Assembly: GCF_013177315.1 (NCBI RefSeq)
Contig: NZ_CP053661.1
Location: 4,774,001 to 4,838,000 of the forward strand
Source: Thermoleptolyngbya sichuanensis A183
GTDB taxonomy: Bacteria > Cyanobacteriota > Cyanobacteriia > Elainellales > Elainellaceae
DNA: 64,000 nucleotides
Reading direction: 5' to 3'
Shown here: in pieces, positions 1 to 64,000 of the stretch
How the letters are laid out: the number at the start of each line of letters is the position of its first letter
Position numbering within the stretch: position 1 is the first letter of the stretch
The notes under the pieces: model-generated
What the model was told of the DNA's origin: nothing
Database searches by the model: none
The model's input: the letters and a program-made list of their open reading frames with translations, nothing else
Position numbers and translations under genes: made by a program

Positions 1-137
1 AAGCAACATAGGCTACAAACTCAAGGGCTTGAAACCCAGCCCTCGCCTGCTGCCCTCCCAAAACCTGGCACCTGATCCCTAGAAAGCGGTATGGTCGAAA
101 TGGGCAGACCACTCCTCATCCTGCCACGCCGCATCCG

Positions 138-1370
138 TTGAACCTCCAGTCTCTCATCATTCTTGTTGCACCCCCCATTCTTGGCGGGATCATTGGCTAT
201 TTCACCAATGACATCGCCATCAAAATGCTCTTTCGCCCCTACAAGCCGATTCACCTTGGCGGACGGCGACTGCCTTTTACGCCGGGGCTAATTCCAGCAA
301 ACCAAGAGCGACTAGCCCAGCGTATTTCTAACGCCATTCTCGGATCGCTGCTGACCCCAGAAGAACTGCAAAACATTGCCCGACGGCTCTTGCAGCCGGA
401 GCGTGTGCAGGCGGCAATTCAGTGGCTCCTCTCGCTCACCCTGACCCAGATTCAGCAGGGCAACGAGCAGCGCACGGTCAAAATTGTCTCCAACATTCTG
501 CACGATCTGGTAGGACAGTCGTTGCCCCGCACAATCAAGGTGCTGGCGCGGCGCGAAGATTTTCTAGAAGCCCAGCTCAATCAGCTATTTGACCAAGTAT
601 TGCTGGAGTTTCAGTTTTCTCAGTCGCAGGCCGAGCAGCTTTCCAAATGGATGCTGGATGCAGTGCTGCCCCCAGACGTGCTGCGTCAGGGCGCGATCGA
701 CTTCCTCACCGATCGCAACATTCAGGTCATCGACGAAAGCTTTCGGTCAAAAACCAGCGGCACCTACTGGGTCGTGGCAAACCTGTTTGGCGTGCGAAAT
801 GCACTGGTGCGGCTGCGAACCCACTGTCTAGACGAACCCGATGCCAGCAACGCCGTAATCAAGGAACTCATCCGCACGCTGAATATTCAGGATCGGCTGC
901 GGGAAGTGCTGCAAAATCTGTCGCTGCAAAACCTGCCCGTGTCTACAGTGCGACAATTGCGCCGGACGCTGCGCGACAACTTTCGCCACTATTTGCAAAC
1001 CCAGGGCGAAGAGTTGCTGATGGGGCTGAGCAATTCGGTCGATTGGGACAAGGTGGCAGGATTGCTGGTGAACCGACTGCGGGCCTCGGAAGCGGTGAAT
1101 AGTTCGCTGGAGCCTGTCAGCAAGGAACTGGCTCTGGTCTTGGAACGCTATCTGGAGCGGGATCTAGAGGCGATCGTAAAACAGGCGATTCCCATCTTGA
1201 ACCTGGAGCAGGTCATCATGGATCGCGTCAAAGCGACCTCGCCGCAAAACCTGGAAGCCGCCATCCAGGGCATCGTGAAAAGTGAACTCCAGGGCATCGT
1301 GAACCTGGGCGGCATTTTGGGTGTGGTTGTGGGGCTGATGCAGACGGTGTTTGTGCTGCTGACGCGCTAG
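138..1370 (+). CDS. DUF445 family membrane protein
   Basis: A 410-aa protein starting at a TTG codon. It opens with a hydrophobic segment (residues about 5-20) followed directly by [15 protein letters not shown], the hallmark N-terminal motif of the DUF445/YheB-like family. A long helical, charged middle follows, and a second hydrophobic segment closes the protein ([19 protein letters not shown]). This gives two membrane anchors enclosing a large soluble helical domain. The family is widespread but its molecular function is not established; it is often described as an uncharacterised inner-membrane protein. The TTG start is chosen because it lies just before the first membrane segment and no ATG lies nearby. 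No operon partner is evident. Confidence 0.85.
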
Positions 1371-1772
1371 CCAGGAACAAATCGGGAAGCTTTTCGGGAA
1401 TCCATTTATCCAGTTCAGAACAGTCTTCAGGATAGTCCTGAGGACAGACATGCACCACCAAATTACATTCCTCAGGACTGTCTAGTGGACAAATTAATGG
1501 ACAAATTAATGGACAAATTAATGGACAAGTTAGTGGACAAAGTTTGACATAGCTTTGGCCCGCTTCACGCACGACTTCAGGATCAGGTTCTAGACCTTTG
1601 GAATTCTTGACTCACCTGAATTACGCTGAAATTACGCTGATTATTTCGCCTTTTGCTCCCGGCCCTGTCCCTCTGTCCTTTGCCATAGCAGACTTTCTTT
1701 AGGACTTTTCACAGGACGGAATCATACGCGATACTGAGAGGATAGTCTTCAGGACTGTCCAGAGGAACGCAG
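1371..1772. repeat. Spacer with 12-bp periodic repeats upstream of the HTH gene
   Basis: No gene is supported here. The spacer holds several blocks of 12-bp periodic units. Two units of the type AGTCYTSAGGAY lie at 1422-1445, and a single CCTCAGGACTGTC at about 1470-1482. Five tandem units of TGGACAAATTAA or close variants follow at 1486-1545. Two weaker units lie at 1692-1715, and two at 1744-1767. The last pair sits immediately upstream of the HTH start codon at 1773, overlapping its 5' leader and likely ribosome-binding region (AGAGGAA). Similar units lie inside and downstream of the gene. This arrangement suggests operator sites, but that is inference. Confidence 0.7.
1486..1545. repeat. 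Five-unit 12-bp tandem repeat (TGGACAAATTAA type)
   Basis: Units start at 1486, 1498, 1510, 1522 and 1534. The first three are identical; the last two diverge (AAGTTAG, AAAGTTT endings). The 12-bp register and the GGAC core are shared with the TCCTSAGGA units nearby, so this may be a homogenised variant of the same repeat family. Confidence 0.85.
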
Positions 1773-2327
1773 ATGAACGGCGGCGAAATCGACCGAATCC
1801 CGGTCAATCAATTGATGCAGCGATATGGACTGGTCAAAAGCGCTGTCTATAAACGGCTGAACGATCTGGGCATTGACCCTCAAAAGGTCGGCAACAAGTC
1901 CTTTGTCAATGCAGAACAGTTGCGCCTACTCGACGACTTGCACCAGTTCATCAAATCTGGCGGCACGATGCCTGAATTTCTGGAAAGCCGGGGCATTCAG
2001 CCTGCACAAAACTCTTCTTCTGGAGATTCCTCAGGACTGTCCAATATACAGCCTGATGTGATTAATTTAGTGTCGGCGATCGCCGCCCAGTTTGCCAACC
2101 GCCTCCAACCTCCCCAAGACCCCCTCGCCTATTACCAAAAGCTGGAAGACGCAGCGCGAAACGGCTGGCTGATGCGAACCTCCGAGATCGCCGATCTACT
2201 GGATTTGTCAATTTCGGAAATGCAGTACTATGGCGATCGCTTTTCAGAAGCCGGATTTACGTTTACCAAGTCGGGATATCGAGCAGGTGGAGAAACCGCC
2301 TGGAAAGTCTCGAAAGAGCGGAGTTGA
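1773..2327 (+). CDS. Helix-turn-helix DNA-binding protein of unknown role
   Basis: A 184-aa protein with two helix-turn-helix-like segments. One is near the N-terminus (residues about 10-35, VNQLMQRYGLVKSAVYKRL) and resembles a MerR/excisionase-type winged helix. A second is in the C-terminal third (about 134-165, MRTSEIADLLDLSISEMQYY). A serine-rich linker joins them, and part of that linker (SSGDSSGLS) is encoded by a copy of the 12-bp repeat that fills the flanking spacers (2025-2042). The start ATG at 1773 follows an AGAGGA purine stretch. Repeat units overlapping the leader suggest autoregulation or a larger nucleoprotein complex, but binding is not shown. I do not recognise a characterised family. 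It could equally be a plasmid- or phage-derived regulator. Confidence 0.75.
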   Translation: MNGGEIDRIPVNQLMQRYGLVKSAVYKRLNDLGIDPQKVGNKSFVNAEQLRLLDDLHQFIKSGGTMPEFLESRGIQPAQNSSSGDSSGLSNIQPDVINLVSAIAAQFANRLQPPQDPLAYYQKLEDAARNGWLMRTSEIADLLDLSISEMQYYGDRFSEAGFTFTKSGYRAGGETAWKVSKERS

Positions 2328-2449
2328 GTACGGCTAGCGAAATTGGACAGAAATTAGACAGCTATATGACTGCTAATATGCTGTGTGACAGCCAATATGA
2401 AAGTCATCAGGCCCCTTTGCGTCATACGTAGAAGCCTGTAAAATAGAAA

Positions 2450-2469
2450 AGCCAGCGGTTAAGCTGGCT
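2450..2469. other. Stem-loop downstream of the HTH gene
   Basis: AGCCAGC and GCTGGCT form a perfect 7-bp stem around a 6-nt loop. No U-tract follows, so it is an RNA structure candidate rather than a classical terminator. Confidence 0.4.
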
Positions 2470-2526
2470 AGATTTCACGTATTCGATACACTCGATTCTT
2501 TCGATTGTTCGTTCTTTCTTTTTCTT

Positions 2527-2567
2527 AGGTGATGTTAGTGTTCGCACTGGCATCACCTTAGTTTTTG
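2527..2567 (+). terminator. Strong intrinsic terminator with a TTCG tetraloop
   Basis: AGGTGATGTTAGTG pairs with CACTGGCATCACCT over 14 positions (two G-U pairs) around a TTCG tetraloop, and a T-rich run (TTAGTTTTT) follows. It lies 200 bp after the HTH stop, so it could end that mRNA or a separate small RNA from 2330-2560. Confidence 0.75.
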
Positions 2568-2693
2568 GCACAGCTTTGGGCTGAGGTTTGACCAAGGTGA
2601 TGGGCTATCAGTTGCTCTGGCATTTGTCCGCCAGCGGAAGCTCGACCCACCAGTGGGGGCTAGTCTTCCTGAACCCTTTAGCCTTTTCTGTCA

Positions 2694-2784
2694 CAGAACT
2701 TACACGCTTGCGATAAGTTTCTGCGTTTTGGAGGATTTCTCGCGGGCTGCGCCTGCAAGAGATCGCCCAACTGCGTAAGTCCTG
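2694..2784. mobile_element. MITE-like 91-bp element with 6-bp target duplication
   Basis: The left end CAGAACTTAC and the inverted right end CAGGACTTAC match at 9 of 10 positions, and both continue with a CGC/GCA-type sequence. The element is flanked on both sides by CTGTCA (2688-2693 and 2785-2790), as expected of a target-site duplication. The interior has no ORF of note. It lies inside the 12-bp repeat region. The parent transposon family is not identified from this window. Confidence 0.6.
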
Positions 2785-3243
2785 CTGTCAATTAAAACTA
2801 TAACATGTCCTGAGGACAGTCCTGAGGACTTTTGAGGCTTTCCTAAAAACTTTCCTAAAGACTTTCCTCAGGATTTTCCTCACAGGCTCGCCACAGCTTT
2901 GTCCTCAGGAGAGTCCTGAGAACTGTCCTTAGGAATATACAGATAGTAAACGCCTGCTGAAAGATTTCCCACAGTTCAGTTCTCAAGATGGTTCTTAGGA
3001 AAGTCCCCAAGACAACAGGACTTCCCTGAAATCGTTTCGGAGCGCTTTTCTAAAAATTTTCCTGGGAAGCTCAATGGCAAGATTGTTTGCAGGACAGTCC
3101 TGAGAACATAGTGGTATTTCTAGACGTTATGCCGCAAACTTTTCTACGAAGCTTCCCAGCAAATCTTGGCAATGATTTGTCCTCAGAAAAGTCTTGAGGA
3201 TAGTCCTCAGGACTGCTTTGCGATTATTCTGTGGAGACGCAGG

Positions 3244-3636
3244 CTAACTGCCTTGCTGACGAAGCCGCTCTAGCTCTGCCCGCATCGCAGAAATTTGCTC
3301 TGTCAGGTCTTTCAAGTCTGCCTGAATATCAGGCGGGGCCACGGGCACACCGCCAGTCGAGGCGGTTGGGCCGCTGGAGGAGCCAGCAGGGCCACTCCAG
3401 GAAGCCCCTGCTGGACGCTGCGCCATCAGGTTATCTAAAAAGGCACGGGCCTCTTGCTCCGTCACTTCGCCTTTGGCAGCCAGATCGTCGGCCAGCCCGC
3501 TGGGGTCAGTCCGCAGCCGCGCCAGGGTTTCTTCACGCCGCTGGCTGTCTTGAATCGTTTCGGCCAGCGTGCTGGCGGCTCCCAAGGTGACGCGAAAGCC
3601 TTTTTGTATCCCTTGCAAAATTTCGTCGGGGTTCAT
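3244..3636 (-). CDS. Phasin-like / PHA-synthesis-associated small helical protein
   Basis: A 130-aa protein on the minus strand. The first 75 residues form an amphipathic helical region (GIQKGFRVTLGAASTLAETI) and a segment like EVTEQEARAFLDNLM, which resembles the phasin-like PhaF/PhaI family. A proline/glycine/serine-rich linker follows (about 76-100), and a C-terminal coiled-coil-like stretch (LKDLTEQISAMRAELERLR) ends the protein. Related proteins are common in cyanobacteria and their exact role is uncertain. Its 3' end abuts the 12-bp repeat field. The family assignment is tentative; the existence of the gene is well supported by its composition and start (ATG at 3636). Confidence 0.7.
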   Translation of the reverse strand: MNPDEILQGIQKGFRVTLGAASTLAETIQDSQRREETLARLRTDPSGLADDLAAKGEVTEQEARAFLDNLMAQRPAGASWSGPAGSSSGPTASTGGVPVAPPDIQADLKDLTEQISAMRAELERLRQQGS

Positions 3637-3754
3637 GAGTTCAGTTCCGAGTTTTAGTCAATAATCCGGCATCGGCCCGGCTTCACTCACGTTACAACAC
3701 CTGCCTGAAATCGCCAAATGAGTTGCCGACAGAACTCGCTGCGAGAAATCATTC

Positions 3755-3771
3755 CAAGCTTAAAAAGCTTG
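3755..3771. other. Short perfect hairpin in the spacer before dacB
   Basis: CAAGCTT and AAGCTTG flank a 3-nt AAA loop in the 283-bp divergent spacer between the phasin-like gene and the peptidase gene. Its function is unknown and it may be incidental. Confidence 0.3.
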
Positions 3772-3919
3772 TCGCAAGCGCATCAGTCTTACCCAATTAG
3801 CCTTGCCCAAGTTGTGATGAATTGAATTGCACTCGATTCGGATTGCTTAAGATACTAAAGAGTGCCGCCAGAAGTGGCATTCAACCATAGTTCACGAATG
3901 CGATTTACGGGAGTAGGCT

Positions 3920-5347
3920 GTGCGGGTCAGCATTCTGCGAGAGCGTCTGCAAAATCGTCAAAACCACTGTTCGGGTAGGCTGCGATCTGGCCGACAGAAG
4001 GCTCGATATGGCGCTAGATGGATGTCGGCACTGCTGGGCTGTTTGAGTGTTGGACTGTTTCCTATGGAACTGTTGGCAGCGGAGCAAGAAACTGCTGAGC
4101 CGATGCAAGTGGTAGATTGGGCGGGCTGGAAAGACAGCAGTTGGCTGGAGGCGCTGGTGCAGCCGCAGCTTGTGCAAGATCCAACGGCGATCGCCGCCCT
4201 TCGTCAACACTTGCTGGCCCTGGAGGCGATGGGAATGCCCGCCAGCGCTCAGGGGATATGGGTGCAGTCGGGCAGCCAAATTTTGAGTGAACACAAAGGT
4301 CTGGAGCCGATTCCAGCGGCCTCGCTGACCAAAATTCCGACCACGCTGGCAGCGCTTAAAACCTGGGGTACGTCGCATACGTTCAATACCACTGTGGGCG
4401 TGACGGGGCCCATCAAAAATGGCGTGGTGCGCGGCGATCTGGTGATTCAGGGCGGCGGCGATCCGCTGTTTGTCTGGGAGGAGGCGATCGCCCTGGGAAA
4501 TGCCTTAGAACAGCGGGGCATCCGGCGGGTAGAGGGCAATCTGGTGATCGCGGGCAACTTTGCCATGAACTTCAAAGGCGATCCCCAAACGGCCGGGGCA
4601 CTCCTGCGACAGGGGATCAACGCTGACCTGTGGACAGGCGAAGCGCAGACCCAATACACCCAGCTTCCGCCCGGTACGCCCCAGCCCCGCGTGGCGATCG
4701 CGGGTGAAGTGGTTAGCCTAGCCCAGCCGCCTGTCTTTACGCCCGTGCTGCAACGCCGCTCCCTCAGCCTGGTGCAGGTATTGAAGGCAATGAATATTTT
4801 CAGCAACAACTTCATTGCCGACTCAGTGGCGCAACAGCTTGGCGGTGGCTCGGCGGTGGCTCGAACAGCAGCAGCGGCGGCAAACATACCCGCTGAAGAA
4901 GTCCGGCTGATCAACGGCTCCGGGCTGGGCGAAGAAAACCAGATTTCTCCCCGCGCTGTGGTGGCGATGCTGACGGCAACCCAGCGATCGCTCCAGGCGG
5001 AGGGACTCAGCGTGTCTGACCTGTTTCCCGTCGTCGGGCGCGAACGGGGAACCCTAGGCGATCGCCGCATTACGGCCGGCACGCCGGTCAAAACAGGCAC
5101 GCTCGATCGGGTCAGTTCGCTGGCGGGGGCCCTACCGACGCGCGATCGCGGCGTAGTGTGGTTTGCCATTATCGACATTGGCACAGCCGACCTGGGCAGC
5201 GTCCGCGCCGAGCAAGACCGCCTCTTGCAAGCCCTCGTCAGCCAGTGGGGAGAAGCAACCCCCGTTCCCGCAGAAATTCAGCCGAGCGATCGCCTGCCCA
5301 TCTATCAACAGCAGCTTGGCGACCCAGCACGAAACGTACCGCGATAG
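3920..5347 (+). CDS. dacB: D-alanyl-D-alanine carboxypeptidase/endopeptidase (PBP4, S13 family)
   Basis: A 475-aa penicillin-binding protein of the PBP4/S13 class, which trims or cleaves peptidoglycan peptides in the periplasm. The three active-site motifs are visible: SLTK at residues 135-138 (catalytic serine and lysine), SNN at 295-297, and KTGT at 391-394. The N-terminus begins with a basic region and a hydrophobic signal segment (SALLGCLSVGLFPMELLAAE). The start may therefore be the GTG at 3920 or the internal ATG at 4022, which leaves a conventional signal peptide. It converges on the LptC-like gene downstream, with a 73-bp pyrimidine-rich spacer between them. Confidence 0.9.
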   Translation: MRVSILRERLQNRQNHCSGRLRSGRQKARYGARWMSALLGCLSVGLFPMELLAAEQETAEPMQVVDWAGWKDSSWLEALVQPQLVQDPTAIAALRQHLLALEAMGMPASAQGIWVQSGSQILSEHKGLEPIPAASLTKIPTTLAALKTWGTSHTFNTTVGVTGPIKNGVVRGDLVIQGGGDPLFVWEEAIALGNALEQRGIRRVEGNLVIAGNFAMNFKGDPQTAGALLRQGINADLWTGEAQTQYTQLPPGTPQPRVAIAGEVVSLAQPPVFTPVLQRRSLSLVQVLKAMNIFSNNFIADSVAQQLGGGSAVARTAAAAANIPAEEVRLINGSGLGEENQISPRAVVAMLTATQRSLQAEGLSVSDLFPVVGRERGTLGDRRITAGTPVKTGTLDRVSSLAGALPTRDRGVVWFAIIDIGTADLGSVRAEQDRLLQALVSQWGEATPVPAEIQPSDRLPIYQQQLGDPARNVPR

Positions 5348-5420
5348 GCCGCCTATTGAGAGAAGAAGTTTCGTTTTTTGCTCTTCGTTCTTCCCTCTTT
5401 CTTCCCGCCTTCCCTCCACC
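5348..5420. repeat. Pyrimidine-rich convergent spacer dacB-lptC
   Basis: A CT-rich 73-bp spacer between two convergent genes. Its segment TCTTCGTTCTTCCCTCT (5382-5398) is the exact complement of a segment in the trmB-GT39 convergent spacer. Confidence 0.6.
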
Positions 5421-6557
5421 TCAAAGCCCTTCAGGAATAATCTCCGTCACTACGCGCCCGCCACTAACGGTCACAGTCTGCCGCTCTAGCTTGCCGACAG
5501 CACGGGGGCCTCGCATGGTGACGGGTGGATCGGTCTGGCGATAGTCCACATCCCCCTCGGCAACGACCTCACGGCTGCGGATATTCCAGTCCAGTCGGTT
5601 GGCATTGAGTTGCGCCTGGTTGCGCTGCCCCACGGCGCGGACGTTCCCCGTGAGCGTTGCCGTTTGCGGGCCCAGGTTAAACCGTCCGGCATTTGCGGCT
5701 AAGGTCACTTGCTCCTGCCGCTGAATCACCGTCACAGGCTGGTCGGTACTCAGCACCTCCTGCGGCACATTCCACACTAGGGAATTGCTGCTAATTTGCA
5801 GCGGCGGGTTGCTGGTGACAATGCGGGCGCTGTTGGTCAGGGTCAGCACGTTGGTTTGCAGGTTCAGATTGCCCTGGTTGCCCTGGGCCACATCGCTCAC
5901 CTGCTGGTTCAAGAACCGGGTCACTTGCAGCGGGCGATCGCTCACCACCTGTTCTCGCTGCATCAGCCACACGAGCCGCTCTGCCTTCAGTTGCAGGACG
6001 GGATCAGTCGTCGTCGCAGTGACCTGCCCGCTCAGTTCCATGCGGCGTTCTTTGTTGAAAATTTGCGCCTGGTCTGCGGCGATCTGAATCTGCGGGTGGG
6101 TTCCCGTCAGGTCTTTGCGAAGAATCAACAGACTGCGATTCGGAATCCACTCCAGTTCCTGCGCCTTCAGCACCGCCTTGCTTTCTAGGTCAATTGCCTC
6201 GATGTCGCCCCGCAGGAAAATCTTCTCGCCATTTTGCAGAATTTCACCCGACTGCGCCCTTACCTGATAGGCCGCTTTTCCATCTTGATAGAGTTCGCCT
6301 TCGGGCAGGGTCAATCTGGCGATTTGCTTATCTTCGCTATAGGTCGCCTGCTTAGCCGTAATGCGCCAGACCGTTTTGCCCTGTTCATCTGCCTGATCCA
6401 GCGTAATGTTGTTGAAGGTCAGGTTGGTATCAATTTGCTGAACCGCAGCGCTATCCCGCGCCAGCCGCTCCGAGGCACGGTTTCTAGGCTGGCAAGCCGT
6501 CAACCCGACCATCAACCCTGCGGTCAGCAAAGCCCAGATAGAGATAAAACGAGGCAT
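5421..6557 (-). CDS. lptC: LptC-like lipopolysaccharide-export lipoprotein with OstA-type repeats
   Basis: A 378-aa protein when started at the ATG at 6557. The N-terminus is a lipoprotein signal with lipobox LTAC. The body is a run of beta-rich repeats of the LptC then LptA/OstA type (phrases such as ITLDQADEQGKTVWRI and LTGNVRAV). In the LPS transport bridge, LptC receives LPS from LptFG and passes it to LptA. Cyanobacterial versions are often longer than the enterobacterial protein, as here. An upstream TTG at 6581 adds eight residues but places the signal peptide less well. It converges with dacB. Confidence 0.8.
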   Translation of the reverse strand: MPRFISIWALLTAGLMVGLTACQPRNRASERLARDSAAVQQIDTNLTFNNITLDQADEQGKTVWRITAKQATYSEDKQIARLTLPEGELYQDGKAAYQVRAQSGEILQNGEKIFLRGDIEAIDLESKAVLKAQELEWIPNRSLLILRKDLTGTHPQIQIAADQAQIFNKERRMELSGQVTATTTDPVLQLKAERLVWLMQREQVVSDRPLQVTRFLNQQVSDVAQGNQGNLNLQTNVLTLTNSARIVTSNPPLQISSNSLVWNVPQEVLSTDQPVTVIQRQEQVTLAANAGRFNLGPQTATLTGNVRAVGQRNQAQLNANRLDWNIRSREVVAEGDVDYRQTDPPVTMRGPRAVGKLERQTVTVSGGRVVTEIIPEGL

Positions 6558-6784
6558 CAAAGTCACCCAATCTTTACCCAACTCGAAGCATGAGGGGCGA
6601 TCGCCCAGCCAGGAGTACCGCTTCAGGGTTCTGAATCTGTCCCAGCCTCTACCTTAGACGACGGACGGCCGCTGTTGCTCCTGCGGGTAGACAGATTTTG
6701 CGCGATCCGCTGGTTCACCCTCCACCATTCACCAGGGTTGCTGACAAACCCCTAGCCGCATTCAAGCGTCTATTTTGACTCTTG

Positions 6785-7396
6785 CTATTCTGACTCTTGC
6801 TCATCCGACAGCCCAATACCCGACAGCGGACGATAGGTGTAGTTGTGTCGGGGCGTTTTCTGGATGTCTTCTTTAATAGAATCCAGGTCGATGTAGCGAT
6901 CGGCTACGTTAATCAGGCTATCGCTGGTCATTGAGCGCAGGCTGACCACCTCCACCCGCACGCCCCGATAGCTCACCGCATCTACGGCATAGGCCAGGTC
7001 GCCATCCCCGCTCACCAGCACCGCCGTATCATAGGCCCCCACCAGCGCCATCATATCTACGGCAATTTCTACGTCCAAATTGGCTTTTTTGGAACCATCC
7101 GGCAGTTGCACCAGGTCTTTGGAAATCACGCGATAGCCATTGCGCCGCATCCACAGTAAAAAGCCCTGCTGCTTCTCGTTGGTGCGGTCTACGCCAGTGT
7201 AGAAGAACGACCGCAGCAGCCGTGAGCCAGATGTAAGGCGGCAGAGCAGCTTAGTATAGTCAATTTCAATGCCGAGTTGTAGCGCGGCATAAAACAGGTT
7301 AGACCCGTCGATAAAAATGGCCACACGGCCGCGATTTTCTAGCACCTGCTCTGGAGTAAACACTGCATCGCTCTCTGTATGGTGGCTTAGCATCAC
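6785..7396 (-). CDS. LabA-like NYN domain protein (DUF88)
   Basis: A 203-aa NYN-domain protein (PIN-like fold, putative RNase). It has the N-terminal AIFIDGSNLFYAA motif with the first acidic residue. The central ANLDVEIAVDMM carries further acidic residues, and VLVSGDGDLAYAVDA carries the last acidic pair. This resembles cyanobacterial LabA and related proteins, which in Synechococcus influence circadian output, but a clock role here is only a possibility. It lies downstream of metG on the same strand, separated by a 322-bp spacer carrying a tandem repeat, so independent transcription is likely. Confidence 0.85.
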   Translation of the reverse strand: MMLSHHTESDAVFTPEQVLENRGRVAIFIDGSNLFYAALQLGIEIDYTKLLCRLTSGSRLLRSFFYTGVDRTNEKQQGFLLWMRRNGYRVISKDLVQLPDGSKKANLDVEIAVDMMALVGAYDTAVLVSGDGDLAYAVDAVSYRGVRVEVVSLRSMTSDSLINVADRYIDLDSIKEDIQKTPRHNYTYRPLSGIGLSDEQESE

Positions 7397-7718
7397 ATTT
7401 AGCCTCTTAAAATTATCTGTGTATTTTTTCCAAGGGATGTATTTTCAAAGGTTCCGAAGGGTTTATTAAACGATTTATCCTTAGAAACAAAAAGAAAAGA
7501 CAGTCTTTGAACGGTCAATTGAAACGGTCAGTTGAAAAGTAAACAAAAACAAAGCGCAACGTCAATCAAAATTGCATCGGACAAGATTTGAATTTGAATC
7601 AGTTTAAATCGGGCAGTTTGAATCGAGCAGTTTGAGTCGAGCAATTTGAATTGGGCAGATCGAACCGGACAGATCGAACCAGGCGAATTGAATCGAGTCA
7701 ACGGTCTTCAGGAAGCTA
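7397..7718. repeat. Spacer with a 14-bp tandem repeat array
   Basis: This spacer between the metG stop and the labA-like start contains at least six consecutive 14-bp units at 7611-7694. Units start at 7611, 7625, 7639, 7653, 7667 and 7681, with consensus GRGCAGWTYGAAYC. Weaker units extend left to about 7579. No spacer sequences lie between units, so it is not a CRISPR. The rest is AT-rich and holds no gene I can support. It probably includes the labA-like promoter. Confidence 0.8.
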
Positions 7719-9320
7719 TTAGGAGGCTATCGGAAGCTCTAGACGCTGAAACACAGGCTGCGGCGCAGCGAGCGACTGTCCCGACGGCAGAGTGCCCCAG
7801 CGGGTGTGAGCCGAAAATGGGATCGAAGCCGCGATGAACGCCTCATCCAGTTGGTTAAAGTCCACCGCGTAGCCCAACTGCTGATAAATTCGACTACTCA
7901 AGTTGGGCACGATAGGCGACAGCAAATAGGCAGAGAGTCGAACCGTTTCAAGAACGGTGTAGATGACCCGCTCAGCGGCAGATTGATTGCCCTGCTTGAA
8001 AAGCGTCCAGGGTGCCTGCTCGTCTACGTACTTGTTGCTGGCACGCACGACAGACAGCACCGCATTACAGGCTTGGTCAAAGGCCAGGGTTTCGTAAGCT
8101 TGAGTGACGGCTTCCCCCAGGTCTTTTCCAATTGCTTTAAGGGATTCGTCGAGCAACGGGCGATCGCCCCCTCCTCCCGGAACCTTCCCCCCACAGTTCT
8201 TATGGGCAAGCTTCAAAACACGGTTCAGCAGGTTGCCCAAATCGTTTGCCAGGTCAGCATTCAGGATATTGACAAACCGAGTTTCGCTGAAATCGCCATC
8301 GCGACCAAACTCAATTTCTTTGAGGAAATAGTAGCGAATCGCATCGGAATTGTAGCGCTGAACCAAATCAAACGGATCGATGATATTACCGAGACTCTTG
8401 CTCATTTTTTGACCATCTTTGGTCAAGAAGCCGTGCCCGAATACTCGCTCTGGCAGGGGCAATCCTGCGGACATCAGCATGGCTGGCCAATAGACCGCAT
8501 GAAACCGCAGGATATCTTTACCAATTAGATGTAGGCTGGCGGGCCACCATACCGCATTTGCCAGCGTCGGCTCCTGGTCTGGCTCGACCGAGGCCGTCAC
8601 ATAGTTCAGCAGCGCGTCAAACCAGACGTAGATGGTATGGTCGGGATCAACGGGCAGCGGAATGCCCCACGCCAGGTTGACGCGAGAAATGGAGAAATCC
8701 TGTAATCCCTGGCTGACAAAGCTCAGCACCTCATTGCGGCGGCTTTCGGGCTGAATAAAGTCGGGCTGAGATTCGTAGAGTCTTTCCAGCGCGTCCTGAT
8801 ATTTTGACAGGCGGAAAAAATAGTTCTTTTCGTCGCGCCACTCGACCTGTTTATTGGGATGCAGCGGACAGTGCTTCTCCGGCAGCAGATCGCGCTCTTC
8901 TTTGAACTCTTCGCAGGAGACGCAGTACCAACCCTGCTGCTGCCCCAGATAGATGTCGCCCGCATCCCACACCCGCTGAAAAAACTCTTTGACGATCGCT
9001 TCATGTCGGGGGGCAGTGGTGCGGATAAAGCGGTCGTACTGGATGTTGAACCGTTCCCAGAGCGCAGCAAACCCGGCAGCAATTTCGTCGCAATGAGCCT
9101 GGGGCGATCGCCCCAACGCCTCAGCCGTCCGCTGGATTTTCTGACCATGCTCATCCGTGCCCGTCACCATCAGCACCGAGTCACCCTTTAGACGATGGAA
9201 CCGCGCCAGAACATCTGCGGCGATCGTAGTGTAGGCGCTCCCAATATGGGGCAGATCGTTTACGTAGTAGATCGGCGTAGTAACAACAAATTTGTTTTTT
9301 TCTTTAGAGAAAGAGGTCAT
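7719..9320 (-). CDS. metG: Methionyl-tRNA synthetase
   Basis: A 533-aa class I aminoacyl-tRNA synthetase that charges tRNA-Met with methionine. The ATP-binding HIGS motif is at residues 25-28 and KMSKS at 305-309. Cysteines at 133, 136 and 151, with C-P-L-H nearby, mark the metal-binding knuckle of the connective domain. The C-terminal helical anticodon-binding domain is present, but the dimerisation/EMAP-like extension of longer MetRS is not. The ATG at 9320 gives a complete N-terminus. A 400-bp spacer precedes it. Confidence 0.97.
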   Translation of the reverse strand: MTSFSKEKNKFVVTTPIYYVNDLPHIGSAYTTIAADVLARFHRLKGDSVLMVTGTDEHGQKIQRTAEALGRSPQAHCDEIAAGFAALWERFNIQYDRFIRTTAPRHEAIVKEFFQRVWDAGDIYLGQQQGWYCVSCEEFKEERDLLPEKHCPLHPNKQVEWRDEKNYFFRLSKYQDALERLYESQPDFIQPESRRNEVLSFVSQGLQDFSISRVNLAWGIPLPVDPDHTIYVWFDALLNYVTASVEPDQEPTLANAVWWPASLHLIGKDILRFHAVYWPAMLMSAGLPLPERVFGHGFLTKDGQKMSKSLGNIIDPFDLVQRYNSDAIRYYFLKEIEFGRDGDFSETRFVNILNADLANDLGNLLNRVLKLAHKNCGGKVPGGGGDRPLLDESLKAIGKDLGEAVTQAYETLAFDQACNAVLSVVRASNKYVDEQAPWTLFKQGNQSAAERVIYTVLETVRLSAYLLSPIVPNLSSRIYQQLGYAVDFNQLDEAFIAASIPFSAHTRWGTLPSGQSLAAPQPVFQRLELPIAS

Positions 9321-9719
9321 GTATAGAAAAAATCCGAATTTCCAGAAACCGCGGCCCGACTCAACACCTTTCTGACCAACTCAATTCATGGCTCAGCCGT
9401 TCGTCAGGATCACGGTTCGAGGAGATGGTGATTGTAATAATCTAAACCGTCCTCTAACAAGGCGGCACAGAAAACCGGAATTGTTGCGAAATTGATCATT
9501 GATGAAACACGGCTAAACGCATTGCATCGAAGCTTTACAATTCTATAACCTATTAATAGGCTAGCACTTTGAATTCATTTTTTGCGCGGTCTGTGTTAAG
9601 GCCAGTAGCGGCGCTGGAAACCCTTGAAACGTTTTAGCAAGAGATGGTCTTAATCCACAAAAACACCCAGGAACGCTATTTTGAGAAAAAGTCGTCCTGA
9701 AGACCTTGAGCAACCAGCT
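9321..9719. other. Divergent intergenic region metG / VOC gene
   Basis: About 400 bp with no credible gene. It should contain the promoters of the two divergent genes. A 12-bp perfect palindrome (CCTATTAATAGG) lies at 9549-9560 and could be a regulatory site, though nothing in the sequence names a factor. Confidence 0.4.
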
Positions 9720-10160
9720 ATGTCCAAAACCCTGCCTCCGTCTGCGCTCCGACGAGTTCATCATGTCGCATTAAATGTTCACAGCATGGAGGCATCCCGA
9801 CACTTCTACGGCACGATTTTAGGACTCCGTGAACTGCAAGGCAGCGACATTCCGGCTACGCTGATCGACCTAGTGGCGGCAGGCAAAGTGGCGAACTTCG
9901 TCACACCAGACGGCACGGTAATCGACCTGTTTTATGAACCCGATTTATCGCCGCCCAACCCTGATCCTCAGCGACAGTTTACCCGCGCAAATCACCTGGC
10001 CTTTGACATTGCGCCAGAGTTGTTTGATGAAGCGGTCGCTGTGCTGCGCGACAACGGAGTGCCCATCGACCACGGCCCCGTCTCTCGCCCAACGGGTCGC
10101 GGAATTTATTGCTATGACCCAGACGGATTTATGGTCGAAATCCGCTGCGACCCGCAGTAG
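9720..10160 (+). CDS. VOC (glyoxalase/bleomycin-resistance fold) family protein
   Basis: A 146-aa protein when started at the ATG at 9720. Its single vicinal-oxygen-chelate domain has the typical beta-alpha-beta-beta-beta halves: VHHVALNVHSMEASRHFY at the start and HLAFDIAPELFDEAVAVL in the middle, ending with YCYDPDGFMVEIRC. Metal ligands are probably the first-strand histidine, the central HLAF histidine and the glutamate of MVEI. The substrate cannot be told from sequence; members include glyoxalases, dioxygenases and resistance proteins. It converges on the GST gene. Confidence 0.85.
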   Translation: MSKTLPPSALRRVHHVALNVHSMEASRHFYGTILGLRELQGSDIPATLIDLVAAGKVANFVTPDGTVIDLFYEPDLSPPNPDPQRQFTRANHLAFDIAPELFDEAVAVLRDNGVPIDHGPVSRPTGRGIYCYDPDGFMVEIRCDPQ

Positions 10161-10190
10161 GAATCGGCAAGGTCAGGGCCAACAGCGGCA

Positions 10191-10748
10191 CTACCCCCGC
10201 CCCATAATCGTGCGCTGGAATGGGGGGCGATCGCCCAAACGCTTGAGATAAGCGGCGATCGCCGGATAGTCGGCATAGTCTTGCTTCAGCATCAGCGTGG
10301 CATAGCCCAGAATGGACCCCACAGCAATGTCGGCGGCCGTAAGGCGATCGCCCACCAGCCACTCCCGCGTAGCAAGCTGGCTCTCCAACCCGCTGAGCAG
10401 GCGCGGCGTTTCGGCATCGCGCACCGTTTCTACAAACAGCCCCGTGCTAAGTGTGGAATTGGCAAACAGCACCCACTGCGCCACCCAGGCCCGCTGCTCT
10501 GCCGTCAGCCCGGTATCGTGCCGATCGGACAGATAGAGCAAAATCGCGCCCGACTCCCACAGTACAAAGCCATCCTCCACAATCGCCGGTACTTTGCCAA
10601 AGGGGTTGATGGCAAGATAGGTCGGCTGGCGATGTTCCCCGGCCTGCATATCCAGCTGCACAAACTCGTAGGGCAGCCCCAACTCTTCTAGATACCACTT
10701 GACAATCGAAGCGCGGCTGCGGGCCCCGCCATAGAGTTTCAAAGCCAT
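10191..10748 (-). CDS. Glutathione S-transferase family protein
   Basis: A 185-aa protein from the ATG at 10748; a GTG at 10757 would add three residues. The N-terminal thioredoxin-like domain starts MALKLYGGARSRASIVKWYL, with a serine at the usual active-site position, and includes NPFGKVPAIVEDGFVLWES (cis-proline and the glutathione-binding ES pair). The C-terminal all-helical domain includes LTAADIAVGSILGY. It probably conjugates glutathione to electrophiles or acts in redox defence; the substrate is unknown. It is slightly short for a GST (usually 200-220 aa), mainly at the C-terminus. Confidence 0.87.
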   Translation of the reverse strand: MALKLYGGARSRASIVKWYLEELGLPYEFVQLDMQAGEHRQPTYLAINPFGKVPAIVEDGFVLWESGAILLYLSDRHDTGLTAEQRAWVAQWVLFANSTLSTGLFVETVRDAETPRLLSGLESQLATREWLVGDRLTAADIAVGSILGYATLMLKQDYADYPAIAAYLKRLGDRPPFQRTIMGRG

Positions 10749-10948
10749 AGAGTTCACCGATAAACGTAAGTTCAGCGCAATCCAGTTGGGTATAACGTGT
10801 CTCCAAGACCGATAACCACGGACTGAAGACTTCTGGCAACTGGCAACATTGTATAAAGGCTGGGCGGTGTAAATGCTGGGCAGTATTCAAAGACTAGGCA
10901 TTCAAAGACTAGGCAGCAAAACCGGGCAGCGCTATATCACTCAAACAA

Positions 10949-11311
10949 TTACTCAAACACGATCTCGTCTTCAACCCGCCAGGCCGGATCGACAATACAG
11001 AGAAACACCAGTGCCTCCGAGCCGATATTGCGAATAAACTGCCGCGCATTAGGCGGAATATAGACCGCATCGCCCGGTTCGACTCGCTGCACCTCGTCGC
11101 CAATGTGCATTTCCCCCACGCCGCTGAGGATGTAATACACCTCCGAAGTTCGCAGCGCGTGGGGCGTGGAGGTATCGCCGGGGGCAACGGTGGCGTGGGC
11201 CAGGCTGTAGCGCAGATCGACGGGCTGCTTGTCGGGATGCAGCAGTTCTCGCAGCAACGTGCGATCGCCCGCGATAAACGCCTCACAGCTCATCAGCTTC
11301 CGAACCAGCAT
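10949..11311 (-). CDS. Single-domain cupin protein
   Basis: A 120-aa cupin. The first cupin motif is weakly conserved around TPHALRTSEVYYILSGVGEMHIGDE, and the second around PNARQFIRNIGSEALVFLCIVDP. It is probably a small metal-binding beta-barrel; its substrate and reaction are unknown. The start ATG at 11311 follows GAGGTGATGAG, a plausible ribosome-binding site. It is divergent from hemL, whose start is 149 bp away. Confidence 0.82.
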   Translation of the reverse strand: MLVRKLMSCEAFIAGDRTLLRELLHPDKQPVDLRYSLAHATVAPGDTSTPHALRTSEVYYILSGVGEMHIGDEVQRVEPGDAVYIPPNARQFIRNIGSEALVFLCIVDPAWRVEDEIVFE

Positions 11312-11459
11312 CTCATCACCTCAACGCCTGTCTTGAACTTTAACCCTACTCCACTACGTAGGATAATGAAATGTGCAGTGCGCCAAACGCCTCTCCTCCT
11401 CAAGCCAACCGGCGCAATCCCCTACAACATCCGTCCATAACGATACACAGGAGAAACCC

Positions 11460-12761
11460 TTGACCAGTACGACCAGCTTAAAAACAACCCGTTCAGAAGA
11501 AATCTTTGCCGCTGCCCAAAAGCTCATGCCTGGCGGGGTAAATTCGCCAGTTCGCGCCTTTAAGTCCGTCGGCGGTCAACCCCTTGTGATCGATCGTGTT
11601 AAAGATGCCTACATGTGGGACGTAGACGGCAACCGCTACATCGACTACATCGGCACCTGGGGGCCAGCCATCTGCGGTCATGCCCATCCCGAAGTCATCA
11701 AAGCCATCCAGGAAGCCGCCGAAAAGGGCACTAGCTTTGGCGCGCCCTGCTACCTAGAAAACGTGCTAGCCGAAATGGTGATTGACGCGGTGCCCAGCAT
11801 CGAAATGGTACGCTTTGTCAACTCTGGCACCGAAGCCTGCATGGCCGTGCTGCGGCTAATGCGAGCCTTCACCGGCCGCGAAAAGGTGATCAAGTTCGAG
11901 GGCTGCTATCACGGCCACGCCGATATGTTCCTGGTCAAAGCAGGTTCCGGTGTGGCCACGCTGGGTCTGCCTGACTCGCCCGGCGTGCCCAAGTCCACCA
12001 CTGCAAATACACTCACCGCTCCGTTTAACGATCTGGAAGCCGTAAAAGCCCTGTTTGCCGAAAATCCGGGTGAAATCGCCGGAGTAATTTTGGAACCCGT
12101 CGTCGGCAATGCAGGCTTCATTCCCCCAGACGCAGGCTTTTTGGCGGGGCTGCGAGAAATCACCCGCGAACATGGCGCACTGCTGACGTTTGACGAAGTG
12201 ATGACGGGCTTCCGCATTTCCTACGGCGGCGCACAGCAGAAGTTCGGCATTACGCCCGACCTGACCACCCTGGGCAAAGTCATTGGCGGCGGGCTGCCTG
12301 TGGGCGCATATGGCGGCCGGCGCGACATCATGCAAATGGTCGCCCCGGCCGGCCCGATGTATCAGGCAGGCACGCTGTCGGGCAACCCGCTAGCCATGAC
12401 GGCAGGCATCAAGACGCTAGAACTGCTTCAGCGTCCGGGCACCTACGAATATCTGGAGCGCATCACCAAGAAACTATCCGACGGCCTGCTTCAGGCAGCA
12501 AAAGACACGGGACACGCGGCCTGTGGTGGCTCCATCAGCGCCATGTTTGGCTTCTTCTTTACCGCTGGCCCGGTGCATAACTACGAAGATGCCAAAAAGT
12601 CTGACCTGCAAAAGTTTGGTCGCTTCCACCGGGGAATGCTGGAGCAGGGCGTATACCTGGCTCCGTCCCAGTTCGAGGCTGGCTTTACGTCTCTGGCCCA
12701 TTCCGACGAAGACATCGACCAGACGATTCAGGCTGCCCGCACGGTGATGAGTTCGCTCTAG
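11460..12761 (+). CDS. hemL: Glutamate-1-semialdehyde 2,1-aminomutase
   Basis: A 433-aa PLP enzyme that converts glutamate-1-semialdehyde to 5-aminolevulinate, the entry step to heme, chlorophyll and bilins by the C5 pathway. The start is taken at the TTG at 11460, 7 nt after an AGGAG box, giving the usual family length. An upstream in-frame ATG would add 29 atypical residues. Visible motifs include [13 protein letters not shown], the PLP-contact region [11 protein letters not shown], and [17 protein letters not shown] with the Schiff-base lysine. It stands alone and is followed by a long hairpin. Confidence 0.96.
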
Positions 12762-12801
12762 CCTTCGGTCGCAGTTTACGCAGCAACACATTCCTCTCGC
12801 A

Positions 12802-12868
12802 GGGGCGATAACTTGGGGCGGGGTCGCTCGGAAAGTTCCGACCGAGCCTCGACTCGAAGCATCGCCCC
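12802..12868. other. Long stem-loop downstream of hemL
   Basis: The ends GGGGCGAT (12802-12809) and ATCGCCCC (12861-12868) pair perfectly. Inside, GTCG pairs with CGAC and GCTCGG with CCGAGC, giving an extended hairpin of 67 nt. There is no clear U-tract. It could be a hemL 3' structure, a terminator variant or a small RNA. Confidence 0.45.
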
Positions 12869-13105
12869 TGATCATTTGCAGTGGCTACCATCTAAGCGAC
12901 TGGTTAAGCGACTGGCCCAGTGGATAGGCCATGAAGCGGCCACCTGTTGCCCTCCGGAACTCCCCAAAACCCTGAGGCGCAGACTTTTCCGTAGATCCTC
13001 GACCCCATGCTTTACCCTCCGCAATCATTTCCGTAGTCCAACGCTACTGGCCTGCTGTCCAGCCACATAGATTGGAACGGATGTGATGAAGCATAACGTC
13101 GAGCT
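12869..13105. other. Spacer before the split SH3 gene
   Basis: I see no convincing gene here. It contains a short direct repeat (AAGCGACTGG at about 12894 and 12906) and presumably the promoter of the interrupted SH3-like gene. Confidence 0.4.
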
Positions 13106-13149
13106 ATGAAACACACATTCTGGGTCGCATCCAGTCTGCTGCTTTCTAC

Positions 13150-14666
13150 CTTTAGTTTGGACTAACTGGCATCACAATAATGCTCAACAGGATGCCATAA
13201 AGAATCTGCTCAACCGTTCATAACAGTTGAACTTAAGGAATTGGATACAATCCTGCTCGCAGTTAAGCTGCTGTTGCAACCGGACTGTTCAGGGATTGTT
13301 CGGATGTCTTGCGTTTCGAGGCTCGTTTTTTGACCATCGGATAGCAGGGACGAGGAGTTGGCTTGTGCCCCTTGCCTCGTCCTGGCGATTTACCACGAGG
13401 TTTAGGCGCAGGAGCAGGGGTGCCAATCGCTGCCAAAATGCCTGCAAACGCTTGTGCGACCCGACCCGGAGTCAACGTTTCTTGCGGTGCCTGCCAGGGC
13501 AAGGGGTGGTCAGTACAGTCCTTTCGCGCTAACCACAACTGCCAACTGAGCAACGGCATCAGGCTGCTCCACTGTTCGGTTGCCGATACAGAACTGAACT
13601 GGGGATGTGTCCAATATAGCCTCTGCTTGGCAAAGCGATACCAGTGTTCAATGGCAAAGCGACGGAGGTAGTGCAACCACAGGGTTTCTAACGGAGGCAT
13701 CTGCTCACCCAGCCAAACTAACCACAAAGGAGCCAAGCGTCGCGTGCTGCTCTGTGTCTCCAGCACCTCCACGCGCAACACTTCCATTGCCCGTTTGGGG
13801 GATTTGCGGAAATGGTATGCACTCCAACGACTGACCCGCACTCGTCCCCAGTTGGGATCATCGACTTCAACGGTTTCGACCGGGACACTCCAAGTGTCAG
13901 GGTCATTGAGTTTCATCTTATGTCCATGCTTGGCAGGTGCGCCTCGCCCTCGATACGCTGGGGGCGCGCCATAGACACATCGATTGGATGTAACCCGCAG
14001 CAGCAAGTCTGCCTCAATCCCTGCCGTTTGGTTGACAAAACTGGCATTGCCGTACCCTCGGTCGTAGATCGCCAACGGACGCACCGCTAACTGCCGAGTC
14101 ACTTGTTTGAGTTGGAATGCCGCTTTACTGGCGGGTGTTTCAAAGCTGGTGATGCGCTCATGCCGCAATGGTAATGCCCAACTGCCCCTGTCTTCAGCAA
14201 TCCAGGCTAAGGTACTGTAGTTTTGTCCGGCTATCGGGGCATGTCCTGTTCTGCCTGATAAGGTGCGGTCTTTCAAACGCCTGGCAGCAGGACGGTTCCA
14301 CCGACTCGCATCACCTGCCAACAACGGTTGCTGCTGAGTCGGTATCTGCTGCACCAACAGCTTCAGCACCTTTGATCGGGGTAGGCGGCTATCGCGCAAC
14401 GCTTCATAGGTGCTCGACCACTGGCGACGAAAGACAGGACTCTGCGATAGCCTCACAAACGACACGATGCACGCACTCACTAACACGGCATCCATCAGAT
14501 CAAACAGGGCATCTCTGGCGTTTCCCAAGCTGGCATACAACGTTTGGCGAAATTGCTGAAGTTCGTTGAAAATCATGGGGTCAATGTTGGTTGTACTTCA
14601 TTGACCTTACGGCAGTCGGTGCTTCTCATTGACTGCCTTCCTCTTCACCATTAGTCCAAACTAAAG
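13150..14666 (-). mobile_element. Insertion sequence copy 1, 1517 bp
   Basis: Bounded by 16-bp perfect inverted repeats, CTTTAGTTTGGACTAA at the left and its complement at the right. It is flanked by a 7-bp target duplication, TTTCTAC (13143-13149 and 14667-14673). It carries one transposase gene on the minus strand, and the same length and ends recur at two other places in the window. It disrupts the secreted SH3-like gene. The family is IS4/IS701-like by the transposase, but a 6-7 bp duplication is unusual for IS701, so the subgroup is left open. Confidence 0.95.
13263..14576 (-). CDS. DDE transposase of IS copy 1 (IS4/IS701-like)
   Basis: A 437-aa transposase. Likely catalytic acidic residues are the Asp in LAGDASRW, the Asp in AIYDRGYGNASF and the Glu in FAIEHWYRFAKQRLYW, the last resembling the IS4-group Y/R/E/K signature. 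The C-terminus is a strongly basic tail (PKPRGKSPGRGKGHKP). The protein is identical in the three IS copies of the window, implying recent activity. The ATG at 14576 leaves 90 bp to the right end of the element for its promoter. Confidence 0.93.
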   Translation of the reverse strand: MIFNELQQFRQTLYASLGNARDALFDLMDAVLVSACIVSFVRLSQSPVFRRQWSSTYEALRDSRLPRSKVLKLLVQQIPTQQQPLLAGDASRWNRPAARRLKDRTLSGRTGHAPIAGQNYSTLAWIAEDRGSWALPLRHERITSFETPASKAAFQLKQVTRQLAVRPLAIYDRGYGNASFVNQTAGIEADLLLRVTSNRCVYGAPPAYRGRGAPAKHGHKMKLNDPDTWSVPVETVEVDDPNWGRVRVSRWSAYHFRKSPKRAMEVLRVEVLETQSSTRRLAPLWLVWLGEQMPPLETLWLHYLRRFAIEHWYRFAKQRLYWTHPQFSSVSATEQWSSLMPLLSWQLWLARKDCTDHPLPWQAPQETLTPGRVAQAFAGILAAIGTPAPAPKPRGKSPGRGKGHKPTPRPCYPMVKKRASKRKTSEQSLNSPVATAA

Positions 14667-15029
14667 TTTCTACCCTGCTTCCCTCTATGCCTTTAGCACC
14701 AAAAGCTGCAAATGCAGATTTATCTGACAAACAAGCAGCAGAAGAGAGATGTGTGAGTTTTTTGCCAGGAACAGGAAGTACAGGCGGCTTTCTAACTGGC
14801 CGCGATCTTGGTTCTCGTATAAACGTTCGTGCTGGTGCTGGAACCCACCATCTAGTAAGGCATCAGGGTCGTATTGGAGATGAAATTGATCAGCTATTGG
14901 ATTGGGGAGTAGCTCCAGATGGTTCTTGCTGGTTCAAAGTACGCTTGACTCGTTCGGGGATTGTCGGCTGGGTCAGGAGTGATTTCGTTGAGCTGATTCC
15001 CGGCCCCCTCGACAATCTCTAAAGTGCCA

Positions 15030-16019
15030 CTATCGGGCGCGGAACTCGACTTCATCCTGGCGGATGACGACATCGTGGTTGCCGAAAAAGTCGTGGCCCA
15101 GAAGGCCGATGGTGAGGTCTGGGCCGGCGATCGCCACTGACACGTTCCGCGCCACCAGGCCGCCTGCCTCCATCGAGTCGATGGTGCTGGTGGGAAACGT
15201 GACGTTTCGGGCATTGGCGGTATTAGCCGTGGCTGTACCTGTCGGGCGCAGGTTCAGGGCCGCCGCCATGCGCTGCGTGATTAGCGTACCGCTGGCTCCC
15301 GTATCCAGGATCATCTCAAACGTCGGCCCGCCGTTGAACGTCACGCGGATCACGGGCGTTCCCCCGGCGCGGCGCACAATCGGCGTGCGGAAGCTGGCGG
15401 AGGCCGGAGGCGAATCGGCGATCGCCGCGCTGGTTTGGGGTTCTGGAGATTGGCTGGCGCTGGGCGAGTTGGGGGGATCGCTCACCGGACTTTGAGCCAA
15501 CGCAGGGGGAGCGTTGTTGCCACCTGTCGAGCGGGGCGACGGTGAGGCTCTCAAAATCACGCTGGCATCGGCTCCGGGTCCGCGGCTGGCCTGCTGCTGG
15601 GCGATCGCCAAATTGCGGCGATAGTCTCCCAGTTTGCTCTGGGCGCTGGCGTGGTTGGGGCTGGTGGTAGGAACCTGCTGCATCAGTTGGATCGCCTGCT
15701 GCCAGCGGCTCACGGCCAGTCGCCAATCGTCCTGAGACTGGGCCGCTTGGCTGATATTGGCTGCATTCGCTGCCTGCTCCAGCGCCTGGGGATAGGGGTC
15801 AATGGGGGGTTGGGCAGCAGGAGCGGGGGATGCAGCGGGCACAGGGGTAGGAGGGGCGATCGCCACGGGTTCTGGACTGGGCATAGGCTCCACCGAGTTG
15901 CCTGCGATGGAAGCACAGCCTGCACTCAATCCGGCTACGGCCAATCCCCAACCTATCAATCGAAGTCGTTGCCAAAAGGATTGGGAACAGTGCTGGGGCG
16001 GACGATAAAATTTCTGCAT
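15030..16019 (-). CDS. Retropepsin-like aspartic protease lipoprotein
   Basis: A 329-aa protein from the ATG at 16019 (a start at 16061 would add 14 residues). A basic N-terminus and a hydrophobic stretch end in the lipobox LSAGC. A proline/alanine-rich low-complexity region with a short TPR-like helix segment follows. The C-terminal about 110 residues form a clan AA domain with the active-site motif LDTGASGTLI and the later hydrophobic-hydrophobic-Gly segment LTIGLLGHDFF. Such proteins are probably periplasmic single-domain aspartic proteases acting as dimers; substrates are unknown. It faces the split SH3 gene tail to tail with 7 bp between them. Confidence 0.83.
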   Translation of the reverse strand: MQKFYRPPQHCSQSFWQRLRLIGWGLAVAGLSAGCASIAGNSVEPMPSPEPVAIAPPTPVPAASPAPAAQPPIDPYPQALEQAANAANISQAAQSQDDWRLAVSRWQQAIQLMQQVPTTSPNHASAQSKLGDYRRNLAIAQQQASRGPGADASVILRASPSPRSTGGNNAPPALAQSPVSDPPNSPSASQSPEPQTSAAIADSPPASASFRTPIVRRAGGTPVIRVTFNGGPTFEMILDTGASGTLITQRMAAALNLRPTGTATANTANARNVTFPTSTIDSMEAGGLVARNVSVAIAGPDLTIGLLGHDFFGNHDVVIRQDEVEFRAR

Positions 16020-16046
16020 GGTTTTACGACCCATGTAATGCAAAAT

Positions 16047-16072
16047 ATCTCTGCAAGGCATCTCTGCAAGGC
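16047..16072. repeat. Tandem duplication of 13 bp
   Basis: ATCTCTGCAAGGC occurs twice in direct succession (16047-16059 and 16060-16072), just upstream of the retropepsin-like start. It is one of many short tandem duplications in this window. Confidence 0.8.
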
Positions 16073-16087
16073 ACTCCCGAAGCCCTT

Positions 16088-16227
16088 AGAGCTAATTTAT
16101 GAAGCAAATCTTAAGAAGCCTGAAACTCTTGGCATGTGTGGCTTTGAGGTCATGTTTGCCCAGGAAAAGCGGTTTCTCGGAAATCCTTGATTAACAAGGC
16201 TTTCAGGCTCCTTTACAAATTAGCTCT
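16088..16227. mobile_element. MITE-like palindromic element of about 140 bp
   Basis: The ends are AGAGCTAATTT (16088-16098) and AAATTAGCTCT (16217-16227), a perfect 11-bp inverted repeat that extends to 15 of 17 matches. An inner pair, AGCCTGAAA (16117-16125) and TTTCAGGCT (16201-16209), is also inverted. TTA borders both sides if the ends are read as GAGCTAATTT, compatible with a TA-type duplication. There is no ORF inside. It lies between the M50 gene and the retropepsin-like gene. Confidence 0.55.
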
Positions 16228-16246
16228 TATCTCAATCATCCCCAAA

Positions 16247-17371
16247 TTAGGCAGGCTGAGCTTCAGATTTCTTTTGAAGCGCCATCAAAATCGACGACTT
16301 TTCCAGCAGCCCCAGCACCGAACCATCTTCCGGTTTCACCACCGCCAGCGCGGGAACCTGCTCGCTCAGCAGGTCGATGACTTCCAGCAGCGGCGCAGTC
16401 GCGGGCACTGTCTGAACTCCTTCAGCAGCCTTCACCAACGACTGCACCGACACATCCCACCAGTCGTTGGTAGGCACTTGCTTCATATCATCCACCCAGA
16501 TTTCGCCTGCCAGCTTACCCGCTTCATCTGTGACCAGATATTTTTTCCAACTCACCGGATTGCCGATGATGTGATTGTTTGCAAACTCGCGCAGAGAGCT
16601 TTGGGCCGGCACAATCGGGCTATTGGGAATGACTGCATCAGCAGCGGTCAAGCCGCTCATGAGTTCTTGCACGCTGGCTGCCTGCGCCGATCGCCCCGCA
16701 TTTTGCAGCAAGAAAAAGCCCACCAGCAGCGTCCACACGCTGCCAATATTCGTCAGCCCCAGCGTCGCTGCCAGCCCCAGCCCAATCCCCAGCCAGCCAA
16801 ACACCTGACCGACACGGCTGGCAAAGGCCAGACCCCGATAGGGTTTGCCCGTAATCTTCCAGACAATCGCCTTCAGCACGTTGCCCCCATCCAGCGGCAG
16901 CCCCGGAATCATGTTGAAAATGGCCAGAGCCAGGTTCACATAGGACAGCAGCGCCACCATCGCCGCCAGCGGCCCAGTAATACCGCTGAAGCTGCCGATG
17001 GCGTGCAGCACGCCAAACAGAAACAGGCTCACCAGGGGCCCGGCGATCGCCACTCGAAACGACTCACCCGGCGTTTTCGATTCTTCGCCCAGGCTAGCCA
17101 GCCCGCCAAAGATAAACAGCGTGATGGATTTTACCTCCGTGCCCTGGCGCAGCGCCACCCAGCTATGCCCCAATTCATGGGCCAGCACTGACGCAAACAG
17201 CAGGAGCGCCGTCACCAGCCCCAGCACCCAGGCCAGCGGCCCCAGTTGGGGAAACTGATAGCTCAGCCAGCTTCCGTCGTTCCACGTCACCAGCGCCAGC
17301 ACCAAAAACCAGGACGGGTTGATGTAAAAAGGAATGCCAAAAAGACTGCCGACTCGCAGGTTATTTTCCAT
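16247..17371 (-). CDS. Site-2 protease (M50) with C-terminal CBS domains
   Basis: A 374-aa intramembrane zinc metalloprotease. HELGH (residues about 66-70) supplies two zinc ligands and the catalytic glutamate, and NMIPGLPLDGG supplies the third ligand region. Several hydrophobic segments span roughly residues 15-215. The last 150 residues form a CBS-domain pair, ending in LAVVKPEDGSVLGLLEKSSIL. This is the usual cyanobacterial rseP/SpoIVFB-like architecture, where CBS domains may sense nucleotides. It probably releases membrane-bound regulators, but the substrate is unknown. Convergent neighbours are absent; a MITE-like element follows its 3' end. Confidence 0.9.
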   Translation of the reverse strand: MENNLRVGSLFGIPFYINPSWFLVLALVTWNDGSWLSYQFPQLGPLAWVLGLVTALLLFASVLAHELGHSWVALRQGTEVKSITLFIFGGLASLGEESKTPGESFRVAIAGPLVSLFLFGVLHAIGSFSGITGPLAAMVALLSYVNLALAIFNMIPGLPLDGGNVLKAIVWKITGKPYRGLAFASRVGQVFGWLGIGLGLAATLGLTNIGSVWTLLVGFFLLQNAGRSAQAASVQELMSGLTAADAVIPNSPIVPAQSSLREFANNHIIGNPVSWKKYLVTDEAGKLAGEIWVDDMKQVPTNDWWDVSVQSLVKAAEGVQTVPATAPLLEVIDLLSEQVPALAVVKPEDGSVLGLLEKSSILMALQKKSEAQPA

Positions 17372-17719
17372 CGTGCATCACCGTATGTAATAAGGACCTA
17401 GTTGATGAGGGCTAATGAGTTGATGAGGGCTAATGAGGGCTTATGAATCTGCGGTTTTGCCTCTCTGTTTTGACGCTCTAGAGTTTTGACTCTCTAGAGA
17501 TTTAACCTTGCCATCGGGCGATCGCTCACCCCGCAGCTTATGATGAAGGTTCAGTTTCTAGTTTAAGTTGCTGTTAAACTCACGCAGATCTCGCTCAGAT
17601 CTGCCCAAGCTTTTGCTTAAACTTCTAATCTATCCCGGTTTACTGCGATCCTAGCGACAGATTGCCCGACCATTCACCCATCTCAGGCGGTAATATCCAC
17701 CCCTCCCGATTCGGCTCTT
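17372..17719. other. Divergent spacer M50 / HAD gene with 18-bp duplication
   Basis: No gene is visible. TTGATGAGGGCTAATGAG is duplicated in tandem at 17402-17419 and 17420-17437, and a CTCTAGAG motif occurs twice near 17477-17498. It presumably holds both divergent promoters. Confidence 0.5.
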
Positions 17720-18373
17720 GTGAAAACCATCCTGTTTGATTTCGATGGCACCATTGCAGATTCCTTCGATGCGGTGCTGCAAATTACCAATCGACTCGCC
17801 CGCGAATTTGGCTACGAACCTGCCAGCCCCAGCGAGATCAAGCGGCTGCAAAACCTGAGTTCGCGAGAAATCATTCGCCAGTCCAACATCCCCATGTTTC
17901 GGCTGCCGCTGCTGCTGCGCCGCCTAAAGTTGGAAATGAGCCAGGAAATTAACCATCTCCAGCCCATCGCCGGAATTCAGGCAGCGCTAGTGCTGCTCCA
18001 GCAGCAGGGACATCGCCTGGGCATTGTTACGTCCAACACAGCCGATAACGTCGTCGCCTTTTTGCGAAATCATCAAATGGAAGGACTGTTTGATTACATT
18101 CAGCCGGGTGTCGCGCTGTTTGGCAAAGGGCGCAGCATCCGCCGCATTGCTCGCCAACATCAGATTGATCCGGCTTCGCTGGTGTATGTGGGCGACGAGA
18201 CGCGGGATATTGAGGCGGCCCAGGCGATCGCCATTCCAGTTATTGCCGTGGGCTGGGGCTTCAATTCCACTGCTGCGCTGGCCGCCTGCCACCCCGATGC
18301 CCTGGTGCAGGAGCCGGGGGAACTGGTAACGGCGATCGCCCAGCTTGACCGGCAAGAATCGCAAACGCCATAA
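17720..18373 (+). CDS. HAD-family phosphatase (phosphoglycolate phosphatase-like)
   Basis: A 217-aa haloacid-dehalogenase hydrolase starting at GTG. It shows motif I DFDGT with nucleophile Asp, motif II TSNT, and motif IV GDETRDIEAA. The helical cap lies between motifs I and II. It resembles Gph/PgmB-type phosphatases, but the substrate is not certain. The DNA ligase gene begins about 7 bp after its stop, so the two are probably cotranscribed. The link between a HAD phosphatase and a DNA ligase may be positional only. Confidence 0.87.
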   Translation: MKTILFDFDGTIADSFDAVLQITNRLAREFGYEPASPSEIKRLQNLSSREIIRQSNIPMFRLPLLLRRLKLEMSQEINHLQPIAGIQAALVLLQQQGHRLGIVTSNTADNVVAFLRNHQMEGLFDYIQPGVALFGKGRSIRRIARQHQIDPASLVYVGDETRDIEAAQAIAIPVIAVGWGFNSTAALAACHPDALVQEPGELVTAIAQLDRQESQTP

Positions 18374-18380
18374 TCCGTGG

Positions 18381-20015
18381 ATGCAGCGGTTTACCCAGCT
18401 ATTTCAGGAAATTGACGCAACGACCTCGACCAACGCCAAGGTTGCTGCGCTACGGCGATATCTGCGCGAAGAAAATGCCGCAAATTCCGTCTGGGCGCTG
18501 TACCTGCTGCTGGGTAAAACGCGCAAGCGGCTGATCACCTCGCGGGTGCTGCGGGATATTTTCCTGCAAATTTCCGACATTCCCGAATGGCTGTTTGAAG
18601 ACTGCTACGCGCAGGTCGGCGACTCGGCTGAGGTGATTGCGCTGCTGATGCAAAGCCACGCCACTCTGCAATTAGCGACACCAACGACACCCCTGGCCCA
18701 GACGGCTGAGAACCTGCCCCTGCACCTGTGGATGGAGGAGATCATTCCTCAAGCAAAGCAGGTCGAGTCGGAAGAAGACCTAAAAGACCTGGTAGTGTCG
18801 TGGTGGGCAGCCCTGACTCCGGCGGGCGTGTTTGTGCTGAACAAGGTGCTGACGGGCGCGTTTCGCATGGGCATGTCCGAGAAGCTGGTGATTCGGGCGA
18901 TCGCCCAGGAGTTTAACATTCCCGAACCCGTGATGGCACATCGGCTGATGGGCGACTTTGAGCCGACAGTCGAGTTTTTTCAACACCTGACGCAGATTGA
19001 AGCCGCAGAAGCGCTCAGTTCGCCGACACGCCCCTATCCGTTTTTCCTGGCATCGCCGCTAGAAGAAGACCGATTCGCCACGGAAGACTTTTCGCGCTGG
19101 TGGGCCGAGTGGAAATGGGACGGCATCCGGGCGCAAATTATCCGCCGTGCAGGACAGGTCTTCATCTGGTCACGCGGCGAAGATTTAGTCACCGATCAGT
19201 TTCCTGAACTGGCATCCTATTTTCTAACGCTACCCGACGGACTGGTGTTCGACGGTGAAATCCTGTGCTGGGCGAATGGTCAGCCCCTTGGCTTCAACCA
19301 TTTACAAAAGCGACTGGGACGAAAGCGCGTCACGCAAAAGATAATGCAGGAGAACCCGGTTCACTTCATCGCCTACGACCTGCTGGAATGCAACGGTGAA
19401 GACATTCGCGAAAAAGAACTGGGCGATCGCCGCACCCTATTAGAATCTGTCTTGCAAGCTGCCGATCCAACTTTTGTCACACTATCCAGCAGCCTATCGT
19501 TCAGTTCAATAGATGAATTGCGATCGCTCCGGGAACGCTCTCGCGAATGTGGTGCAGAGGGATTGGTGCTGAAGTCGGCGAACAGCCCCTACCTGGTTGG
19601 GCGAAAGCGCGGCTACTGGTGGAAATACAAAGTAGAACCTATGACGCTGGATGCGGTGCTGATCTACGCCCAAGCGGGCAGCGGCAAGCGGGCAAACCTG
19701 TTTACCGACTACACCTTTGCCCTGTGGCACGAGGGAACGCTGGTCTCCTTTGCGAAAGCCTATTCTGGGTTGGACAACGCCGAAATCGAAGCCCTCGACA
19801 AGTGGATTCGCAAGCACACGATCGAAAAGTTTGGACCCGTGCGATCGGTCGAACCTGTGCAGGTGTTCGAGATTGGCTTTGAAGGCATCCTCCGCTCCAC
19901 TCGCCACAAATCGGGCATTGCTGTCCGCTTTCCCCGCATTCTGCGCTGGCGCACCGACAAGCCCGCCGCCGAAGCCGACACGCTAGAAGCCGCGTTTAAG
20001 CTGCTAGAGCGGTAG
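18381..20015 (+). CDS. ATP-dependent DNA ligase
   Basis: A 544-aa ligase from the ATG at 18381. The N-terminal helical DNA-binding domain fills about the first 200 residues. The nucleotidyltransferase core contains the adenylation motif WKWDGIRAQ (motif I, lysine nucleophile), FDGEILCW (motif III), AEGLVLKS (motif IV) and YWWKYK (motif V). An OB-fold ends with IRSTRHKSG/RFPRILRWR-type segments. It seals DNA nicks with ATP, unlike the NAD-dependent LigA used in replication, so it is likely a repair or accessory ligase. None of the helicase or exonuclease partners often next to this class are nearby. Confidence 0.92.
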   Translation: MQRFTQLFQEIDATTSTNAKVAALRRYLREENAANSVWALYLLLGKTRKRLITSRVLRDIFLQISDIPEWLFEDCYAQVGDSAEVIALLMQSHATLQLATPTTPLAQTAENLPLHLWMEEIIPQAKQVESEEDLKDLVVSWWAALTPAGVFVLNKVLTGAFRMGMSEKLVIRAIAQEFNIPEPVMAHRLMGDFEPTVEFFQHLTQIEAAEALSSPTRPYPFFLASPLEEDRFATEDFSRWWAEWKWDGIRAQIIRRAGQVFIWSRGEDLVTDQFPELASYFLTLPDGLVFDGEILCWANGQPLGFNHLQKRLGRKRVTQKIMQENPVHFIAYDLLECNGEDIREKELGDRRTLLESVLQAADPTFVTLSSSLSFSSIDELRSLRERSRECGAEGLVLKSANSPYLVGRKRGYWWKYKVEPMTLDAVLIYAQAGSGKRANLFTDYTFALWHEGTLVSFAKAYSGLDNAEIEALDKWIRKHTIEKFGPVRSVEPVQVFEIGFEGILRSTRHKSGIAVRFPRILRWRTDKPAAEADTLEAAFKLLER

Positions 20016-20308
20016 GGGAATCAGTGCAGAAACCCAGATTCAGTTCATAAGCCCCTTACATTTCCTCCGAATTTTCACTTGGACAACTCGCAGAAGATTT
20101 GCCATGCTGAGAGGTTAGAAGGCGCAGTCCATTAGACTTTGGCGTTCGGGGCGCAGGCAGCACATTTTGCTGAGCAGGTACATTAGACACGATACTTCAA
20201 CGAAGACAGTCCTACAATAAGCCTTTGGGCAAAATTTCAACAAAATTGGGGTGCTGCGAGACTCGAGTAAACAATCCGACCCATCAACGCTTACAACGCT
20301 TATTTGGA
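20016..20308. other. Spacer upstream of the histidine kinase gene
   Basis: About 290 bp with no gene that I can support. The reading frame of the kinase stays open back to 20225, but the residues before the ATG at 20309 look non-conserved, so this is taken as leader and promoter. Confidence 0.4.
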
Positions 20309-22249
20309 ATGGCTCTTTTACAACCTCCGGAGCGAACTGCGGCCAGCACCTTTTTGAGAGAATCCTCCCAAGTTACCGACCAGATCGGTAATGCCTTTGT
20401 GCTGAATTTGTATACGCGGGTTCGTGAAATTGAGGCGCTAGCCCGCGCGATGTCCACGATGGCAGAAACGCTACCGACCGTAGAATCCCTGATGCAGCAG
20501 GTGATCCCGCCGCTGTTGAATTTTCAAAATGACGGGGCGATCGCCGGTGGTGGGGTCTGGTTCGAGCCGTATGCCTTCGCGGGCGATCGCGAGCGCCAGA
20601 GCTTCTTTTGGGGACGTGATGCCGATGGGCGGCTCCAGTTTTTCGATGACTATAACCAGTGCGAGGTGGGCTATCACCAGGAAGCATGGTACGTCGCAGG
20701 GAAGTATGCCAAGCCTGGGCAGTGCGTCTGGAGCAAAGCCTACATGGACCCCCACTCTGGCGAACTGATGATTACCTGCACTGCCCCGGCCTATCGCCAG
20801 GGCGCTTTTTTAGGCGTGGTGACGGTTGATCTCAAGCTAGAAGGGCTGCAAGAGACCGTCAATCTGTGGCAGAAAAAGACAGGCGGCTACATTATCGTGC
20901 TGGACTATGGCAATCAGTTTATTGCCTTCCCCAAGCCAGATTGGGTGAAAAAAACGCAGACTCACGCCAGCGGAAAAGCCGTCGAAACGTTTATCACCTT
21001 GCAGGAAATGGTCGAGAAAAAACCGCTCTTCTTGCCACTCCTCAAGGCAGCGCAACTGGCAGATGAACAGACTTTTCAACCACTTCAAAGTCTGCCCACT
21101 TTGCCAAATGCGACGATGCCCATGCTGAGCGCTGAAAGTAAAGAAATCAGCCCCGAAGATGAGCAGCGGTTGGCAACGATTTTGACGATATCAAATAGCA
21201 GCGATCGCACGGATTATCTCCAGCAAAAGTTTGAGCTAGAGCAAGATGAACTGCTGCAAGAAATGGCGATCGCCTCGCTGTTTCAAGTTCCCAAAGTCTA
21301 CTGGAAGGTGTTTATCGTCAAGCCCCGCTCAGAGATCGCCATCGCCACCCATAGCCTGATTCAGACTGATAAGATGGCCACGCTGGGTCAAATGGTGGCA
21401 GGTGTCGCCCATGAGGTAAACAATCCCCTCAATTTCGTCGTGGGGAACCTCAGCCATGCCAGCGCCCAAACCGAAGACTTGCTCAGCATTCTGCGGCTTT
21501 ATCAGAAACACTATCCAGAGCCAGCAGCAGAGATTCAGCAGGCGATCGCCAGCGTCGATTTAGACTTTATTGCAGAAGACCTGCCGAAGCTGATTCGATC
21601 CATGAAAATGGGGGGCGATCGCGCTTTAGAAATCACCCAGCAGCTTCGCAACTTTTCTCGCATGGATGAGTCTGTTCGGCGGGCTACAAATCTGGTTCAA
21701 GAACTAGAAAATACTCTGGTTATTCTCGGTCATCGATTCAAGCCAAAGCGCGATCGCCCGCCGATTCAATTAATCAAAGAATATCAGGCAATTCCTGAAA
21801 TCGAGTGCTATCCAGGACTGCTCAATCAGGTGTTTATGAATCTGCTGGTGAACGCGATTGATGCGCTTGAAGAGGGCATCCATTCTAAACAAGTCACCTA
21901 TTCTAAACAAGTCATCTATTCTAAACACAGCAGTCCAGCACATGATTTTTGTCCCACCATTTGGATGCAGGTGAGTTTAGCCAACGACACCGACGTGCAG
22001 ATTGATATTTCTGACAATGGCCCTGGCATCTCGCCCGAACGACAGGCCCGCCTGTTTGAGCCGTTTTTTACCACCAAGCCCACGGGCAAGGGTACTGGGC
22101 TGGGGCTGGCCATTTGCCGTCAAATCGTCGAGCAGCGCCACAGGGGCACTCTGACCTGTCAATCGACCCCATTTCAAAAAACAACGTTTACCGTGAGGCT
22201 GCCGCTTGCTATGATGCCCAAATCCTCCCCAGAGTCCTCGTCGATCTAG
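20309..22249 (+). CDS. Cache-domain sensor histidine kinase lacking membrane segments
   Basis: A 646-aa kinase from the ATG at 20309. Residues about 30-220 form a Cache-like (PDC) sensor (GGGVWFEPYAF, WYVAGKYAKPGQCVWSKAY, LGVVTVDLKLEGLQ). The kinase core has the H-box GVAHEVNNPLNF with His near 368, the N-box NLLVNAIDAL, DNGPGIS and GKGTGLGLAI. Normally a Cache domain is periplasmic and flanked by two membrane helices; I see no convincing hydrophobic segment on either side, so this may be cytoplasmic. Between the N and G1 boxes an 18-bp in-frame tandem repeat inserts a SKQV(T/I)Y motif twice. No response regulator adjoins it. Confidence 0.88.
   Translation: MALLQPPERTAASTFLRESSQVTDQIGNAFVLNLYTRVREIEALARAMSTMAETLPTVESLMQQVIPPLLNFQNDGAIAGGGVWFEPYAFAGDRERQSFFWGRDADGRLQFFDDYNQCEVGYHQEAWYVAGKYAKPGQCVWSKAYMDPHSGELMITCTAPAYRQGAFLGVVTVDLKLEGLQETVNLWQKKTGGYIIVLDYGNQFIAFPKPDWVKKTQTHASGKAVETFITLQEMVEKKPLFLPLLKAAQLADEQTFQPLQSLPTLPNATMPMLSAESKEISPEDEQRLATILTISNSSDRTDYLQQKFELEQDELLQEMAIASLFQVPKVYWKVFIVKPRSEIAIATHSLIQTDKMATLGQMVAGVAHEVNNPLNFVVGNLSHASAQTEDLLSILRLYQKHYPEPAAEIQQAIASVDLDFIAEDLPKLIRSMKMGGDRALEITQQLRNFSRMDESVRRATNLVQELENTLVILGHRFKPKRDRPPIQLIKEYQAIPEIECYPGLLNQVFMNLLVNAIDALEEGIHSKQVTYSKQVIYSKHSSPAHDFCPTIWMQVSLANDTDVQIDISDNGPGISPERQARLFEPFFTTKPTGKGTGLGLAICRQIVEQRHRGTLTCQSTPFQKTTFTVRLPLAMMPKSSPESSSI
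21882..21917 (+). repeat. In-frame 18-bp tandem repeat within the histidine kinase
   Basis: ATTCTAAACAAGTCACCT is followed by a copy with one change, then a partial third copy at 21918. It keeps the frame and lies in the ATP-lid region of the kinase domain. Confidence 0.9.
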
Positions 22250-22335
22250 CCCATGCTGATGGCTCGGCATTGACGGATAGAGCGTATCTGCCATATCTAT
22301 CAAGTGTATCTACCCACTGTGCGTTTCCTGACCGA

Positions 22336-23040
22336 ATGCGATCGCCCCTGATTGGAATCACCACCTACAGCCGCAGCGAAGCAGGCGAGTTTACCCTGCC
22401 TGCCACCTACGTCGATGCCGTGCAGCTTGCGGGCGGGTTTCCCGTGCTGCTGCCGCCCGTCCAAGCCGACCCGACCGCGCTATTAGACACTCTGGATGGG
22501 CTAATTTTTTCTGGCGGCGGCGATATCGACCCCAGCGCCTATGGCGGCGAACCGCACCACACGATTTACCTGGTAGACGAGGAGCGCGACGAGTTCGAGC
22601 TGGCTTTGGCAAAGGCAGCTTTGACCGCGAACGTACCGACGCTGGGTATCTGCCGGGGAATGCAGGTCATCAGTGTCGCCAGTGGAGCCACGCTGATTAC
22701 CCATGTGCCGGATGTCTATGGCGAGTCGGTCACCCACCGGCTCGATCATCCCCGTCGCCCGGTGCAGCATCCCGCCCAAGTGCAACCCGGCAGCCGCCTG
22801 GCCCAGATGCTGGGCACTACGCATCTTACGGTCGTCTCTTGGCATCACCAGGCGATTAAAACCTTGCCGGATTGCTGGCAGACTGTCGCCCACGCTGCCG
22901 ACGGACTGATTGAAGCGCTAGAGCACAAGCACCATCCGTGGCTGTTCACCGTCCAGTGGCATCCAGAACTGTCGCCCGCCGACCCCAACCACCAGCGATT
23001 GTTTCAGTCACTCGTAGAAGCCGCCAGAGCCAAACCATGA
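22336..23040 (+). CDS. Gamma-glutamyl-GABA hydrolase-like class I glutamine amidotransferase (C26)
   Basis: A 234-aa peptidase C26 protein from the ATG at 22336 (MRSPLIGITTYSRSE). The nucleophile elbow GICRGMQVIS contains the catalytic cysteine, and QWHPEL supplies the catalytic histidine and glutamate. FSGGGDIDPSAYGG is the family-typical glycine-rich loop. It resembles PuuD, which hydrolyses gamma-glutamyl-GABA in putrescine degradation, though the rest of that pathway is not nearby. The SDR gene follows after 56 bp on the same strand. Confidence 0.88.
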   Translation: MRSPLIGITTYSRSEAGEFTLPATYVDAVQLAGGFPVLLPPVQADPTALLDTLDGLIFSGGGDIDPSAYGGEPHHTIYLVDEERDEFELALAKAALTANVPTLGICRGMQVISVASGATLITHVPDVYGESVTHRLDHPRRPVQHPAQVQPGSRLAQMLGTTHLTVVSWHHQAIKTLPDCWQTVAHAADGLIEALEHKHHPWLFTVQWHPELSPADPNHQRLFQSLVEAARAKP

Positions 23041-23096
23041 CCCCGGCTGCAACGCTCAGTATTCTCCTTTTAACCCCTAACCCCTAAATCCTAAAC

Positions 23097-23870
23097 ATGC
23101 GTCTATCAAATAAAGTTGCCCTGATTACTGGAGCCGGAAGCGGCATCGGGCGCGAGTCTGCGATTCTCTTTGCCAAAGAGGGCGCACAGGTGGCGGTGTG
23201 TGATGTAAACCTGGCCACGGCGACGGAAACGGTTAGCCTAATTGAGGCAGCGGGTGGAGAGGCGATCGCCATTCAGGCAGATGTCTCCAAAGCGGCAGAC
23301 GCAAAGGCGATGATTGAGGCAGCTGAGGCAGCCTACGGCAAGCTAAATGTACTGTTTAACAATGCAGGCATCTTTCACGCGGCAGACGGCTCAGTGCTAG
23401 AAACCGAAGAAGACATCTGGGATCTGACCATTGATATCAATCTCAAAGGCGTGTTTCTCGGCTGCAAGTACGGCATTCCAGCGCTGCTGCGGGCTGGCGG
23501 CGGCTCAATTATCAACACTGCATCGTTTGTGGCGCTGATGGGCGCAGCAACCGCGCAAATCGCCTACACAGCCAGCAAGGGAGGCGTGTTGTCGATGACG
23601 CGAGAAATCTCCGTCGAATTCGCCCGGCAAAACATCCGCGCCAACGCCCTCTGCCCCGGCCCGGTAGAAACGCCGCTGCTGCAAGAGCTACTGGCAGATC
23701 CAGCCCGTCGCCAGCGCCGCCTGGTGCATATTCCCCCAGGACGCTTTGCCAAGGCAGTTGAAATGGCGCAGGCGGCCCTCTTCTTGGCCAGCGATGAATC
23801 GTCCTTCGTCAACGGCGCGACCTTCACGGTAGATGGCGGCATCACAGCAGCCTACGTGACCCCCGAATAG
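23097..23870 (+). CDS. Short-chain dehydrogenase/reductase
   Basis: A 257-aa classical SDR. The cofactor motif TGAGSGIGR is near the N-terminus, NNAG follows, and the catalytic YTASK sits at about residues 158-162 with the serine upstream in INTASFVAL. CDVN after beta-2 suggests NAD preference. The C-terminal FTVDGG is also typical. The substrate is unknown; many such proteins are annotated glucose dehydrogenase or acyl-carrier reductase without evidence. IS copy 2 begins 86 bp after the stop. Confidence 0.92.
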   Translation: MRLSNKVALITGAGSGIGRESAILFAKEGAQVAVCDVNLATATETVSLIEAAGGEAIAIQADVSKAADAKAMIEAAEAAYGKLNVLFNNAGIFHAADGSVLETEEDIWDLTIDINLKGVFLGCKYGIPALLRAGGGSIINTASFVALMGAATAQIAYTASKGGVLSMTREISVEFARQNIRANALCPGPVETPLLQELLADPARRQRRLVHIPPGRFAKAVEMAQAALFLASDESSFVNGATFTVDGGITAAYVTPE

Positions 23871-23955
23871 GTATAGATAGGGACAAAGGTACAGAGACAG
23901 GCGGCAAAACACATTGCCTTGCGCCCCTGGGCTTAATCTAGGACACGCTTTGGAA

Positions 23956-25472
23956 CTTTAGTTTGGACTAACTGGCATCACAATAATGCTCAACAGGATG
24001 CCATAAAGAATCTGCTCAACCGTTCATAACAGTTGAACTTAAGGAATTGGATACAATCCTGCTCGCAGTTAAGCTGCTGTTGCAACCGGACTGTTCAGGG
24101 ATTGTTCGGATGTCTTGCGTTTCGAGGCTCGTTTTTTGACCATCGGATAGCAGGGACGAGGAGTTGGCTTGTGCCCCTTGCCTCGTCCTGGCGATTTACC
24201 ACGAGGTTTAGGCGCAGGAGCAGGGGTGCCAATCGCTGCCAAAATGCCTGCAAACGCTTGTGCGACCCGACCCGGAGTCAACGTTTCTTGCGGTGCCTGC
24301 CAGGGCAAGGGGTGGTCAGTACAGTCCTTTCGCGCTAACCACAACTGCCAACTGAGCAACGGCATCAGGCTGCTCCACTGTTCGGTTGCCGATACAGAAC
24401 TGAACTGGGGATGTGTCCAATATAGCCTCTGCTTGGCAAAGCGATACCAGTGTTCAATGGCAAAGCGACGGAGGTAGTGCAACCACAGGGTTTCTAACGG
24501 AGGCATCTGCTCACCCAGCCAAACTAACCACAAAGGAGCCAAGCGTCGCGTGCTGCTCTGTGTCTCCAGCACCTCCACGCGCAACACTTCCATTGCCCGT
24601 TTGGGGGATTTGCGGAAATGGTATGCACTCCAACGACTGACCCGCACTCGTCCCCAGTTGGGATCATCGACTTCAACGGTTTCGACCGGGACACTCCAAG
24701 TGTCAGGGTCATTGAGTTTCATCTTATGTCCATGCTTGGCAGGTGCGCCTCGCCCTCGATACGCTGGGGGCGCGCCATAGACACATCGATTGGATGTAAC
24801 CCGCAGCAGCAAGTCTGCCTCAATCCCTGCCGTTTGGTTGACAAAACTGGCATTGCCGTACCCTCGGTCGTAGATCGCCAACGGACGCACCGCTAACTGC
24901 CGAGTCACTTGTTTGAGTTGGAATGCCGCTTTACTGGCGGGTGTTTCAAAGCTGGTGATGCGCTCATGCCGCAATGGTAATGCCCAACTGCCCCTGTCTT
25001 CAGCAATCCAGGCTAAGGTACTGTAGTTTTGTCCGGCTATCGGGGCATGTCCTGTTCTGCCTGATAAGGTGCGGTCTTTCAAACGCCTGGCAGCAGGACG
25101 GTTCCACCGACTCGCATCACCTGCCAACAACGGTTGCTGCTGAGTCGGTATCTGCTGCACCAACAGCTTCAGCACCTTTGATCGGGGTAGGCGGCTATCG
25201 CGCAACGCTTCATAGGTGCTCGACCACTGGCGACGAAAGACAGGACTCTGCGATAGCCTCACAAACGACACGATGCACGCACTCACTAACACGGCATCCA
25301 TCAGATCAAACAGGGCATCTCTGGCGTTTCCCAAGCTGGCATACAACGTTTGGCGAAATTGCTGAAGTTCGTTGAAAATCATGGGGTCAATGTTGGTTGT
25401 ACTTCATTGACCTTACGGCAGTCGGTGCTTCTCATTGACTGCCTTCCTCTTCACCATTAGTCCAAACTAAAG
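23956..25472 (-). mobile_element. Insertion sequence copy 2, 1517 bp
   Basis: The same ends as copy 1 (CTTTAGTTTGGACTAA and its complement), with a 7-bp duplication TTTGGAA at 23949-23955 and 25473-25479. It is inserted between the SDR gene and the rpsJ 3' end and does not break a gene. The right end lies about 130 bp from the rpsJ stop, near where the str operon should terminate. Confidence 0.95.
24069..25382 (-). CDS. DDE transposase of IS copy 2 (IS4/IS701-like)
   Basis: A 437-aa transposase with sequence identical to that of copy 1, including the presumed DDE residues and the basic tail. It is intact, so this copy may be able to move itself and the other copies. Confidence 0.93.
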   Translation of the reverse strand: MIFNELQQFRQTLYASLGNARDALFDLMDAVLVSACIVSFVRLSQSPVFRRQWSSTYEALRDSRLPRSKVLKLLVQQIPTQQQPLLAGDASRWNRPAARRLKDRTLSGRTGHAPIAGQNYSTLAWIAEDRGSWALPLRHERITSFETPASKAAFQLKQVTRQLAVRPLAIYDRGYGNASFVNQTAGIEADLLLRVTSNRCVYGAPPAYRGRGAPAKHGHKMKLNDPDTWSVPVETVEVDDPNWGRVRVSRWSAYHFRKSPKRAMEVLRVEVLETQSSTRRLAPLWLVWLGEQMPPLETLWLHYLRRFAIEHWYRFAKQRLYWTHPQFSSVSATEQWSSLMPLLSWQLWLARKDCTDHPLPWQAPQETLTPGRVAQAFAGILAAIGTPAPAPKPRGKSPGRGKGHKPTPRPCYPMVKKRASKRKTSEQSLNSPVATAA

Positions 25473-25603
25473 TTTGGAAAAACCAAATGCAAAAATTTCT
25501 GGAAAGCGCTACTAAACACCACTCTCCAGAAATATTTCATAGCTCATTCAAAAAAAAGGCTGTTAATGCGGGGAAGCCCAGTGCTGAGGCTTTGAGCCAC
25601 ACT

Positions 25604-25921
25604 TTACAGCTTGACCTCGATATCCACGCCTGCTGGCAAATCTAGCTTCATCAGCGCGTCAATTGTCTTGGAGGAAGGCTGATAAATATCGATAATCCGG
25701 CGGTGAGTGCGTGTCTCGAAGTGTTCGCGGGAGTCTTTGTCAACGTGGGGCGATCGCAGGACACAATAAATCCGCCGCTTGGTGGGCATTGGAATAGGGC
25801 CAATCGCTGTAGCGTTCGTGCGATTTGCCGTTTCCACAATTTTTTCGCAGGAGGTATCCAAAAGACGACGGTCAAACGCCTTTAGGCGAATCCGAATTTT
25901 TTGCTGCTGAAGAGTTGCCAT
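25604..25921 (-). CDS. rpsJ: 30S ribosomal protein S10
   Basis: A 105-aa S10 protein (IRIRLKAFD at the N-terminus, [18 protein letters not shown] in the middle, [10 protein letters not shown] at the end). It is part of the 30S head and, as NusE, takes part in antitermination. It is the last gene of the str cluster, 125 bp after tuf, which is the usual cyanobacterial order. Confidence 0.97.
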
Positions 25922-25997
25922 CTAAAACTATCCAAATTTCAAGGTTCAGAGTTACGTAACCGAAGGCTAGGAATCAAAAATTGACCCTCTAAAAGCA

Positions 25998-26033
25998 CTA
26001 CTCCGGCCTCACATCCAGAAAAAGCCGGAGTAG
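25998..26033. promoter_or_regulatory. Stem-loop between tuf and rpsJ
   Basis: CTACTCCGGC and GCCGGAGTAG form a perfect 10-bp stem with a 16-nt loop; the flanking AGC/GCT can extend it past one mismatch. On the minus strand it follows the tuf stop by 14 nt. It may attenuate read-through to rpsJ or protect the tuf mRNA end. Confidence 0.6.
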
Positions 26034-26046
26034 CGCTCAAAAGGAA

Positions 26047-27276
26047 CTACTTGATGATCTTCGAGACCACGCCTGCACCGATGGTGCGGCCGCCTTCACG
26101 GATCGCAAAGCGCATTCCCTGCTCAATGGCGATCGCATTGATCAGTTCAACGTTCACCTTAATGCGGTCACCCGGCATCACCATCTCTGCATTGCTGCCA
26201 TCATCAGCCGTAAATGCCTTGATGGTACCCGTCACGTCGGTGGTTCGTACATAGAACTGAGGCTTGTAGCCCGCAAAGAAGGGCGTTTTGCGGCCGCCTT
26301 CCTTCTCAGTCAGCACGTACACCTCACCCTCAAACTCAGTATGAGGCGTAATCGTACCCGGCTTGGCGATCACCATCCCACGCTCGATGTCTTCTTTTTT
26401 GAGACCTCGGAGCAACAAACCTGCGTTATCGCCGGCCAAACCCTCGTCCAAGCTCTTCTTGAACATCTCGATGCCCGTCACCGTGGTCTTCCGAGTGTCA
26501 CGCAGGCCCACCAGCTCAACCTCCTCGTTGACCTTGATCTTGCCACGCTCAATCCGGCCAGTTGCCACAGTGCCACGGCCCGTGATGGTGAACACATCTT
26601 CCACCGCCATCAAGAAAGGTTTATCAATATCACGCTCAGGAGTCGGGATGTATTCGTCCACAGCATCCATGAGTTCGTAGATCTTGTCCACCCACTCGTT
26701 TTGACCCCGCTGAGTCTTCGGATCTTTGATCATGGCTTCCAGCGCCATCAGACCAGAACCCCGGATGATGGGCAGGTCGTCACCAGGAAACTCGTACTCG
26801 CTGAGCAGTTCACGCAGTTCCAGTTCGACCAGTTCCAGCAGTTCCTCGTCATCCAGTTGGTCAACCTTATTCAGGAACACCACAATGCTGGGAACACCCA
26901 CCTGGCGAGCCAGCAGAATGTGTTCCTTGGTCTGGGGCATCGCACCATCAGTAGCAGCCACCACCAGGATAGCGCCGTCCATCTGCGCCGCACCCGTGAT
27001 CATGTTCTTCACGTAGTCAGCGTGTCCAGGGCAGTCCACGTGAGCATAGTGACGGTTCTCAGTCTCATACTCCACATGAGCCGTATTGATCGTGATGCCC
27101 CGAGCCTTCTCCTCAGGGGCAGCATCAATCTCATCATACTTACGAGCCTGAGCTTGCCCAAGAGCAGCCAGCGTCATCGTGATCGCGGCAGTCAGAGTCG
27201 TTTTGCCGTGATCCACATGACCAATCGTACCAATGTTGACGTGAGGCTTGGTTCTTTCAAATTTTGCGCGTGCCAT
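26047..27276 (-). CDS. tuf: Elongation factor Tu
   Basis: A 409-aa GTPase that delivers aminoacyl-tRNA to the ribosome. G1 GHVDHGKT, G3 DCPGHADY, G4 NKVD and G5 are present, followed by domains 2 and 3. It lies 26 bp after fusA in the same operon. The longer loop with Arg-Gly-Gln-Asn near residue 190 is usual in cyanobacterial EF-Tu. Confidence 0.98.
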
Positions 27277-27302
27277 GAATTTACTTGTCCCTTTCTCCTG
27301 AG

Positions 27303-29423
27303 TTAAGCGTTCCCTTTGCTCTTGGCAATGATGGTTTCAGCCACATTGCGAGGCACCTCCTCATAGTGGCTAAACTCCATCGTGAATATGCCACGACCCT
27401 GGGTTTTCGACCGGATATCGGTCGCATAACCGAACATTTCCGCTAGCGGCACCTTAGAGGTAACCTTAGCAGTACCCTGTTCGGTGTCCTGGCCCTCAAT
27501 CTGGCCTCGACGAGAGTTGAGGTCGCCAATGACGCTCCCAATGAAATCTTCGGGAACCTCAACCTCAACCTTCATCATAGGTTCCAACAGGACAGGCGCT
27601 GCCTTCAGCACAGCATTCTTGACCGCCATTGATCCAGCAATCTTGAATGCCATTTCTGAAGAGTCCACCTCGTGGTATGACCCATCCACCAGCGTGACCT
27701 TTAGGTCAATCACCGGATAACCTGCCAGAATCCCAGATTCGCAGGCTTCTTTCATGCCCTGCTCAGCGGGCCCAATGTATTCCTTAGGAACCGCACCGCC
27801 GACGATCTTGGACACAAACTCAAAGCCAGTACCCGGTTCACCCGGCTCCACTTCAATCACAACGTGGCCGTACTGACCCTTACCACCACTCTGGCGAACA
27901 AATTTGCCCTCTTCCCGAACTGCCTTGCGGATCGTCTCGCGGTAGGCAACCTGAGGCGCGCCAACGTTGGCTTCCACCTTGTATTCTCGCTTCATCCGAT
28001 CCACCAGAATGTCGAGGTGAAGCTCACCCATGCCCGCAATCACAGTCTGGTTCGTTTCGGCATCAACGTGAACTCTGAAGGTGGGGTCTTCTTCTGCCAA
28101 AGCTTGCAGAGCCTTGGACAGCTTCTCCATGTCCTGCTTGGTTTTGGGTTCCACCGCGACAGAGATCACAGGCTCAGGAATAAACAGAGATTCCAGAATA
28201 ATTGGATTTGCCTCGTCGCAGATTGTGTCACCTGTAAAGGTATCTTTCAGACCTAGAGCCGCACCCAAGTCGCCAGCCCGAAGTTCTTCCACTTCTTGGC
28301 GATCATCTGCCTTCAGAACGATTAGACGAGAAATCCGCTCCTTCTTGCCCTTAGTTGCGTTGTAGACGTAGCTGCCCTTAGTCAGCACGCCGGAGTAAAC
28401 CCGGATGAAGGTCAGGCGGCCGTAGGGATCAGCCATAATCTTGAACGCCAGAGCAGCCAGAGGCTCTTCGTCATCGGCATTACGAGACGCAACGCTGCCG
28501 TCAGGCAAAGTGCCCTGAATAGGAGGAACTTCCAGGGGAGAAGGCAGATAGTCCACCACTGCATCCAGCAGCAGTTGAACACCCTTGTTCTTGAAAGCAG
28601 AACCACAGAACATAGGGACAATCTGACCCGAAATCGTGCCCTTGCGGAGGGCAGCCCGGATTTCGTCTTCGGTCAGTTCTTCGCCTTCGAGGTATTTTTC
28701 GGTCAGCGCGTCATCGGTTTCGGCGGCGGCTTCAACCAATTTGACCCGATATTCCTCAGCCAGTTCGCGAATTTCTTCGGGAATTTCCGTTTCCTGGATG
28801 TCTGTACCTAGATCGTTGGTGTAGATATAAGCACGCATCCGAACCAGATCGACAATCCCTTTCAGATTGTCTTCACTGCCGATGGGAAGCTGCGCCGGAA
28901 CGGCATTTGCCCGGAGGCGATCGCGCACCTGGTTATAAACCTTGAAGAAATCCGCACCCGTGCGATCCATCTTGTTAACAAAGACGATCCGGGGAACTTT
29001 GTAGCGATCGGCCTGCCGCCAAACGGTCTCGGTCTGCGGCTGTACACCTCCCACCGAACACAGAACCGTAATCACACCATCCAGCACACGCATTGAGCGT
29101 TCCACCTCAATGGTGAAGTCTACGTGACCGGGAGTGTCGATGATGTTAATGCGATGCTCTGGCTCTCCAGCAAGCGGCTGGGTGGGATCTTTCGGGTCGC
29201 GGCGCGTCCAAGCAGTGCTGATAGCCGCTGCCGTGATGGTAATCCCGCGTTCTCGCTCCTGAGCCATCCAGTCGGTGACAGCGGTTCCTTCATGAACCTC
29301 GCCCATTTTGTGGACGACACCGGAGTAGAACAGGATACGCTCGGTGGTGGTAGTTTTGCCCGCATCAATGTGGGCTGCAATACCAATGTTTCTAACTCTT
29401 TCTAGCGGGATACTTCGTGCCAC
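27303..29423 (-). CDS. fusA: Elongation factor G
   Basis: A 706-aa translocase GTPase. The start is the GTG at 29421-29423, 5 nt after a strong AAGGAGG box, giving [14 protein letters not shown] like other EF-G N-termini; an upstream ATG at 29480 would add 19 unconserved residues. Motifs [21 protein letters not shown] and NKMD are present. All five domains are in place. It lies 185 bp after rpsG in a leader with inverted repeats. Confidence 0.97.
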
Positions 29424-29495
29424 GGCTACCTCCTTAAGTGCTTGCCGCCAAATGTTCGCATAACTGCGTCTGTGATGCATCTGTTAAGATTCTAT

Positions 29496-29566
29496 ACTTT
29501 ATCTTTCACACCCGGTTCACACCCCTTGAAAATCACAAGGTGCGATTTCACCTCAGAAGATAAAGT
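29496..29566. promoter_or_regulatory. Structured leader between rpsG and fusA
   Basis: ACTTTATCTT (29496-29505) and AAGATAAAGT (29557-29566) are a perfect 10-bp inverted repeat, and CCTTG/CAAGG form a nested stem inside it. On the minus strand this RNA precedes fusA. It may shield or time fusA translation; no regulator is identified. Confidence 0.55.
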
Positions 29567-29608
29567 CCCTACCTACAGTGGAAAACCAGAGGAGTTCCAA
29601 CAGATTGC

Positions 29609-30079
29609 TCAGTAGCGATAATGGGCAAATGCTTTGTTCGCTTCAGCCATTTTGTGCGTTTCTTCGCGCTTACGAATTGAACTGCCCGTCTCATTTGCAG
29701 CATCCATCAACTCGTTTGCCAACTTCCCAGCCATTGTTCGACCAGAACGAGAGCGAGAAAACTGAATCAGCCAGCGCAGGGCCAGAGCCGTACCGCGATC
29801 CGATCGCACTTCCATCGGAACCTGATAGGTCGCACCGCCCACCCGACGAGCCTTCACCTCAACCAGAGGAGTTGCATTTTTCACTGCCCGTTCGAAGGTT
29901 TCGAGCGGATCAGACCCAGTTCGCTCTTGAATCAAATCAAAAGCGTCATAGACAATGCCGTATGCCAGGGATCGCTTGCCTGAGCGCATGATTCGCCGAA
30001 CGATCATGCTAACCAGGCGGCTATTGTACTTGGGGTCTGGGGGAACCGGACGCTTTTGAATGACGGTACGGCGAGACAT
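29609..30079 (-). CDS. rpsG: 30S ribosomal protein S7
   Basis: A 156-aa S7 protein when started at [12 protein letters not shown] (ATG at 30079), the normal length. S7 nucleates assembly of the 30S head and in other bacteria represses its own operon. The open frame extends upstream but that part is not conserved. The 377-bp spacer to rpsL is long for this operon. Confidence 0.97.
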
Positions 30080-30456
30080 AACTTTAGTAGCCCTTGTGTT
30101 TTGTAGACCTTTAAGAAGAGTGGACAGTAAAGATAGAACCGACTGAGAGAAACCTGGCAAAACCCGAAGAGAATCCTGATGAAAGCGCCAGGCAAACAGG
30201 CACTTGGGCAACCTACAACTTGAGCCTGTAAGCCCGTCAGGATACAAAGTGCTGGGAACCGGACTCGAAACTCCGAAAACCTAACACGCTCTAACGCAGC
30301 CGATGTAAAGAAGAATAGAGCTAAATCGTCAGACGCTATTCTAAATCAACAGATTCAAGCAGACTTAAGCTTCGAGAAGCCGCCGAGAGAAGACTTGGCG
30401 CATCGCCCAATTCAAAACTTAGATCCAACCTAAGCAGCACTACTTACTAAGCAGCA
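30080..30456. other. Long rpsL-rpsG intercistronic spacer
   Basis: This 377-bp spacer has no gene. It ends, at the rpsL stop, in a 17-bp tandem duplication (30431-30447 and 30448-30464). In enterobacteria the S12-S7 spacer is the S7 repressor site, but I cannot recognise that structure here. Confidence 0.45.
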
Positions 30457-30464
30457 CTACTTAG
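30431..30464 (-). repeat. 17-bp tandem duplication across the rpsL stop codon
   Basis: TAAGCAGCACTACTTAC is followed immediately by TAAGCAGCACTACTTAG. The second unit contains the rpsL stop codon (TAG on the minus strand at 30457-30459), so the duplication added sequence just 3' of the gene without altering the protein. Confidence 0.9.
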
Positions 30465-30843
30465 CAGCCGCGGGCTTAGGACGCTTCGCGCCGTATTTCG
30501 AGCGGCCCTGCTTCCGATCCTTCACACCTGCTGTGTCCAGGGTGCCGCGAATGATGTGATAGCGGACACCCGGAAGATCCTTAACCCGACCTCCTCGAAT
30601 CATCACCACCGAGTGCTCTTGCAGGTTGTGGCCAATCCCAGGGATATAGGCAGTCACCTCAAAGCCAGAGGTCAGGCGAACCCGCGCCACTTTGCGGAGG
30701 GCGGAATTGGGCTTCTTAGGAGTTGTTGTGTAGACGCGAGTGCAAACCCCTCGGCGCTGGGGACAGCTCTTGAGCGCCGGGGACTTCGTTTTTGAACTTG
30801 CTTTCTGACGTTCGCTCCGAATGAGTTGTTGGATAGTAGGCAT
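30457..30843 (-). CDS. rpsL: 30S ribosomal protein S12
   Basis: A 128-aa S12 protein with [14 protein letters not shown] at the start, the conserved [15 protein letters not shown] segment, [15 protein letters not shown], and [12 protein letters not shown]. It stabilises decoding in the 30S shoulder. It is the first gene of the str operon. The lysine in TTPKKPNSA corresponds to the classic streptomycin-sensitive wild type. Confidence 0.97.
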
Positions 30844-30960
30844 GGACTCTGGCGTATTTTGCCGATAGACGGGTCAAGTTTTCACAGTCTTCAATCTTAC
30901 CGAGTTTTCCGAGGTTCTGTCAAATTTGGCTGAGAGAGCCAAGAGATTAGCTCATACGGA

Positions 30961-31293
30961 CTACACATCTGCCACAACAAAGGAGTGTCCGCACTCACAG
31001 GTGGCGATCGCCCTTGGGTTCTGAAAGCGAAACGCTCCACCCATCAAGTCTTCTGAGTAGTCCAGCAAAACCCCTTCCACATAGGGAAGGCTCTGGGCAT
31101 CGACGACAATTCGGATTTGCTCAGACTCGTAAATGCGATCGCCCGGCGAGGAGACTTCCGCCAAACCGATGGTATACATTGTTCCCATGCAGCCACCCGG
31201 CTGAACTCCTAGCCGAAACAGCGCCGTGGGAGCAGACTGAGTTCTTTGAAACCGCTCAATTTCTCTGGCGGCGGCTGGACTGAGTTGCACCAT
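30961..31293 (-). CDS. ErpA/IscA-type iron-sulfur cluster carrier
   Basis: A 110-aa A-type carrier (HesB/IscA/ErpA fold). The three conserved cysteines are visible: one in PGGCMGTMY and two in ATCECGHSF near the C-terminus. It should bind a [2Fe-2S] or [4Fe-4S] cluster and pass it to apo-proteins. It lies 117 bp upstream of rpsL on the same strand, outside any suf or isc cluster. Confidence 0.9.
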   Translation of the reverse strand: MVQLSPAAAREIERFQRTQSAPTALFRLGVQPGGCMGTMYTIGLAEVSSPGDRIYESEQIRIVVDAQSLPYVEGVLLDYSEDLMGGAFRFQNPRAIATCECGHSFVVADV

Positions 31294-31410
31294 CGACTTG
31301 CTGCACCGTCAAGGCTTAGACAAAACAAAACCTAAGTTACCGGGCGCACTGATGCCATATAGGCAACACTGCGTTGTCTATACTAGCGCGAATTTGAGCA
31401 GATGGTTTCA

Positions 31411-31448
31411 AAACAAAAACCTGGGGCGATCGCACTGACCACTCCAGG
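31411..31448 (-). terminator. Probable terminator of the cupin gene
   Basis: On the minus strand CCTGG pairs with CCAGG across a loop containing a GCGATCGC site, followed by TTTTTGTTTT. It lies about 90 bp after the stop of the phosphomannose-isomerase-like cupin gene. Confidence 0.5.
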
Positions 31449-31540
31449 CTTTTGACAACTCCAACTTGCTTCAACGTTTTGAGCAGGTTGGCAATGATTA
31501 TTGGGTATCGTTGGATGCTATTAACTACTTAGCACAGCAA

Positions 31541-31957
31541 CTATTGGGTACGGGCGTAGTCGTCCTGATAGCGAACAATGTCGTCTTCACCCAGGTATTC
31601 ACCGTTTTGCACCTCGATCAGCACCAGCGGGATCACGCCAGGATTTTCCAATCGGTGGGCTGTGCAGGGCGGAACATAGGTGGACTGATTGCTAAATAAC
31701 AGGGTTTCTTGTTCAGCACAGGTGACGCGGGCAGTGCCAGACACCACAATCCAATGCTCGCTGCGGTGATGGTGCATCTGAAGGCTGAGGCGATGTCCTG
31801 GTTTCACCTCAATGCGCTTAATCTTGTAGCCCCGACCTTCTTCCAGCACAGTAAACGATCCCCAGGGGCGCAGTTCTGTTGCTGCAACGCCCTTCGTCAG
31901 CGCGGACGCAGGTGAAGAGGGAAGGGTAGAAGGCGCTACTTCTTTTGCTTGAGTCAC
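31541..31957 (-). CDS. Mannose-6-phosphate isomerase-like cupin
   Basis: A 138-aa single cupin of the type found at the C-terminus of bifunctional mannose-1-phosphate guanylyltransferase/isomerase. WGSFTVLEEG, KPGHRLSLQMHHHRSEHWIVVSG (metal-binding histidines and glutamate) and STYVPPCTAHRLENPG are present. It may isomerise mannose-6-phosphate or bind a sugar nucleotide. The guanylyltransferase half is absent, as is common in cyanobacteria. Confidence 0.88.
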   Translation of the reverse strand: MTQAKEVAPSTLPSSPASALTKGVAATELRPWGSFTVLEEGRGYKIKRIEVKPGHRLSLQMHHHRSEHWIVVSGTARVTCAEQETLLFSNQSTYVPPCTAHRLENPGVIPLVLIEVQNGEYLGEDDIVRYQDDYARTQ

Positions 31958-32427
31958 AGTCTTTTACTCCTTAAAAACGACATCGCTCGAAACTAAAGTT
32001 GCGTTCAAAGCTGCGTTGACAGAAATGGCGTGATAAAGGCTAGCCGCCTGAAGACTCTTCAGAACTTTGGATGTGCATCAGGACAATAGGCACGCCAGAC
32101 CCGATCACCTAAAGAAATACTTGCAGAAGATATAAAAGTCCCGAAGCCTGGAAGCCCGAACCCCAAGCCAAGAGCGATCGCCCACCTGTGCAAAACCATA
32201 CCAACATTCTCCAGGGGTTACCAGTGTCTATTCCACCAACCAGGCAGGATTTATCAACCCCTTGAACGACAGCGGTAAAACTTCGTCTAATCTTTAAACT
32301 AAGCGCATGTCACCGCAAAATGAATCCCAAGAAATGCTGATCTGTGCAGGGCTGTGCAGGCAAAACTGTGCAGGCAAACCATTAGACGGCGAGGCATTCT
32401 GGCTCTTTTCAACTTGCTCTTCTCAAC
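31958..32427. other. Spacer without a gene
   Basis: About 470 bp. It contains three copies of CTGTGCAGG within 32341-32377 and no convincing coding sequence. The upstream half should hold the promoter of the cupin gene. Confidence 0.4.
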
Positions 32428-34425
32428 TTATTGCGGGTTTTGCAGGAATATACCGATGGCATTGTGAACCCGACCTGCCGTGTTGGCCGGGCGGTTAATT
32501 AACTGCCCGCCGAGATAGAGAGAGCTAGAACTCCCACCATCCAGGTTGAGCGCGGCCACAGAGCCAAGCCTCTGCATCACCTGCGCCATCTCACTCAGAG
32601 ACGGGCCAGGGCCACCCACTCGCGGATGGACTGCTGTCAAGATTAGAGTGCCCTCTGCCCGTCTGCCAATTGCACTCCGGATCGCAAGTTCCTGAATAAA
32701 TGCGTCCGAAAACCCTTCTCCTCTAGCATCCAGAACAACTTGACCATTTTGAACCAGCAGCGGCCCAGCCCCCAGAATGTTGGGAAAGCGGTCAAATTCG
32801 GCGGGTAGCGTAGCCGACTCGTAGCGGACGCTGCTGCCAGGGACAAAGGCATTCACTAGGAGATCGTTGCCCCGCAATACCAGCAAATAGCCATCCGTCG
32901 GGATTGGAAACGTCGGTCTGGGCAGATCGGCAGGCGGTGAGGGATCACCCGTCTGGGGGGCGCTGGCAACCTGGCTGGCCACCACTTGACGAGCCACCAC
33001 CTGATCGTTGCGGACGGTCACCACCGTCTCTCCATCGGTGATGGGCGTGTAGGTGCTGCCCCACTCGCGGGTATAGCGGCAGATACCCGCTCCCACTAGG
33101 CCGCTGTTGAGCGAGAGGATGGGAAAGCGATCGCCCACGGCTCCGGCCACAACCGGACTCACGGACTCTCGCAGCACCAGGCGGCTCATCAACCAGTCCC
33201 CCGCCCCAGACCAGCCCACCGCGCCCCGTCCCAAAATCGGGCCAGACACCCAGCGATTTTCGGTGCGAATCGCACCCAATGGAAGCTGATTGTTTCGGTT
33301 AAAAAACCCTGCATTGATCGCCGCTGCCACCTGCCAGCGCTGGGCTGTGCGAATCAGGGGTGCAGTGCCCACGGCCGTCTCCGGATCAGTCCAGATGGGG
33401 CGCAGGGATATCCCCGGCTGGCGGAGATCTAGTTCTAGCAGGTAAACCGGAAACCGAGCCGCGCCCACCGCAACGTATTGCTGTCGCCAAGTGATGCCCG
33501 GTGCCCAGTGGATCGTGCGCTCCAGCATCGAGTCCGAACGCACGTCAATCACCAGCCGCGCCGGGTTGGGCAGCATAGAAATGCGGGGACGCAACCGCGC
33601 CGAGAGGTTGGCTCGAATCTGCGTGCGATCGCCCGCCGTGGAAATCGTCAGCCCCGTGATGACATTGCCCGGTTCGCGGTTGAGCGTTTCAGCAAGCTGC
33701 TGGGCCATCGCGGGATCGATCGCCCCGTCCAGCGTCACGGTAAAACTCGTCGCCTCCTCGGCCACACGCCAGGGAATCGGCCGGTTCAAATCTACCACCA
33801 GGCGATCGCCCCAGGCCTGCTTGCCTTGTCGCACATTACTAATCTGCCCTCGCGGGGTAACGATTTGCAACGATGGCCCGTTGACGGAGACATTCCAGCC
33901 GAGCGATCGCGCCAGATCGGTCACATTCACATAGCGATGCTGCGGGGTCAGCCAGCTTCCTAACACAAGCGGCTGTTGCAACGGCTCTGTAAACCACTGT
34001 ACGGGCTGCTGCTGAGGCGCAGCATTGCTCAACAAATGAACACCAAGCGTCTGAGCCAGGTCTACATCCGCCACACCGACCCGCCGCTGCCAGACCGTCC
34101 ACGCCCCCGGCAGAGTTTGACCGTTGATCACCAGTTGCCTGCCCTGGGTGACCAGTTCCCCCACGGGTGCTGCCTGCGCCAGGTTGGGAGTCCAGGCGGC
34201 CCCAATTGCCGCAGACTGCATCCTGGCTGGCTGCTTGGACTGGGCTGCGGTGTCGCTGGCCAGGGTGCCATAGATCCCGCCTGCCAACAGCGGCAACGCC
34301 AGCCAGCCCAACAACCTAGTCTGCCACAGGCGCGGCTGGCGTATCCCGTGCCGACGCAACGCAGCAGACCGACGAGAAGCAGGCAGTTTACGAGGCTGCT
34401 GACGCAGAAAGTCGAATTTCACCAC
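32428..34425 (-). CDS. Phosphodiester glycosidase (NAGPA/DUF2233) family exported protein
   Basis: A 665-aa protein. A basic N-terminus and a membrane/signal segment (LLGWLALPLLAGGIYGTLA) are followed by a region with copper-amine-oxidase-N/AMIN-like repeats (residues about 90-270). The C-terminal half is the phosphodiester glycosidase domain, with AAINAGFFNRNNQLPLGAI, a central GAGPLLVQNGQ and the signature LNLDGGSSSSLYLGG. Members cleave N-acetylglucosamine phosphodiesters or modify surface polysaccharides. The AMIN-like part suggests peptidoglycan or cell-wall localisation. The two upstream neighbours do not suggest a pathway. Confidence 0.87.
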   Translation of the reverse strand: MVKFDFLRQQPRKLPASRRSAALRRHGIRQPRLWQTRLLGWLALPLLAGGIYGTLASDTAAQSKQPARMQSAAIGAAWTPNLAQAAPVGELVTQGRQLVINGQTLPGAWTVWQRRVGVADVDLAQTLGVHLLSNAAPQQQPVQWFTEPLQQPLVLGSWLTPQHRYVNVTDLARSLGWNVSVNGPSLQIVTPRGQISNVRQGKQAWGDRLVVDLNRPIPWRVAEEATSFTVTLDGAIDPAMAQQLAETLNREPGNVITGLTISTAGDRTQIRANLSARLRPRISMLPNPARLVIDVRSDSMLERTIHWAPGITWRQQYVAVGAARFPVYLLELDLRQPGISLRPIWTDPETAVGTAPLIRTAQRWQVAAAINAGFFNRNNQLPLGAIRTENRWVSGPILGRGAVGWSGAGDWLMSRLVLRESVSPVVAGAVGDRFPILSLNSGLVGAGICRYTREWGSTYTPITDGETVVTVRNDQVVARQVVASQVASAPQTGDPSPPADLPRPTFPIPTDGYLLVLRGNDLLVNAFVPGSSVRYESATLPAEFDRFPNILGAGPLLVQNGQVVLDARGEGFSDAFIQELAIRSAIGRRAEGTLILTAVHPRVGGPGPSLSEMAQVMQRLGSVAALNLDGGSSSSLYLGGQLINRPANTAGRVHNAIGIFLQNPQ

Positions 34426-34872
34426 GGCACCGTAACCCTATTGCTGGAAAGATTGCTGAAACGCTTGCTGAAACGCTTGCTGGGGCGATCGCTAAGCCCA
34501 TTGCAAACGCAAGATCCCTGACGCGCCATCTGGGATCAGAGTTTCTGTCTGGTGGGCTGTTGCGATTTGGGGGCGATCGCTTGTGGACTCCAATCTACTC
34601 GTGGACTCCAATCTAGAGGATGACTGCGGGCAACGGCAGCCCCTCTCAATGTTTCGCAAATTTCGCAAATAGTTCGCAAATCTCGAAAATCCTATCTCGA
34701 ACGTGCTGCAAATTTCGTTTCCCGACGTTCATTCCCAGATCGCTCACAAAGCCTCGATCACAAAGCCAGAACCGCTGCCTGAAGCCCGATCCTTGCCAAG
34801 ATGCATAACTCCGTCTGGCGCAGCCGATAAATCTTTGTAGGCACAGGAAAGTCGCTTGCCGAGGATCACGCT
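34426..34872. repeat. Spacer with several short tandem repeats
   Basis: No gene is seen. Four 12-bp units of TTGCTGAAACGC type start at 34441, 34453, 34465 and 34477. GTGGACTCCAATCTA occurs at 34583 and 34601. TTTCGCAAAT-like units recur around 34650-34680. Confidence 0.7.
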
Positions 34873-35073
34873 ATGAACACCCCTTGGAAACGCCTCCTTC
34901 AAAAAACCGCTGGCTGGCTGGTAGTCGAAGTGATGATGAACCTGACCGGGCTGGACACGCTGGCAGACTTTGGCGAGTTTCTGTTTGACCTGCGCCCGGT
35001 GGCGCTCCAGTCCCAACCCTCCGACCTGATCACCACTCTGCATCAGCCCTCTGTCCCGGCTTGGATGGGCTGA
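34873..35073 (+). CDS. Small hypothetical protein
   Basis: A 66-aa ORF (MNTPWKRLLQKTAGWLV...). It begins with an amphipathic, tryptophan-containing helix and has a hydrophobic middle and an acidic FGEFLFDL segment. No family is recognised. The ATG follows GAGGATCACGCT, a weak ribosome-binding site. The composition looks coding, but it could be a chance ORF. Confidence 0.5.
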   Translation: MNTPWKRLLQKTAGWLVVEVMMNLTGLDTLADFGEFLFDLRPVALQSQPSDLITTLHQPSVPAWMG

Positions 35074-35307
35074 GCATGAGCCAGTTTAAGGACTAAAGAA
35101 CATGGCACGCTGCTCATTTTGAAGCAATCTTGGAGCAATCATCGATCTCGCCGCGCTCCAACAATCGTGATTGAAATCACACCCCATTGCGACAGCAAAC
35201 ACAAGCACCGTCCTGGAATCTTGGTGAATTAGGCTGAATTCCAAAATAGGTCAAAACGCACCCCCAAAGGCCACTTCAGGTCTTTATTCAAATCAGGAGA
35301 AGCCCCC

Positions 35308-35499
35308 ATGAATTCCTTTTCATCTAACTCCCAGCCCGAGTTTGAGTCTGCTGAGGCGATCGCCCAATCATCGATCATTTTCGGAAAATATCGCGGCAGT
35401 ATGATCGCCTTTCAGGGACATTTATCGAAACCCCAGGAAGTCCCTAATTCAGCACTTTTGTTGCGCTATCGGGGCGTGTTTTACCTGAAGCCTCAATGA
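35308..35499 (+). CDS. Small DUF4278-like protein
   Basis: A 63-aa protein whose C-terminus, LLLRYRGVFYLKPQ, matches the (L)xYRGxxY motif of the cyanobacterial DUF4278 family. It starts at an ATG 7 nt after AGGAG. The function of the family is unknown. A GCGATCGC site lies inside the gene. Confidence 0.7.
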   Translation: MNSFSSNSQPEFESAEAIAQSSIIFGKYRGSMIAFQGHLSKPQEVPNSALLLRYRGVFYLKPQ

Positions 35500-35509
35500 G
35501 CCGAGAATC

Positions 35510-35598
35510 AAAATCCGCCATTCCAAAATCCGCCATTCATTGACTCGTTGATTTCCTCATTCATTTGCCCATTTATTTGCCCATTAATTTGCAGAAAT
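35510..35598. repeat. Two adjacent short tandem repeats in the 35.5-kb spacer
   Basis: AAAATCCGCCATTCC is duplicated at 35510-35524 and 35525-35539. The 12-bp unit ATTTGCCCATTT/A is repeated at 35563, 35575 and, degenerate, 35587. The 263-bp spacer otherwise holds no gene. Confidence 0.85.
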
Positions 35599-35762
35599 GA
35601 ATCGAGATGCCTCCAGTCCTCTGCGGTTTACTCAATTTGGCTTTACCCGCTCTTAGTCATGCGTGAATAAGTTGAACTGTACGCCTCAAGCGTGATAGTT
35701 TCTGGAGGTCTAGATCTGGAGATTTAAACCCATCCAGAGACTCCGCTTGAGGCGATCGCACC

Positions 35763-36191
35763 ATGCAGTTTGGCCCCGGTTTCACCGCTACATTTCTGTA
35801 CTACTTCGCCAGCACTGCGCTTGTGTTTACGCTGGTCACAGCGCTATCACTGGACACGGCGATCGCAGGGGTTCCGCAGCAGGTCGGGCTAATGGGCGGC
35901 CTGCTGGGCGGGCTAATCGGGGCCTACTTCAACCGCTCGGTGTCCGTCGAGTTGCCCTTCAAAAGCAAAAAGACCTTCTGGAAGCAGCTAGACCCTATCC
36001 TCTCAGACTTGGGCTATCGGCTCCGCGAGGATGCGCCAGAAACCGAGGGTTCAGAAGAGATTCGGGTCTATGAGCGCGAGGGGCTGCAAAAAGCGCTGTC
36101 GGGGAAAATATACGTGCAGCTTGAAAAAGATACAGCAACGCTGGCAGGACGGGCCGTGCAGGTCAAAGCCATCCGCAAACGGCTGGACTGA
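35763..36191 (+). CDS. Small membrane protein, cyanobacterial hypothetical
   Basis: A 142-aa protein with two hydrophobic segments (FLYYFASTALVFTLVTAL and VGLMGGLLGGLIGAYF) and a soluble C-terminal domain of about 85 residues (FWKQLDPILSDLGYRL...). The topology suggests a cytoplasmic tail on a two-helix anchor. I recognise it only as a conserved cyanobacterial type with unknown function. An ATP-binding protein gene follows 199 bp downstream. Confidence 0.72.
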   Translation: MQFGPGFTATFLYYFASTALVFTLVTALSLDTAIAGVPQQVGLMGGLLGGLIGAYFNRSVSVELPFKSKKTFWKQLDPILSDLGYRLREDAPETEGSEEIRVYEREGLQKALSGKIYVQLEKDTATLAGRAVQVKAIRKRLD

Positions 36192-36389
36192 GCCAAAACA
36201 CTGTTTGTGCAGTTCGCCACTAGACACACCTAAACCCCACTGGATAAGCAATCTCGCAACGTCCAGCCCCAAGCCGCCGACCCCCAACGTGCCGATCCAG
36301 ACGCATCGGAGCGTGACAACCAGAGTAGGATGACAACTGTAGCTGTCCCCCCCTAGCAGTTTTAGCGGTTCCCCAACGGTTTCCCAGCT

Positions 36390-37820
36390 ATGACCCCCAG
36401 CCCCCGGCTTTTGCAACACACCCCAGCGCGATCGCTCTCGGAGGTCTATCGCACGCTCCAGCAAGCGCCGCTGGAAACCATTGAAGAACTCAAAGCTTTC
36501 TACCGCAAAGAGCTAAACGAAGTCCGGGGTGGCGACCGGATGCAGCGGATTCAGATGCGCTTGCGGCGGGCCTATGCCGACGGAATTCCCTTCAAAGCCT
36601 GCGTCATGGGGCATCGCGGCGTGGGCAAATCGACCGAGATTTCGCGGCTGCTGGCGCACGTCCGGGATCAGTTTCGCGCCATCCGGTTTAGCGCCATGAC
36701 GGCCCTCGATCCGGGCAATTTTCGGGCGCTGGATGTGCTGCTGTTGATGATGGCCGAGGTAACAGAGCGAACGGCGCGTCCTGTAGACCAAGGCGGCGCA
36801 GGCAAGCGCCCATCAGACCAGCGGCTCCGGGAGATTTGGGACTGGTTTGCCACAGAAACCGAGATGCGATCGCAGGCCCAGGATGCCGCCATGCAACTGG
36901 AAGCGGGCGCAGGACTTCCGGCAGACTCGCTCTGGGGCAAGGTGTTGGGGCTATTTGCCAACCTCAAGAGCGAAATCAAGTTTGCCGCCACGCGCAAAGT
37001 CGAAGTGGTGGAATATCGCATCAGCCGCCTGATCAAGCTGATCGACATCGCCAACGCCCTGCTGGATGAGTGCAACCAGCACCTCCGATCGTCCAGCGGC
37101 CACGAGTGGCTGTTTGTAGGCGAAGACTTTGACCGGGCAGGCATCCCCACCGAGCGCACCGAGGAACTGTTCGTCACCTATGCCAACCTGTTCCAGGACT
37201 TGCGGACGCATCTGATTTTTACGCTGCCCATTGGGTTGTACTACTCCTCCGCTGCACCGCGACTGCCCTTCCCGATGGATTGCAGCTTTGTGATTCCCGA
37301 TACGCCCGTCTACGACCCCCACCACAAGCTGAATCGCCCTGGCTCCCTGGCTGTGGGCAAAGTCTTGCAGGCGCGGATGGATTTGAACCTGTTTGAAAAA
37401 AACCAGTGGCTGCGAGTGGCGATCGCCTCTGGGGGCAACCTGCGCGATCTGTTCGCCCTGGTCAACTACGCCGCCGACACGGCCCAGTTGCGGGCCGCCG
37501 CTCAGATCAGCGCCACAGACCTAGATGCGGCAATCGTCAACCTCCGCAGCGACTATGAGCGGCGACTGGGACAAAGCCCCTATGATCGAGAAGTCGTGAC
37601 CTACGACCACAAGGTGGATCGCATGAAGCGAATCTATGCAGGCGACCAAGAAGCCCAAATGACCGACCCGGTGATGTATTCCCTGCTGAACTCGCGGGCC
37701 GTGCAGGAGTTTAACGGCCAGCGCTGGTTTGGGCTACACCCAATGGTCGTGGATATTTTGGGTCGGCAGGGTCATCTAGAAGCCGATGGGCGGGGTCGTT
37801 TCCTCGGAGGCACGATTTAG
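36390..37820 (+). CDS. P-loop ATPase, first gene of a two-gene module
   Basis: A 476-aa AAA-like/STAND-like ATPase. The Walker A motif GHRGVGKS is at residues 74-81, preceded by a 70-residue helical N-terminus. WLFVGEDFDR at about 239-248 fits a Walker B strand. A helical C-terminal region has LRVAIASGGNLRDLFALVNYAA, like the lid or sensor-2 region of Cdc6/STAND ATPases. It ends 5 bp before the TPR gene, so the two are surely cotranscribed. The most plausible role is a regulated switch paired with the TPR protein. A defence or signalling function is inference only. Confidence 0.85.
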   Translation: MTPSPRLLQHTPARSLSEVYRTLQQAPLETIEELKAFYRKELNEVRGGDRMQRIQMRLRRAYADGIPFKACVMGHRGVGKSTEISRLLAHVRDQFRAIRFSAMTALDPGNFRALDVLLLMMAEVTERTARPVDQGGAGKRPSDQRLREIWDWFATETEMRSQAQDAAMQLEAGAGLPADSLWGKVLGLFANLKSEIKFAATRKVEVVEYRISRLIKLIDIANALLDECNQHLRSSSGHEWLFVGEDFDRAGIPTERTEELFVTYANLFQDLRTHLIFTLPIGLYYSSAAPRLPFPMDCSFVIPDTPVYDPHHKLNRPGSLAVGKVLQARMDLNLFEKNQWLRVAIASGGNLRDLFALVNYAADTAQLRAAAQISATDLDAAIVNLRSDYERRLGQSPYDREVVTYDHKVDRMKRIYAGDQEAQMTDPVMYSLLNSRAVQEFNGQRWFGLHPMVVDILGRQGHLEADGRGRFLGGTI

Positions 37821-37825
37821 CGACA

Positions 37826-39520
37826 ATGGCAGACCCGGTTTCCCCATCAACAGGCAGCATTGCCGACATTAGCGCCCGACTGGTGCTGTGGGGCGGGCGC
37901 GAGATGCCGGGCATGGCGCGGGTGGAATATAGCTCGGAGTTTTCGCGGCAGGAAGTGATGAATCGGGTGCGGGCTGCGCTGGAGCCGCGAGGTATTCCGG
38001 TGTATGACCTAGAGCTACGGCCAAACCAATCGCCAGCGATCGCCGTAGCCGATCTGCTGGAGCGCCTTGGCCAGTTGCCGCCCGGAGTGGTCTCGATTAC
38101 GGGCTTTGCCAGAGCCTTTAGTCCCCAAGTGCCGCTCGAAGAGGCGCTGCGACTGCTCAACTATCACCGCGATCGCTACGCCAGCCTTCCCCTGCGCCAG
38201 ATCTGGTGGATGACTCCCAGCTTTTTTCAGACTGCTATCCACGCCATGCCGGATATGAATAGCTGGTTTAGCCCCCGACTGGCACTGACGGAGGTGGTGT
38301 GGAGCGATTCTATGGATGTCGCTGACGAAGAGGACGGCGCAACCACGCCAATTCAGGATGCCCGGTTCCAGGCGCTGCAACTGGTGCAGCAGTTTCGATC
38401 AGCGCGGGCGGATGGCATGAGCGACCTGGAATTACTCAAAACTTACCTGCTGCCCGCGCTGGAGGTGCTGGCCAGTGCCGATGCTCAGAAGGACTTGCGG
38501 CATTTGACGACCGAGTTTGAGGGACTTTTGGGGCAACTGCGGCAGGCCGATTCGCTAGATCTGGCCAGCAGCCTCGATCGCCTAGCCACGATTTACCAGA
38601 AGCAGGGGCGCTATGCCGAAGCAGAGCCGTTATTTCGGCGATCGCTCCAGTTGCGAGAACAACATCTGGGGCCGACGCATCCTGAGGTGTCCACCGCCCT
38701 CAACAACCTGGCGCTGCTCTACCAGGCGGAGGGGCGCTACTGCGAGGCGGACCCTTTGTTTCAGCGGGCGCTGGCCCTCGATGAGCAGGTCTATGGCCCG
38801 CGCCATCTAGAAGTGGCGACCGATCTGCACAACCTAGCAGGGCTGTATCAAGATCAGGGCCGCTACGACGAGGCCGAGGCGCTCTATCTGCGATCGCTCG
38901 CCATTGATGAACGGTTCTACGGGGTCGAGCATCCCGATGTGGCCACCGACCTCCACAGCTTGGCAGGGCTATACCAGGATCAGGGCCGCTACGACGAAGC
39001 CGAGATGCTCTATCTGCGATCGCTCAAGCTCCGCGAGCAACCGGGCATCGACCCCCTAGAACTCGCCCGCAGCCTGAACAATCTAGCAACGCTCTATCGC
39101 GTGCAGGGCCGCTATGAGGAGGCAGCGGATCTGTATCGGCGATCGCTCGAAATTCGCAGACAGCAGCTTGGAGACGATCATCCCGATGTGGCCACCAGTC
39201 TTAACAACCTGGCGCTGCTGTATAAGGTGCAGGGCCGCTATGATGAGGCAGAAAAACTCTATCGGCGATCGCTCGAAATCCGAATGCAGCAGCTTGGAGA
39301 CGACCATCCCAAAGTTGCCTCCAGTCTCTACAATCTGGCCAACCTGTATCAGGATCAGGAGCAAACAGAGCAGGCAGAAACGCTCTATCGGCGATCGCTC
39401 GAAATTCTGGAGCAGCGGCTCGGCAAGACCCACCCCGAAACTGCCACCGTCCAGAGAAGTTTGGCAAGCCTGCACGCACCTGCCGAGAGTCTCCAGCATC
39501 AACCCTCTCCTTCAAACTAA
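37826..39520 (+). CDS. TPR protein with iSTAND-like N-terminal domain
   Basis: A 564-aa protein. Residues about 20-165 form an alpha/beta domain (VVSITGFARAF..., ALRLLNYHRDRYASLPLRQIWWMTP, MPDMNSWFS) resembling the inactive STAND-type domains that precede TPR arrays in bacterial conflict-related proteins. Residues about 245-545 contain seven kinesin-light-chain-type TPR units of 42 residues, each with GRYxEAExLYxRSL and HPxVAxxLNNLA; one unit is shortened. The TPR units are highly similar, giving 126-bp DNA periodicity at 38570-39440. It lies 5 bp after the ATPase gene. Protein-protein scaffolding is expected; the partner is unknown but likely the ATPase. Confidence 0.87.
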   Translation: MADPVSPSTGSIADISARLVLWGGREMPGMARVEYSSEFSRQEVMNRVRAALEPRGIPVYDLELRPNQSPAIAVADLLERLGQLPPGVVSITGFARAFSPQVPLEEALRLLNYHRDRYASLPLRQIWWMTPSFFQTAIHAMPDMNSWFSPRLALTEVVWSDSMDVADEEDGATTPIQDARFQALQLVQQFRSARADGMSDLELLKTYLLPALEVLASADAQKDLRHLTTEFEGLLGQLRQADSLDLASSLDRLATIYQKQGRYAEAEPLFRRSLQLREQHLGPTHPEVSTALNNLALLYQAEGRYCEADPLFQRALALDEQVYGPRHLEVATDLHNLAGLYQDQGRYDEAEALYLRSLAIDERFYGVEHPDVATDLHSLAGLYQDQGRYDEAEMLYLRSLKLREQPGIDPLELARSLNNLATLYRVQGRYEEAADLYRRSLEIRRQQLGDDHPDVATSLNNLALLYKVQGRYDEAEKLYRRSLEIRMQQLGDDHPKVASSLYNLANLYQDQEQTEQAETLYRRSLEILEQRLGKTHPETATVQRSLASLHAPAESLQHQPSPSN

Positions 39521-39539
39521 TCCGGTTTGACCCGCTCCC

Positions 39540-40949
39540 ATGCCCGACCCCCTCGCTCAACCAGCCCAGCCCAATACCCCCTCTCGCTGGCGGCAGGGCG
39601 AGTTGGTGGAACTGACGATTACTGACCTGAGCAACAGCGGCGACGGCGTGGGGCGCGTAGACGGGCGGGTGGTGTTTGTGCCGGATACGGCCGTGGGCGA
39701 TCGCCTCATGGCCCGACTGATCCGCGTCAAGCCACAGTTTGCCCAGGGCAAACTGCATGAGCTATTGGAACCATCGGGCGATCGCATCCGGCCCGCCTGC
39801 ATTGTGGCCGATAAGTGCGGCGGCTGCCACTGGCAACACCTCAGCTATGCCGCCCAGCTTGTCGCCAAGCAAAACCTCGTCACCCAAGACCTAGAGCGCA
39901 TCGGCGGCTTTGCCAATCCCCCAGTCTCCCCCATTCTGCCCCTTTCCCCCTCCCCCGCGCTTTCCCTCAACTACCGCAACAAAGCCACCTACCCCCTCGA
40001 CCGGGGCGAGTCGGGCCAGGTTCGCGCTGGCTATTACCAGAAGGGCAGCCACCAGTTGGTGAATCTAAACCAGTGCCCGATTCAGGATGCGCGGCTGAAT
40101 CCTTTGCTGGCGGAGGTGAAGCAGGATATTCAAACCCGCGGCTGGAGCATCTACGACGAGCGGCTGCATCGGGGCAAGCTGCGCCATCTGGGGCTGCGGA
40201 TTGGGCGACACACCGGGGAAATGCTGCTGACGCTGGTGAGCACCGACGTGGGGCTGGTGGGGCTGGCGGAGCAGGCAGAGGTGTGGCTCCAGCGCTATCC
40301 CGACCTGGTAGGCGTGGCGCTGAACCTAAACCCAGCGCAGACGAACGTGATTTTTGGCCCAGAGACGCGCTGCATTGCAGGGCGCAGCTATTTGCGGGAA
40401 ATCTTTGCAGGGCTGGAGTTTCAGATTCAACCGACGACGTTTTTTCAGGTGAACACGGAGCAGGCGGAGGCCTTGCTAGGGGCGATCGCCTCCGAACTCA
40501 ACCTCCAGGGCGACGAAATCCTAGTAGATGCCTACTGCGGCATCGGCACGTTTACCCTGCCCCTGGCTAGACAGGTCAAGCGGGCGATCGGCATCGAGCT
40601 ACATCCGGAGTCGATTCAGCAAGCTTGGACCAATGCCTATCAAAACAACATTGCTAACGCGATGTTCCAGGCGGGCACGGTCGAAGAACTGCTGCCCAAG
40701 CTGGACGAACAGCCAGATGTCGTGCTGCTCGATCCGCCGCGCAAGGGCTGCGATGCCTTGGTACTGGAAACGCTGCTCAGCCAACTGCCGCACCGCATTG
40801 CCTACGTGAGCTGCAACCCGGCAACCCTAGCCCGCGACCTGAAGAGACTCTGTGCCAACGGAACCTATCGCCTCACCCGCGCCCAGCCCGTCGATTTCTT
40901 TCCGCAAACGCCCCATGTCGAATGTGTTGCGTTTCTAGAGAAATTGTAA
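39540..40949 (+). CDS. rlmD: 23S rRNA (uracil-5-)-methyltransferase, RlmD/RumA type
   Basis: A 469-aa SAM-dependent RNA methyltransferase. The N-terminal TRAM domain (VELTITDLSNSGDGVGRVDG) is followed by part of the [4Fe-4S] cysteine set (CIVADKCGGCHWQ, and another cysteine in NQCPIQDARL). The SAM-binding fold has VDAYCGIGTFTLPLA, and DPPRKGCD and YVSCNPATLARDL carry the catalytic cysteine. It forms m5U in 23S rRNA. Whether the target is U1939 (RlmD) or U747 is not settled. It starts 19 bp after the TPR gene on the same strand. Confidence 0.92.
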   Translation: MPDPLAQPAQPNTPSRWRQGELVELTITDLSNSGDGVGRVDGRVVFVPDTAVGDRLMARLIRVKPQFAQGKLHELLEPSGDRIRPACIVADKCGGCHWQHLSYAAQLVAKQNLVTQDLERIGGFANPPVSPILPLSPSPALSLNYRNKATYPLDRGESGQVRAGYYQKGSHQLVNLNQCPIQDARLNPLLAEVKQDIQTRGWSIYDERLHRGKLRHLGLRIGRHTGEMLLTLVSTDVGLVGLAEQAEVWLQRYPDLVGVALNLNPAQTNVIFGPETRCIAGRSYLREIFAGLEFQIQPTTFFQVNTEQAEALLGAIASELNLQGDEILVDAYCGIGTFTLPLARQVKRAIGIELHPESIQQAWTNAYQNNIANAMFQAGTVEELLPKLDEQPDVVLLDPPRKGCDALVLETLLSQLPHRIAYVSCNPATLARDLKRLCANGTYRLTRAQPVDFFPQTPHVECVAFLEKL

Positions 40950-41027
40950 TAATGTCTCAAAAACTGTATCTTTTGATACTATTTCAAGATTCCCTGACTA
41001 CAATAAGCACATGGGCTGTTCTGACAG

Positions 41028-41063
41028 TTTTCTGAAAAGTTTTCTGAAAAGTTTTCTGAGAAC
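41028..41063. repeat. 12-bp tandem repeat upstream of a small gene
   Basis: TTTTCTGAAAAG at 41028-41039 and 41040-41051, then a degenerate unit at 41052-41063. It is 54 bp before the small-protein start. Confidence 0.9.
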
Positions 41064-41116
41064 CTAGACATCGCCTCAGCTTTGACGTTTTGCGACCCAT
41101 CGCCAAGGAGGTCTTC

Positions 41117-41326
41117 ATGGCAGATTTTGTGTGCCAGATTCCTGTTCCCCAAACGCAGCAAGAGCTTGACCAAGCCGTTCAGACCTATCTCAATGCCAAT
41201 CTCAGCGGTTTAGATTTGTTCTGCCATTGGCAGGCCATTCGAGAAGCGGCGATCGCCCAGAGCGGTTCCCCCAGCCCAGCGGAGTCGGCCGAAGCCGGGG
41301 CGATCGCCGGAGAAGACAGCTATTAA
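41117..41326 (+). CDS. Small cyanobacterial hypothetical protein
   Basis: A 69-aa protein starting at the ATG at 41117, 6 nt after a strong AAGGAGG. It is acidic, with a short amphipathic helix (TQQELDQAVQTYLNANLSGLDLF) and two cysteines, and ends in an alanine/glutamate-rich tail containing two GCGATCGC sites. No family is named. The ribosome-binding site makes translation likely. Confidence 0.65.
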   Translation: MADFVCQIPVPQTQQELDQAVQTYLNANLSGLDLFCHWQAIREAAIAQSGSPSPAESAEAGAIAGEDSY

Positions 41327-41746
41327 GGATTGCTCAGAGAGATTTCTCAGCTCAATCTTTCTGCTCAATCTCTCAACTTAATCCTTCAACTCAATCTCTC
41401 AAAGTCGTTGTGCAGCCTGCTGTGCAGCGATTCTCTTTTGCAGCGCTGCTGCGAAAGCTTGCACATTGCTCAATAAGCTTAATAATAGGAGTACGCAAGT
41501 CCCATAACACTTCACGAAAAATTTCCCGATTTGCCGTCTTTAATAAACCTTTGGCTTGATTCATTTAGCTTTGATCCGGGCGATCGCCCCCAGACCGATA
41601 TCCTGAACCACAGGGCGATCGCTCTATCCTTCCCAGCACCGCCTTCTGCTCGTTTCTGCTAGCTGTGCTGCGGTTCCCATTCGGCAAACGCTCAATAATT
41701 ACAATAATTAAACGCGGCAAGTAACCTAAACCCTGCCACAGCGGTT
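41327..41746. repeat. Spacer with degenerate repeats and a possible minus-strand ORF
   Basis: The left part repeats CTCAATCTCTCAA-like units (41350-41401). The remainder holds a small minus-strand ORF (41391-41564) and the promoter region of the GH15-like gene. No other coding is seen. Confidence 0.5.
41391..41564 (-). CDS. Possible small ORF of 57 aa
   Basis: The ORF MNQAKGLLKTANREIFREVL... has a well-formed charged helical N-terminus, then a cysteine-containing tail that runs into the repeat region. It has no recognised family and no strong ribosome-binding site. It could be a remnant or chance. Confidence 0.3.
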   Translation of the reverse strand: MNQAKGLLKTANREIFREVLWDLRTPIIKLIEQCASFRSSAAKENRCTAGCTTTLRD

Positions 41747-44700
41747 ATGTCCACCCCAGCTTCTTCTCCGTCGGGTCTGTCGTCCTCCGATGCGCTTCGC
41801 ACCCTCCAGTCCCAGCTTGACCGCTACTACGAAGAGGTAAAGCTGATTATCCTAGCGCGGCAGCACCCGGTCACCGGACTCCTCCCCGCCAGCACCGCCA
41901 TCAATTCCCACGGCAACTACACCGATGCCTGGGTGCGCGACAACGTATACAGCATCCTCTGCGTGTGGGGGCTGGCGCTGGCCTATCGCCGCATTGGGGA
42001 AGACCGGGGGCGCTGCTATGAGCTAGAGCAGAGCGTCGTCAAGCTGATGCGCGGGCTGCTGTTTGCCATGATGCGGCAGGCGCACAAGGTTGAAAAGTTC
42101 AAACAAACCCAGCACCCACTGGATGCTCTCCATGCCAAATACGACCTGGCAACGACCAACACAGTGGTCGGCGACGACGGTTGGGGCCACCTGCAAATCG
42201 ATGCCACCTCGATCTACCTGCTGATGCTGTCGCAGATGACGGCTTCAGGGCTGCAAATTATTTTCACGCTGGACGAGGTGAACTTTATTCAAAACCTCGT
42301 CTACTATATTGGCCGCGCCTATCGCACCCCCGACTACGGCATCTGGGAGCGCGGCAACAAAATTAACCACGGCAACCCAGAGCTAAACGCTAGCTCGGTC
42401 GGCATGGCCAAGGCGGCGCTGGAGGCGATTAGCGGCCTCGACCTGTTTGGCGTGCGCGGCAGCCAGTCGTCGATTATCCACGTCCTGCCGGACGAAATCG
42501 CCCGCGCCCGCAACACGCTGGAATCGCTGCTGCCCCGCGAGTCGGCTTCCAAAGAAGTGGACGCGGCGGTGCTGAGCGTCATTGGCTATCCCGCCTTCGC
42601 GGTCGAAGACCTGAGCCTGGTGGAACGGACTCGCAATAACGTCGTGACCAAACTCCAGGGCCGCTACGGCTGCAAGCGATTCCTGCGGGATGGCCACCAG
42701 ACCGTCATCGAAGACCCAACGCGGCTGCACTATGAACCGTGGGAACTGAAAGCTTTTGAGCATATTGAGTGCGAGTGGCCGCTGTTCTTTACCTACTTGT
42801 ATCTGGACGCGCTGTTTCGCGGCGACACCATCCAAGCCGAAGACTATCGCCAAAAGCTGGACGCAGTGCGCGTGGAGAAAGATGGAGTGAAGCTGCTGCC
42901 AGAGCTTTACTACGTGCCACAAGAGGCGATCGCCCCCGAACGCGAACACCCCGGCAGCCAAACCCGCTTGCCCAACGATAACCTGCCCCTCGTCTGGGCC
43001 CAGAGCCTCTATCTCCTCGGTCGGCTCCTGCAGGAAGGGCTGATTGCCCCCGGCGACCTCGACCCCCTGGGGCAACACCTGCGCCTGGGTCAGCATCCCA
43101 GACCCCTGGTGCAAATTTCCCTGCTAGCCGAAGATGAGGCACTCCAGGCAGAACTGGCCGCCTTTGGGGTGGCCACGCAAACGCCCAGCCAGATCGACCC
43201 AACCCAGGTGCGAACCTCGGGCCAGCTTTCGGATGTGCTGACCCAGATCGGGCGCAACGACAAACTGGGCCTGAGCGGTCGCCCTATCCGCCGCCTGCGG
43301 AGCCTTACCACCTCCCGCATTTTCAAGATCAAGGGCGAAACGATGGTGTTTTTGCCGTCGTTTCTGGATCAGCAGCAGTTTTATCTAACGCTCGATTACC
43401 ACATCTTGGTGTCCCAAATCCGCGCTGAGGTGGCCTACATCTGGCGACACTGGAATCGCCTCGGCCGCCCCACCATGACGCTGCTGCTGACCCACGACAT
43501 GCTGCGCGACAAAGAGCCGCTGCTAGAGCTATTTAGCGAGCTACGCGACGGGCACTGCGGCGGCATTCCCGTCACGCTGGGCCGCTTGCAGGAACTCATG
43601 CGAACCGCAGGCACCGAGCGGTTCGATTTCATCCACGAATTTGTGTTTGAGACCTCACCCGTGCAGGATGCCCTGCCCACCCCCTATTTCCTGACGCTGC
43701 GCCCCGACCGCAACCAGCCGCTCAGCAGCGCCGAAGAGTTTCGCCTGGAGCGTGAAACGGATGTGCCTGCTCTGCTAGAACGCCTGCGCCATTCCGAAAA
43801 CCTCTACGAGCAAATCGAAGTGCTGGAGGCGCTGAATCGGCTAGAGGGGCTGGAGTTTGACACGGGCTTTGGCGGGCCAGGGCGATCGCTCACCGTTGCC
43901 GATCTGCTCGACGAGATTTATGCCAAGGCCAGCCAACTGCGGCTGTGGGGCATTATCCGTCAGGCGGCGGGCCTGCTCGATAAGGTGGACGTGAACCTGT
44001 CGGACGCGGTGACGGATATCCTCGTGCGGCAAAAGCAGATTGCGGTCGGCAAGTCCTACAGCGAAGACTCGCTGATGACCAGCCCCATGTCCACCTTTGA
44101 AATCATGGACAAGATCCGCGAGTTTGTAAGGCAGGACGTGCGCGATCGCCCCCTGACTCAGGAAATCCTGGTCTACCTGAGTATGCTGATTAAGACCGAC
44201 CCGCACCTGTTTAAGGGCATGCTCACACTGCGCGTCGGCTATCTAATCCTGCTGATTACTAGCGAACTGGCGCGAGAACTAGACGTGACGCAGGATGAAG
44301 CCTACGAGCATTTGATGCAGCTCAGCCCGTTTGAGGTAAAAACGCGCCTCTACAAAGTCTTGCTGGAATATGAACAACTCAATGACATTCTCTTCCAGCA
44401 GGAGTCTCTGCACATCCGCCAGCAGCAAAATATTCAGTGGGCAGCCGTGCCCGTGGCCCCTGAACTGGTGGAACCCAGCGGCGAAGAGACGGCGGCGAGC
44501 GACTCTGCCAGCGGCGGCTGGGCCAAAAAGCGCCGCATGGAAGGCGCACTGACCAAGGTTCCCAAAGACTTTTACCGCTGCGTGTGGCGCGTGTTGCAGC
44601 ACTGCAAGGGACTGGTCATCGGCGACAAGCTGGATCGGCGCAACCGCCTGGAAAGTGAACTGCTGCTGGAAATGACCCCCGGCGAGACAAACTTTGCGCT

Positions 44701-45019
44701 CCGAGTCGAACACCTGCTGAACAAAATCCAGGCTCCGGAGTATCGCCAGGTGAACGTGGAGGCGCTGATGGCCCTGGCGGCGATCGCCGAACAGAACCCC
44801 GATCTCCAGTTCGAGGAATACATCGTGCTGGACGTGTTCATCGGGCACGCTGTCCGCATCGCCTGGCTAGAACGGCATCCCGAAGATGCCAACCGCTACG
44901 ACGAGCGCAAAGGTCAAGCCTGGCCAGCCTTCTATGAACTGCCGCCGACCGCCATCGCCGACGCGATGGTGAAGGCGCTAAAGTTCCTGACGGAGCTAGG
45001 ACAGTCGCAAGCAGCGTAG
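41747..45019 (+). CDS. GH15 / phosphorylase kinase regulatory subunit-like protein
   Basis: A 1090-aa protein. The N-terminal half is a glycoside hydrolase 15-like (alpha/alpha)6 domain: HPVTGLLPAST, YTDAWVRDNVYSILCVWGLALAYRR, DDGWGHLQIDATSIYLLMLSQ and FEHIECEWPLFFTYLYLDALF. The C-terminal half is helical and resembles the alpha/beta regulatory chains of eukaryotic phosphorylase kinase. The family occurs widely in cyanobacteria. Glucan binding or hydrolysis and a part in glycogen metabolism are plausible, but the catalytic activity is not demonstrated. Long, single-gene, no operon partners. Confidence 0.85.
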   Translation: MSTPASSPSGLSSSDALRTLQSQLDRYYEEVKLIILARQHPVTGLLPASTAINSHGNYTDAWVRDNVYSILCVWGLALAYRRIGEDRGRCYELEQSVVKLMRGLLFAMMRQAHKVEKFKQTQHPLDALHAKYDLATTNTVVGDDGWGHLQIDATSIYLLMLSQMTASGLQIIFTLDEVNFIQNLVYYIGRAYRTPDYGIWERGNKINHGNPELNASSVGMAKAALEAISGLDLFGVRGSQSSIIHVLPDEIARARNTLESLLPRESASKEVDAAVLSVIGYPAFAVEDLSLVERTRNNVVTKLQGRYGCKRFLRDGHQTVIEDPTRLHYEPWELKAFEHIECEWPLFFTYLYLDALFRGDTIQAEDYRQKLDAVRVEKDGVKLLPELYYVPQEAIAPEREHPGSQTRLPNDNLPLVWAQSLYLLGRLLQEGLIAPGDLDPLGQHLRLGQHPRPLVQISLLAEDEALQAELAAFGVATQTPSQIDPTQVRTSGQLSDVLTQIGRNDKLGLSGRPIRRLRSLTTSRIFKIKGETMVFLPSFLDQQQFYLTLDYHILVSQIRAEVAYIWRHWNRLGRPTMTLLLTHDMLRDKEPLLELFSELRDGHCGGIPVTLGRLQELMRTAGTERFDFIHEFVFETSPVQDALPTPYFLTLRPDRNQPLSSAEEFRLERETDVPALLERLRHSENLYEQIEVLEALNRLEGLEFDTGFGGPGRSLTVADLLDEIYAKASQLRLWGIIRQAAGLLDKVDVNLSDAVTDILVRQKQIAVGKSYSEDSLMTSPMSTFEIMDKIREFVRQDVRDRPLTQEILVYLSMLIKTDPHLFKGMLTLRVGYLILLITSELARELDVTQDEAYEHLMQLSPFEVKTRLYKVLLEYEQLNDILFQQESLHIRQQQNIQWAAVPVAPELVEPSGEETAASDSASGGWAKKRRMEGALTKVPKDFYRCVWRVLQHCKGLVIGDKLDRRNRLESELLLEMTPGETNFALRVEHLLNKIQAPEYRQVNVEALMALAAIAEQNPDLQFEEYIVLDVFIGHAVRIAWLERHPEDANRYDERKGQAWPAFYELPPTAIADAMVKALKFLTELGQSQAA

Positions 45020-45047
45020 GTTTTTGGGGCAAGCTTTTTACCCGAAA

Positions 45048-45067
45048 GCCTCAAGCTATACTGAGGC
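45048..45067 (+). terminator. Stem-loop after the GH15-like gene
   Basis: GCCTCA pairs with TGAGGC around an 8-nt loop, 29 bp after the stop. There is no U-tract, so it is only a possible terminator. Confidence 0.35.
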
Positions 45068-45146
45068 AGAAATCTAAGCGTACTGTCCTCATCTGTCTTA
45101 ATTTCAAGCAACTGGCGATCGCAATCTTACACAAGGGTTTGATGCA

Positions 45147-46217
45147 ATGGTTCAAAAAATTGCTTTATTCAACCACAAAGGCGGAGTTAGCAAAACCACA
45201 ACCACCTTCAATTTAGGCTGGATGCTTGCCTCAAAAGGGAAAAGGGTCATTCTTGTTGATAGCGATCCACAGTGTAATCTCACAGGCATGGCCTTGGGCG
45301 AGGAAACGGAAGATGACGAGGCCCGGATTCAAGAAATCTACAATACAGTATCAAACATAAAGACAGGTTTAGCTCCTGCATTTGAGTCACAACCCAGAGC
45401 CATTGAAGCTGTTGATTGTATTCCAGTATCAGGTCGAGATGATTTATTTCTATTACCTGGTCATGTTGGCTTTGCAGAGTATGAAGTGACACTTGGTATT
45501 GCTCAAGAGTTAAGTGGTTCGATTCAAGCTCTTAAAAACTTGCCAGGTTCCATCAATGATTTGTTTGAGAAGACGGCAGCTAAGTTTAATGCAGATTATA
45601 TTCTGATTGACATGAGTCCTAGCTTAGGCTCAATCAATCAGAACTTACTGATGATCAGCGATTTTTTCGTAGTGCCAACTACTGCTGACTTTTTCTCTGT
45701 AATGGCAATTGACTCTCTAGTTAAGGTTTTGCCTAGATGGCATGCCTGGGCTAGGTCAGCTAGTTCGCTTCAGATTCTGAAAGAAGCTAACTACCCTTTT
45801 CCTAATGTTAAGCTTCGCTTCCTAGGAACAATTGTGCAAAACTATAGAATTATACGAGGTAAAGAGACGGCTGCATTTCAAACTTGGATTGAGAAGATTG
45901 AGAAGTCTGTTGCTGAAAAACTGGTTCCGACTCTGAGACAGAGCGACATGATGTTGTCAGATTATGTGTATCGGGATCAGGGTCTTGGAGACAGCTTTTC
46001 TCTCGCAAAGATTTCTAACTTTAATAGCCTAATTGCTCTATCCCAGGAACATCGAACTCCAGTCTATGACCTAACCCCTGAGCAGTTAAGACAAACAGGT
46101 GTGGTCTTGGAGAAGAATCAGCAAAAGCAGGAAGAGTTTAGGAAAACCTTTTCAGATTTAGCAGACAAAGTTATTGCACTAAGCTCCGAAAGCTTCACGT
46201 ATGCAGTCAGCGCTTGA
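45147..46217 (+). CDS. ParA-family P-loop ATPase paired with a HEPN protein
   Basis: A 356-aa ParA/MinD-type ATPase. The deviant Walker A motif is HKGGVSKTT (residues 10-18), with VDSDPQCNLTG as the switch I region and ILIDMSPSLG as Walker B. No ParB or parS is found beside it. The stop codon overlaps the start of the next gene by 17 bp, so the two are translationally coupled. The coding sequence is visibly richer in A and T than its neighbours and contains no GCGATCGC octamer, suggesting acquisition from elsewhere. A partition role is unlikely without ParB; a regulatory ATPase for the HEPN protein is the working guess. Confidence 0.85.
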   Translation: MVQKIALFNHKGGVSKTTTTFNLGWMLASKGKRVILVDSDPQCNLTGMALGEETEDDEARIQEIYNTVSNIKTGLAPAFESQPRAIEAVDCIPVSGRDDLFLLPGHVGFAEYEVTLGIAQELSGSIQALKNLPGSINDLFEKTAAKFNADYILIDMSPSLGSINQNLLMISDFFVVPTTADFFSVMAIDSLVKVLPRWHAWARSASSLQILKEANYPFPNVKLRFLGTIVQNYRIIRGKETAAFQTWIEKIEKSVAEKLVPTLRQSDMMLSDYVYRDQGLGDSFSLAKISNFNSLIALSQEHRTPVYDLTPEQLRQTGVVLEKNQQKQEEFRKTFSDLADKVIALSSESFTYAVSA

Positions 46218-46959
46218 TCAGTTTCGCATCAGCATTAACCGCGTTCGAGACCTGATTGCGCTTCATAACTCTATCAAGGCTCAAGCCACTGGCGCACTTG
46301 ATATATCAGATATGTTGCGTGCTGCGCTCGTTCTTGCTGTAAGCGCATTAGACTACTACGTGCATGAAGTTGTGACGTTGGGAATGCTAGAAATTCATCG
46401 AGGAAATCGCTCTGAGCCAGCACCTTCGGCAAACACTGCTCAATCAGCGTTCTCACGCTTTCAAGTCTCGCTGGGTGGTGCGCGTCAAGATCGATTGACA
46501 GCAATTGATATTGCTTCTTGGCTTGAGGCTGAAATGCAGCAAATTCAGGGGTATGAGTTTCTCCAGAAGTCTCATACAATTTCAGATTTGATTCCCATAA
46601 TATCAAGCAGTATTCTTAATAAGTTGAATAATACGTCTTGGCTAGAAAGTGAAATTAGAGAGCGTTTAGGATATCAAAGCTTTCAGCAAGCAGACAAAAT
46701 TGCTGAAGCTATCAGGTACATTTCAGATAAAAAATTGTGGGACGAAGTAGCTATTCAAATGAGTAAGCCTGCAAAAGATATCAAACAAGAGTTAAATTCG
46801 ATCGTTGATCGAAGAAATAAAATTGCTCATGAAGCTGACATTGACCCAACTTTTAATATTGGCAGTCGATGGAATATTGATGAGGTGCTAGTTGGTGATG
46901 CGGTTGACTTTATTGAGAGGCTTGTTGAGAGTATTCACAAAGCGTTGCAAGTACAGTAA
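46201..46959 (+). CDS. HEPN-domain protein (RiboL-PSP-type), putative RNase
   Basis: A 252-aa protein with the two HEPN ends separated by a long insert. The N-terminal part has ALVLAVSALDYYVHEVVTLGM, and the C-terminal helix has DRRNKIAHEAD, an R-x4-H motif (Arg205, His210) that is the RNase active-site signature of HEPN proteins. It resembles the RiboL-PSP-HEPN group found in defence and toxin-antitoxin contexts. The start ATG at 46201 lies inside the ParA gene. An effector role controlled by ParA is inferred, not shown. Confidence 0.8.
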   Translation: MQSALDQFRISINRVRDLIALHNSIKAQATGALDISDMLRAALVLAVSALDYYVHEVVTLGMLEIHRGNRSEPAPSANTAQSAFSRFQVSLGGARQDRLTAIDIASWLEAEMQQIQGYEFLQKSHTISDLIPIISSSILNKLNNTSWLESEIRERLGYQSFQQADKIAEAIRYISDKKLWDEVAIQMSKPAKDIKQELNSIVDRRNKIAHEADIDPTFNIGSRWNIDEVLVGDAVDFIERLVESIHKALQVQ

Positions 46960-47223
46960 ACAAACTGGCTTGATCTGTCTGGAGAAAGGCTGAAAAAAGC
47001 TTTGGCTGGTCTTCTCTAGCCGCATTAACTATTAACTATTGTGCATTGTTCAGCTCATCCCCAAACCTTGCTCAAGTCCAGCCGGAACCCTGTCAGCACG
47101 GGGTCGCCGCTGAGGGAGTCGGGGTTTTCTAGAATCTGCACCGACTCACTGGGGCGGTAGATATAGGCGCGGCGATCGCCCCGATCCAGCAGCCAGCCCA
47201 ACTGAAAGCCCGGTTCCTGCTGA

Positions 47224-48740
47224 CTTTAGTTTGGACTAACTGGCATCACAATAATGCTCAACAGGATGCCATAAAGAATCTGCTCAACCGTTCATAACAG
47301 TTGAACTTAAGGAATTGGATACAATCCTGCTCGCAGTTAAGCTGCTGTTGCAACCGGACTGTTCAGGGATTGTTCGGATGTCTTGCGTTTCGAGGCTCGT
47401 TTTTTGACCATCGGATAGCAGGGACGAGGAGTTGGCTTGTGCCCCTTGCCTCGTCCTGGCGATTTACCACGAGGTTTAGGCGCAGGAGCAGGGGTGCCAA
47501 TCGCTGCCAAAATGCCTGCAAACGCTTGTGCGACCCGACCCGGAGTCAACGTTTCTTGCGGTGCCTGCCAGGGCAAGGGGTGGTCAGTACAGTCCTTTCG
47601 CGCTAACCACAACTGCCAACTGAGCAACGGCATCAGGCTGCTCCACTGTTCGGTTGCCGATACAGAACTGAACTGGGGATGTGTCCAATATAGCCTCTGC
47701 TTGGCAAAGCGATACCAGTGTTCAATGGCAAAGCGACGGAGGTAGTGCAACCACAGGGTTTCTAACGGAGGCATCTGCTCACCCAGCCAAACTAACCACA
47801 AAGGAGCCAAGCGTCGCGTGCTGCTCTGTGTCTCCAGCACCTCCACGCGCAACACTTCCATTGCCCGTTTGGGGGATTTGCGGAAATGGTATGCACTCCA
47901 ACGACTGACCCGCACTCGTCCCCAGTTGGGATCATCGACTTCAACGGTTTCGACCGGGACACTCCAAGTGTCAGGGTCATTGAGTTTCATCTTATGTCCA
48001 TGCTTGGCAGGTGCGCCTCGCCCTCGATACGCTGGGGGCGCGCCATAGACACATCGATTGGATGTAACCCGCAGCAGCAAGTCTGCCTCAATCCCTGCCG
48101 TTTGGTTGACAAAACTGGCATTGCCGTACCCTCGGTCGTAGATCGCCAACGGACGCACCGCTAACTGCCGAGTCACTTGTTTGAGTTGGAATGCCGCTTT
48201 ACTGGCGGGTGTTTCAAAGCTGGTGATGCGCTCATGCCGCAATGGTAATGCCCAACTGCCCCTGTCTTCAGCAATCCAGGCTAAGGTACTGTAGTTTTGT
48301 CCGGCTATCGGGGCATGTCCTGTTCTGCCTGATAAGGTGCGGTCTTTCAAACGCCTGGCAGCAGGACGGTTCCACCGACTCGCATCACCTGCCAACAACG
48401 GTTGCTGCTGAGTCGGTATCTGCTGCACCAACAGCTTCAGCACCTTTGATCGGGGTAGGCGGCTATCGCGCAACGCTTCATAGGTGCTCGACCACTGGCG
48501 ACGAAAGACAGGACTCTGCGATAGCCTCACAAACGACACGATGCACGCACTCACTAACACGGCATCCATCAGATCAAACAGGGCATCTCTGGCGTTTCCC
48601 AAGCTGGCATACAACGTTTGGCGAAATTGCTGAAGTTCGTTGAAAATCATGGGGTCAATGTTGGTTGTACTTCATTGACCTTACGGCAGTCGGTGCTTCT
48701 CATTGACTGCCTTCCTCTTCACCATTAGTCCAAACTAAAG
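47224..48740 (-). mobile_element. Insertion sequence copy 3, 1517 bp
   Basis: The same length, terminal repeats and transposase as copies 1 and 2. The direct repeat here is TGCTGA, 6 bp (47218-47223 and 48741-48746), one shorter than at the other two copies. It interrupts the Uma2 gene, and all three copies share the same orientation. Confidence 0.95.
47337..48650 (-). CDS. DDE transposase of IS copy 3 (IS4/IS701-like)
   Basis: An intact 437-aa protein identical in sequence to those of copies 1 and 2, including the presumed DDE residues and the basic C-terminal tail. Confidence 0.93.
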   Translation of the reverse strand: MIFNELQQFRQTLYASLGNARDALFDLMDAVLVSACIVSFVRLSQSPVFRRQWSSTYEALRDSRLPRSKVLKLLVQQIPTQQQPLLAGDASRWNRPAARRLKDRTLSGRTGHAPIAGQNYSTLAWIAEDRGSWALPLRHERITSFETPASKAAFQLKQVTRQLAVRPLAIYDRGYGNASFVNQTAGIEADLLLRVTSNRCVYGAPPAYRGRGAPAKHGHKMKLNDPDTWSVPVETVEVDDPNWGRVRVSRWSAYHFRKSPKRAMEVLRVEVLETQSSTRRLAPLWLVWLGEQMPPLETLWLHYLRRFAIEHWYRFAKQRLYWTHPQFSSVSATEQWSSLMPLLSWQLWLARKDCTDHPLPWQAPQETLTPGRVAQAFAGILAAIGTPAPAPKPRGKSPGRGKGHKPTPRPCYPMVKKRASKRKTSEQSLNSPVATAA

Positions 48741-49455
48741 TGCTGATATTCGCGCATTTTGGCTTACAGGGTTTCCAGGCTGTCGCTGGGCGATCGCAGC
48801 TCAATCACCACATCGGGACAAATCGGCGCAAATTGCTCCTGCTGTTCTGGGGTCAGCGCGTTCCACCGATCCAGCCGAATCCACGCCGCATCGGGCGATC
48901 GCTTTGCCCCGGTAGACAGCTTGAACCCCGCGCTGGAGCTAAACACAACGTCCTGCCCAGTTTGCTCGTTCCAAACATAAAGCTGACCAATAATGCCTGC
49001 TTCGCGATTGCCAGTGCCAGAACCAACAGGCGACATAATCACTAGATCTCCATCTGCATTTTGTTCGATTCGCAAGTCGCGATTGACCTGGCAAAACTCA
49101 AAAAACTGCTCGTCGGTCATGGGCAGCGACGGGGGCAGGTGGACGGTGAACGCAGCAGGGGCGATCGCCCTTGGGGTGGAACGTTCAGACTGCATGGGTT
49201 GAGGGGTCGAGGGGTGAGGGGTTGAGAGATGAGAGTCGGCAGGCAAAATTTCGGCCGAGCGCTGGCAAAGCGGCGGGGATAGCTTCACAATAGACGATGG
49301 AGACAGTGGGCTACCTGAAAACGCCCAATCGGTGAACTAAACGCAATCTAAACGCAATATTATGAAGTGTCGGGTAAAGTATCGGGTGCAGGATGCCAGT
49401 TTTGCAGCCCGCTTCCCGAATTCTGACCTCTGAATCCCTAACCCAATAAACCCTT

Positions 49456-50514
49456 ATGTCCGAGTCCACAACCCCTTCTTCGATTCCCGAATCTGAAGCC
49501 CCGATGTCGCCGATGGAAGCAGCAGCAGATGGGGCATCGAACGGTGCATCAGAAGTCGCTAGCGAGGCGGGTTCGGCGGCGCGTCAGCTTTTGGGCATGA
49601 AGGGCGCAAAGTCGGGCGAGACGAATATCTGGAAGATCCGCCTCCAGTTGATGAAGCCGATTACCTGGATTCCGCTGATCTGGGGTGTGGTGTGCGGTGC
49701 GGCCGCGTCGGGCAACTACACCTGGACGCTGGAGAATGTGCTGATTTCGGCGGCCTGTATGCTGCTTTCGGGGCCGCTGCTGGCAGGCTACACGCAAACC
49801 ATTAATGATTACTACGACCGCGACATCGACGCGATTAACGAACCCTACCGTCCGATTCCCTCTGGCGCAATTTCGGTGCCGCAGGTAAAGGCGCAAATTC
49901 TGGTGCTGCTGTTTGCAGGGCTGGCGATCGCCTACGCACTCGACCAATGGGCCGGGCACGAGTTTCCGCAAATCACGGCGATCGCCCTCTTTGGCTCCTT
50001 CCTCAGCTATATCTACTCCGCGCCACCGCTGAAGCTAAAGAAAAACGGCTGGCTGGGCAACTATGCGCTGGGGGCTAGCTATATCGCGCTACCCTGGTGG
50101 GCGGGCCAGGCGCTATTTGGAGGACTGTCGCCGACGGTGATGGTGCTGACGCTGTTCTATAGTCTGGCAGGCTTGGGCATCGCCGTGGTCAACGATTTCA
50201 AAAGCGTGGAGGGCGATCGCCAGCTTGGTCTAAAGTCGCTGCCCGTGATGTTTGGTATCGGCACAGCAGCGTGGATTTGCGTCCTGATGATTGACGTATT
50301 TCAGGGCGGCATCGCGGCGTACCTGATGAGCATCGGGCAAAATCTCTACGCCGTGCTGCTGATTTTGCTGGTGATTCCGCAAATCGTGTTTCAGGATATG
50401 TACTTTCTGCGCGACCCGCTGAAAAACGACGTGAAATATCAAGCCAGCGCCCAGCCGTTTTTGGTGTTGGGGATGCTGGTCGCCGCGCTGGCCATCGGCC
50501 ATGCAGGCGTATAA
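49456..50514 (+). CDS. chlG: Chlorophyll synthase
   Basis: A 352-aa UbiA-type prenyltransferase with about eight membrane segments. It attaches geranylgeranyl or phytyl pyrophosphate to chlorophyllide. The two aspartate-rich motifs are NDYYDRDIDAINEPYRPIPSG (first diphosphate site) and NDFKSVEGDRQLGLKSLPV (second). The alanine/serine-rich N-terminal 50 residues are a cytosolic extension common in cyanobacterial ChlG. TrmB follows 99 bp downstream. Confidence 0.95.
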   Translation: MSESTTPSSIPESEAPMSPMEAAADGASNGASEVASEAGSAARQLLGMKGAKSGETNIWKIRLQLMKPITWIPLIWGVVCGAAASGNYTWTLENVLISAACMLLSGPLLAGYTQTINDYYDRDIDAINEPYRPIPSGAISVPQVKAQILVLLFAGLAIAYALDQWAGHEFPQITAIALFGSFLSYIYSAPPLKLKKNGWLGNYALGASYIALPWWAGQALFGGLSPTVMVLTLFYSLAGLGIAVVNDFKSVEGDRQLGLKSLPVMFGIGTAAWICVLMIDVFQGGIAAYLMSIGQNLYAVLLILLVIPQIVFQDMYFLRDPLKNDVKYQASAQPFLVLGMLVAALAIGHAGV

Positions 50515-50613
50515 GGCGTATATCGTTGCTCAATCCCTGCTCAATCCCTCACCCTGCCGCCGCCCAAACTCTAAAATCCAAAATCCCAAAATCCAAGATC
50601 GGCATCCTTTCCC

Positions 50614-51258
50614 ATGCCCGTTGTCCGCGTTCGCCAGCACGTCAACCCGCTCAGCCAAAAGTACCAGCAGCCCATCCAGCCGCCAGACTGGTCGCAAGTC
50701 TTCACTCACCCAGCTCGACCGCTGCATCTGGACATTGGCTGTGGGCGGGGCGTGTTTTTGCTAAAAATGGCGCAAATCGAGCCAGACTGGAATTTCCTGG
50801 GGCTGGAGATTCGTGAGCCGCTGGTCGAGCAAGCGCTGAAATGGCGCGACGAGGAGGCGTTGGGAAACCTGCACTATCTCTTTTGCAACGCCAGCAACTC
50901 GCTGGAACCCCTGCTGCGATCGCTCCCACCCAGCAGCCTCCAGCGCGTCAGCATCCAGTTTCCCGACCCCTGGTTCAAAAAGCGACACCAAAAGCGGCGC
51001 GTTGTGCAGCCCAGCATGGTGCGAACGCTGGCGAACCATATGCCCTCCGGCAGTGTGGTGTTTCTGCAATCGGATGTCGAAGCAGTGGCGGCGGAAATGT
51101 GCGATCGCTTCCAGGAACATCCCGCATTTCAGCGCCAATCGGCCGAATGGCTCCCCGACAACCCGCTGCCCGTTGCCACCGAGCGTGAGTCGTCCACCCT
51201 TGCTCGACGGGAACCTGTGTTTCGCGCTCTGTTTATCAGAGGTGCAGAAGAAGAATGA
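50614..51258 (+). CDS. trmB: tRNA (guanine-N7-)-methyltransferase
   Basis: A 214-aa SAM-dependent enzyme making m7G46 in tRNA variable loops. DIGCGRGVFLL binds SAM, and QFPDPWFKKRHQKRR is the TrmB catalytic signature. The length is normal. It ends in a purine-rich tract shared with the dacB-lptC convergent spacer, and the next gene is convergent. Confidence 0.93.
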   Translation: MPVVRVRQHVNPLSQKYQQPIQPPDWSQVFTHPARPLHLDIGCGRGVFLLKMAQIEPDWNFLGLEIREPLVEQALKWRDEEALGNLHYLFCNASNSLEPLLRSLPPSSLQRVSIQFPDPWFKKRHQKRRVVQPSMVRTLANHMPSGSVVFLQSDVEAVAAEMCDRFQEHPAFQRQSAEWLPDNPLPVATERESSTLARREPVFRALFIRGAEEE

Positions 51259-51310
51259 AGAGGGAAGAGGGAAGAACGAAGAACGAAGAATGAAGAGGGA
51301 AGAGGGGTAG
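51254..51310. repeat. Purine-rich repeat tract in a convergent spacer
   Basis: Imperfect GAAGAACGAAGA/GAAGAGGGAAGA units. A 17-nt segment (51266-51282) also occurs, inverted, at 5382-5398 in the dacB-lptC convergent spacer. Confidence 0.6.
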
Positions 51311-51321
51311 AGCGTTTAGTT

Positions 51322-52875
51322 TCAAATCCATGACGGCAGCCAGCGGCGCATCTGTAGCCCGTCCGCAGAGAGGGGCAGTCCCAGAAACAATGGCATCCAG
51401 AAGATAAAGCCGAGAAGCACGAGGGCGATCGCCCCCCGCGCCAGCCAACGCGACCCAGACTGAGCATTCCGCAGCCAGCGATCCAGCACCAGCGCCAGCC
51501 CCAGCACCGTGAACAGTTCCGCGCTCATGTAGTGGTAGAGAAACGTGCAGCGCGTGACCCGCATCCACATCAGCCACTGCACGGCCCAGTTGCCCACCAC
51601 AAACGCCGCAGCGCTGAGATATCCTTGCGTCGCTGGTGGCAGCAGGAGTGGTTCGGTCTGGCCCGACCGGGCAGCCCAGAGCGATCGCCCCCAGTGCCAC
51701 AGCCAGTAGCCCACCGCACCCGCCAGCAGCGCCACAGCCAGCGTCGAGAGCCACCACAGGGTCGGCGTGCCCATCGCGTGAACGTCGTAAATCAAGTCTC
51801 CAGCCGCCGTGGGCGCATCGGGCCCGACCACAGGGACGGGATCGCCCGGCACCGCTGTTTTGTAAAAGTAGGCAACCGGACGCAGCATCAGCGGCCAGGT
51901 ATACCAAGGCGAACAGTAGGGGTGAGCGTCCATGCCACCGACGCGGCTGTGGTAGTCCAAAATGCGGTTTTGCCAGCCTGCAAAGCTGGTGCTGGGGTCG
52001 AGTTGAATATAGGGCAGCCAGCTCAGGTAGTAAGTCAGAAAAGGAATTCCCGCCATGCTCAGCGCCCACACGCCCGCATTTAAGTGAGACAGGCTCGACA
52101 GCGGCGGGGCAAAGGGCAGGCTGGGCAATCCGTGCTGCTGCAACCGCTGCATTCCCCATGCCACTATCCACAGCAGGTACGCCCCCGCCAGAAACGCTAC
52201 GCCGTTCCACTTGATCCCCACCGACGCGCCGAAGCCTATGCCCGCCAGCACCAGATTCAGCCAGACAACGGGGGTGAGTTTGTTGGCGGAATGCAGCCTG
52301 TGGAGCGATCGCAGCAAACACCACCAGCCCAATAGCCCAAATAAGATTAGATAGACATTATTCAACGCATAGCGCGATTCGACCAGTAAGAACCCTTCGC
52401 AGGCTGCCAACAGCGCCGTCAGCAGGGCGATCGCCTTTCGCCCCGTCAGCAGGTGGGCGATCGCCCCCAACACCAGCGGAATCACCGCCCCGGTCACTGC
52501 GTTCAGCCAGCGATAGCTAATGGTTGAAACATACAGCCCGCTGAGGCCGTTGTAGGTTTCTGGGCCGCCCCAGCCCAGTCGCTCCGACAGCCAGATGCCG
52601 CCCGCGATCAGGTACGTGCTGAGGGGCGGGTGGCCGCCAAACTCCTGCTGTCCCTGCAAAAACGCCGCCGCAAACTTGGCGTAATACACCTCGTCGAACA
52701 CCAGCGTATTGAACCGCCCCAGCCCCCACAGCCGCAGCGCCAGCGACACCCCAAAAATGCCCGCCAGCCCCAGCCCGTACCACGGCAGCGAGGAGGACGA
52801 CGCAGCAGGTTGGAAACGCTTGGATTGAAAACGCTTGGATTGAAAACGCTTGGACAATCGAACAGAGCGGCTCAT
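51322..52875 (-). CDS. Membrane glycosyltransferase of the PMT/GT39 family
   Basis: A 517-aa multi-pass membrane protein from the ATG at 52875. FDEVYYAKFAAAF contains the Asp-Glu pair of the first external loop typical of GT39 dolichyl/polyprenyl-phosphate mannosyltransferases, and HPPLSTYLI follows. About ten membrane helices are visible. It likely transfers sugar from a polyprenyl phosphate carrier to protein or lipid on the periplasmic side. The first residues contain three tandem KRFQS units encoded by a 15-bp tandem repeat. Confidence 0.88.
   Translation of the reverse strand: MSRSVRLSKRFQSKRFQSKRFQPAASSSSLPWYGLGLAGIFGVSLALRLWGLGRFNTLVFDEVYYAKFAAAFLQGQQEFGGHPPLSTYLIAGGIWLSERLGWGGPETYNGLSGLYVSTISYRWLNAVTGAVIPLVLGAIAHLLTGRKAIALLTALLAACEGFLLVESRYALNNVYLILFGLLGWWCLLRSLHRLHSANKLTPVVWLNLVLAGIGFGASVGIKWNGVAFLAGAYLLWIVAWGMQRLQQHGLPSLPFAPPLSSLSHLNAGVWALSMAGIPFLTYYLSWLPYIQLDPSTSFAGWQNRILDYHSRVGGMDAHPYCSPWYTWPLMLRPVAYFYKTAVPGDPVPVVGPDAPTAAGDLIYDVHAMGTPTLWWLSTLAVALLAGAVGYWLWHWGRSLWAARSGQTEPLLLPPATQGYLSAAAFVVGNWAVQWLMWMRVTRCTFLYHYMSAELFTVLGLALVLDRWLRNAQSGSRWLARGAIALVLLGFIFWMPLFLGLPLSADGLQMRRWLPSWI
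52822..52851 (-). repeat. 15-bp in-frame tandem repeat in the GT39 N-terminus
   Basis: GGATTGAAAACGCTT is present at 52822-52836 and 52837-52851, after a shortened related unit. On the minus strand it encodes repeated KRFQS before the first membrane helix. Confidence 0.9.
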
Positions 52876-53185
52876 AGGGAATCGGAGAGAAAGCATTTCT
52901 CAGAGGGCATGTCTCAACCATCATAAACAACCCACCGTTGGATCGATTTTGGATTTTAGATGGGCGATTTTGGATTCCGCGTCCAATGGCCTGCAGGGCT
53001 TCCAGCGATTTCATCTGGATCGTGGGCTTGGCGAATTGGGACTGAAGGAAGAGGATCGCCCCAGCCAAAAGACTCAGCGCTGGGCAACCCCCAACCTCTC
53101 TGGCGCTGGCGCTACGGAGTCATCACCCCTGTTCCCCGACCTACCCTTTCGGGAATTCTGAGGACTGAAGACAACAGGGTGGATC

Positions 53186-54712
53186 ATGCTAGCAAGAGTT
53201 TGGAGCGCTTCGCTGATCGGCATCAACGCGATGAAGGTAGGCGTGGAGGTGGATATCGCTGGGGGGCTACCTGCGATCGTGGTGGTGGGGCTACCCGATA
53301 CAGCCGTGCAGGAGTCCAAAGAGCGCGTTAAGGCGGCATTGAAGAACGCAGGCTATGCTTTTCCGATGCGGCGGGTGGTGGTTAACCTGACCCCGGCGGA
53401 TTTGCGAAAAGAGGGGCCCAGCTTCGATTTGCCGATTAGCATGGGCATTTTGGCGGCATCAGAGCAAGTGAATGTGCAGTTGTTAGAGCAGTTTATCCTG
53501 CTGGGGGAGGTGTCGCTGGATGGGTCGCTGCGGGCTGTGGCGGGGGTGCTGGCGATCGCCGCTACGGCCAAGCAACTGGGAATGCGCGGCATCGTGGTGC
53601 CCGCCGACAATGCCCGCGAAGCTGCCCTGGTGCAGGGCATCGACGTATACGGCTTCCAGCATTTGTCGGAGGTGGCAGATTTTCTAAACCATCCCGATCG
53701 CTATCAGCCGCTCCAGGTGAATGCGACGGAAGAACTCGCGCGATCGCCCTTTACGGGTCTAGACCTCAAAGACGTGAAAGGTCAGGCCCAGGCCCGCCGC
53801 GCCCTAGAAATCGCCGCCGCTGGGGGGCATAATCTGGTATTCGTGGGCCCGCCGGGTAGTGGCAAAACCATGCTGGCCCGACGGCTTCCCGGCATTTTGC
53901 CGCCGCTGAGCTTTGAGGAAGCGCTGGAGGTGACGCAAATCCACTCCGTCGCCGGCCTGCTGAAGGAAAGAGGCAGCCTGGTGTGCGATCGCCCCTTTCG
54001 CAGTCCCCACCACTCTGCTTCGGGCCCGTCGCTGGTCGGCGGCGGCAGTTTCCCTCGCCCCGGAGAAATCTCCCTTGCCCATAGAGGCGTGCTTTTTTTG
54101 GACGAACTCACAGAATTTAAGCGGGATGTCCTAGAGTTTCTGCGACAGCCGCTTGAGGATGGCTGCGTCACCATCTCCCGCACGCGCCAGTCCGTCGCTT
54201 TTCCTGCCCAGTTCACTCTGGTCGCCAGCACCAACCCCTGCCCCTGCGGCTATTTTGGCGACACGGTGCAGGTCTGTACTTGCTCTCCCCGCAGCCGCGA
54301 GCAGTATTGGGCCAAGCTGTCGGGGCCGCTGATGGATCGGATTGACCTGCAAGTGGCGGTGAATCGACTGAAGCCTGAGGAAATGATCCAGCAGCCTAAA
54401 GGCGAAGATTCTCAGACGGTGCGCCAGCGGGTGCAGCAGGCGCGGAGTCGCTCCCAGGCGCGGCTCCAAAGCCAAGGGCTGCGCTGCAATGCTGAGATGC
54501 AGAGCCGCCACCTGCGGAAATGGTGTCAGTTGGACGACACCACGCAAGCCCTGCTGGAAGGGGCGATTCGCAAGCTGGGGCTGTCGGCCCGCGCCACCGA
54601 TCGCATCCTAAAAGTTGCCCGCACGATTGCCGATCTGGCGGGCGAAGAGGGGTTGCAAACTGCTCACGTTGCCGAAGCAATTCAGTACCGCACTATTGAC
54701 CGAATGCAGTAG
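53186..54712 (+). CDS. comM: YifB/ComM-type Mg-chelatase-like AAA+ ATPase
   Basis: A 508-aa protein with the N-terminal Lon-like/ChlI-associated domain (residues about 20-140). The AAA+ core has GPPGSGKTMLARRLPGILP (Walker A) and RGVLFLDELTEF (Walker B). It ends in a Mg-chelatase C-terminal domain with a zinc-finger-like segment (CPCGYFGDTVQVCTCSP). ComM is a branch-migration helicase in natural transformation. Complete length and a clear start at 53186. Confidence 0.94.
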   Translation: MLARVWSASLIGINAMKVGVEVDIAGGLPAIVVVGLPDTAVQESKERVKAALKNAGYAFPMRRVVVNLTPADLRKEGPSFDLPISMGILAASEQVNVQLLEQFILLGEVSLDGSLRAVAGVLAIAATAKQLGMRGIVVPADNAREAALVQGIDVYGFQHLSEVADFLNHPDRYQPLQVNATEELARSPFTGLDLKDVKGQAQARRALEIAAAGGHNLVFVGPPGSGKTMLARRLPGILPPLSFEEALEVTQIHSVAGLLKERGSLVCDRPFRSPHHSASGPSLVGGGSFPRPGEISLAHRGVLFLDELTEFKRDVLEFLRQPLEDGCVTISRTRQSVAFPAQFTLVASTNPCPCGYFGDTVQVCTCSPRSREQYWAKLSGPLMDRIDLQVAVNRLKPEEMIQQPKGEDSQTVRQRVQQARSRSQARLQSQGLRCNAEMQSRHLRKWCQLDDTTQALLEGAIRKLGLSARATDRILKVARTIADLAGEEGLQTAHVAEAIQYRTIDRMQ

Positions 54713-54749
54713 GGCAAGCCAACCCGCCTTCGTCACCAACCGATGGGTT

Positions 54750-55475
54750 TTAGTCCACCCAGCCAATTTCGTCATTGCTGATAGATGGAGCGACGGGGCC
54801 AGGCAGCGGCGGGGGCGATTGCAGCGTGCGCCGTAGCTCTAGCTGGGAGGTTTGCGACGGTTCGTGTCCCGGATGCACCTCTTTGCGGGGGGCAGAGACT
54901 GGAGGAGCAGGCGCAGATTGTTCGGCAGGTTTGGGCGCGGATTGAGGCGCGGGCTGGGCGGCGGCGGCGGCAAGGGGCTGGAGAGCGGCAGCAGCTTTGG
55001 CTTCTTCGCTGAGTTTGGCGTTTAGCTCTGTCAGTTGCACGATGACGCGCTTGGTTTCATCCAGTTCAGTCTTGAGTTGGGCGGCAGCAGCGGCTTCTGC
55101 TTTAAGCTGGTCGATCTGAGCCTGCTGGGCGGCTAGCTCGGTCTCTAGGGCTGCAATCTTGCGCTGGAGAATGGCTTCGTTGGCCTGCGAGGCTTCCAGG
55201 GCAGCTTGCAGATCGGGCACTGCATTGGGAGCAGGTTCAGGGGCGGGTTCCGGGGCAGGTTCAGGGGCGATCGCCCCACGCTCCATCTCAGCACTCGCCG
55301 CCTCAGCACTCGCCGTCTCAGCGCCTTTTTCTGCCACGGGATCCGGTGCTGATGCGTCGGTTCGCTCCAGGGTGGAGGTGGTTTTCGTGTCGGTCTGGTT
55401 GTCCATATTGCTTTTCTCCCATGCCCTACTCGACGCAGTAAAACGTCTTTGCGGCTTAACTCGCTTGCGTGCCAT
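54750..55475 (-). CDS. Coiled-coil protein, hypothetical
   Basis: A 241-aa protein from the ATG at 55475. A basic N-terminus (MARKRVKPQRRF) is followed by an acidic Ala/Pro/Glu-rich region and then a coiled coil at about residues 100-175 (KIAALETELAAQQAQIDQLKAEA). The tail ends with a conserved-looking acidic segment (SISNDEIGWVD). No family is recognised. It is convergent with comM, ending 38 bp from its stop. Confidence 0.65.
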   Translation of the reverse strand: MARKRVKPQRRFTASSRAWEKSNMDNQTDTKTTSTLERTDASAPDPVAEKGAETASAEAASAEMERGAIAPEPAPEPAPEPAPNAVPDLQAALEASQANEAILQRKIAALETELAAQQAQIDQLKAEAAAAAQLKTELDETKRVIVQLTELNAKLSEEAKAAAALQPLAAAAAQPAPQSAPKPAEQSAPAPPVSAPRKEVHPGHEPSQTSQLELRRTLQSPPPLPGPVAPSISNDEIGWVD

Positions 55476-55735
55476 GCTATTTGATCTAAACCCTATACCA
55501 TTCTCCCCCGCCTGACTATAGCGCCGAATCTCCCACAAGTGAGGAATCCATCACGCAAATTGACGCGAGTTCATTAAATTTTAGGTTTAATTAGGCGAGA
55601 GATTCTTCCAACTGCATAAGTTCCAAAAGAAAGCGCCGTCGGAGTCTGAGAGAGCAAGACCCAACGGCGCTACCGAACTGGATGAGTTAAATCAGTTGAA
55701 CTTCCGATCAAACTTTGATGGGCAAAGGCGAGCGC

Positions 55736-56230
55736 CTACAGCGGCCCCTCAAAGTTGCTGTTGGGCTGTCCCAAGGTGCTGCCGATGGGCCCCTGAGAGA
55801 CATAGCCAATGCGCTCATTATTGGCTTTGCCCGTATAAAACACGCGAACAAACCTGCGGCCACCCTCGACGTAGCTATCCTGCGGCTCCGTCAGGAATAC
55901 CGTTGCGCCACCTGCGGGGCCGTCGTTTTGGGCTTTGCCCGGCTCCCAGTAGGCCAGCAGCCCGTTGGGTGCGCTGGTCATCCGAACCCGATAGCGTGCG
56001 CCCTTGCGGATCTCGGTGGGGACTCTGAGGAAAGTCGCGTTGACCCAGCCAATCACAGGCTCTTTGATTTGGGCCCGTCCGTCGCCGACGATCCCCGTCA
56101 GCTTCACGCGCTGACTAGAAGGCAGGTTGATCGCCACGCCACTGAGGTCGGCATAGTCGTAAACCTGAACGGCACGGTTGGTTTCGCGGGTTTGGTTCAC
56201 CAATTCGCGCTTTTCTTGAATAGTCACCAT
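55736..56230 (-). CDS. Small protein with SH3-like domain
   Basis: A 164-aa protein. The N-terminal half includes VQVYDYADLSGVAINLPSSQRVKLTGIVGDGRAQI, an SH3b-like beta-barrel pattern; the C-terminal half (TVFLTEPQDSYVEGGRRFVRVFY) is a second beta-rich unit. No signal peptide is seen, so it is probably cytoplasmic. The role is unknown. Confidence 0.7.
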   Translation of the reverse strand: MVTIQEKRELVNQTRETNRAVQVYDYADLSGVAINLPSSQRVKLTGIVGDGRAQIKEPVIGWVNATFLRVPTEIRKGARYRVRMTSAPNGLLAYWEPGKAQNDGPAGGATVFLTEPQDSYVEGGRRFVRVFYTGKANNERIGYVSQGPIGSTLGQPNSNFEGPL

Positions 56231-56307
56231 AAGGTGCAGACTCCTTATCCTATGTATGGGTACTTTTGTATGGGTAAGTTTGACGTTGCGTAGACAGTAC
56301 GCGGCTT

Positions 56308-56362
56308 ATGCGTAGCCCATGCGTAAGATATGCGTAAGGTATGCGTAAGGTATGCGTATCGA
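56308..56362. repeat. 11-bp tandem repeat (ATGCGTAAGGT type), five units
   Basis: Units start at 56308, 56319, 56330, 56341 and 56352; the third and fourth are identical. The remainder of the 56231-56617 spacer holds several HIP1 sites and no supported gene. Confidence 0.9.
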
Positions 56363-56617
56363 AAACGTAACGGCTGTGTATGCTGCGAAGCTATCGTGCC
56401 TCGCAGGGATTAACTTCACCAGGGCTTCGTAGAATTTCGGAGGCGATCGCCCTTTTTTCAAAAAAGATCCGATCGCCCTCCGTAGAAATGCGAGAAAAAG
56501 GCGCACAAGGGTTCGCAAAAAAGCGCGATCGCCCAGACGAACCTGCTGCTTGGCAAGCTATCTGGGCGATCGCACTAATCAAAAGTCAACAATCAAAAGT
56601 CAACCCAAAATACGGAT

Positions 56618-57100
56618 CTAGTTATCCAGCAGGCCATCGCCCTGCTTCAAGATCTCCTTCAGGAACCAGCGATGCTTTTGGTGAACCTGCACCAGACGGG
56701 TCAGCAAGTCGGCAGTGCCAATATCGCCCGCATCATCCGCTAGTTCAGCATCTTCATGCATTTCCGTGATGATATGTTCGTGAGTGGCGATCGCCTCTTC
56801 CACCATCTCCCGCACCTTTAGCTTGCCCTTAGACGGCTTCACAGTAGCCGCAGGCAGATAGTCTGCGGGATCGGCAATCGGCGTGCCATCCAGCATCAAG
56901 CTCCGCTCAGCTAGCTCGTCTAGCATGGCAAAAATCTCGTTGCCATGTTCTTCAAACAGCAAGTGCAGGTCACGGAACAGCGGCCCGTAGGTCATCCAGT
57001 GATACTTTTTGTAGTTCAAATAGGCGACCAGCGTATTCGCTTGCTCGCGATTCAGCGCCTTAACCAAAGCAGTTTGACGAGCCTCTAGTGTCGTTGTCAT
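56618..57100 (-). CDS. dps: Dps-family ferritin-like DNA/iron-protecting protein
   Basis: A 160-aa Dps protein (from the ATG at 57100). The ferroxidase-site motif is formed by YHWMTYGPLFRDLHLLFEEHGNEIFAMLDELAER: His, Asp, and Glu residues arranged between dimer subunits. It oxidises and stores iron and protects DNA under oxidative stress. A TTG two codons upstream is an alternative start. The gene is alone on this strand with repeat-rich spacers on both sides. Confidence 0.92.
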   Translation of the reverse strand: MTTTLEARQTALVKALNREQANTLVAYLNYKKYHWMTYGPLFRDLHLLFEEHGNEIFAMLDELAERSLMLDGTPIADPADYLPAATVKPSKGKLKVREMVEEAIATHEHIITEMHEDAELADDAGDIGTADLLTRLVQVHQKHRWFLKEILKQGDGLLDN

Positions 57101-57442
57101 ACGCAAACCTCGCTAGTTAACGATTATCCAAATTCAGTCCAAACGTTCAGCAACTCAAGCAATGATCCAGAACCCTTAGCTAGTCACTGATAGAGCGACA
57201 CAGAGCAGTCCGGCAGCGGCTCAGGGATACAAAGGCATCTTCTCAATGAAGAACCCCTCCCCTCACAAATCAACCCCCCAGAGCCAACACACTCACAACC
57301 CAACCGCACTGCTCCAAAATCTTCAGTTGATTCTAGTTTCCAGCACTTTCATGAGATCTTCATCCTTCCAAAGAGACGTTTGCCAGGGGTTACGGCTCTA
57401 CCTCGCGTCAGTTGACCGACCAGAAACCGCTTCATTGCGTTG

Positions 57443-57493
57443 CTGGCAGGCAGTCGTTACTGGCAGGTAGTCGCTGCTGGCAGGCAGTCTAGG
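57443..57493. repeat. 17-bp tandem repeat, three units
   Basis: Units start at 57443, 57460 and 57477, each opening with CTGGCAGG and diverging at the 3' end. Confidence 0.85.
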
Positions 57494-57647
57494 AAGGGCG
57501 ATCGCCCCCAGAGATCCTGACCCAGTGATCCTGAACCATCCCGAATGCAACCTTCTCGATACAATCTTTCTAAATCATACTCGTTATGAGTTCGTTTTGA
57601 CAACTCCTGTTCCGAAGTTAAACCGCCAACCCAGCCCAATTAAAACC

Positions 57648-57663
57648 AAAAGGGCCGCCTTTT
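57648..57663 (-). terminator. Weak hairpin downstream of petF
   Basis: AAAAGG and CCTTTT enclose a GCCG loop, 70 bp after the petF stop; on the minus strand a T-rich segment follows (GGTTTTAATT). Confidence 0.4.
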
Positions 57664-57732
57664 CACAGAGCTAATTGCTCGAAAAGACAGCCCGTTTTAA
57701 GTTCAAAAACCAATTCAAAAACAGCCAGCAGC

Positions 57733-58044
<312 letters not shown>

Positions 58045-58261
58045 TCAAAATACTTGAAACGGCAGTAGGGGGTCGCCCAGTTCTAGAATCCGATAGCAAT
58101 AATTGCCTACGGGCTAACCCTATTTCTGATACTACGGGAAAACTTTTGCCCTGCAACCGCGATCGCCCCTCAGGTCGAATTGGATTCGTAATGAAAAACT
58201 CAACTTCAACCCGGAATTGCTTATACCTGGAGACAAGCTGTTAACTCTGCAACCGTTTTAC

Positions 58262-58337
58262 CCAGAAACAGGTTTATCCAGAAACAGGTTTACATAGAGA
58301 TCGGTTTACAGAGATCGGTTTACAGAGATCGGTTTAC
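58262..58337. repeat. Tandem repeat of 14-16 bp reaching the puuE stop codon
   Basis: Units CCAGAAACAGGTTTAT/C at 58262 and 58278, ATAGAGATCGGTTTAC at 58294, then AGAGATCGGTTTAC at 58310 and 58324. The last unit contains the TTA (minus-strand TAA) stop of the PuuE-like gene at 58334-58336. Confidence 0.9.
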
Positions 58338-59248
58338 AGAGAGACGGGCGCATGATGCTCGTGCCAGTGCCGCGCAATATCAATCCGGCGACAGACCCAC
58401 ACCCGATCATGCTGCATCACATAGTCAAGGAAGCGGGCCAGGGCGGCGGCGCGTCCAGGGCGGCCCACCAGCCGACAGTGCAGGCCAATGCTCATCATCT
58501 TGGGCGCGTCGGCTCCCTCGGCATACAGCACATCGAAGGCATCGCGCAGGTAGGCAAAAAACTGGTCGCCAGAGTTAAAACCCTGGGCAGTGGCAAACCG
58601 CATGTCGTTGTTGTCGAGGGTATAGGGAATCACCAAGTGGGGGCGACCATAGTCATGCACCCAATAGGGCAAATCGTCGGCATAGCTGTCGGCATCGTAG
58701 AGAAAGCCCCCCTCTTCCACCACCAGTCGCCGCGTGTTAGGACTCATGCGCCCCTGGTAAAAGCCGAGGGGCCGGCTGCCTGTGACCTGGGTCTGGATGG
58801 CGATCGCCTTTTGGATGTGTTCCCGCTCCACCTCTTCGCTGACATATTGATAGTCGATCCATCGATAGCCGTGGCTGGCAATTTCCCATCCAGCTTCCAC
58901 CATTGCCGCCGCTGCCTCTGGATTACGTTCCAGCGCCATTGCAATGCCATAGACCGTCACAGGCAGTTGCCGCTGGGTAAACAGCCGATGCAGCCGCCAA
59001 AAACCCGCCCGACTGCCATATTCATAAATCGATTCCATATTCATGTGGCGCACCCCCAGCAGCGGCGACGCACCCACAATTTCTGATAAGAACGCTTCCG
59101 ATGCCGCATCGCCGTGCAGAATGCAGTTTTCGCCGCCCTCTTCGTAATTAATTACAAACTGCACCGCCACACGGGCCTGATTGGGCCAGCGTGGATCGGG
59201 CGTGTGGCGGCCATAGCCGATCAGGTCGCGGGGATAAGGGGTAGACAT
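58334..59248 (-). CDS. Allantoinase PuuE-like polysaccharide deacetylase-family protein
   Basis: A 304-aa protein of the carbohydrate-esterase 4/NodB-like PuuE group, started at ATG 59248 (MSTPYPRDLIGYGRHTPDP). PuuE hydrolyses allantoin in purine degradation without metal cofactors of the dihydroorotase kind. FVINYEEGGE, LHGD and EIASHGYRWIDY are the family motifs. No other purine-catabolism gene is nearby, so the assignment rests on family resemblance. The stop codon lies in a tandem repeat. Confidence 0.85.
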   Translation of the reverse strand: MSTPYPRDLIGYGRHTPDPRWPNQARVAVQFVINYEEGGENCILHGDAASEAFLSEIVGASPLLGVRHMNMESIYEYGSRAGFWRLHRLFTQRQLPVTVYGIAMALERNPEAAAAMVEAGWEIASHGYRWIDYQYVSEEVEREHIQKAIAIQTQVTGSRPLGFYQGRMSPNTRRLVVEEGGFLYDADSYADDLPYWVHDYGRPHLVIPYTLDNNDMRFATAQGFNSGDQFFAYLRDAFDVLYAEGADAPKMMSIGLHCRLVGRPGRAAALARFLDYVMQHDRVWVCRRIDIARHWHEHHAPVSL

Positions 59249-59357
59249 AAGCACTTAGAGCAATATTGGGAAGAAGTTCAGAAGAGGTTTGGAGTCGCAA
59301 AGCAATAGATCGGCCGACCCAGACTGCCTCAGCAACCTTGAGATAAAGAACGGGATA

Positions 59358-59505
59358 TGCAACTTTACCGATCCCCCTCACCCTTTTCTGGTATGCCGAA
59401 GGCCTCAGCCCCTCCCCCGCTCTGGGAGAGGGGCTTCAAGCCTCTCTTGCTCCCCTTCTCCCGACCTGGGAGAAGGGGTTGGGGGATGAGGGCTTGAAAG
59501 TTGCA
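59358..59505. repeat. Palindromic 148-bp intergenic element (CTCCC/GGGAG type)
   Basis: TGCAACTTT at the left and AAAGTTGCA at the right form a 9-bp perfect inverted repeat. Inside are two GC-rich hairpins, built on CCCCTCCCCCGCTCTGGGAG and CCCCTTCTCCCGACCTGGGAG. This looks like the CTCCC/GGGAG hairpin sequence commonly seen in cyanobacterial spacers. It occupies most of the puuE-hrcA spacer. Confidence 0.65.
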
Positions 59506-59731
59506 CATTGCGCTTTAAAAGATGGATTCTAGGGCCCAATTAGACAGGTATTGTGCCACACCGTCGAGAGGCAATTTTGTTTTTGTCAGATCTTTGGGGA
59601 TTCCTTCCCGCTTCTGCCTTTTCTTCTGCGGATCTCTGGCTTAGTATGTCTGGCTACGCATAGACAATCTCGGAGGCGCTAAATTACGATCACATCAATA
59701 CGTTAAGAAATCCATAAGAAATCAGGCTGAG

Positions 59732-60826
59732 ATGGCTACTCCAGTCAAGCTTAATAATCGCCAGCAGCAGGTACTCAGCGCTACGGTGCGTCAGTATATT
59801 GTCACGGCTCGACCCGTTGGCTCTGAGGCGCTGGTGGAAGAATTTAATCCCCGCGTCAGTTCGGCGACGATTCGCAATGTGATGGGCTATCTGGAGCGCG
59901 AGGGTCTGCTCTATCAGCCCCACACCTCAGCGGGGCGCGTGCCGTCCGATTCGGGCTATCGGGTGTATGTGGATCAGCTGATGATCCCATCGGAGGAGGC
60001 TGCCCGCCGGGTCGATCGCGTGCTGGCGCAACAGCTTGATGCCGAAGGCTGGAGCCTAGAAGCCGTGCTGCATGGCGCAGCGCAGATTCTCTCGACGCTC
60101 AGCGGCTATATTGCGCTGGTGACGATGCCCCAAAGCACAGTGGCTCAGGTGCGCCATTTGCAACTGGTGCAGATTGATCCGGGACGGCTGATGCTGATTG
60201 TGGTGCTGGATTCTTACAAAACGCAGTCGGTGGTGGTGGATCTGCCCAAAGCGCCTGCCGATTCTGCCCAATCTCCAGATGATCCAGAACTGCTGGAGCG
60301 GGAGCTACAGGTTTTGTCGAACTTTTTGAATGCTCATTTAAGGGGGCGATCGCTCGGTGATGTGGCCTCGCTGGACTGGTCAGAATTGGGGCGCGAGTTT
60401 GAGCAATATGCCAACGTGCTGCGGGGGTCGCTGGCAGACTTGGAGCGGCGCACCCAGTCGCCCGTGTCTACCCAAATTTTCATCAGCGGTGTAGCTGAGG
60501 TGCTGCGGCGACATCCGGAGTTTTCCGAACTACACCAGGTGCAGACGATTTTGCATGTGCTGGAAGCAGAGCAAGACCAGCTCTGGCCGCTGATTTTTGA
60601 GGCTGATTCGGAGGGGGGCGATCGCCGCGTGATGGTTCGCATCGGTTCCGAAAACCCGCTAGAACCGATGCGCGGCTGCACGCTGATTTCCACCACCTAC
60701 CATCGGGGCAGTGTGCCCGTCGGTAGTTTGGGAATGCTGGGCCCGACGCGCATGATGTACGAAAATGCGATCGCCCTGCTGGAAACCACAGCGGACTACC
60801 TTTCTGATACGCTGAGTCAGTCCTAG
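59732..60826 (+). CDS. hrcA: Heat-inducible transcription repressor HrcA
   Basis: A 364-aa repressor that binds CIRCE inverted repeats upstream of groEL and dnaK operons. The N-terminal winged helix ([28 protein letters not shown] and [18 protein letters not shown]) is followed by a GAF-like and a dimerisation domain, with [21 protein letters not shown], a strongly conserved family segment. No groEL or CIRCE is in the window. The Anbu gene begins 27 bp after its stop, suggesting cotranscription. Confidence 0.94.
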
Positions 60827-60853
60827 TGTTTTAGCTTCAACATTTCTTACCCC

Positions 60854-61588
60854 ATGACCTACTGCCTCGGCATTGTCACCCAATCCGGCTTTGTGGTGGC
60901 AGCAGATTCGCGTACAAACGCAGGCGTGGACTACATTTCCACCTATCAGAAGCTGTTCGATTTTTCGGAACCCGGACAGCGGGTGATTTTGCTCTGCACC
61001 TCTGGCAACCTGGCCATTACCCAAGCCGTGGTGAATATGCTCAACCGCGACCTGAAACTGGGCGAGTGCGAGAGCTTCCACACACTGCCCACGCTGTATG
61101 ATGCGGCCTGCTATGTGGGCGAAAAAATTCGACATATTCAGGAGCGAGAACGCCCTTGGCTGGAGCGCGACAAGATCGACTTTTCCTGCAACTGCCTGCT
61201 AGCAGGACAGTTTCAGGGCGAGCCGCCAGAGCTTTATCTCATCTATCGCCAGGGCAACTGCATCCAGGCCACGCCTGAAACCCCGTTTTTGCAAATTGGT
61301 GAAACGAAGTATGGCAAGCCGATTCTGGATCGCATCCTAAGCTACGACACCAGCGTAGAAGACGCGGCCAAGTGTGCGCTGCTGTCGATCGATTCCACTA
61401 TGAAGTCGAATATTTCCGTCGGCCCGCCGATCGATTTGGTGATGTATCGGACAGATTCTTTTAAGGTTGGCGATCGCCTCCGGCTAGGGCAAGACGATCC
61501 CTATCTGGTAGAAATCCGCAAGCAGTGGGAGATTTCGCTGCGTCAGGCGTTTGACCAGATGCCGCCGATCGAGTGGATGGGGCTGTAA
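60854..61588 (+). CDS. Anbu (bacterial proteasome homologue)
   Basis: A 244-aa Ntn-hydrolase of the Anbu/BPH class. Thr2 directly after the initiator methionine (MTYCLG) is the presumed N-terminal nucleophile, and VVAADSRTNAG and CTSGNLAITQ are typical of proteasome-like folds. Anbu forms ring or helical assemblies whose substrates are unclear. In many bacteria it neighbours transglutaminase-like, alpha-E and ATP-grasp genes; here it instead lies 27 bp after hrcA, which is a less usual arrangement. Confidence 0.88.
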   Translation: MTYCLGIVTQSGFVVAADSRTNAGVDYISTYQKLFDFSEPGQRVILLCTSGNLAITQAVVNMLNRDLKLGECESFHTLPTLYDAACYVGEKIRHIQERERPWLERDKIDFSCNCLLAGQFQGEPPELYLIYRQGNCIQATPETPFLQIGETKYGKPILDRILSYDTSVEDAAKCALLSIDSTMKSNISVGPPIDLVMYRTDSFKVGDRLRLGQDDPYLVEIRKQWEISLRQAFDQMPPIEWMGL

Positions 61589-61685
61589 ATTTTGCGGCAG
61601 GTCTGTGCGTAACCCTGGAAATGCTGAAAGCGGTGTTACGGCGCAAGTGGCGATAGTAGCTGTTGTAGGCTGGAGTAACTTAAGT

Positions 61686-62384
61686 TCAGGAAGTGGCAGA
61701 CTTTTGGCGATCGCGCAGGATAAATTCGGCGATCGCCAGATCCACCGGAGTCGTCACCTTCAGGTTCGTCTCTTCGCCCTGCACAATCCGCACCGCCAGT
61801 CCGCAGTGTTCAAATAGCGCCGCGTCGTCGGTCACTTCCCAACCCATCTCACGACCCGTCTCGTGGCAGCGTTTCAGCGTTTCCACATCAAACCCCTGGG
61901 GCGTTTGGGCGGCCCAGAGTTGACTGCGATCGGGTGTAGACTGGATAATTTCGGTTCCCGGCGCAACGATCTTGATCGTGTCTTTGACGGGAATCGCAGC
62001 GATTAGACCCGCGCAGTGCAGCAGCGCCTCGCTGCATCGATCAAACAATTCCGGCGTAGCCAAACACCGCGCCCCGTCGTGTATCAGCACCCGCTCCGCA
62101 ACGGCAGGAAGCTCTTGTAAGCCGTTATAGACTGACTCTTGCCGGGTTTTGCCACCAGGAATCAGGCGCACCGTCCGCCCCATGCCCAGCCCTGCGGCAA
62201 TGTCCCGAAAGTCTTGCCACTCTTCGGGCTGGGCGACGATGCCGATCCAGTGAATCGACGGCGCAGCTTTAGCCGCCAGCAGCGTCCAGGCAATGATCGG
62301 TTTGCCAAACAGCGGCAGCAGCAGCTTGTTTCGGCTTGCGCCCATGCGTTTGCCAGAGCCAGCGGCAGGAATCAGCAGATACAC
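61686..62384 (-). CDS. ispD: 2-C-methyl-D-erythritol 4-phosphate cytidylyltransferase
   Basis: A 232-aa enzyme of the non-mevalonate isoprenoid pathway, making CDP-ME from MEP and CTP. The start is the GTG at 62384, 6 nt after AGGAGG; a longer frame to 62426 would overlap iaaA. Motifs LIPAAGSGKRMG (CTP binding), LIHDGARC and PVKDTIK are present. It is the second gene of a tight pair with the isoaspartyl peptidase. Confidence 0.94.
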   Translation of the reverse strand: MYLLIPAAGSGKRMGASRNKLLLPLFGKPIIAWTLLAAKAAPSIHWIGIVAQPEEWQDFRDIAAGLGMGRTVRLIPGGKTRQESVYNGLQELPAVAERVLIHDGARCLATPELFDRCSEALLHCAGLIAAIPVKDTIKIVAPGTEIIQSTPDRSQLWAAQTPQGFDVETLKRCHETGREMGWEVTDDAALFEHCGLAVRIVQGEETNLKVTTPVDLAIAEFILRDRQKSATS

Positions 62385-62397
62385 CAGCCACCTCCTG

Positions 62398-63366
62398 CTA
62401 GGCGTGGGCAGGCGACGCGATGCCACCCGTCACCATCTCTTCGGGCAGATCGAGCGTATCACCCATGCGCGTGCCGTCATGATAGGCCGCCAGCAGGGTA
62501 GGGCAGGTCTTGCCCCAGGCGATCGCCCCCGTGCGGTCTAGCCCAATGGCCCCAAAATCGCGCCGATTTTGCTCCGCCTCGATAAACGACCGCTCAAAGG
62601 CTTGCAGCAGCGTTTGCCCATCAATCACGCGCACCACGATCCGCGCCGCCAGACACTCGTCGATAATGTCTTCGCCAATGCCCGTACAGCTTACAGCCGC
62701 GTGGTGGGTGGCGTAGTTGCCCGCTGGCATCGCGGAATCGCTGACCCGCCCAATCCGCTCAAAGCCTTTGCCGCCCGTAGACGTACCCACCGCAAGCTGA
62801 CCTTCGCCATCCAGCGCCACCACACCAATCGTGCCGCGACCCGCCTCCGACACTAGCTCTTTCTCGGCCACCACGCCCGCCATTTCTTTAGAAAAATTAT
62901 GGTCGCGCTCCTGAATCCATTCCTTCAGGCGAATTTCCGTCAGCGGGTCGTAGGACGGCACGCCCAGTTCCCGCATCAGTTCCAGGGAACCATAGTCGGA
63001 TAAAACGCGATCGCTCCCATCCTGCAAAAACAGCGCCAAATCAATCGGGTGCTGCACCCGCGAAGTGTTGATCACGCCGCTAAACCGCTGTGCCGAGCCA
63101 TTCATCAGCGATGCGCTCATGCGAATTTGCCCGTCCGATTGCAGCACCGACCCCGTACCCGCGTTGAACCTGGGATCGTCCTCTAGCATCTGGCAGCCAC
63201 GCACCACTGCTGCTTGGGCACTCGCTCCCGCCAGCAGCATTCCATACACTTCTTCGATCACCCGGTAAAGCGACAGCCGCACGGCATCCGCCCCACCCTT
63301 ACTCCGGAGCGAACTGCCCGCCCCGCCATGAATGATTAGCTTGGGTTGAACCTGACCCATCAGCAT
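62398..63366 (-). CDS. iaaA: Isoaspartyl peptidase / plant-type L-asparaginase
   Basis: A 322-aa Ntn-hydrolase. Autocleavage is expected before Thr179 in GRGTIGVVALDG, which becomes the nucleophile of the beta subunit. IHGGAGSS and DPRFNAGTGSVLQSDGQ are conserved. It cleaves isoaspartyl dipeptides and asparagine. Two in-frame ATGs (63366, 63360) are possible. Its stop lies 13 bp before the ispD start, so the two are surely cotranscribed. Confidence 0.93.
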   Translation of the reverse strand: MLMGQVQPKLIIHGGAGSSLRSKGGADAVRLSLYRVIEEVYGMLLAGASAQAAVVRGCQMLEDDPRFNAGTGSVLQSDGQIRMSASLMNGSAQRFSGVINTSRVQHPIDLALFLQDGSDRVLSDYGSLELMRELGVPSYDPLTEIRLKEWIQERDHNFSKEMAGVVAEKELVSEAGRGTIGVVALDGEGQLAVGTSTGGKGFERIGRVSDSAMPAGNYATHHAAVSCTGIGEDIIDECLAARIVVRVIDGQTLLQAFERSFIEAEQNRRDFGAIGLDRTGAIAWGKTCPTLLAAYHDGTRMGDTLDLPEEMVTGGIASPAHA

Positions 63367-63413
63367 AGAAAGCCCTTCTCCAGTAGTCCACAGTGAATGA
63401 AGCCCGCAAAACG

Positions 63414-63593
63414 CTACTGCCGACGCTGCGGCGTTTCGTCATCCCCCGATTTCGCCTGAGCGCGACGACGACGGCAGCGTTCGGAGCAATACTTGACCTC
63501 ATCCCAGCAATCTTCCCACTTTTTGCGCCATGTAAATGGCCGCTGGCATACCGGACAGAGTTTGCTGGGCAGGTCGGATTTGGAGCGAGGCAT
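63414..63593 (-). CDS. DUF2256 zinc-binding small protein
   Basis: A 59-aa protein from the ATG at 63593 ([20 protein letters not shown]). The CPVC and YCSERCRR cysteine pairs form a treble-clef-like zinc site characteristic of DUF2256. The longer frame to 63701 is encoded by the neighbouring tandem repeat and is unlikely to be used. Function unknown. Confidence 0.85.
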
Positions 63594-63599
63594 TTTGAA

Positions 63600-63641
63600 G
63601 GATGGTTTAAGGTTAAGAAAGGATGGTTTAAGGTTAAGAAA
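63600..63641. repeat. 21-bp tandem duplication
   Basis: GGATGGTTTAAGGTTAAGAAA occurs twice in direct succession (63600-63620, 63621-63641). It marks the junction between the DUF2256 gene and a truncated PIN gene. Confidence 0.9.
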
Positions 63642-63948
63642 TGAATTATGGTTCTCCGTCACCAGTGTTTGGGAAATGGCTGTTAAGGTTTCCATCGGCA
63701 AGCTGCTGCTACCAGAGCCTGTTGGTGATTATGTCTCTACACGCATGACTCAGCTTGGAGCAAGGTCATTAGAAATTACAGCCGCCCATGCGGTGCAGGC
63801 ATCCATGCTGCCGCTTCATCATTGTGATCCGTTTGACCGAATGCTGATTGCCCAAGCACAGCTAGAAGACCTGATGCTGGTTAGTGCAGATTCGATGTTT
63901 CAACAATACGAAGTTGCTTTAGTCTGGGCAGCGGTGGCAAGGGATTAG
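63642..63948 (+). pseudogene. 5'-truncated VapC-like PIN-domain toxin gene
   Basis: The frame encodes [22 protein letters not shown], followed by HHCDPFDRMLIAQAQLEDLMLVSAD, the middle and C-terminal motifs of VapC-type PIN RNases. The N-terminal strand with the first catalytic aspartate (LLDTH-type) is absent; instead the frame runs back into the 21-bp duplication. Inactive as a nuclease unless a hidden start supplies the missing part. No antitoxin gene is seen. Confidence 0.75.
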
Positions 63949-64000
63949 GGATTTGGGGTGAGGCGATAGACCTGGAGCGTGAGGTTGGAGATGGTCATTG
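63945..64000 (-). CDS. Possible 3' end of a gene reaching the right edge
   Basis: On the minus strand an open frame enters from the right edge and ends at TAA (63945-63947), with C-terminus SNLTLQVYRLTPNP. It is too short to name. Confidence 0.25.
   Translation of the reverse strand, partial: MTISNLTLQVYRLTPNP

Follow-up and report, generated by a model that had tools for sequence, protein, structure and literature searches.

Closest described systems

The closest described counterpart of the gene pair studied here is the ParA/Soj-HEPN dyad, in which a HEPN protein of the MAE_18760 family was predicted to be an RNase toxin and the ATPase its antitoxin (Anantharaman et al. 2013, PMC3710099). 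The excerpts of that survey available to us list the RiboL-PSP-HEPN family with ParB operons and mention neither phage carriage nor effector swapping for the dyad. It is the sole description of HEPN together with Soj that we found in the open-access literature.

As in the dyad, a gene for a ParA/Soj-like ATPase adjoins a HEPN gene in our window (the whole 64,000-nucleotide stretch of DNA that was analysed), but the HEPN protein of the window belongs to the RiboL-PSP-HEPN family and scores below the cut-off for PF18737. In its gene arrangement, the window pair is thus the same kind of pairing as the 2013 dyad, though perhaps not of the same family. The border between the families is soft, as two HEPN relatives do pass PF18737 (G045 with 30.6 bits and G072 with 27.8 bits). 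A link with the MAE_28990 family was considered and rejected: at 30 cyanobacterial PF18737 loci, chosen as the best among those matched in 54 genomes, no ParA was present within the flanks examined.

Other known systems resemble the pair in single features. HEPN-MNT toxin-antitoxin systems are likewise two-gene operons of a HEPN protein and an enzyme-type partner, but the partner in the window is a ParA ATPase and not a nucleotidyltransferase. ParABS and McdAB share the ParA fold and the deviant Walker A motif, whereas the window ParA is longer, falls in a separate clade and is accompanied by a HEPN protein where ParB or McdB would stand. No model in PADLOC 2.0.0 describes the pair, and no one system was matched by both whole proteins; the matches of ParA were confined to 38 and 55 residues in two PDC-M28B models. 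The sole PADLOC match of HEPN, PD-T4-2_B at E 0.022, was rejected as a relative, and the portions of PMC9519451 consulted held no domain description of PD-T4-2. The initial annotation could match the pair to no named system, but a pairing of this kind had already been predicted as a toxin-antitoxin system in the 2013 survey (PMC3710099).

An overlapping ParA-HEPN gene pair

The genome carrying the window is 5.5 Mb in size and is assembled in one contig. The features of the pair are as follows (all on the + strand).

45147..46217, +, ParA-type (SIMIBI/AAA_31) ATPase of the long-ParA clade, 356 aa, ATG start (ORF, Pfam, AlphaFold2, tree)
45177..45200, +, deviant Walker A motif KGGVSKTT, ParA residues 11-18 (sequence)
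46201..46217, +, 17-bp overlap of the ParA and HEPN genes (ORF coordinates)
46201..46959, +, RiboL-PSP-type HEPN protein, predicted RNase effector, 252 aa, ATG start (ORF, PF18735, structure comparison)
46516..46617, +, HEPN tandem duplication, first copy, residues 106-139 (self-alignment versus shuffles)
46636..46737, +, HEPN tandem duplication, second copy, residues 146-179 (self-alignment versus shuffles)
46813..46830, +, HEPN catalytic motif R205-N-x3-H210 (sequence)

The first protein matches Pfam AAA_31 (E 1.3e-30) and CbiA (E 2.8e-15), both above cut-off. The second matches HEPN_RiboL-PSP (PF18735) at E 1.9e-16 with 60.9 bits against a curated cut-off of 28.4, and its score for PF18737, 23.0 bits, stays under the cut-off of 26.8. 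R205 and H210 are unchanged in all 15 aligned HEPN proteins, the window's copy counted. The 17-bp overlap of two open frames, the RiboL-PSP-type HEPN protein with an intact R-x4-H motif and the ParA without ParB, all described in the initial annotation, are thus borne out by the DNA; ParB was sought in the ORF list around the pair, five proteins of which were scanned with Pfam, and none was seen.

The AlphaFold2 model of ParA (pLDDT 85.7) has as its nearest solved structure the uncharacterised protein 3pg5, followed by Soj, ParA and McdA. With the HEPN model (pLDDT 80.9), a Foldseek search returned no significant match, nothing lying below E 0.3, and a sequence search for solved HEPN relatives likewise gave nothing below E 0.3. 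In a second structure comparison, the ten best rows had Z scores of 8.3-9.2, the next one 7.2, and eight of the ten are titled HEPN, values to be read with the caution due to helical bundles. The other two, 1jog and 7bxo, are presumably HEPN-type systems as well. Several of the best matches are titled HEPN-MNT complexes or HEPN toxins, but the matched chains have 124-151 residues, against 252 in the window protein with its internal duplication. This duplication comprises 34 aligned residues, 40 apart, and scores 63, where shuffled sequences averaged 20.5 (s.d. 4.1). It was found in each of 12 long HEPN forms tested, where 0 or 1 of 200 shuffles exceeded the observed score, and HEPN relatives of about 200 aa are without the duplicated stretch.

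The two genes are inherited together

HEPN relatives are present in 29 of 386 sampled genomes of the phylum, representing 21 of 142 genera, and full-length matches are 62-88% identical. Scanning GTDB contigs with HEPN gave 97 loci, of which the best 80 were used (79 cyanobacterial and one from Acidithiobacillus). At 78 of these 80, a ParA match lies within 2.5 kb upstream of the HEPN gene; the exceptions are a locus at a contig end (L140) and one with a partial HEPN (L166). The overlap is exactly 17 bp in 64 of the 78 ParA-HEPN loci, and all four viral contigs retrieved in the HEPN scan carry ParA. The pairing is conserved far beyond chance, and co-occurrence in other genomes, which the initial annotation had asked for, is thereby found.

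For pairwise comparisons, 109 pairs with a ParA of at least 330 aa and a HEPN of at least 190 aa were reduced to 96 by removing those with identical ParAs. ParA and HEPN distances correlate over the 96 pairs (r 0.89, 0 of 1000 permutations as high), and the two proteins are co-inherited; the correlation is r 0.82 in 18 pairs from outside the cyanobacterial set, with L089 counted. The motif R[NDH]xxxH is present in 96/96 paired HEPNs and KGGV[SG]KTT in 87/96 paired ParAs.

Because of the near-constant pairing, the 17-bp overlap, the kept motif and the correlated distances, we favour a toxin-control module with an RNase effector as the most likely nature of the pair. The fuller proposal, that this is a horizontally acquired two-gene module whose HEPN RNase is restrained by ParA with ATP-dependent sensing, is in our judgement probably correct. 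HEPN would act as an R-x4-H endoribonuclease that cuts RNA, so that growth stops. ParA, encoded first in the overlapping frame, would bind HEPN and restrain it as an antitoxin. In most lineages, an ATP-dependent, DNA-bound ParA dimer may detect a disturbance, for instance phage or plasmid DNA or an injury to the nucleoid, and then let go of HEPN, with abortive infection or superinfection exclusion as the presumed outcome. If this is true, a ParA-type switch familiar from the movement of plasmids and organelles also guards the cell, and the ParA/Soj antitoxin prediction of 2013 becomes directly testable.

Several observations speak against this proposal. ParA is far larger than usual antitoxins. 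The state of broken copies also counts against it, as no clear toxin-antitoxin asymmetry is seen: among the best 80 of 97 loci, both genes are intact in 64, only ParA in 6, only HEPN in 4 and neither in 6, counts in which contig edges and MAGs of low coverage are included. The idea that toxin and antitoxin decay unequally (6 versus 4 of 80 loci) is thus unsupported. The absence of a significant Foldseek match for HEPN and the mostly ordinary flanks of the cyanobacterial loci, described below, weigh on the same side.

Loss of the Walker A motif in some ParAs

Nine of the 96 paired ParAs deviate from KGGV[SG]KTT. One of these (L141) is cut at a contig edge, and three (L064, L111 and L163) retain the P-loop lysine, which is missing in 5/96: L073, L116 and three Crocosphaera MAGs (L117, L119 and L123). 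All five ParAs without this lysine adjoin a HEPN with an intact motif.

In the three Crocosphaera MAGs, where Walker A is lost, the ParA frame is open with dN/dS of 0.33-0.41 by a simple counting method, and the neighbouring HEPN is more constrained (0.11-0.21). Pairs that keep the Walker A motif, taken for comparison, gave ParA/HEPN values of 0.15/0.12, 0.16/0.19 and 0.17/0.08, and a fourth gave 0.10/0.06 with saturated dS; a very close Microcystis pair gave 0.48/0.80. Judged by these ratios against intact-motif pairs, the Crocosphaera ParA is relaxed but not free. A Walker A-less ParA beside a constrained HEPN fits what may be expected of a binding antitoxin for which ATP hydrolysis is dispensable, and that such frames stay open and constrained favours a toxin-control module. 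At the same time, the loss speaks against ATPase activity being required in every lineage. The control by an ATPase proposed in the initial annotation is accordingly uncertain, Walker A being kept in most copies and the P-loop lysine absent from these five. With the Crocosphaera ParAs, which have no P-loop, a role as antitoxin can be told apart from ATPase activity.

Signs of import, and the neighbours of the pair

As the initial annotation had noted, the pair lies on an AT-rich patch. Its G+C content of 41.8% compares with a mean of 55.6% over the window. None of 622 segments of 1.8 kb, taken in steps of 100, has so low a value, and no other part of the window is richer in A+T at this length. 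The annotation had also pointed to the lack of GCGATCGC (HIP1) in the patch. The element is indeed missing from the pair (gap 45115-47172, 2057 bp), but this is not distinctive: the gap ranks sixth largest in the window, one of the ranked gaps being cut by the window edge. HIP1 depletion was therefore rejected as a sign of import, and we rely on G+C content, synteny and absence in relatives instead.

The GH15-type gene upstream of the pair is conserved in a same-genus genome, whose DNA similarity to the window stops at the stop codon of this gene. ParA was not found in that genome (85% complete) nor in 14/15 other relatives searched; the ParA profile gave one match in the 16 relatives, and this lay elsewhere. 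This absence also favours the toxin-control module, and by all signs the window pair was horizontally acquired. Downstream of the pair, a gene for a Uma2 protein, a putative restriction endonuclease, is split by a transposase gene. These neighbours, which lie outside the module, are as follows.

47055..47225 (about), -, C-terminal remnant of the broken Uma2 gene (translation read, without profile)
47337..48650, -, DDE_5 transposase of an IS inside the Uma2 gene (ORF, Pfam)
48764..49288, -, N-terminal part of the broken Uma2 gene (Uma2 E 1.1e-24, profile 2-109 of 172)

The broken nuclease gene and the IS named in the initial annotation therefore correspond to the Uma2 pieces on either side of the DDE_5 transposase. 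When ORFs of 110 aa or more near the window pair were compared with those near the other cyanobacterial pairs, the window shared just its Uma2 gene, in a neighbour group of 8 loci with the window among them, and two single-locus matches.

To test whether such pairs sit in defence islands, 148 proteins at 23 cyanobacterial loci were selected out of 280 genes at 43 loci, and 116 of the 148 were analysed, those omitted being mostly the smallest ORFs. Uma2 accounts for 13 of the 116 by Pfam, and the flanking genes are mostly ordinary as judged from the 25 commonest of 142 Pfam families. PADLOC matches of the flank proteins at E 1e-15, inspected for 25 of 49 families, are led by PDC-S03, whose nine members may be the Uma2 genes; next come mad2, with three members, and a small number of models for restriction-modification and methyltransferases. 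In the cyanobacteria, then, the flanks are mixed and form no clear defence island, although Uma2 genes are common in them.

Related ParAs adjoin different effectors

The ParA alignment was searched against viral contigs, where the best 80 of 430 confirmed matches were used, and against 398 Pseudomonadota genomes, 26 of which gave a total of 27 matching loci at E 1e-40; the set was supplemented with records of plasmids and phages. We call a ParA long if it scores at least 125 bits and short if it scores under 100 bits, all short ones coming from the viral scan. Outside the cyanobacterial HEPN loci there were 97 long and 25 short ParAs (viral matches being the best 80 of 430); the long set contains near-copies, some loci having been fetched twice (L174 and L192, L175 and L198). 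With partner profiles built from loci of the same ParA set, a recognised same-strand partner was detected for 54/97 long and 0/25 short ParAs, again with the best 80 of 430 viral matches.

The 54 partners comprise 20 HEPN, 16 Schlafen-AlbA_2, 10 SIR2 and 6 RelA/SpoT proteins and 2 proteins of an unnamed family. In Pfam, representative partners matched SIR2_2 (2.5e-23 and 1.3e-18), RelA_SpoT (7.4e-18 and 1.1e-15) and SLFN_AlbA_2 (1.9e-14), and HEPN_RiboL-PSP was above cut-off in 4/4 representative HEPN partners and in L190. The two proteins of the unnamed family had no Pfam match, and our impression is that they are cyclase-like. Most partner genes overlap ParA by 4-17 bp or nearly abut it. The remaining 43 of the 97 long ParAs are without a recognised effector, which weighs against the toxin-control module; some of them are start-call artefacts and others look truly alone, and a Schlafen-type gene is seen beside one that was counted as partnerless (L283).

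A quick maximum-likelihood tree of 110 ParAs, which carries a long-branch warning and is unsure in its deep joins, places the long ParAs on one side of a branch with SH-aLRT 99. Partner types track the ParA branches (13 changes versus a shuffled mean of 62.1, 0 of 200 as low), and the HEPN label requires two changes. That one ParA family is associated with different likely toxins suggests a system of defence or toxin control that is modular and has hardly been studied. What is new here is the swapping of effectors within a single ParA clade, and the function served would presumably be defence. We found no description of ParA with interchangeable effectors in the open-access literature, a coverage that leaves aside closed journals and most preprints, and nothing there on a combination of ParA, Schlafen and SIR2. 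If the proposal holds, one ATPase family restrains several unrelated toxins.

Two of the partner types lead to other known systems. The SIR2 partner of the sister ParA L183 matches the anti-phage effectors ThsA (E 1.2e-21) and Dsr2 (1e-12), but the partner in the window is HEPN and, to our knowledge, no ParA partner is part of the named ThsA and Dsr2 systems. The RelA_SpoT partner beside some sister ParAs (E values as above) recalls the toxSAS / CapRel class, whose antitoxins, as far as we know, are not ParA proteins.

The fold of the window ParA, whose closest solved structures include Soj, ParA and McdA, could also mean that the pair serves positioning or partition. HEPN would then be a non-toxic adaptor, in the way that McdB works with McdA and ParB with ParA; such adaptors are usually encoded beside their ParA. 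We consider this very improbable: the catalytic motif is retained in 96/96 HEPNs, other branches pair ParA with a SIR2, RelA_SpoT or Schlafen protein, and the window ParA adjoins a HEPN gene and is placed outside the short-ParA clade (SH-aLRT 99), unlike a ParABS component.

Phages, prophages and plasmids carry the pair

The pair is also present in Acidithiobacillus and in viral contigs. The Pseudomonas filamentous phage WX-TY carries it as two genes annotated as hypothetical, and nothing relevant to WX-TY was found in the open-access literature. In the Pf1/Pf5-type prophage record AY324828, ParA is annotated as "similar to Soj (ParA)" and "putative regulatory protein", and the HEPN frame, which has kept R-x4-H and has a shorter C-terminus, is without a CDS. 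We take this record to be the Pf5 prophage of PA14 from its length and gene content. In the excerpts consulted, the Pf5 paper lists PA14_49030 as a "putative regulatory protein" with no HEPN mentioned (PMC3820363), and a second paper describes the ParA gene as unique to Pf5 (PMC7379572). Should the proposal be right, a function would be gained for the Pf5 ParA gene of P. aeruginosa PA14 and the adjoining HEPN frame. A HEPN relative was located on thirteen Burkholderia plasmids (partial on one), nine of which are typed conjugative, and a ParA relative lies on the same thirteen; the region around the pair was viewed on one plasmid, from B. glumae.

This carriage, together with partner types that follow the ParA tree, favours the toxin-control module. 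It would also be compatible with a plain addiction (toxin-antitoxin) module that retains plasmids and prophages and has no dedicated phage sensing, chromosomal copies being relics of passage. The presence on conjugative plasmids and prophages, the near-constant pairing (78/80) and the lineages that tolerate a ParA without an ATP site agree with such a module. However, varied effectors in one ParA clade are more typical of defence with a shared sensor, and chromosomal copies are widespread (29/386 genomes, 21/142 genera), though this by itself does not exclude addiction. We therefore regard plain addiction as rather unlikely.

ParAs downstream of phage repressors

Nineteen ParAs that come from phages, viral contigs or plasmids and have no recognised effector group beside the HEPN clade, the order of the fork being uncertain. 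The genes upstream of six such ParAs (L181, L186, L202, L204, L208 and L210) were viewed with Pfam; all six encode HTH_3, and three of them Peptidase_S24. In phage lambda, the position downstream of the CI repressor is occupied by rexAB.

A location downstream of CI-like repressors may be read as that of a phage life-cycle regulator, in which ParA governs replication or lysogeny in Pf5 and P22-like phages and HEPN is accessory. The Pf5-type record does name its ParA gene a putative regulatory protein, and, in the excerpted paper, a twelve-gene Pf5 plasmid spanning coaB to PA14_49050 blocked the Pf5 replicative form; since the plasmid has twelve genes, this effect is unassigned to ParA (PMC3820363). 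Phage families, moreover, are absent from the 25 commonest of the 142 Pfam families in the flanks (116 genes at 23 cyanobacterial loci), and a regulator of this kind seems to us very unlikely as an account of the pair.

Returning to the toxin-control module, we tentatively extend it in two joint respects, an extension that we hold possible but somewhat doubtful. The long-ParA clade may be a shared sensing and restraining core of modular abortive infection with at least four effectors (HEPN RNase, SIR2 NADase, RelA/SpoT synthetase and Schlafen-AlbA), and the partnerless ParAs downstream of CI in tailed phages may be an immunity or antidote that lysogens express to protect themselves from the ParA-effector modules carried by hosts and rival phages. 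The ParA gene of Salmonella phage SE1 lies downstream of a CI-like repressor gene, on the same strand.

ParA-HEPN Pairs and Their Flanks

Beside the ParA gene of the Pf1/Pf5-type prophage record AY324828 (locus L177) lies an HEPN reading frame that carries no CDS annotation and whose C-terminus is shorter than that of the HEPN protein of the filamentous Pseudomonas phage WX-TY:

L177, record 411-935 (-), HEPN frame without CDS

In three Crocosphaera loci (L117, L119 and L123) the Walker A motif of ParA is destroyed and the adjoining HEPN is conserved.

Genes for Uma2, a putative restriction endonuclease, made up 13 of 116 scanned flanking proteins at 23 cyanobacterial loci that are not independent of one another. 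Across 12 genomes (~60 Mb), 844 Uma2 matches were retrieved, which we estimate to be ~1-2% of the genes in those genomes. In the window itself, the pieces of a broken Uma2 gene, with a transposase gene between them, span 47055-49288, near the ParA-HEPN pair.

Other Partners of Long ParAs

Two long ParAs, of the clade that includes the window's ParA, are followed by a partner without a Pfam match:

L217, 9063-9707
L271, 2548-3279

This family carries an F-[IL]-D-[IV]-L-G-F motif close to its start and is perhaps cyclase-like.

A RelA/SpoT-domain protein directly follows long ParA at L221, L222, L224, L225, L228 and L273 (Pfam scan of two of the six loci), possibly as a toxSAS-like pair. SIR2-family genes overlap or nearly abut the 3' side of long ParA at L183, L184, L229, L231, L236, L237, L239, L243, L290 and L292; immediately upstream there is a DNA methyltransferase gene in L183 (Salmonella Infantis plasmid) and a DEAD/DEAH helicase gene in L184 (Spirosoma plasmid). 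A Schlafen-AlbA_2/recG C-terminal-like protein (one was scanned against Pfam) is encoded upstream of long ParA in cyanobacteria and Pseudomonadota (L059, L060, L272, L275, L276, L278-L282, L284-L288 and L291), with a 4-bp gene overlap at most loci.

Repressor and Recombination Genes near Long ParAs

CI-like repressor genes of tailed phages and prophages lie upstream of long ParAs for which no partner was recognised (L181, L186, L200-L204, L206, L208 and L210). An integron-integrase-like gene, recognised by reading the sequence, is located near long ParA in L058, and recombinase and "mobile mystery" genes in L185; these neighbours suggest cassette-like mobility.
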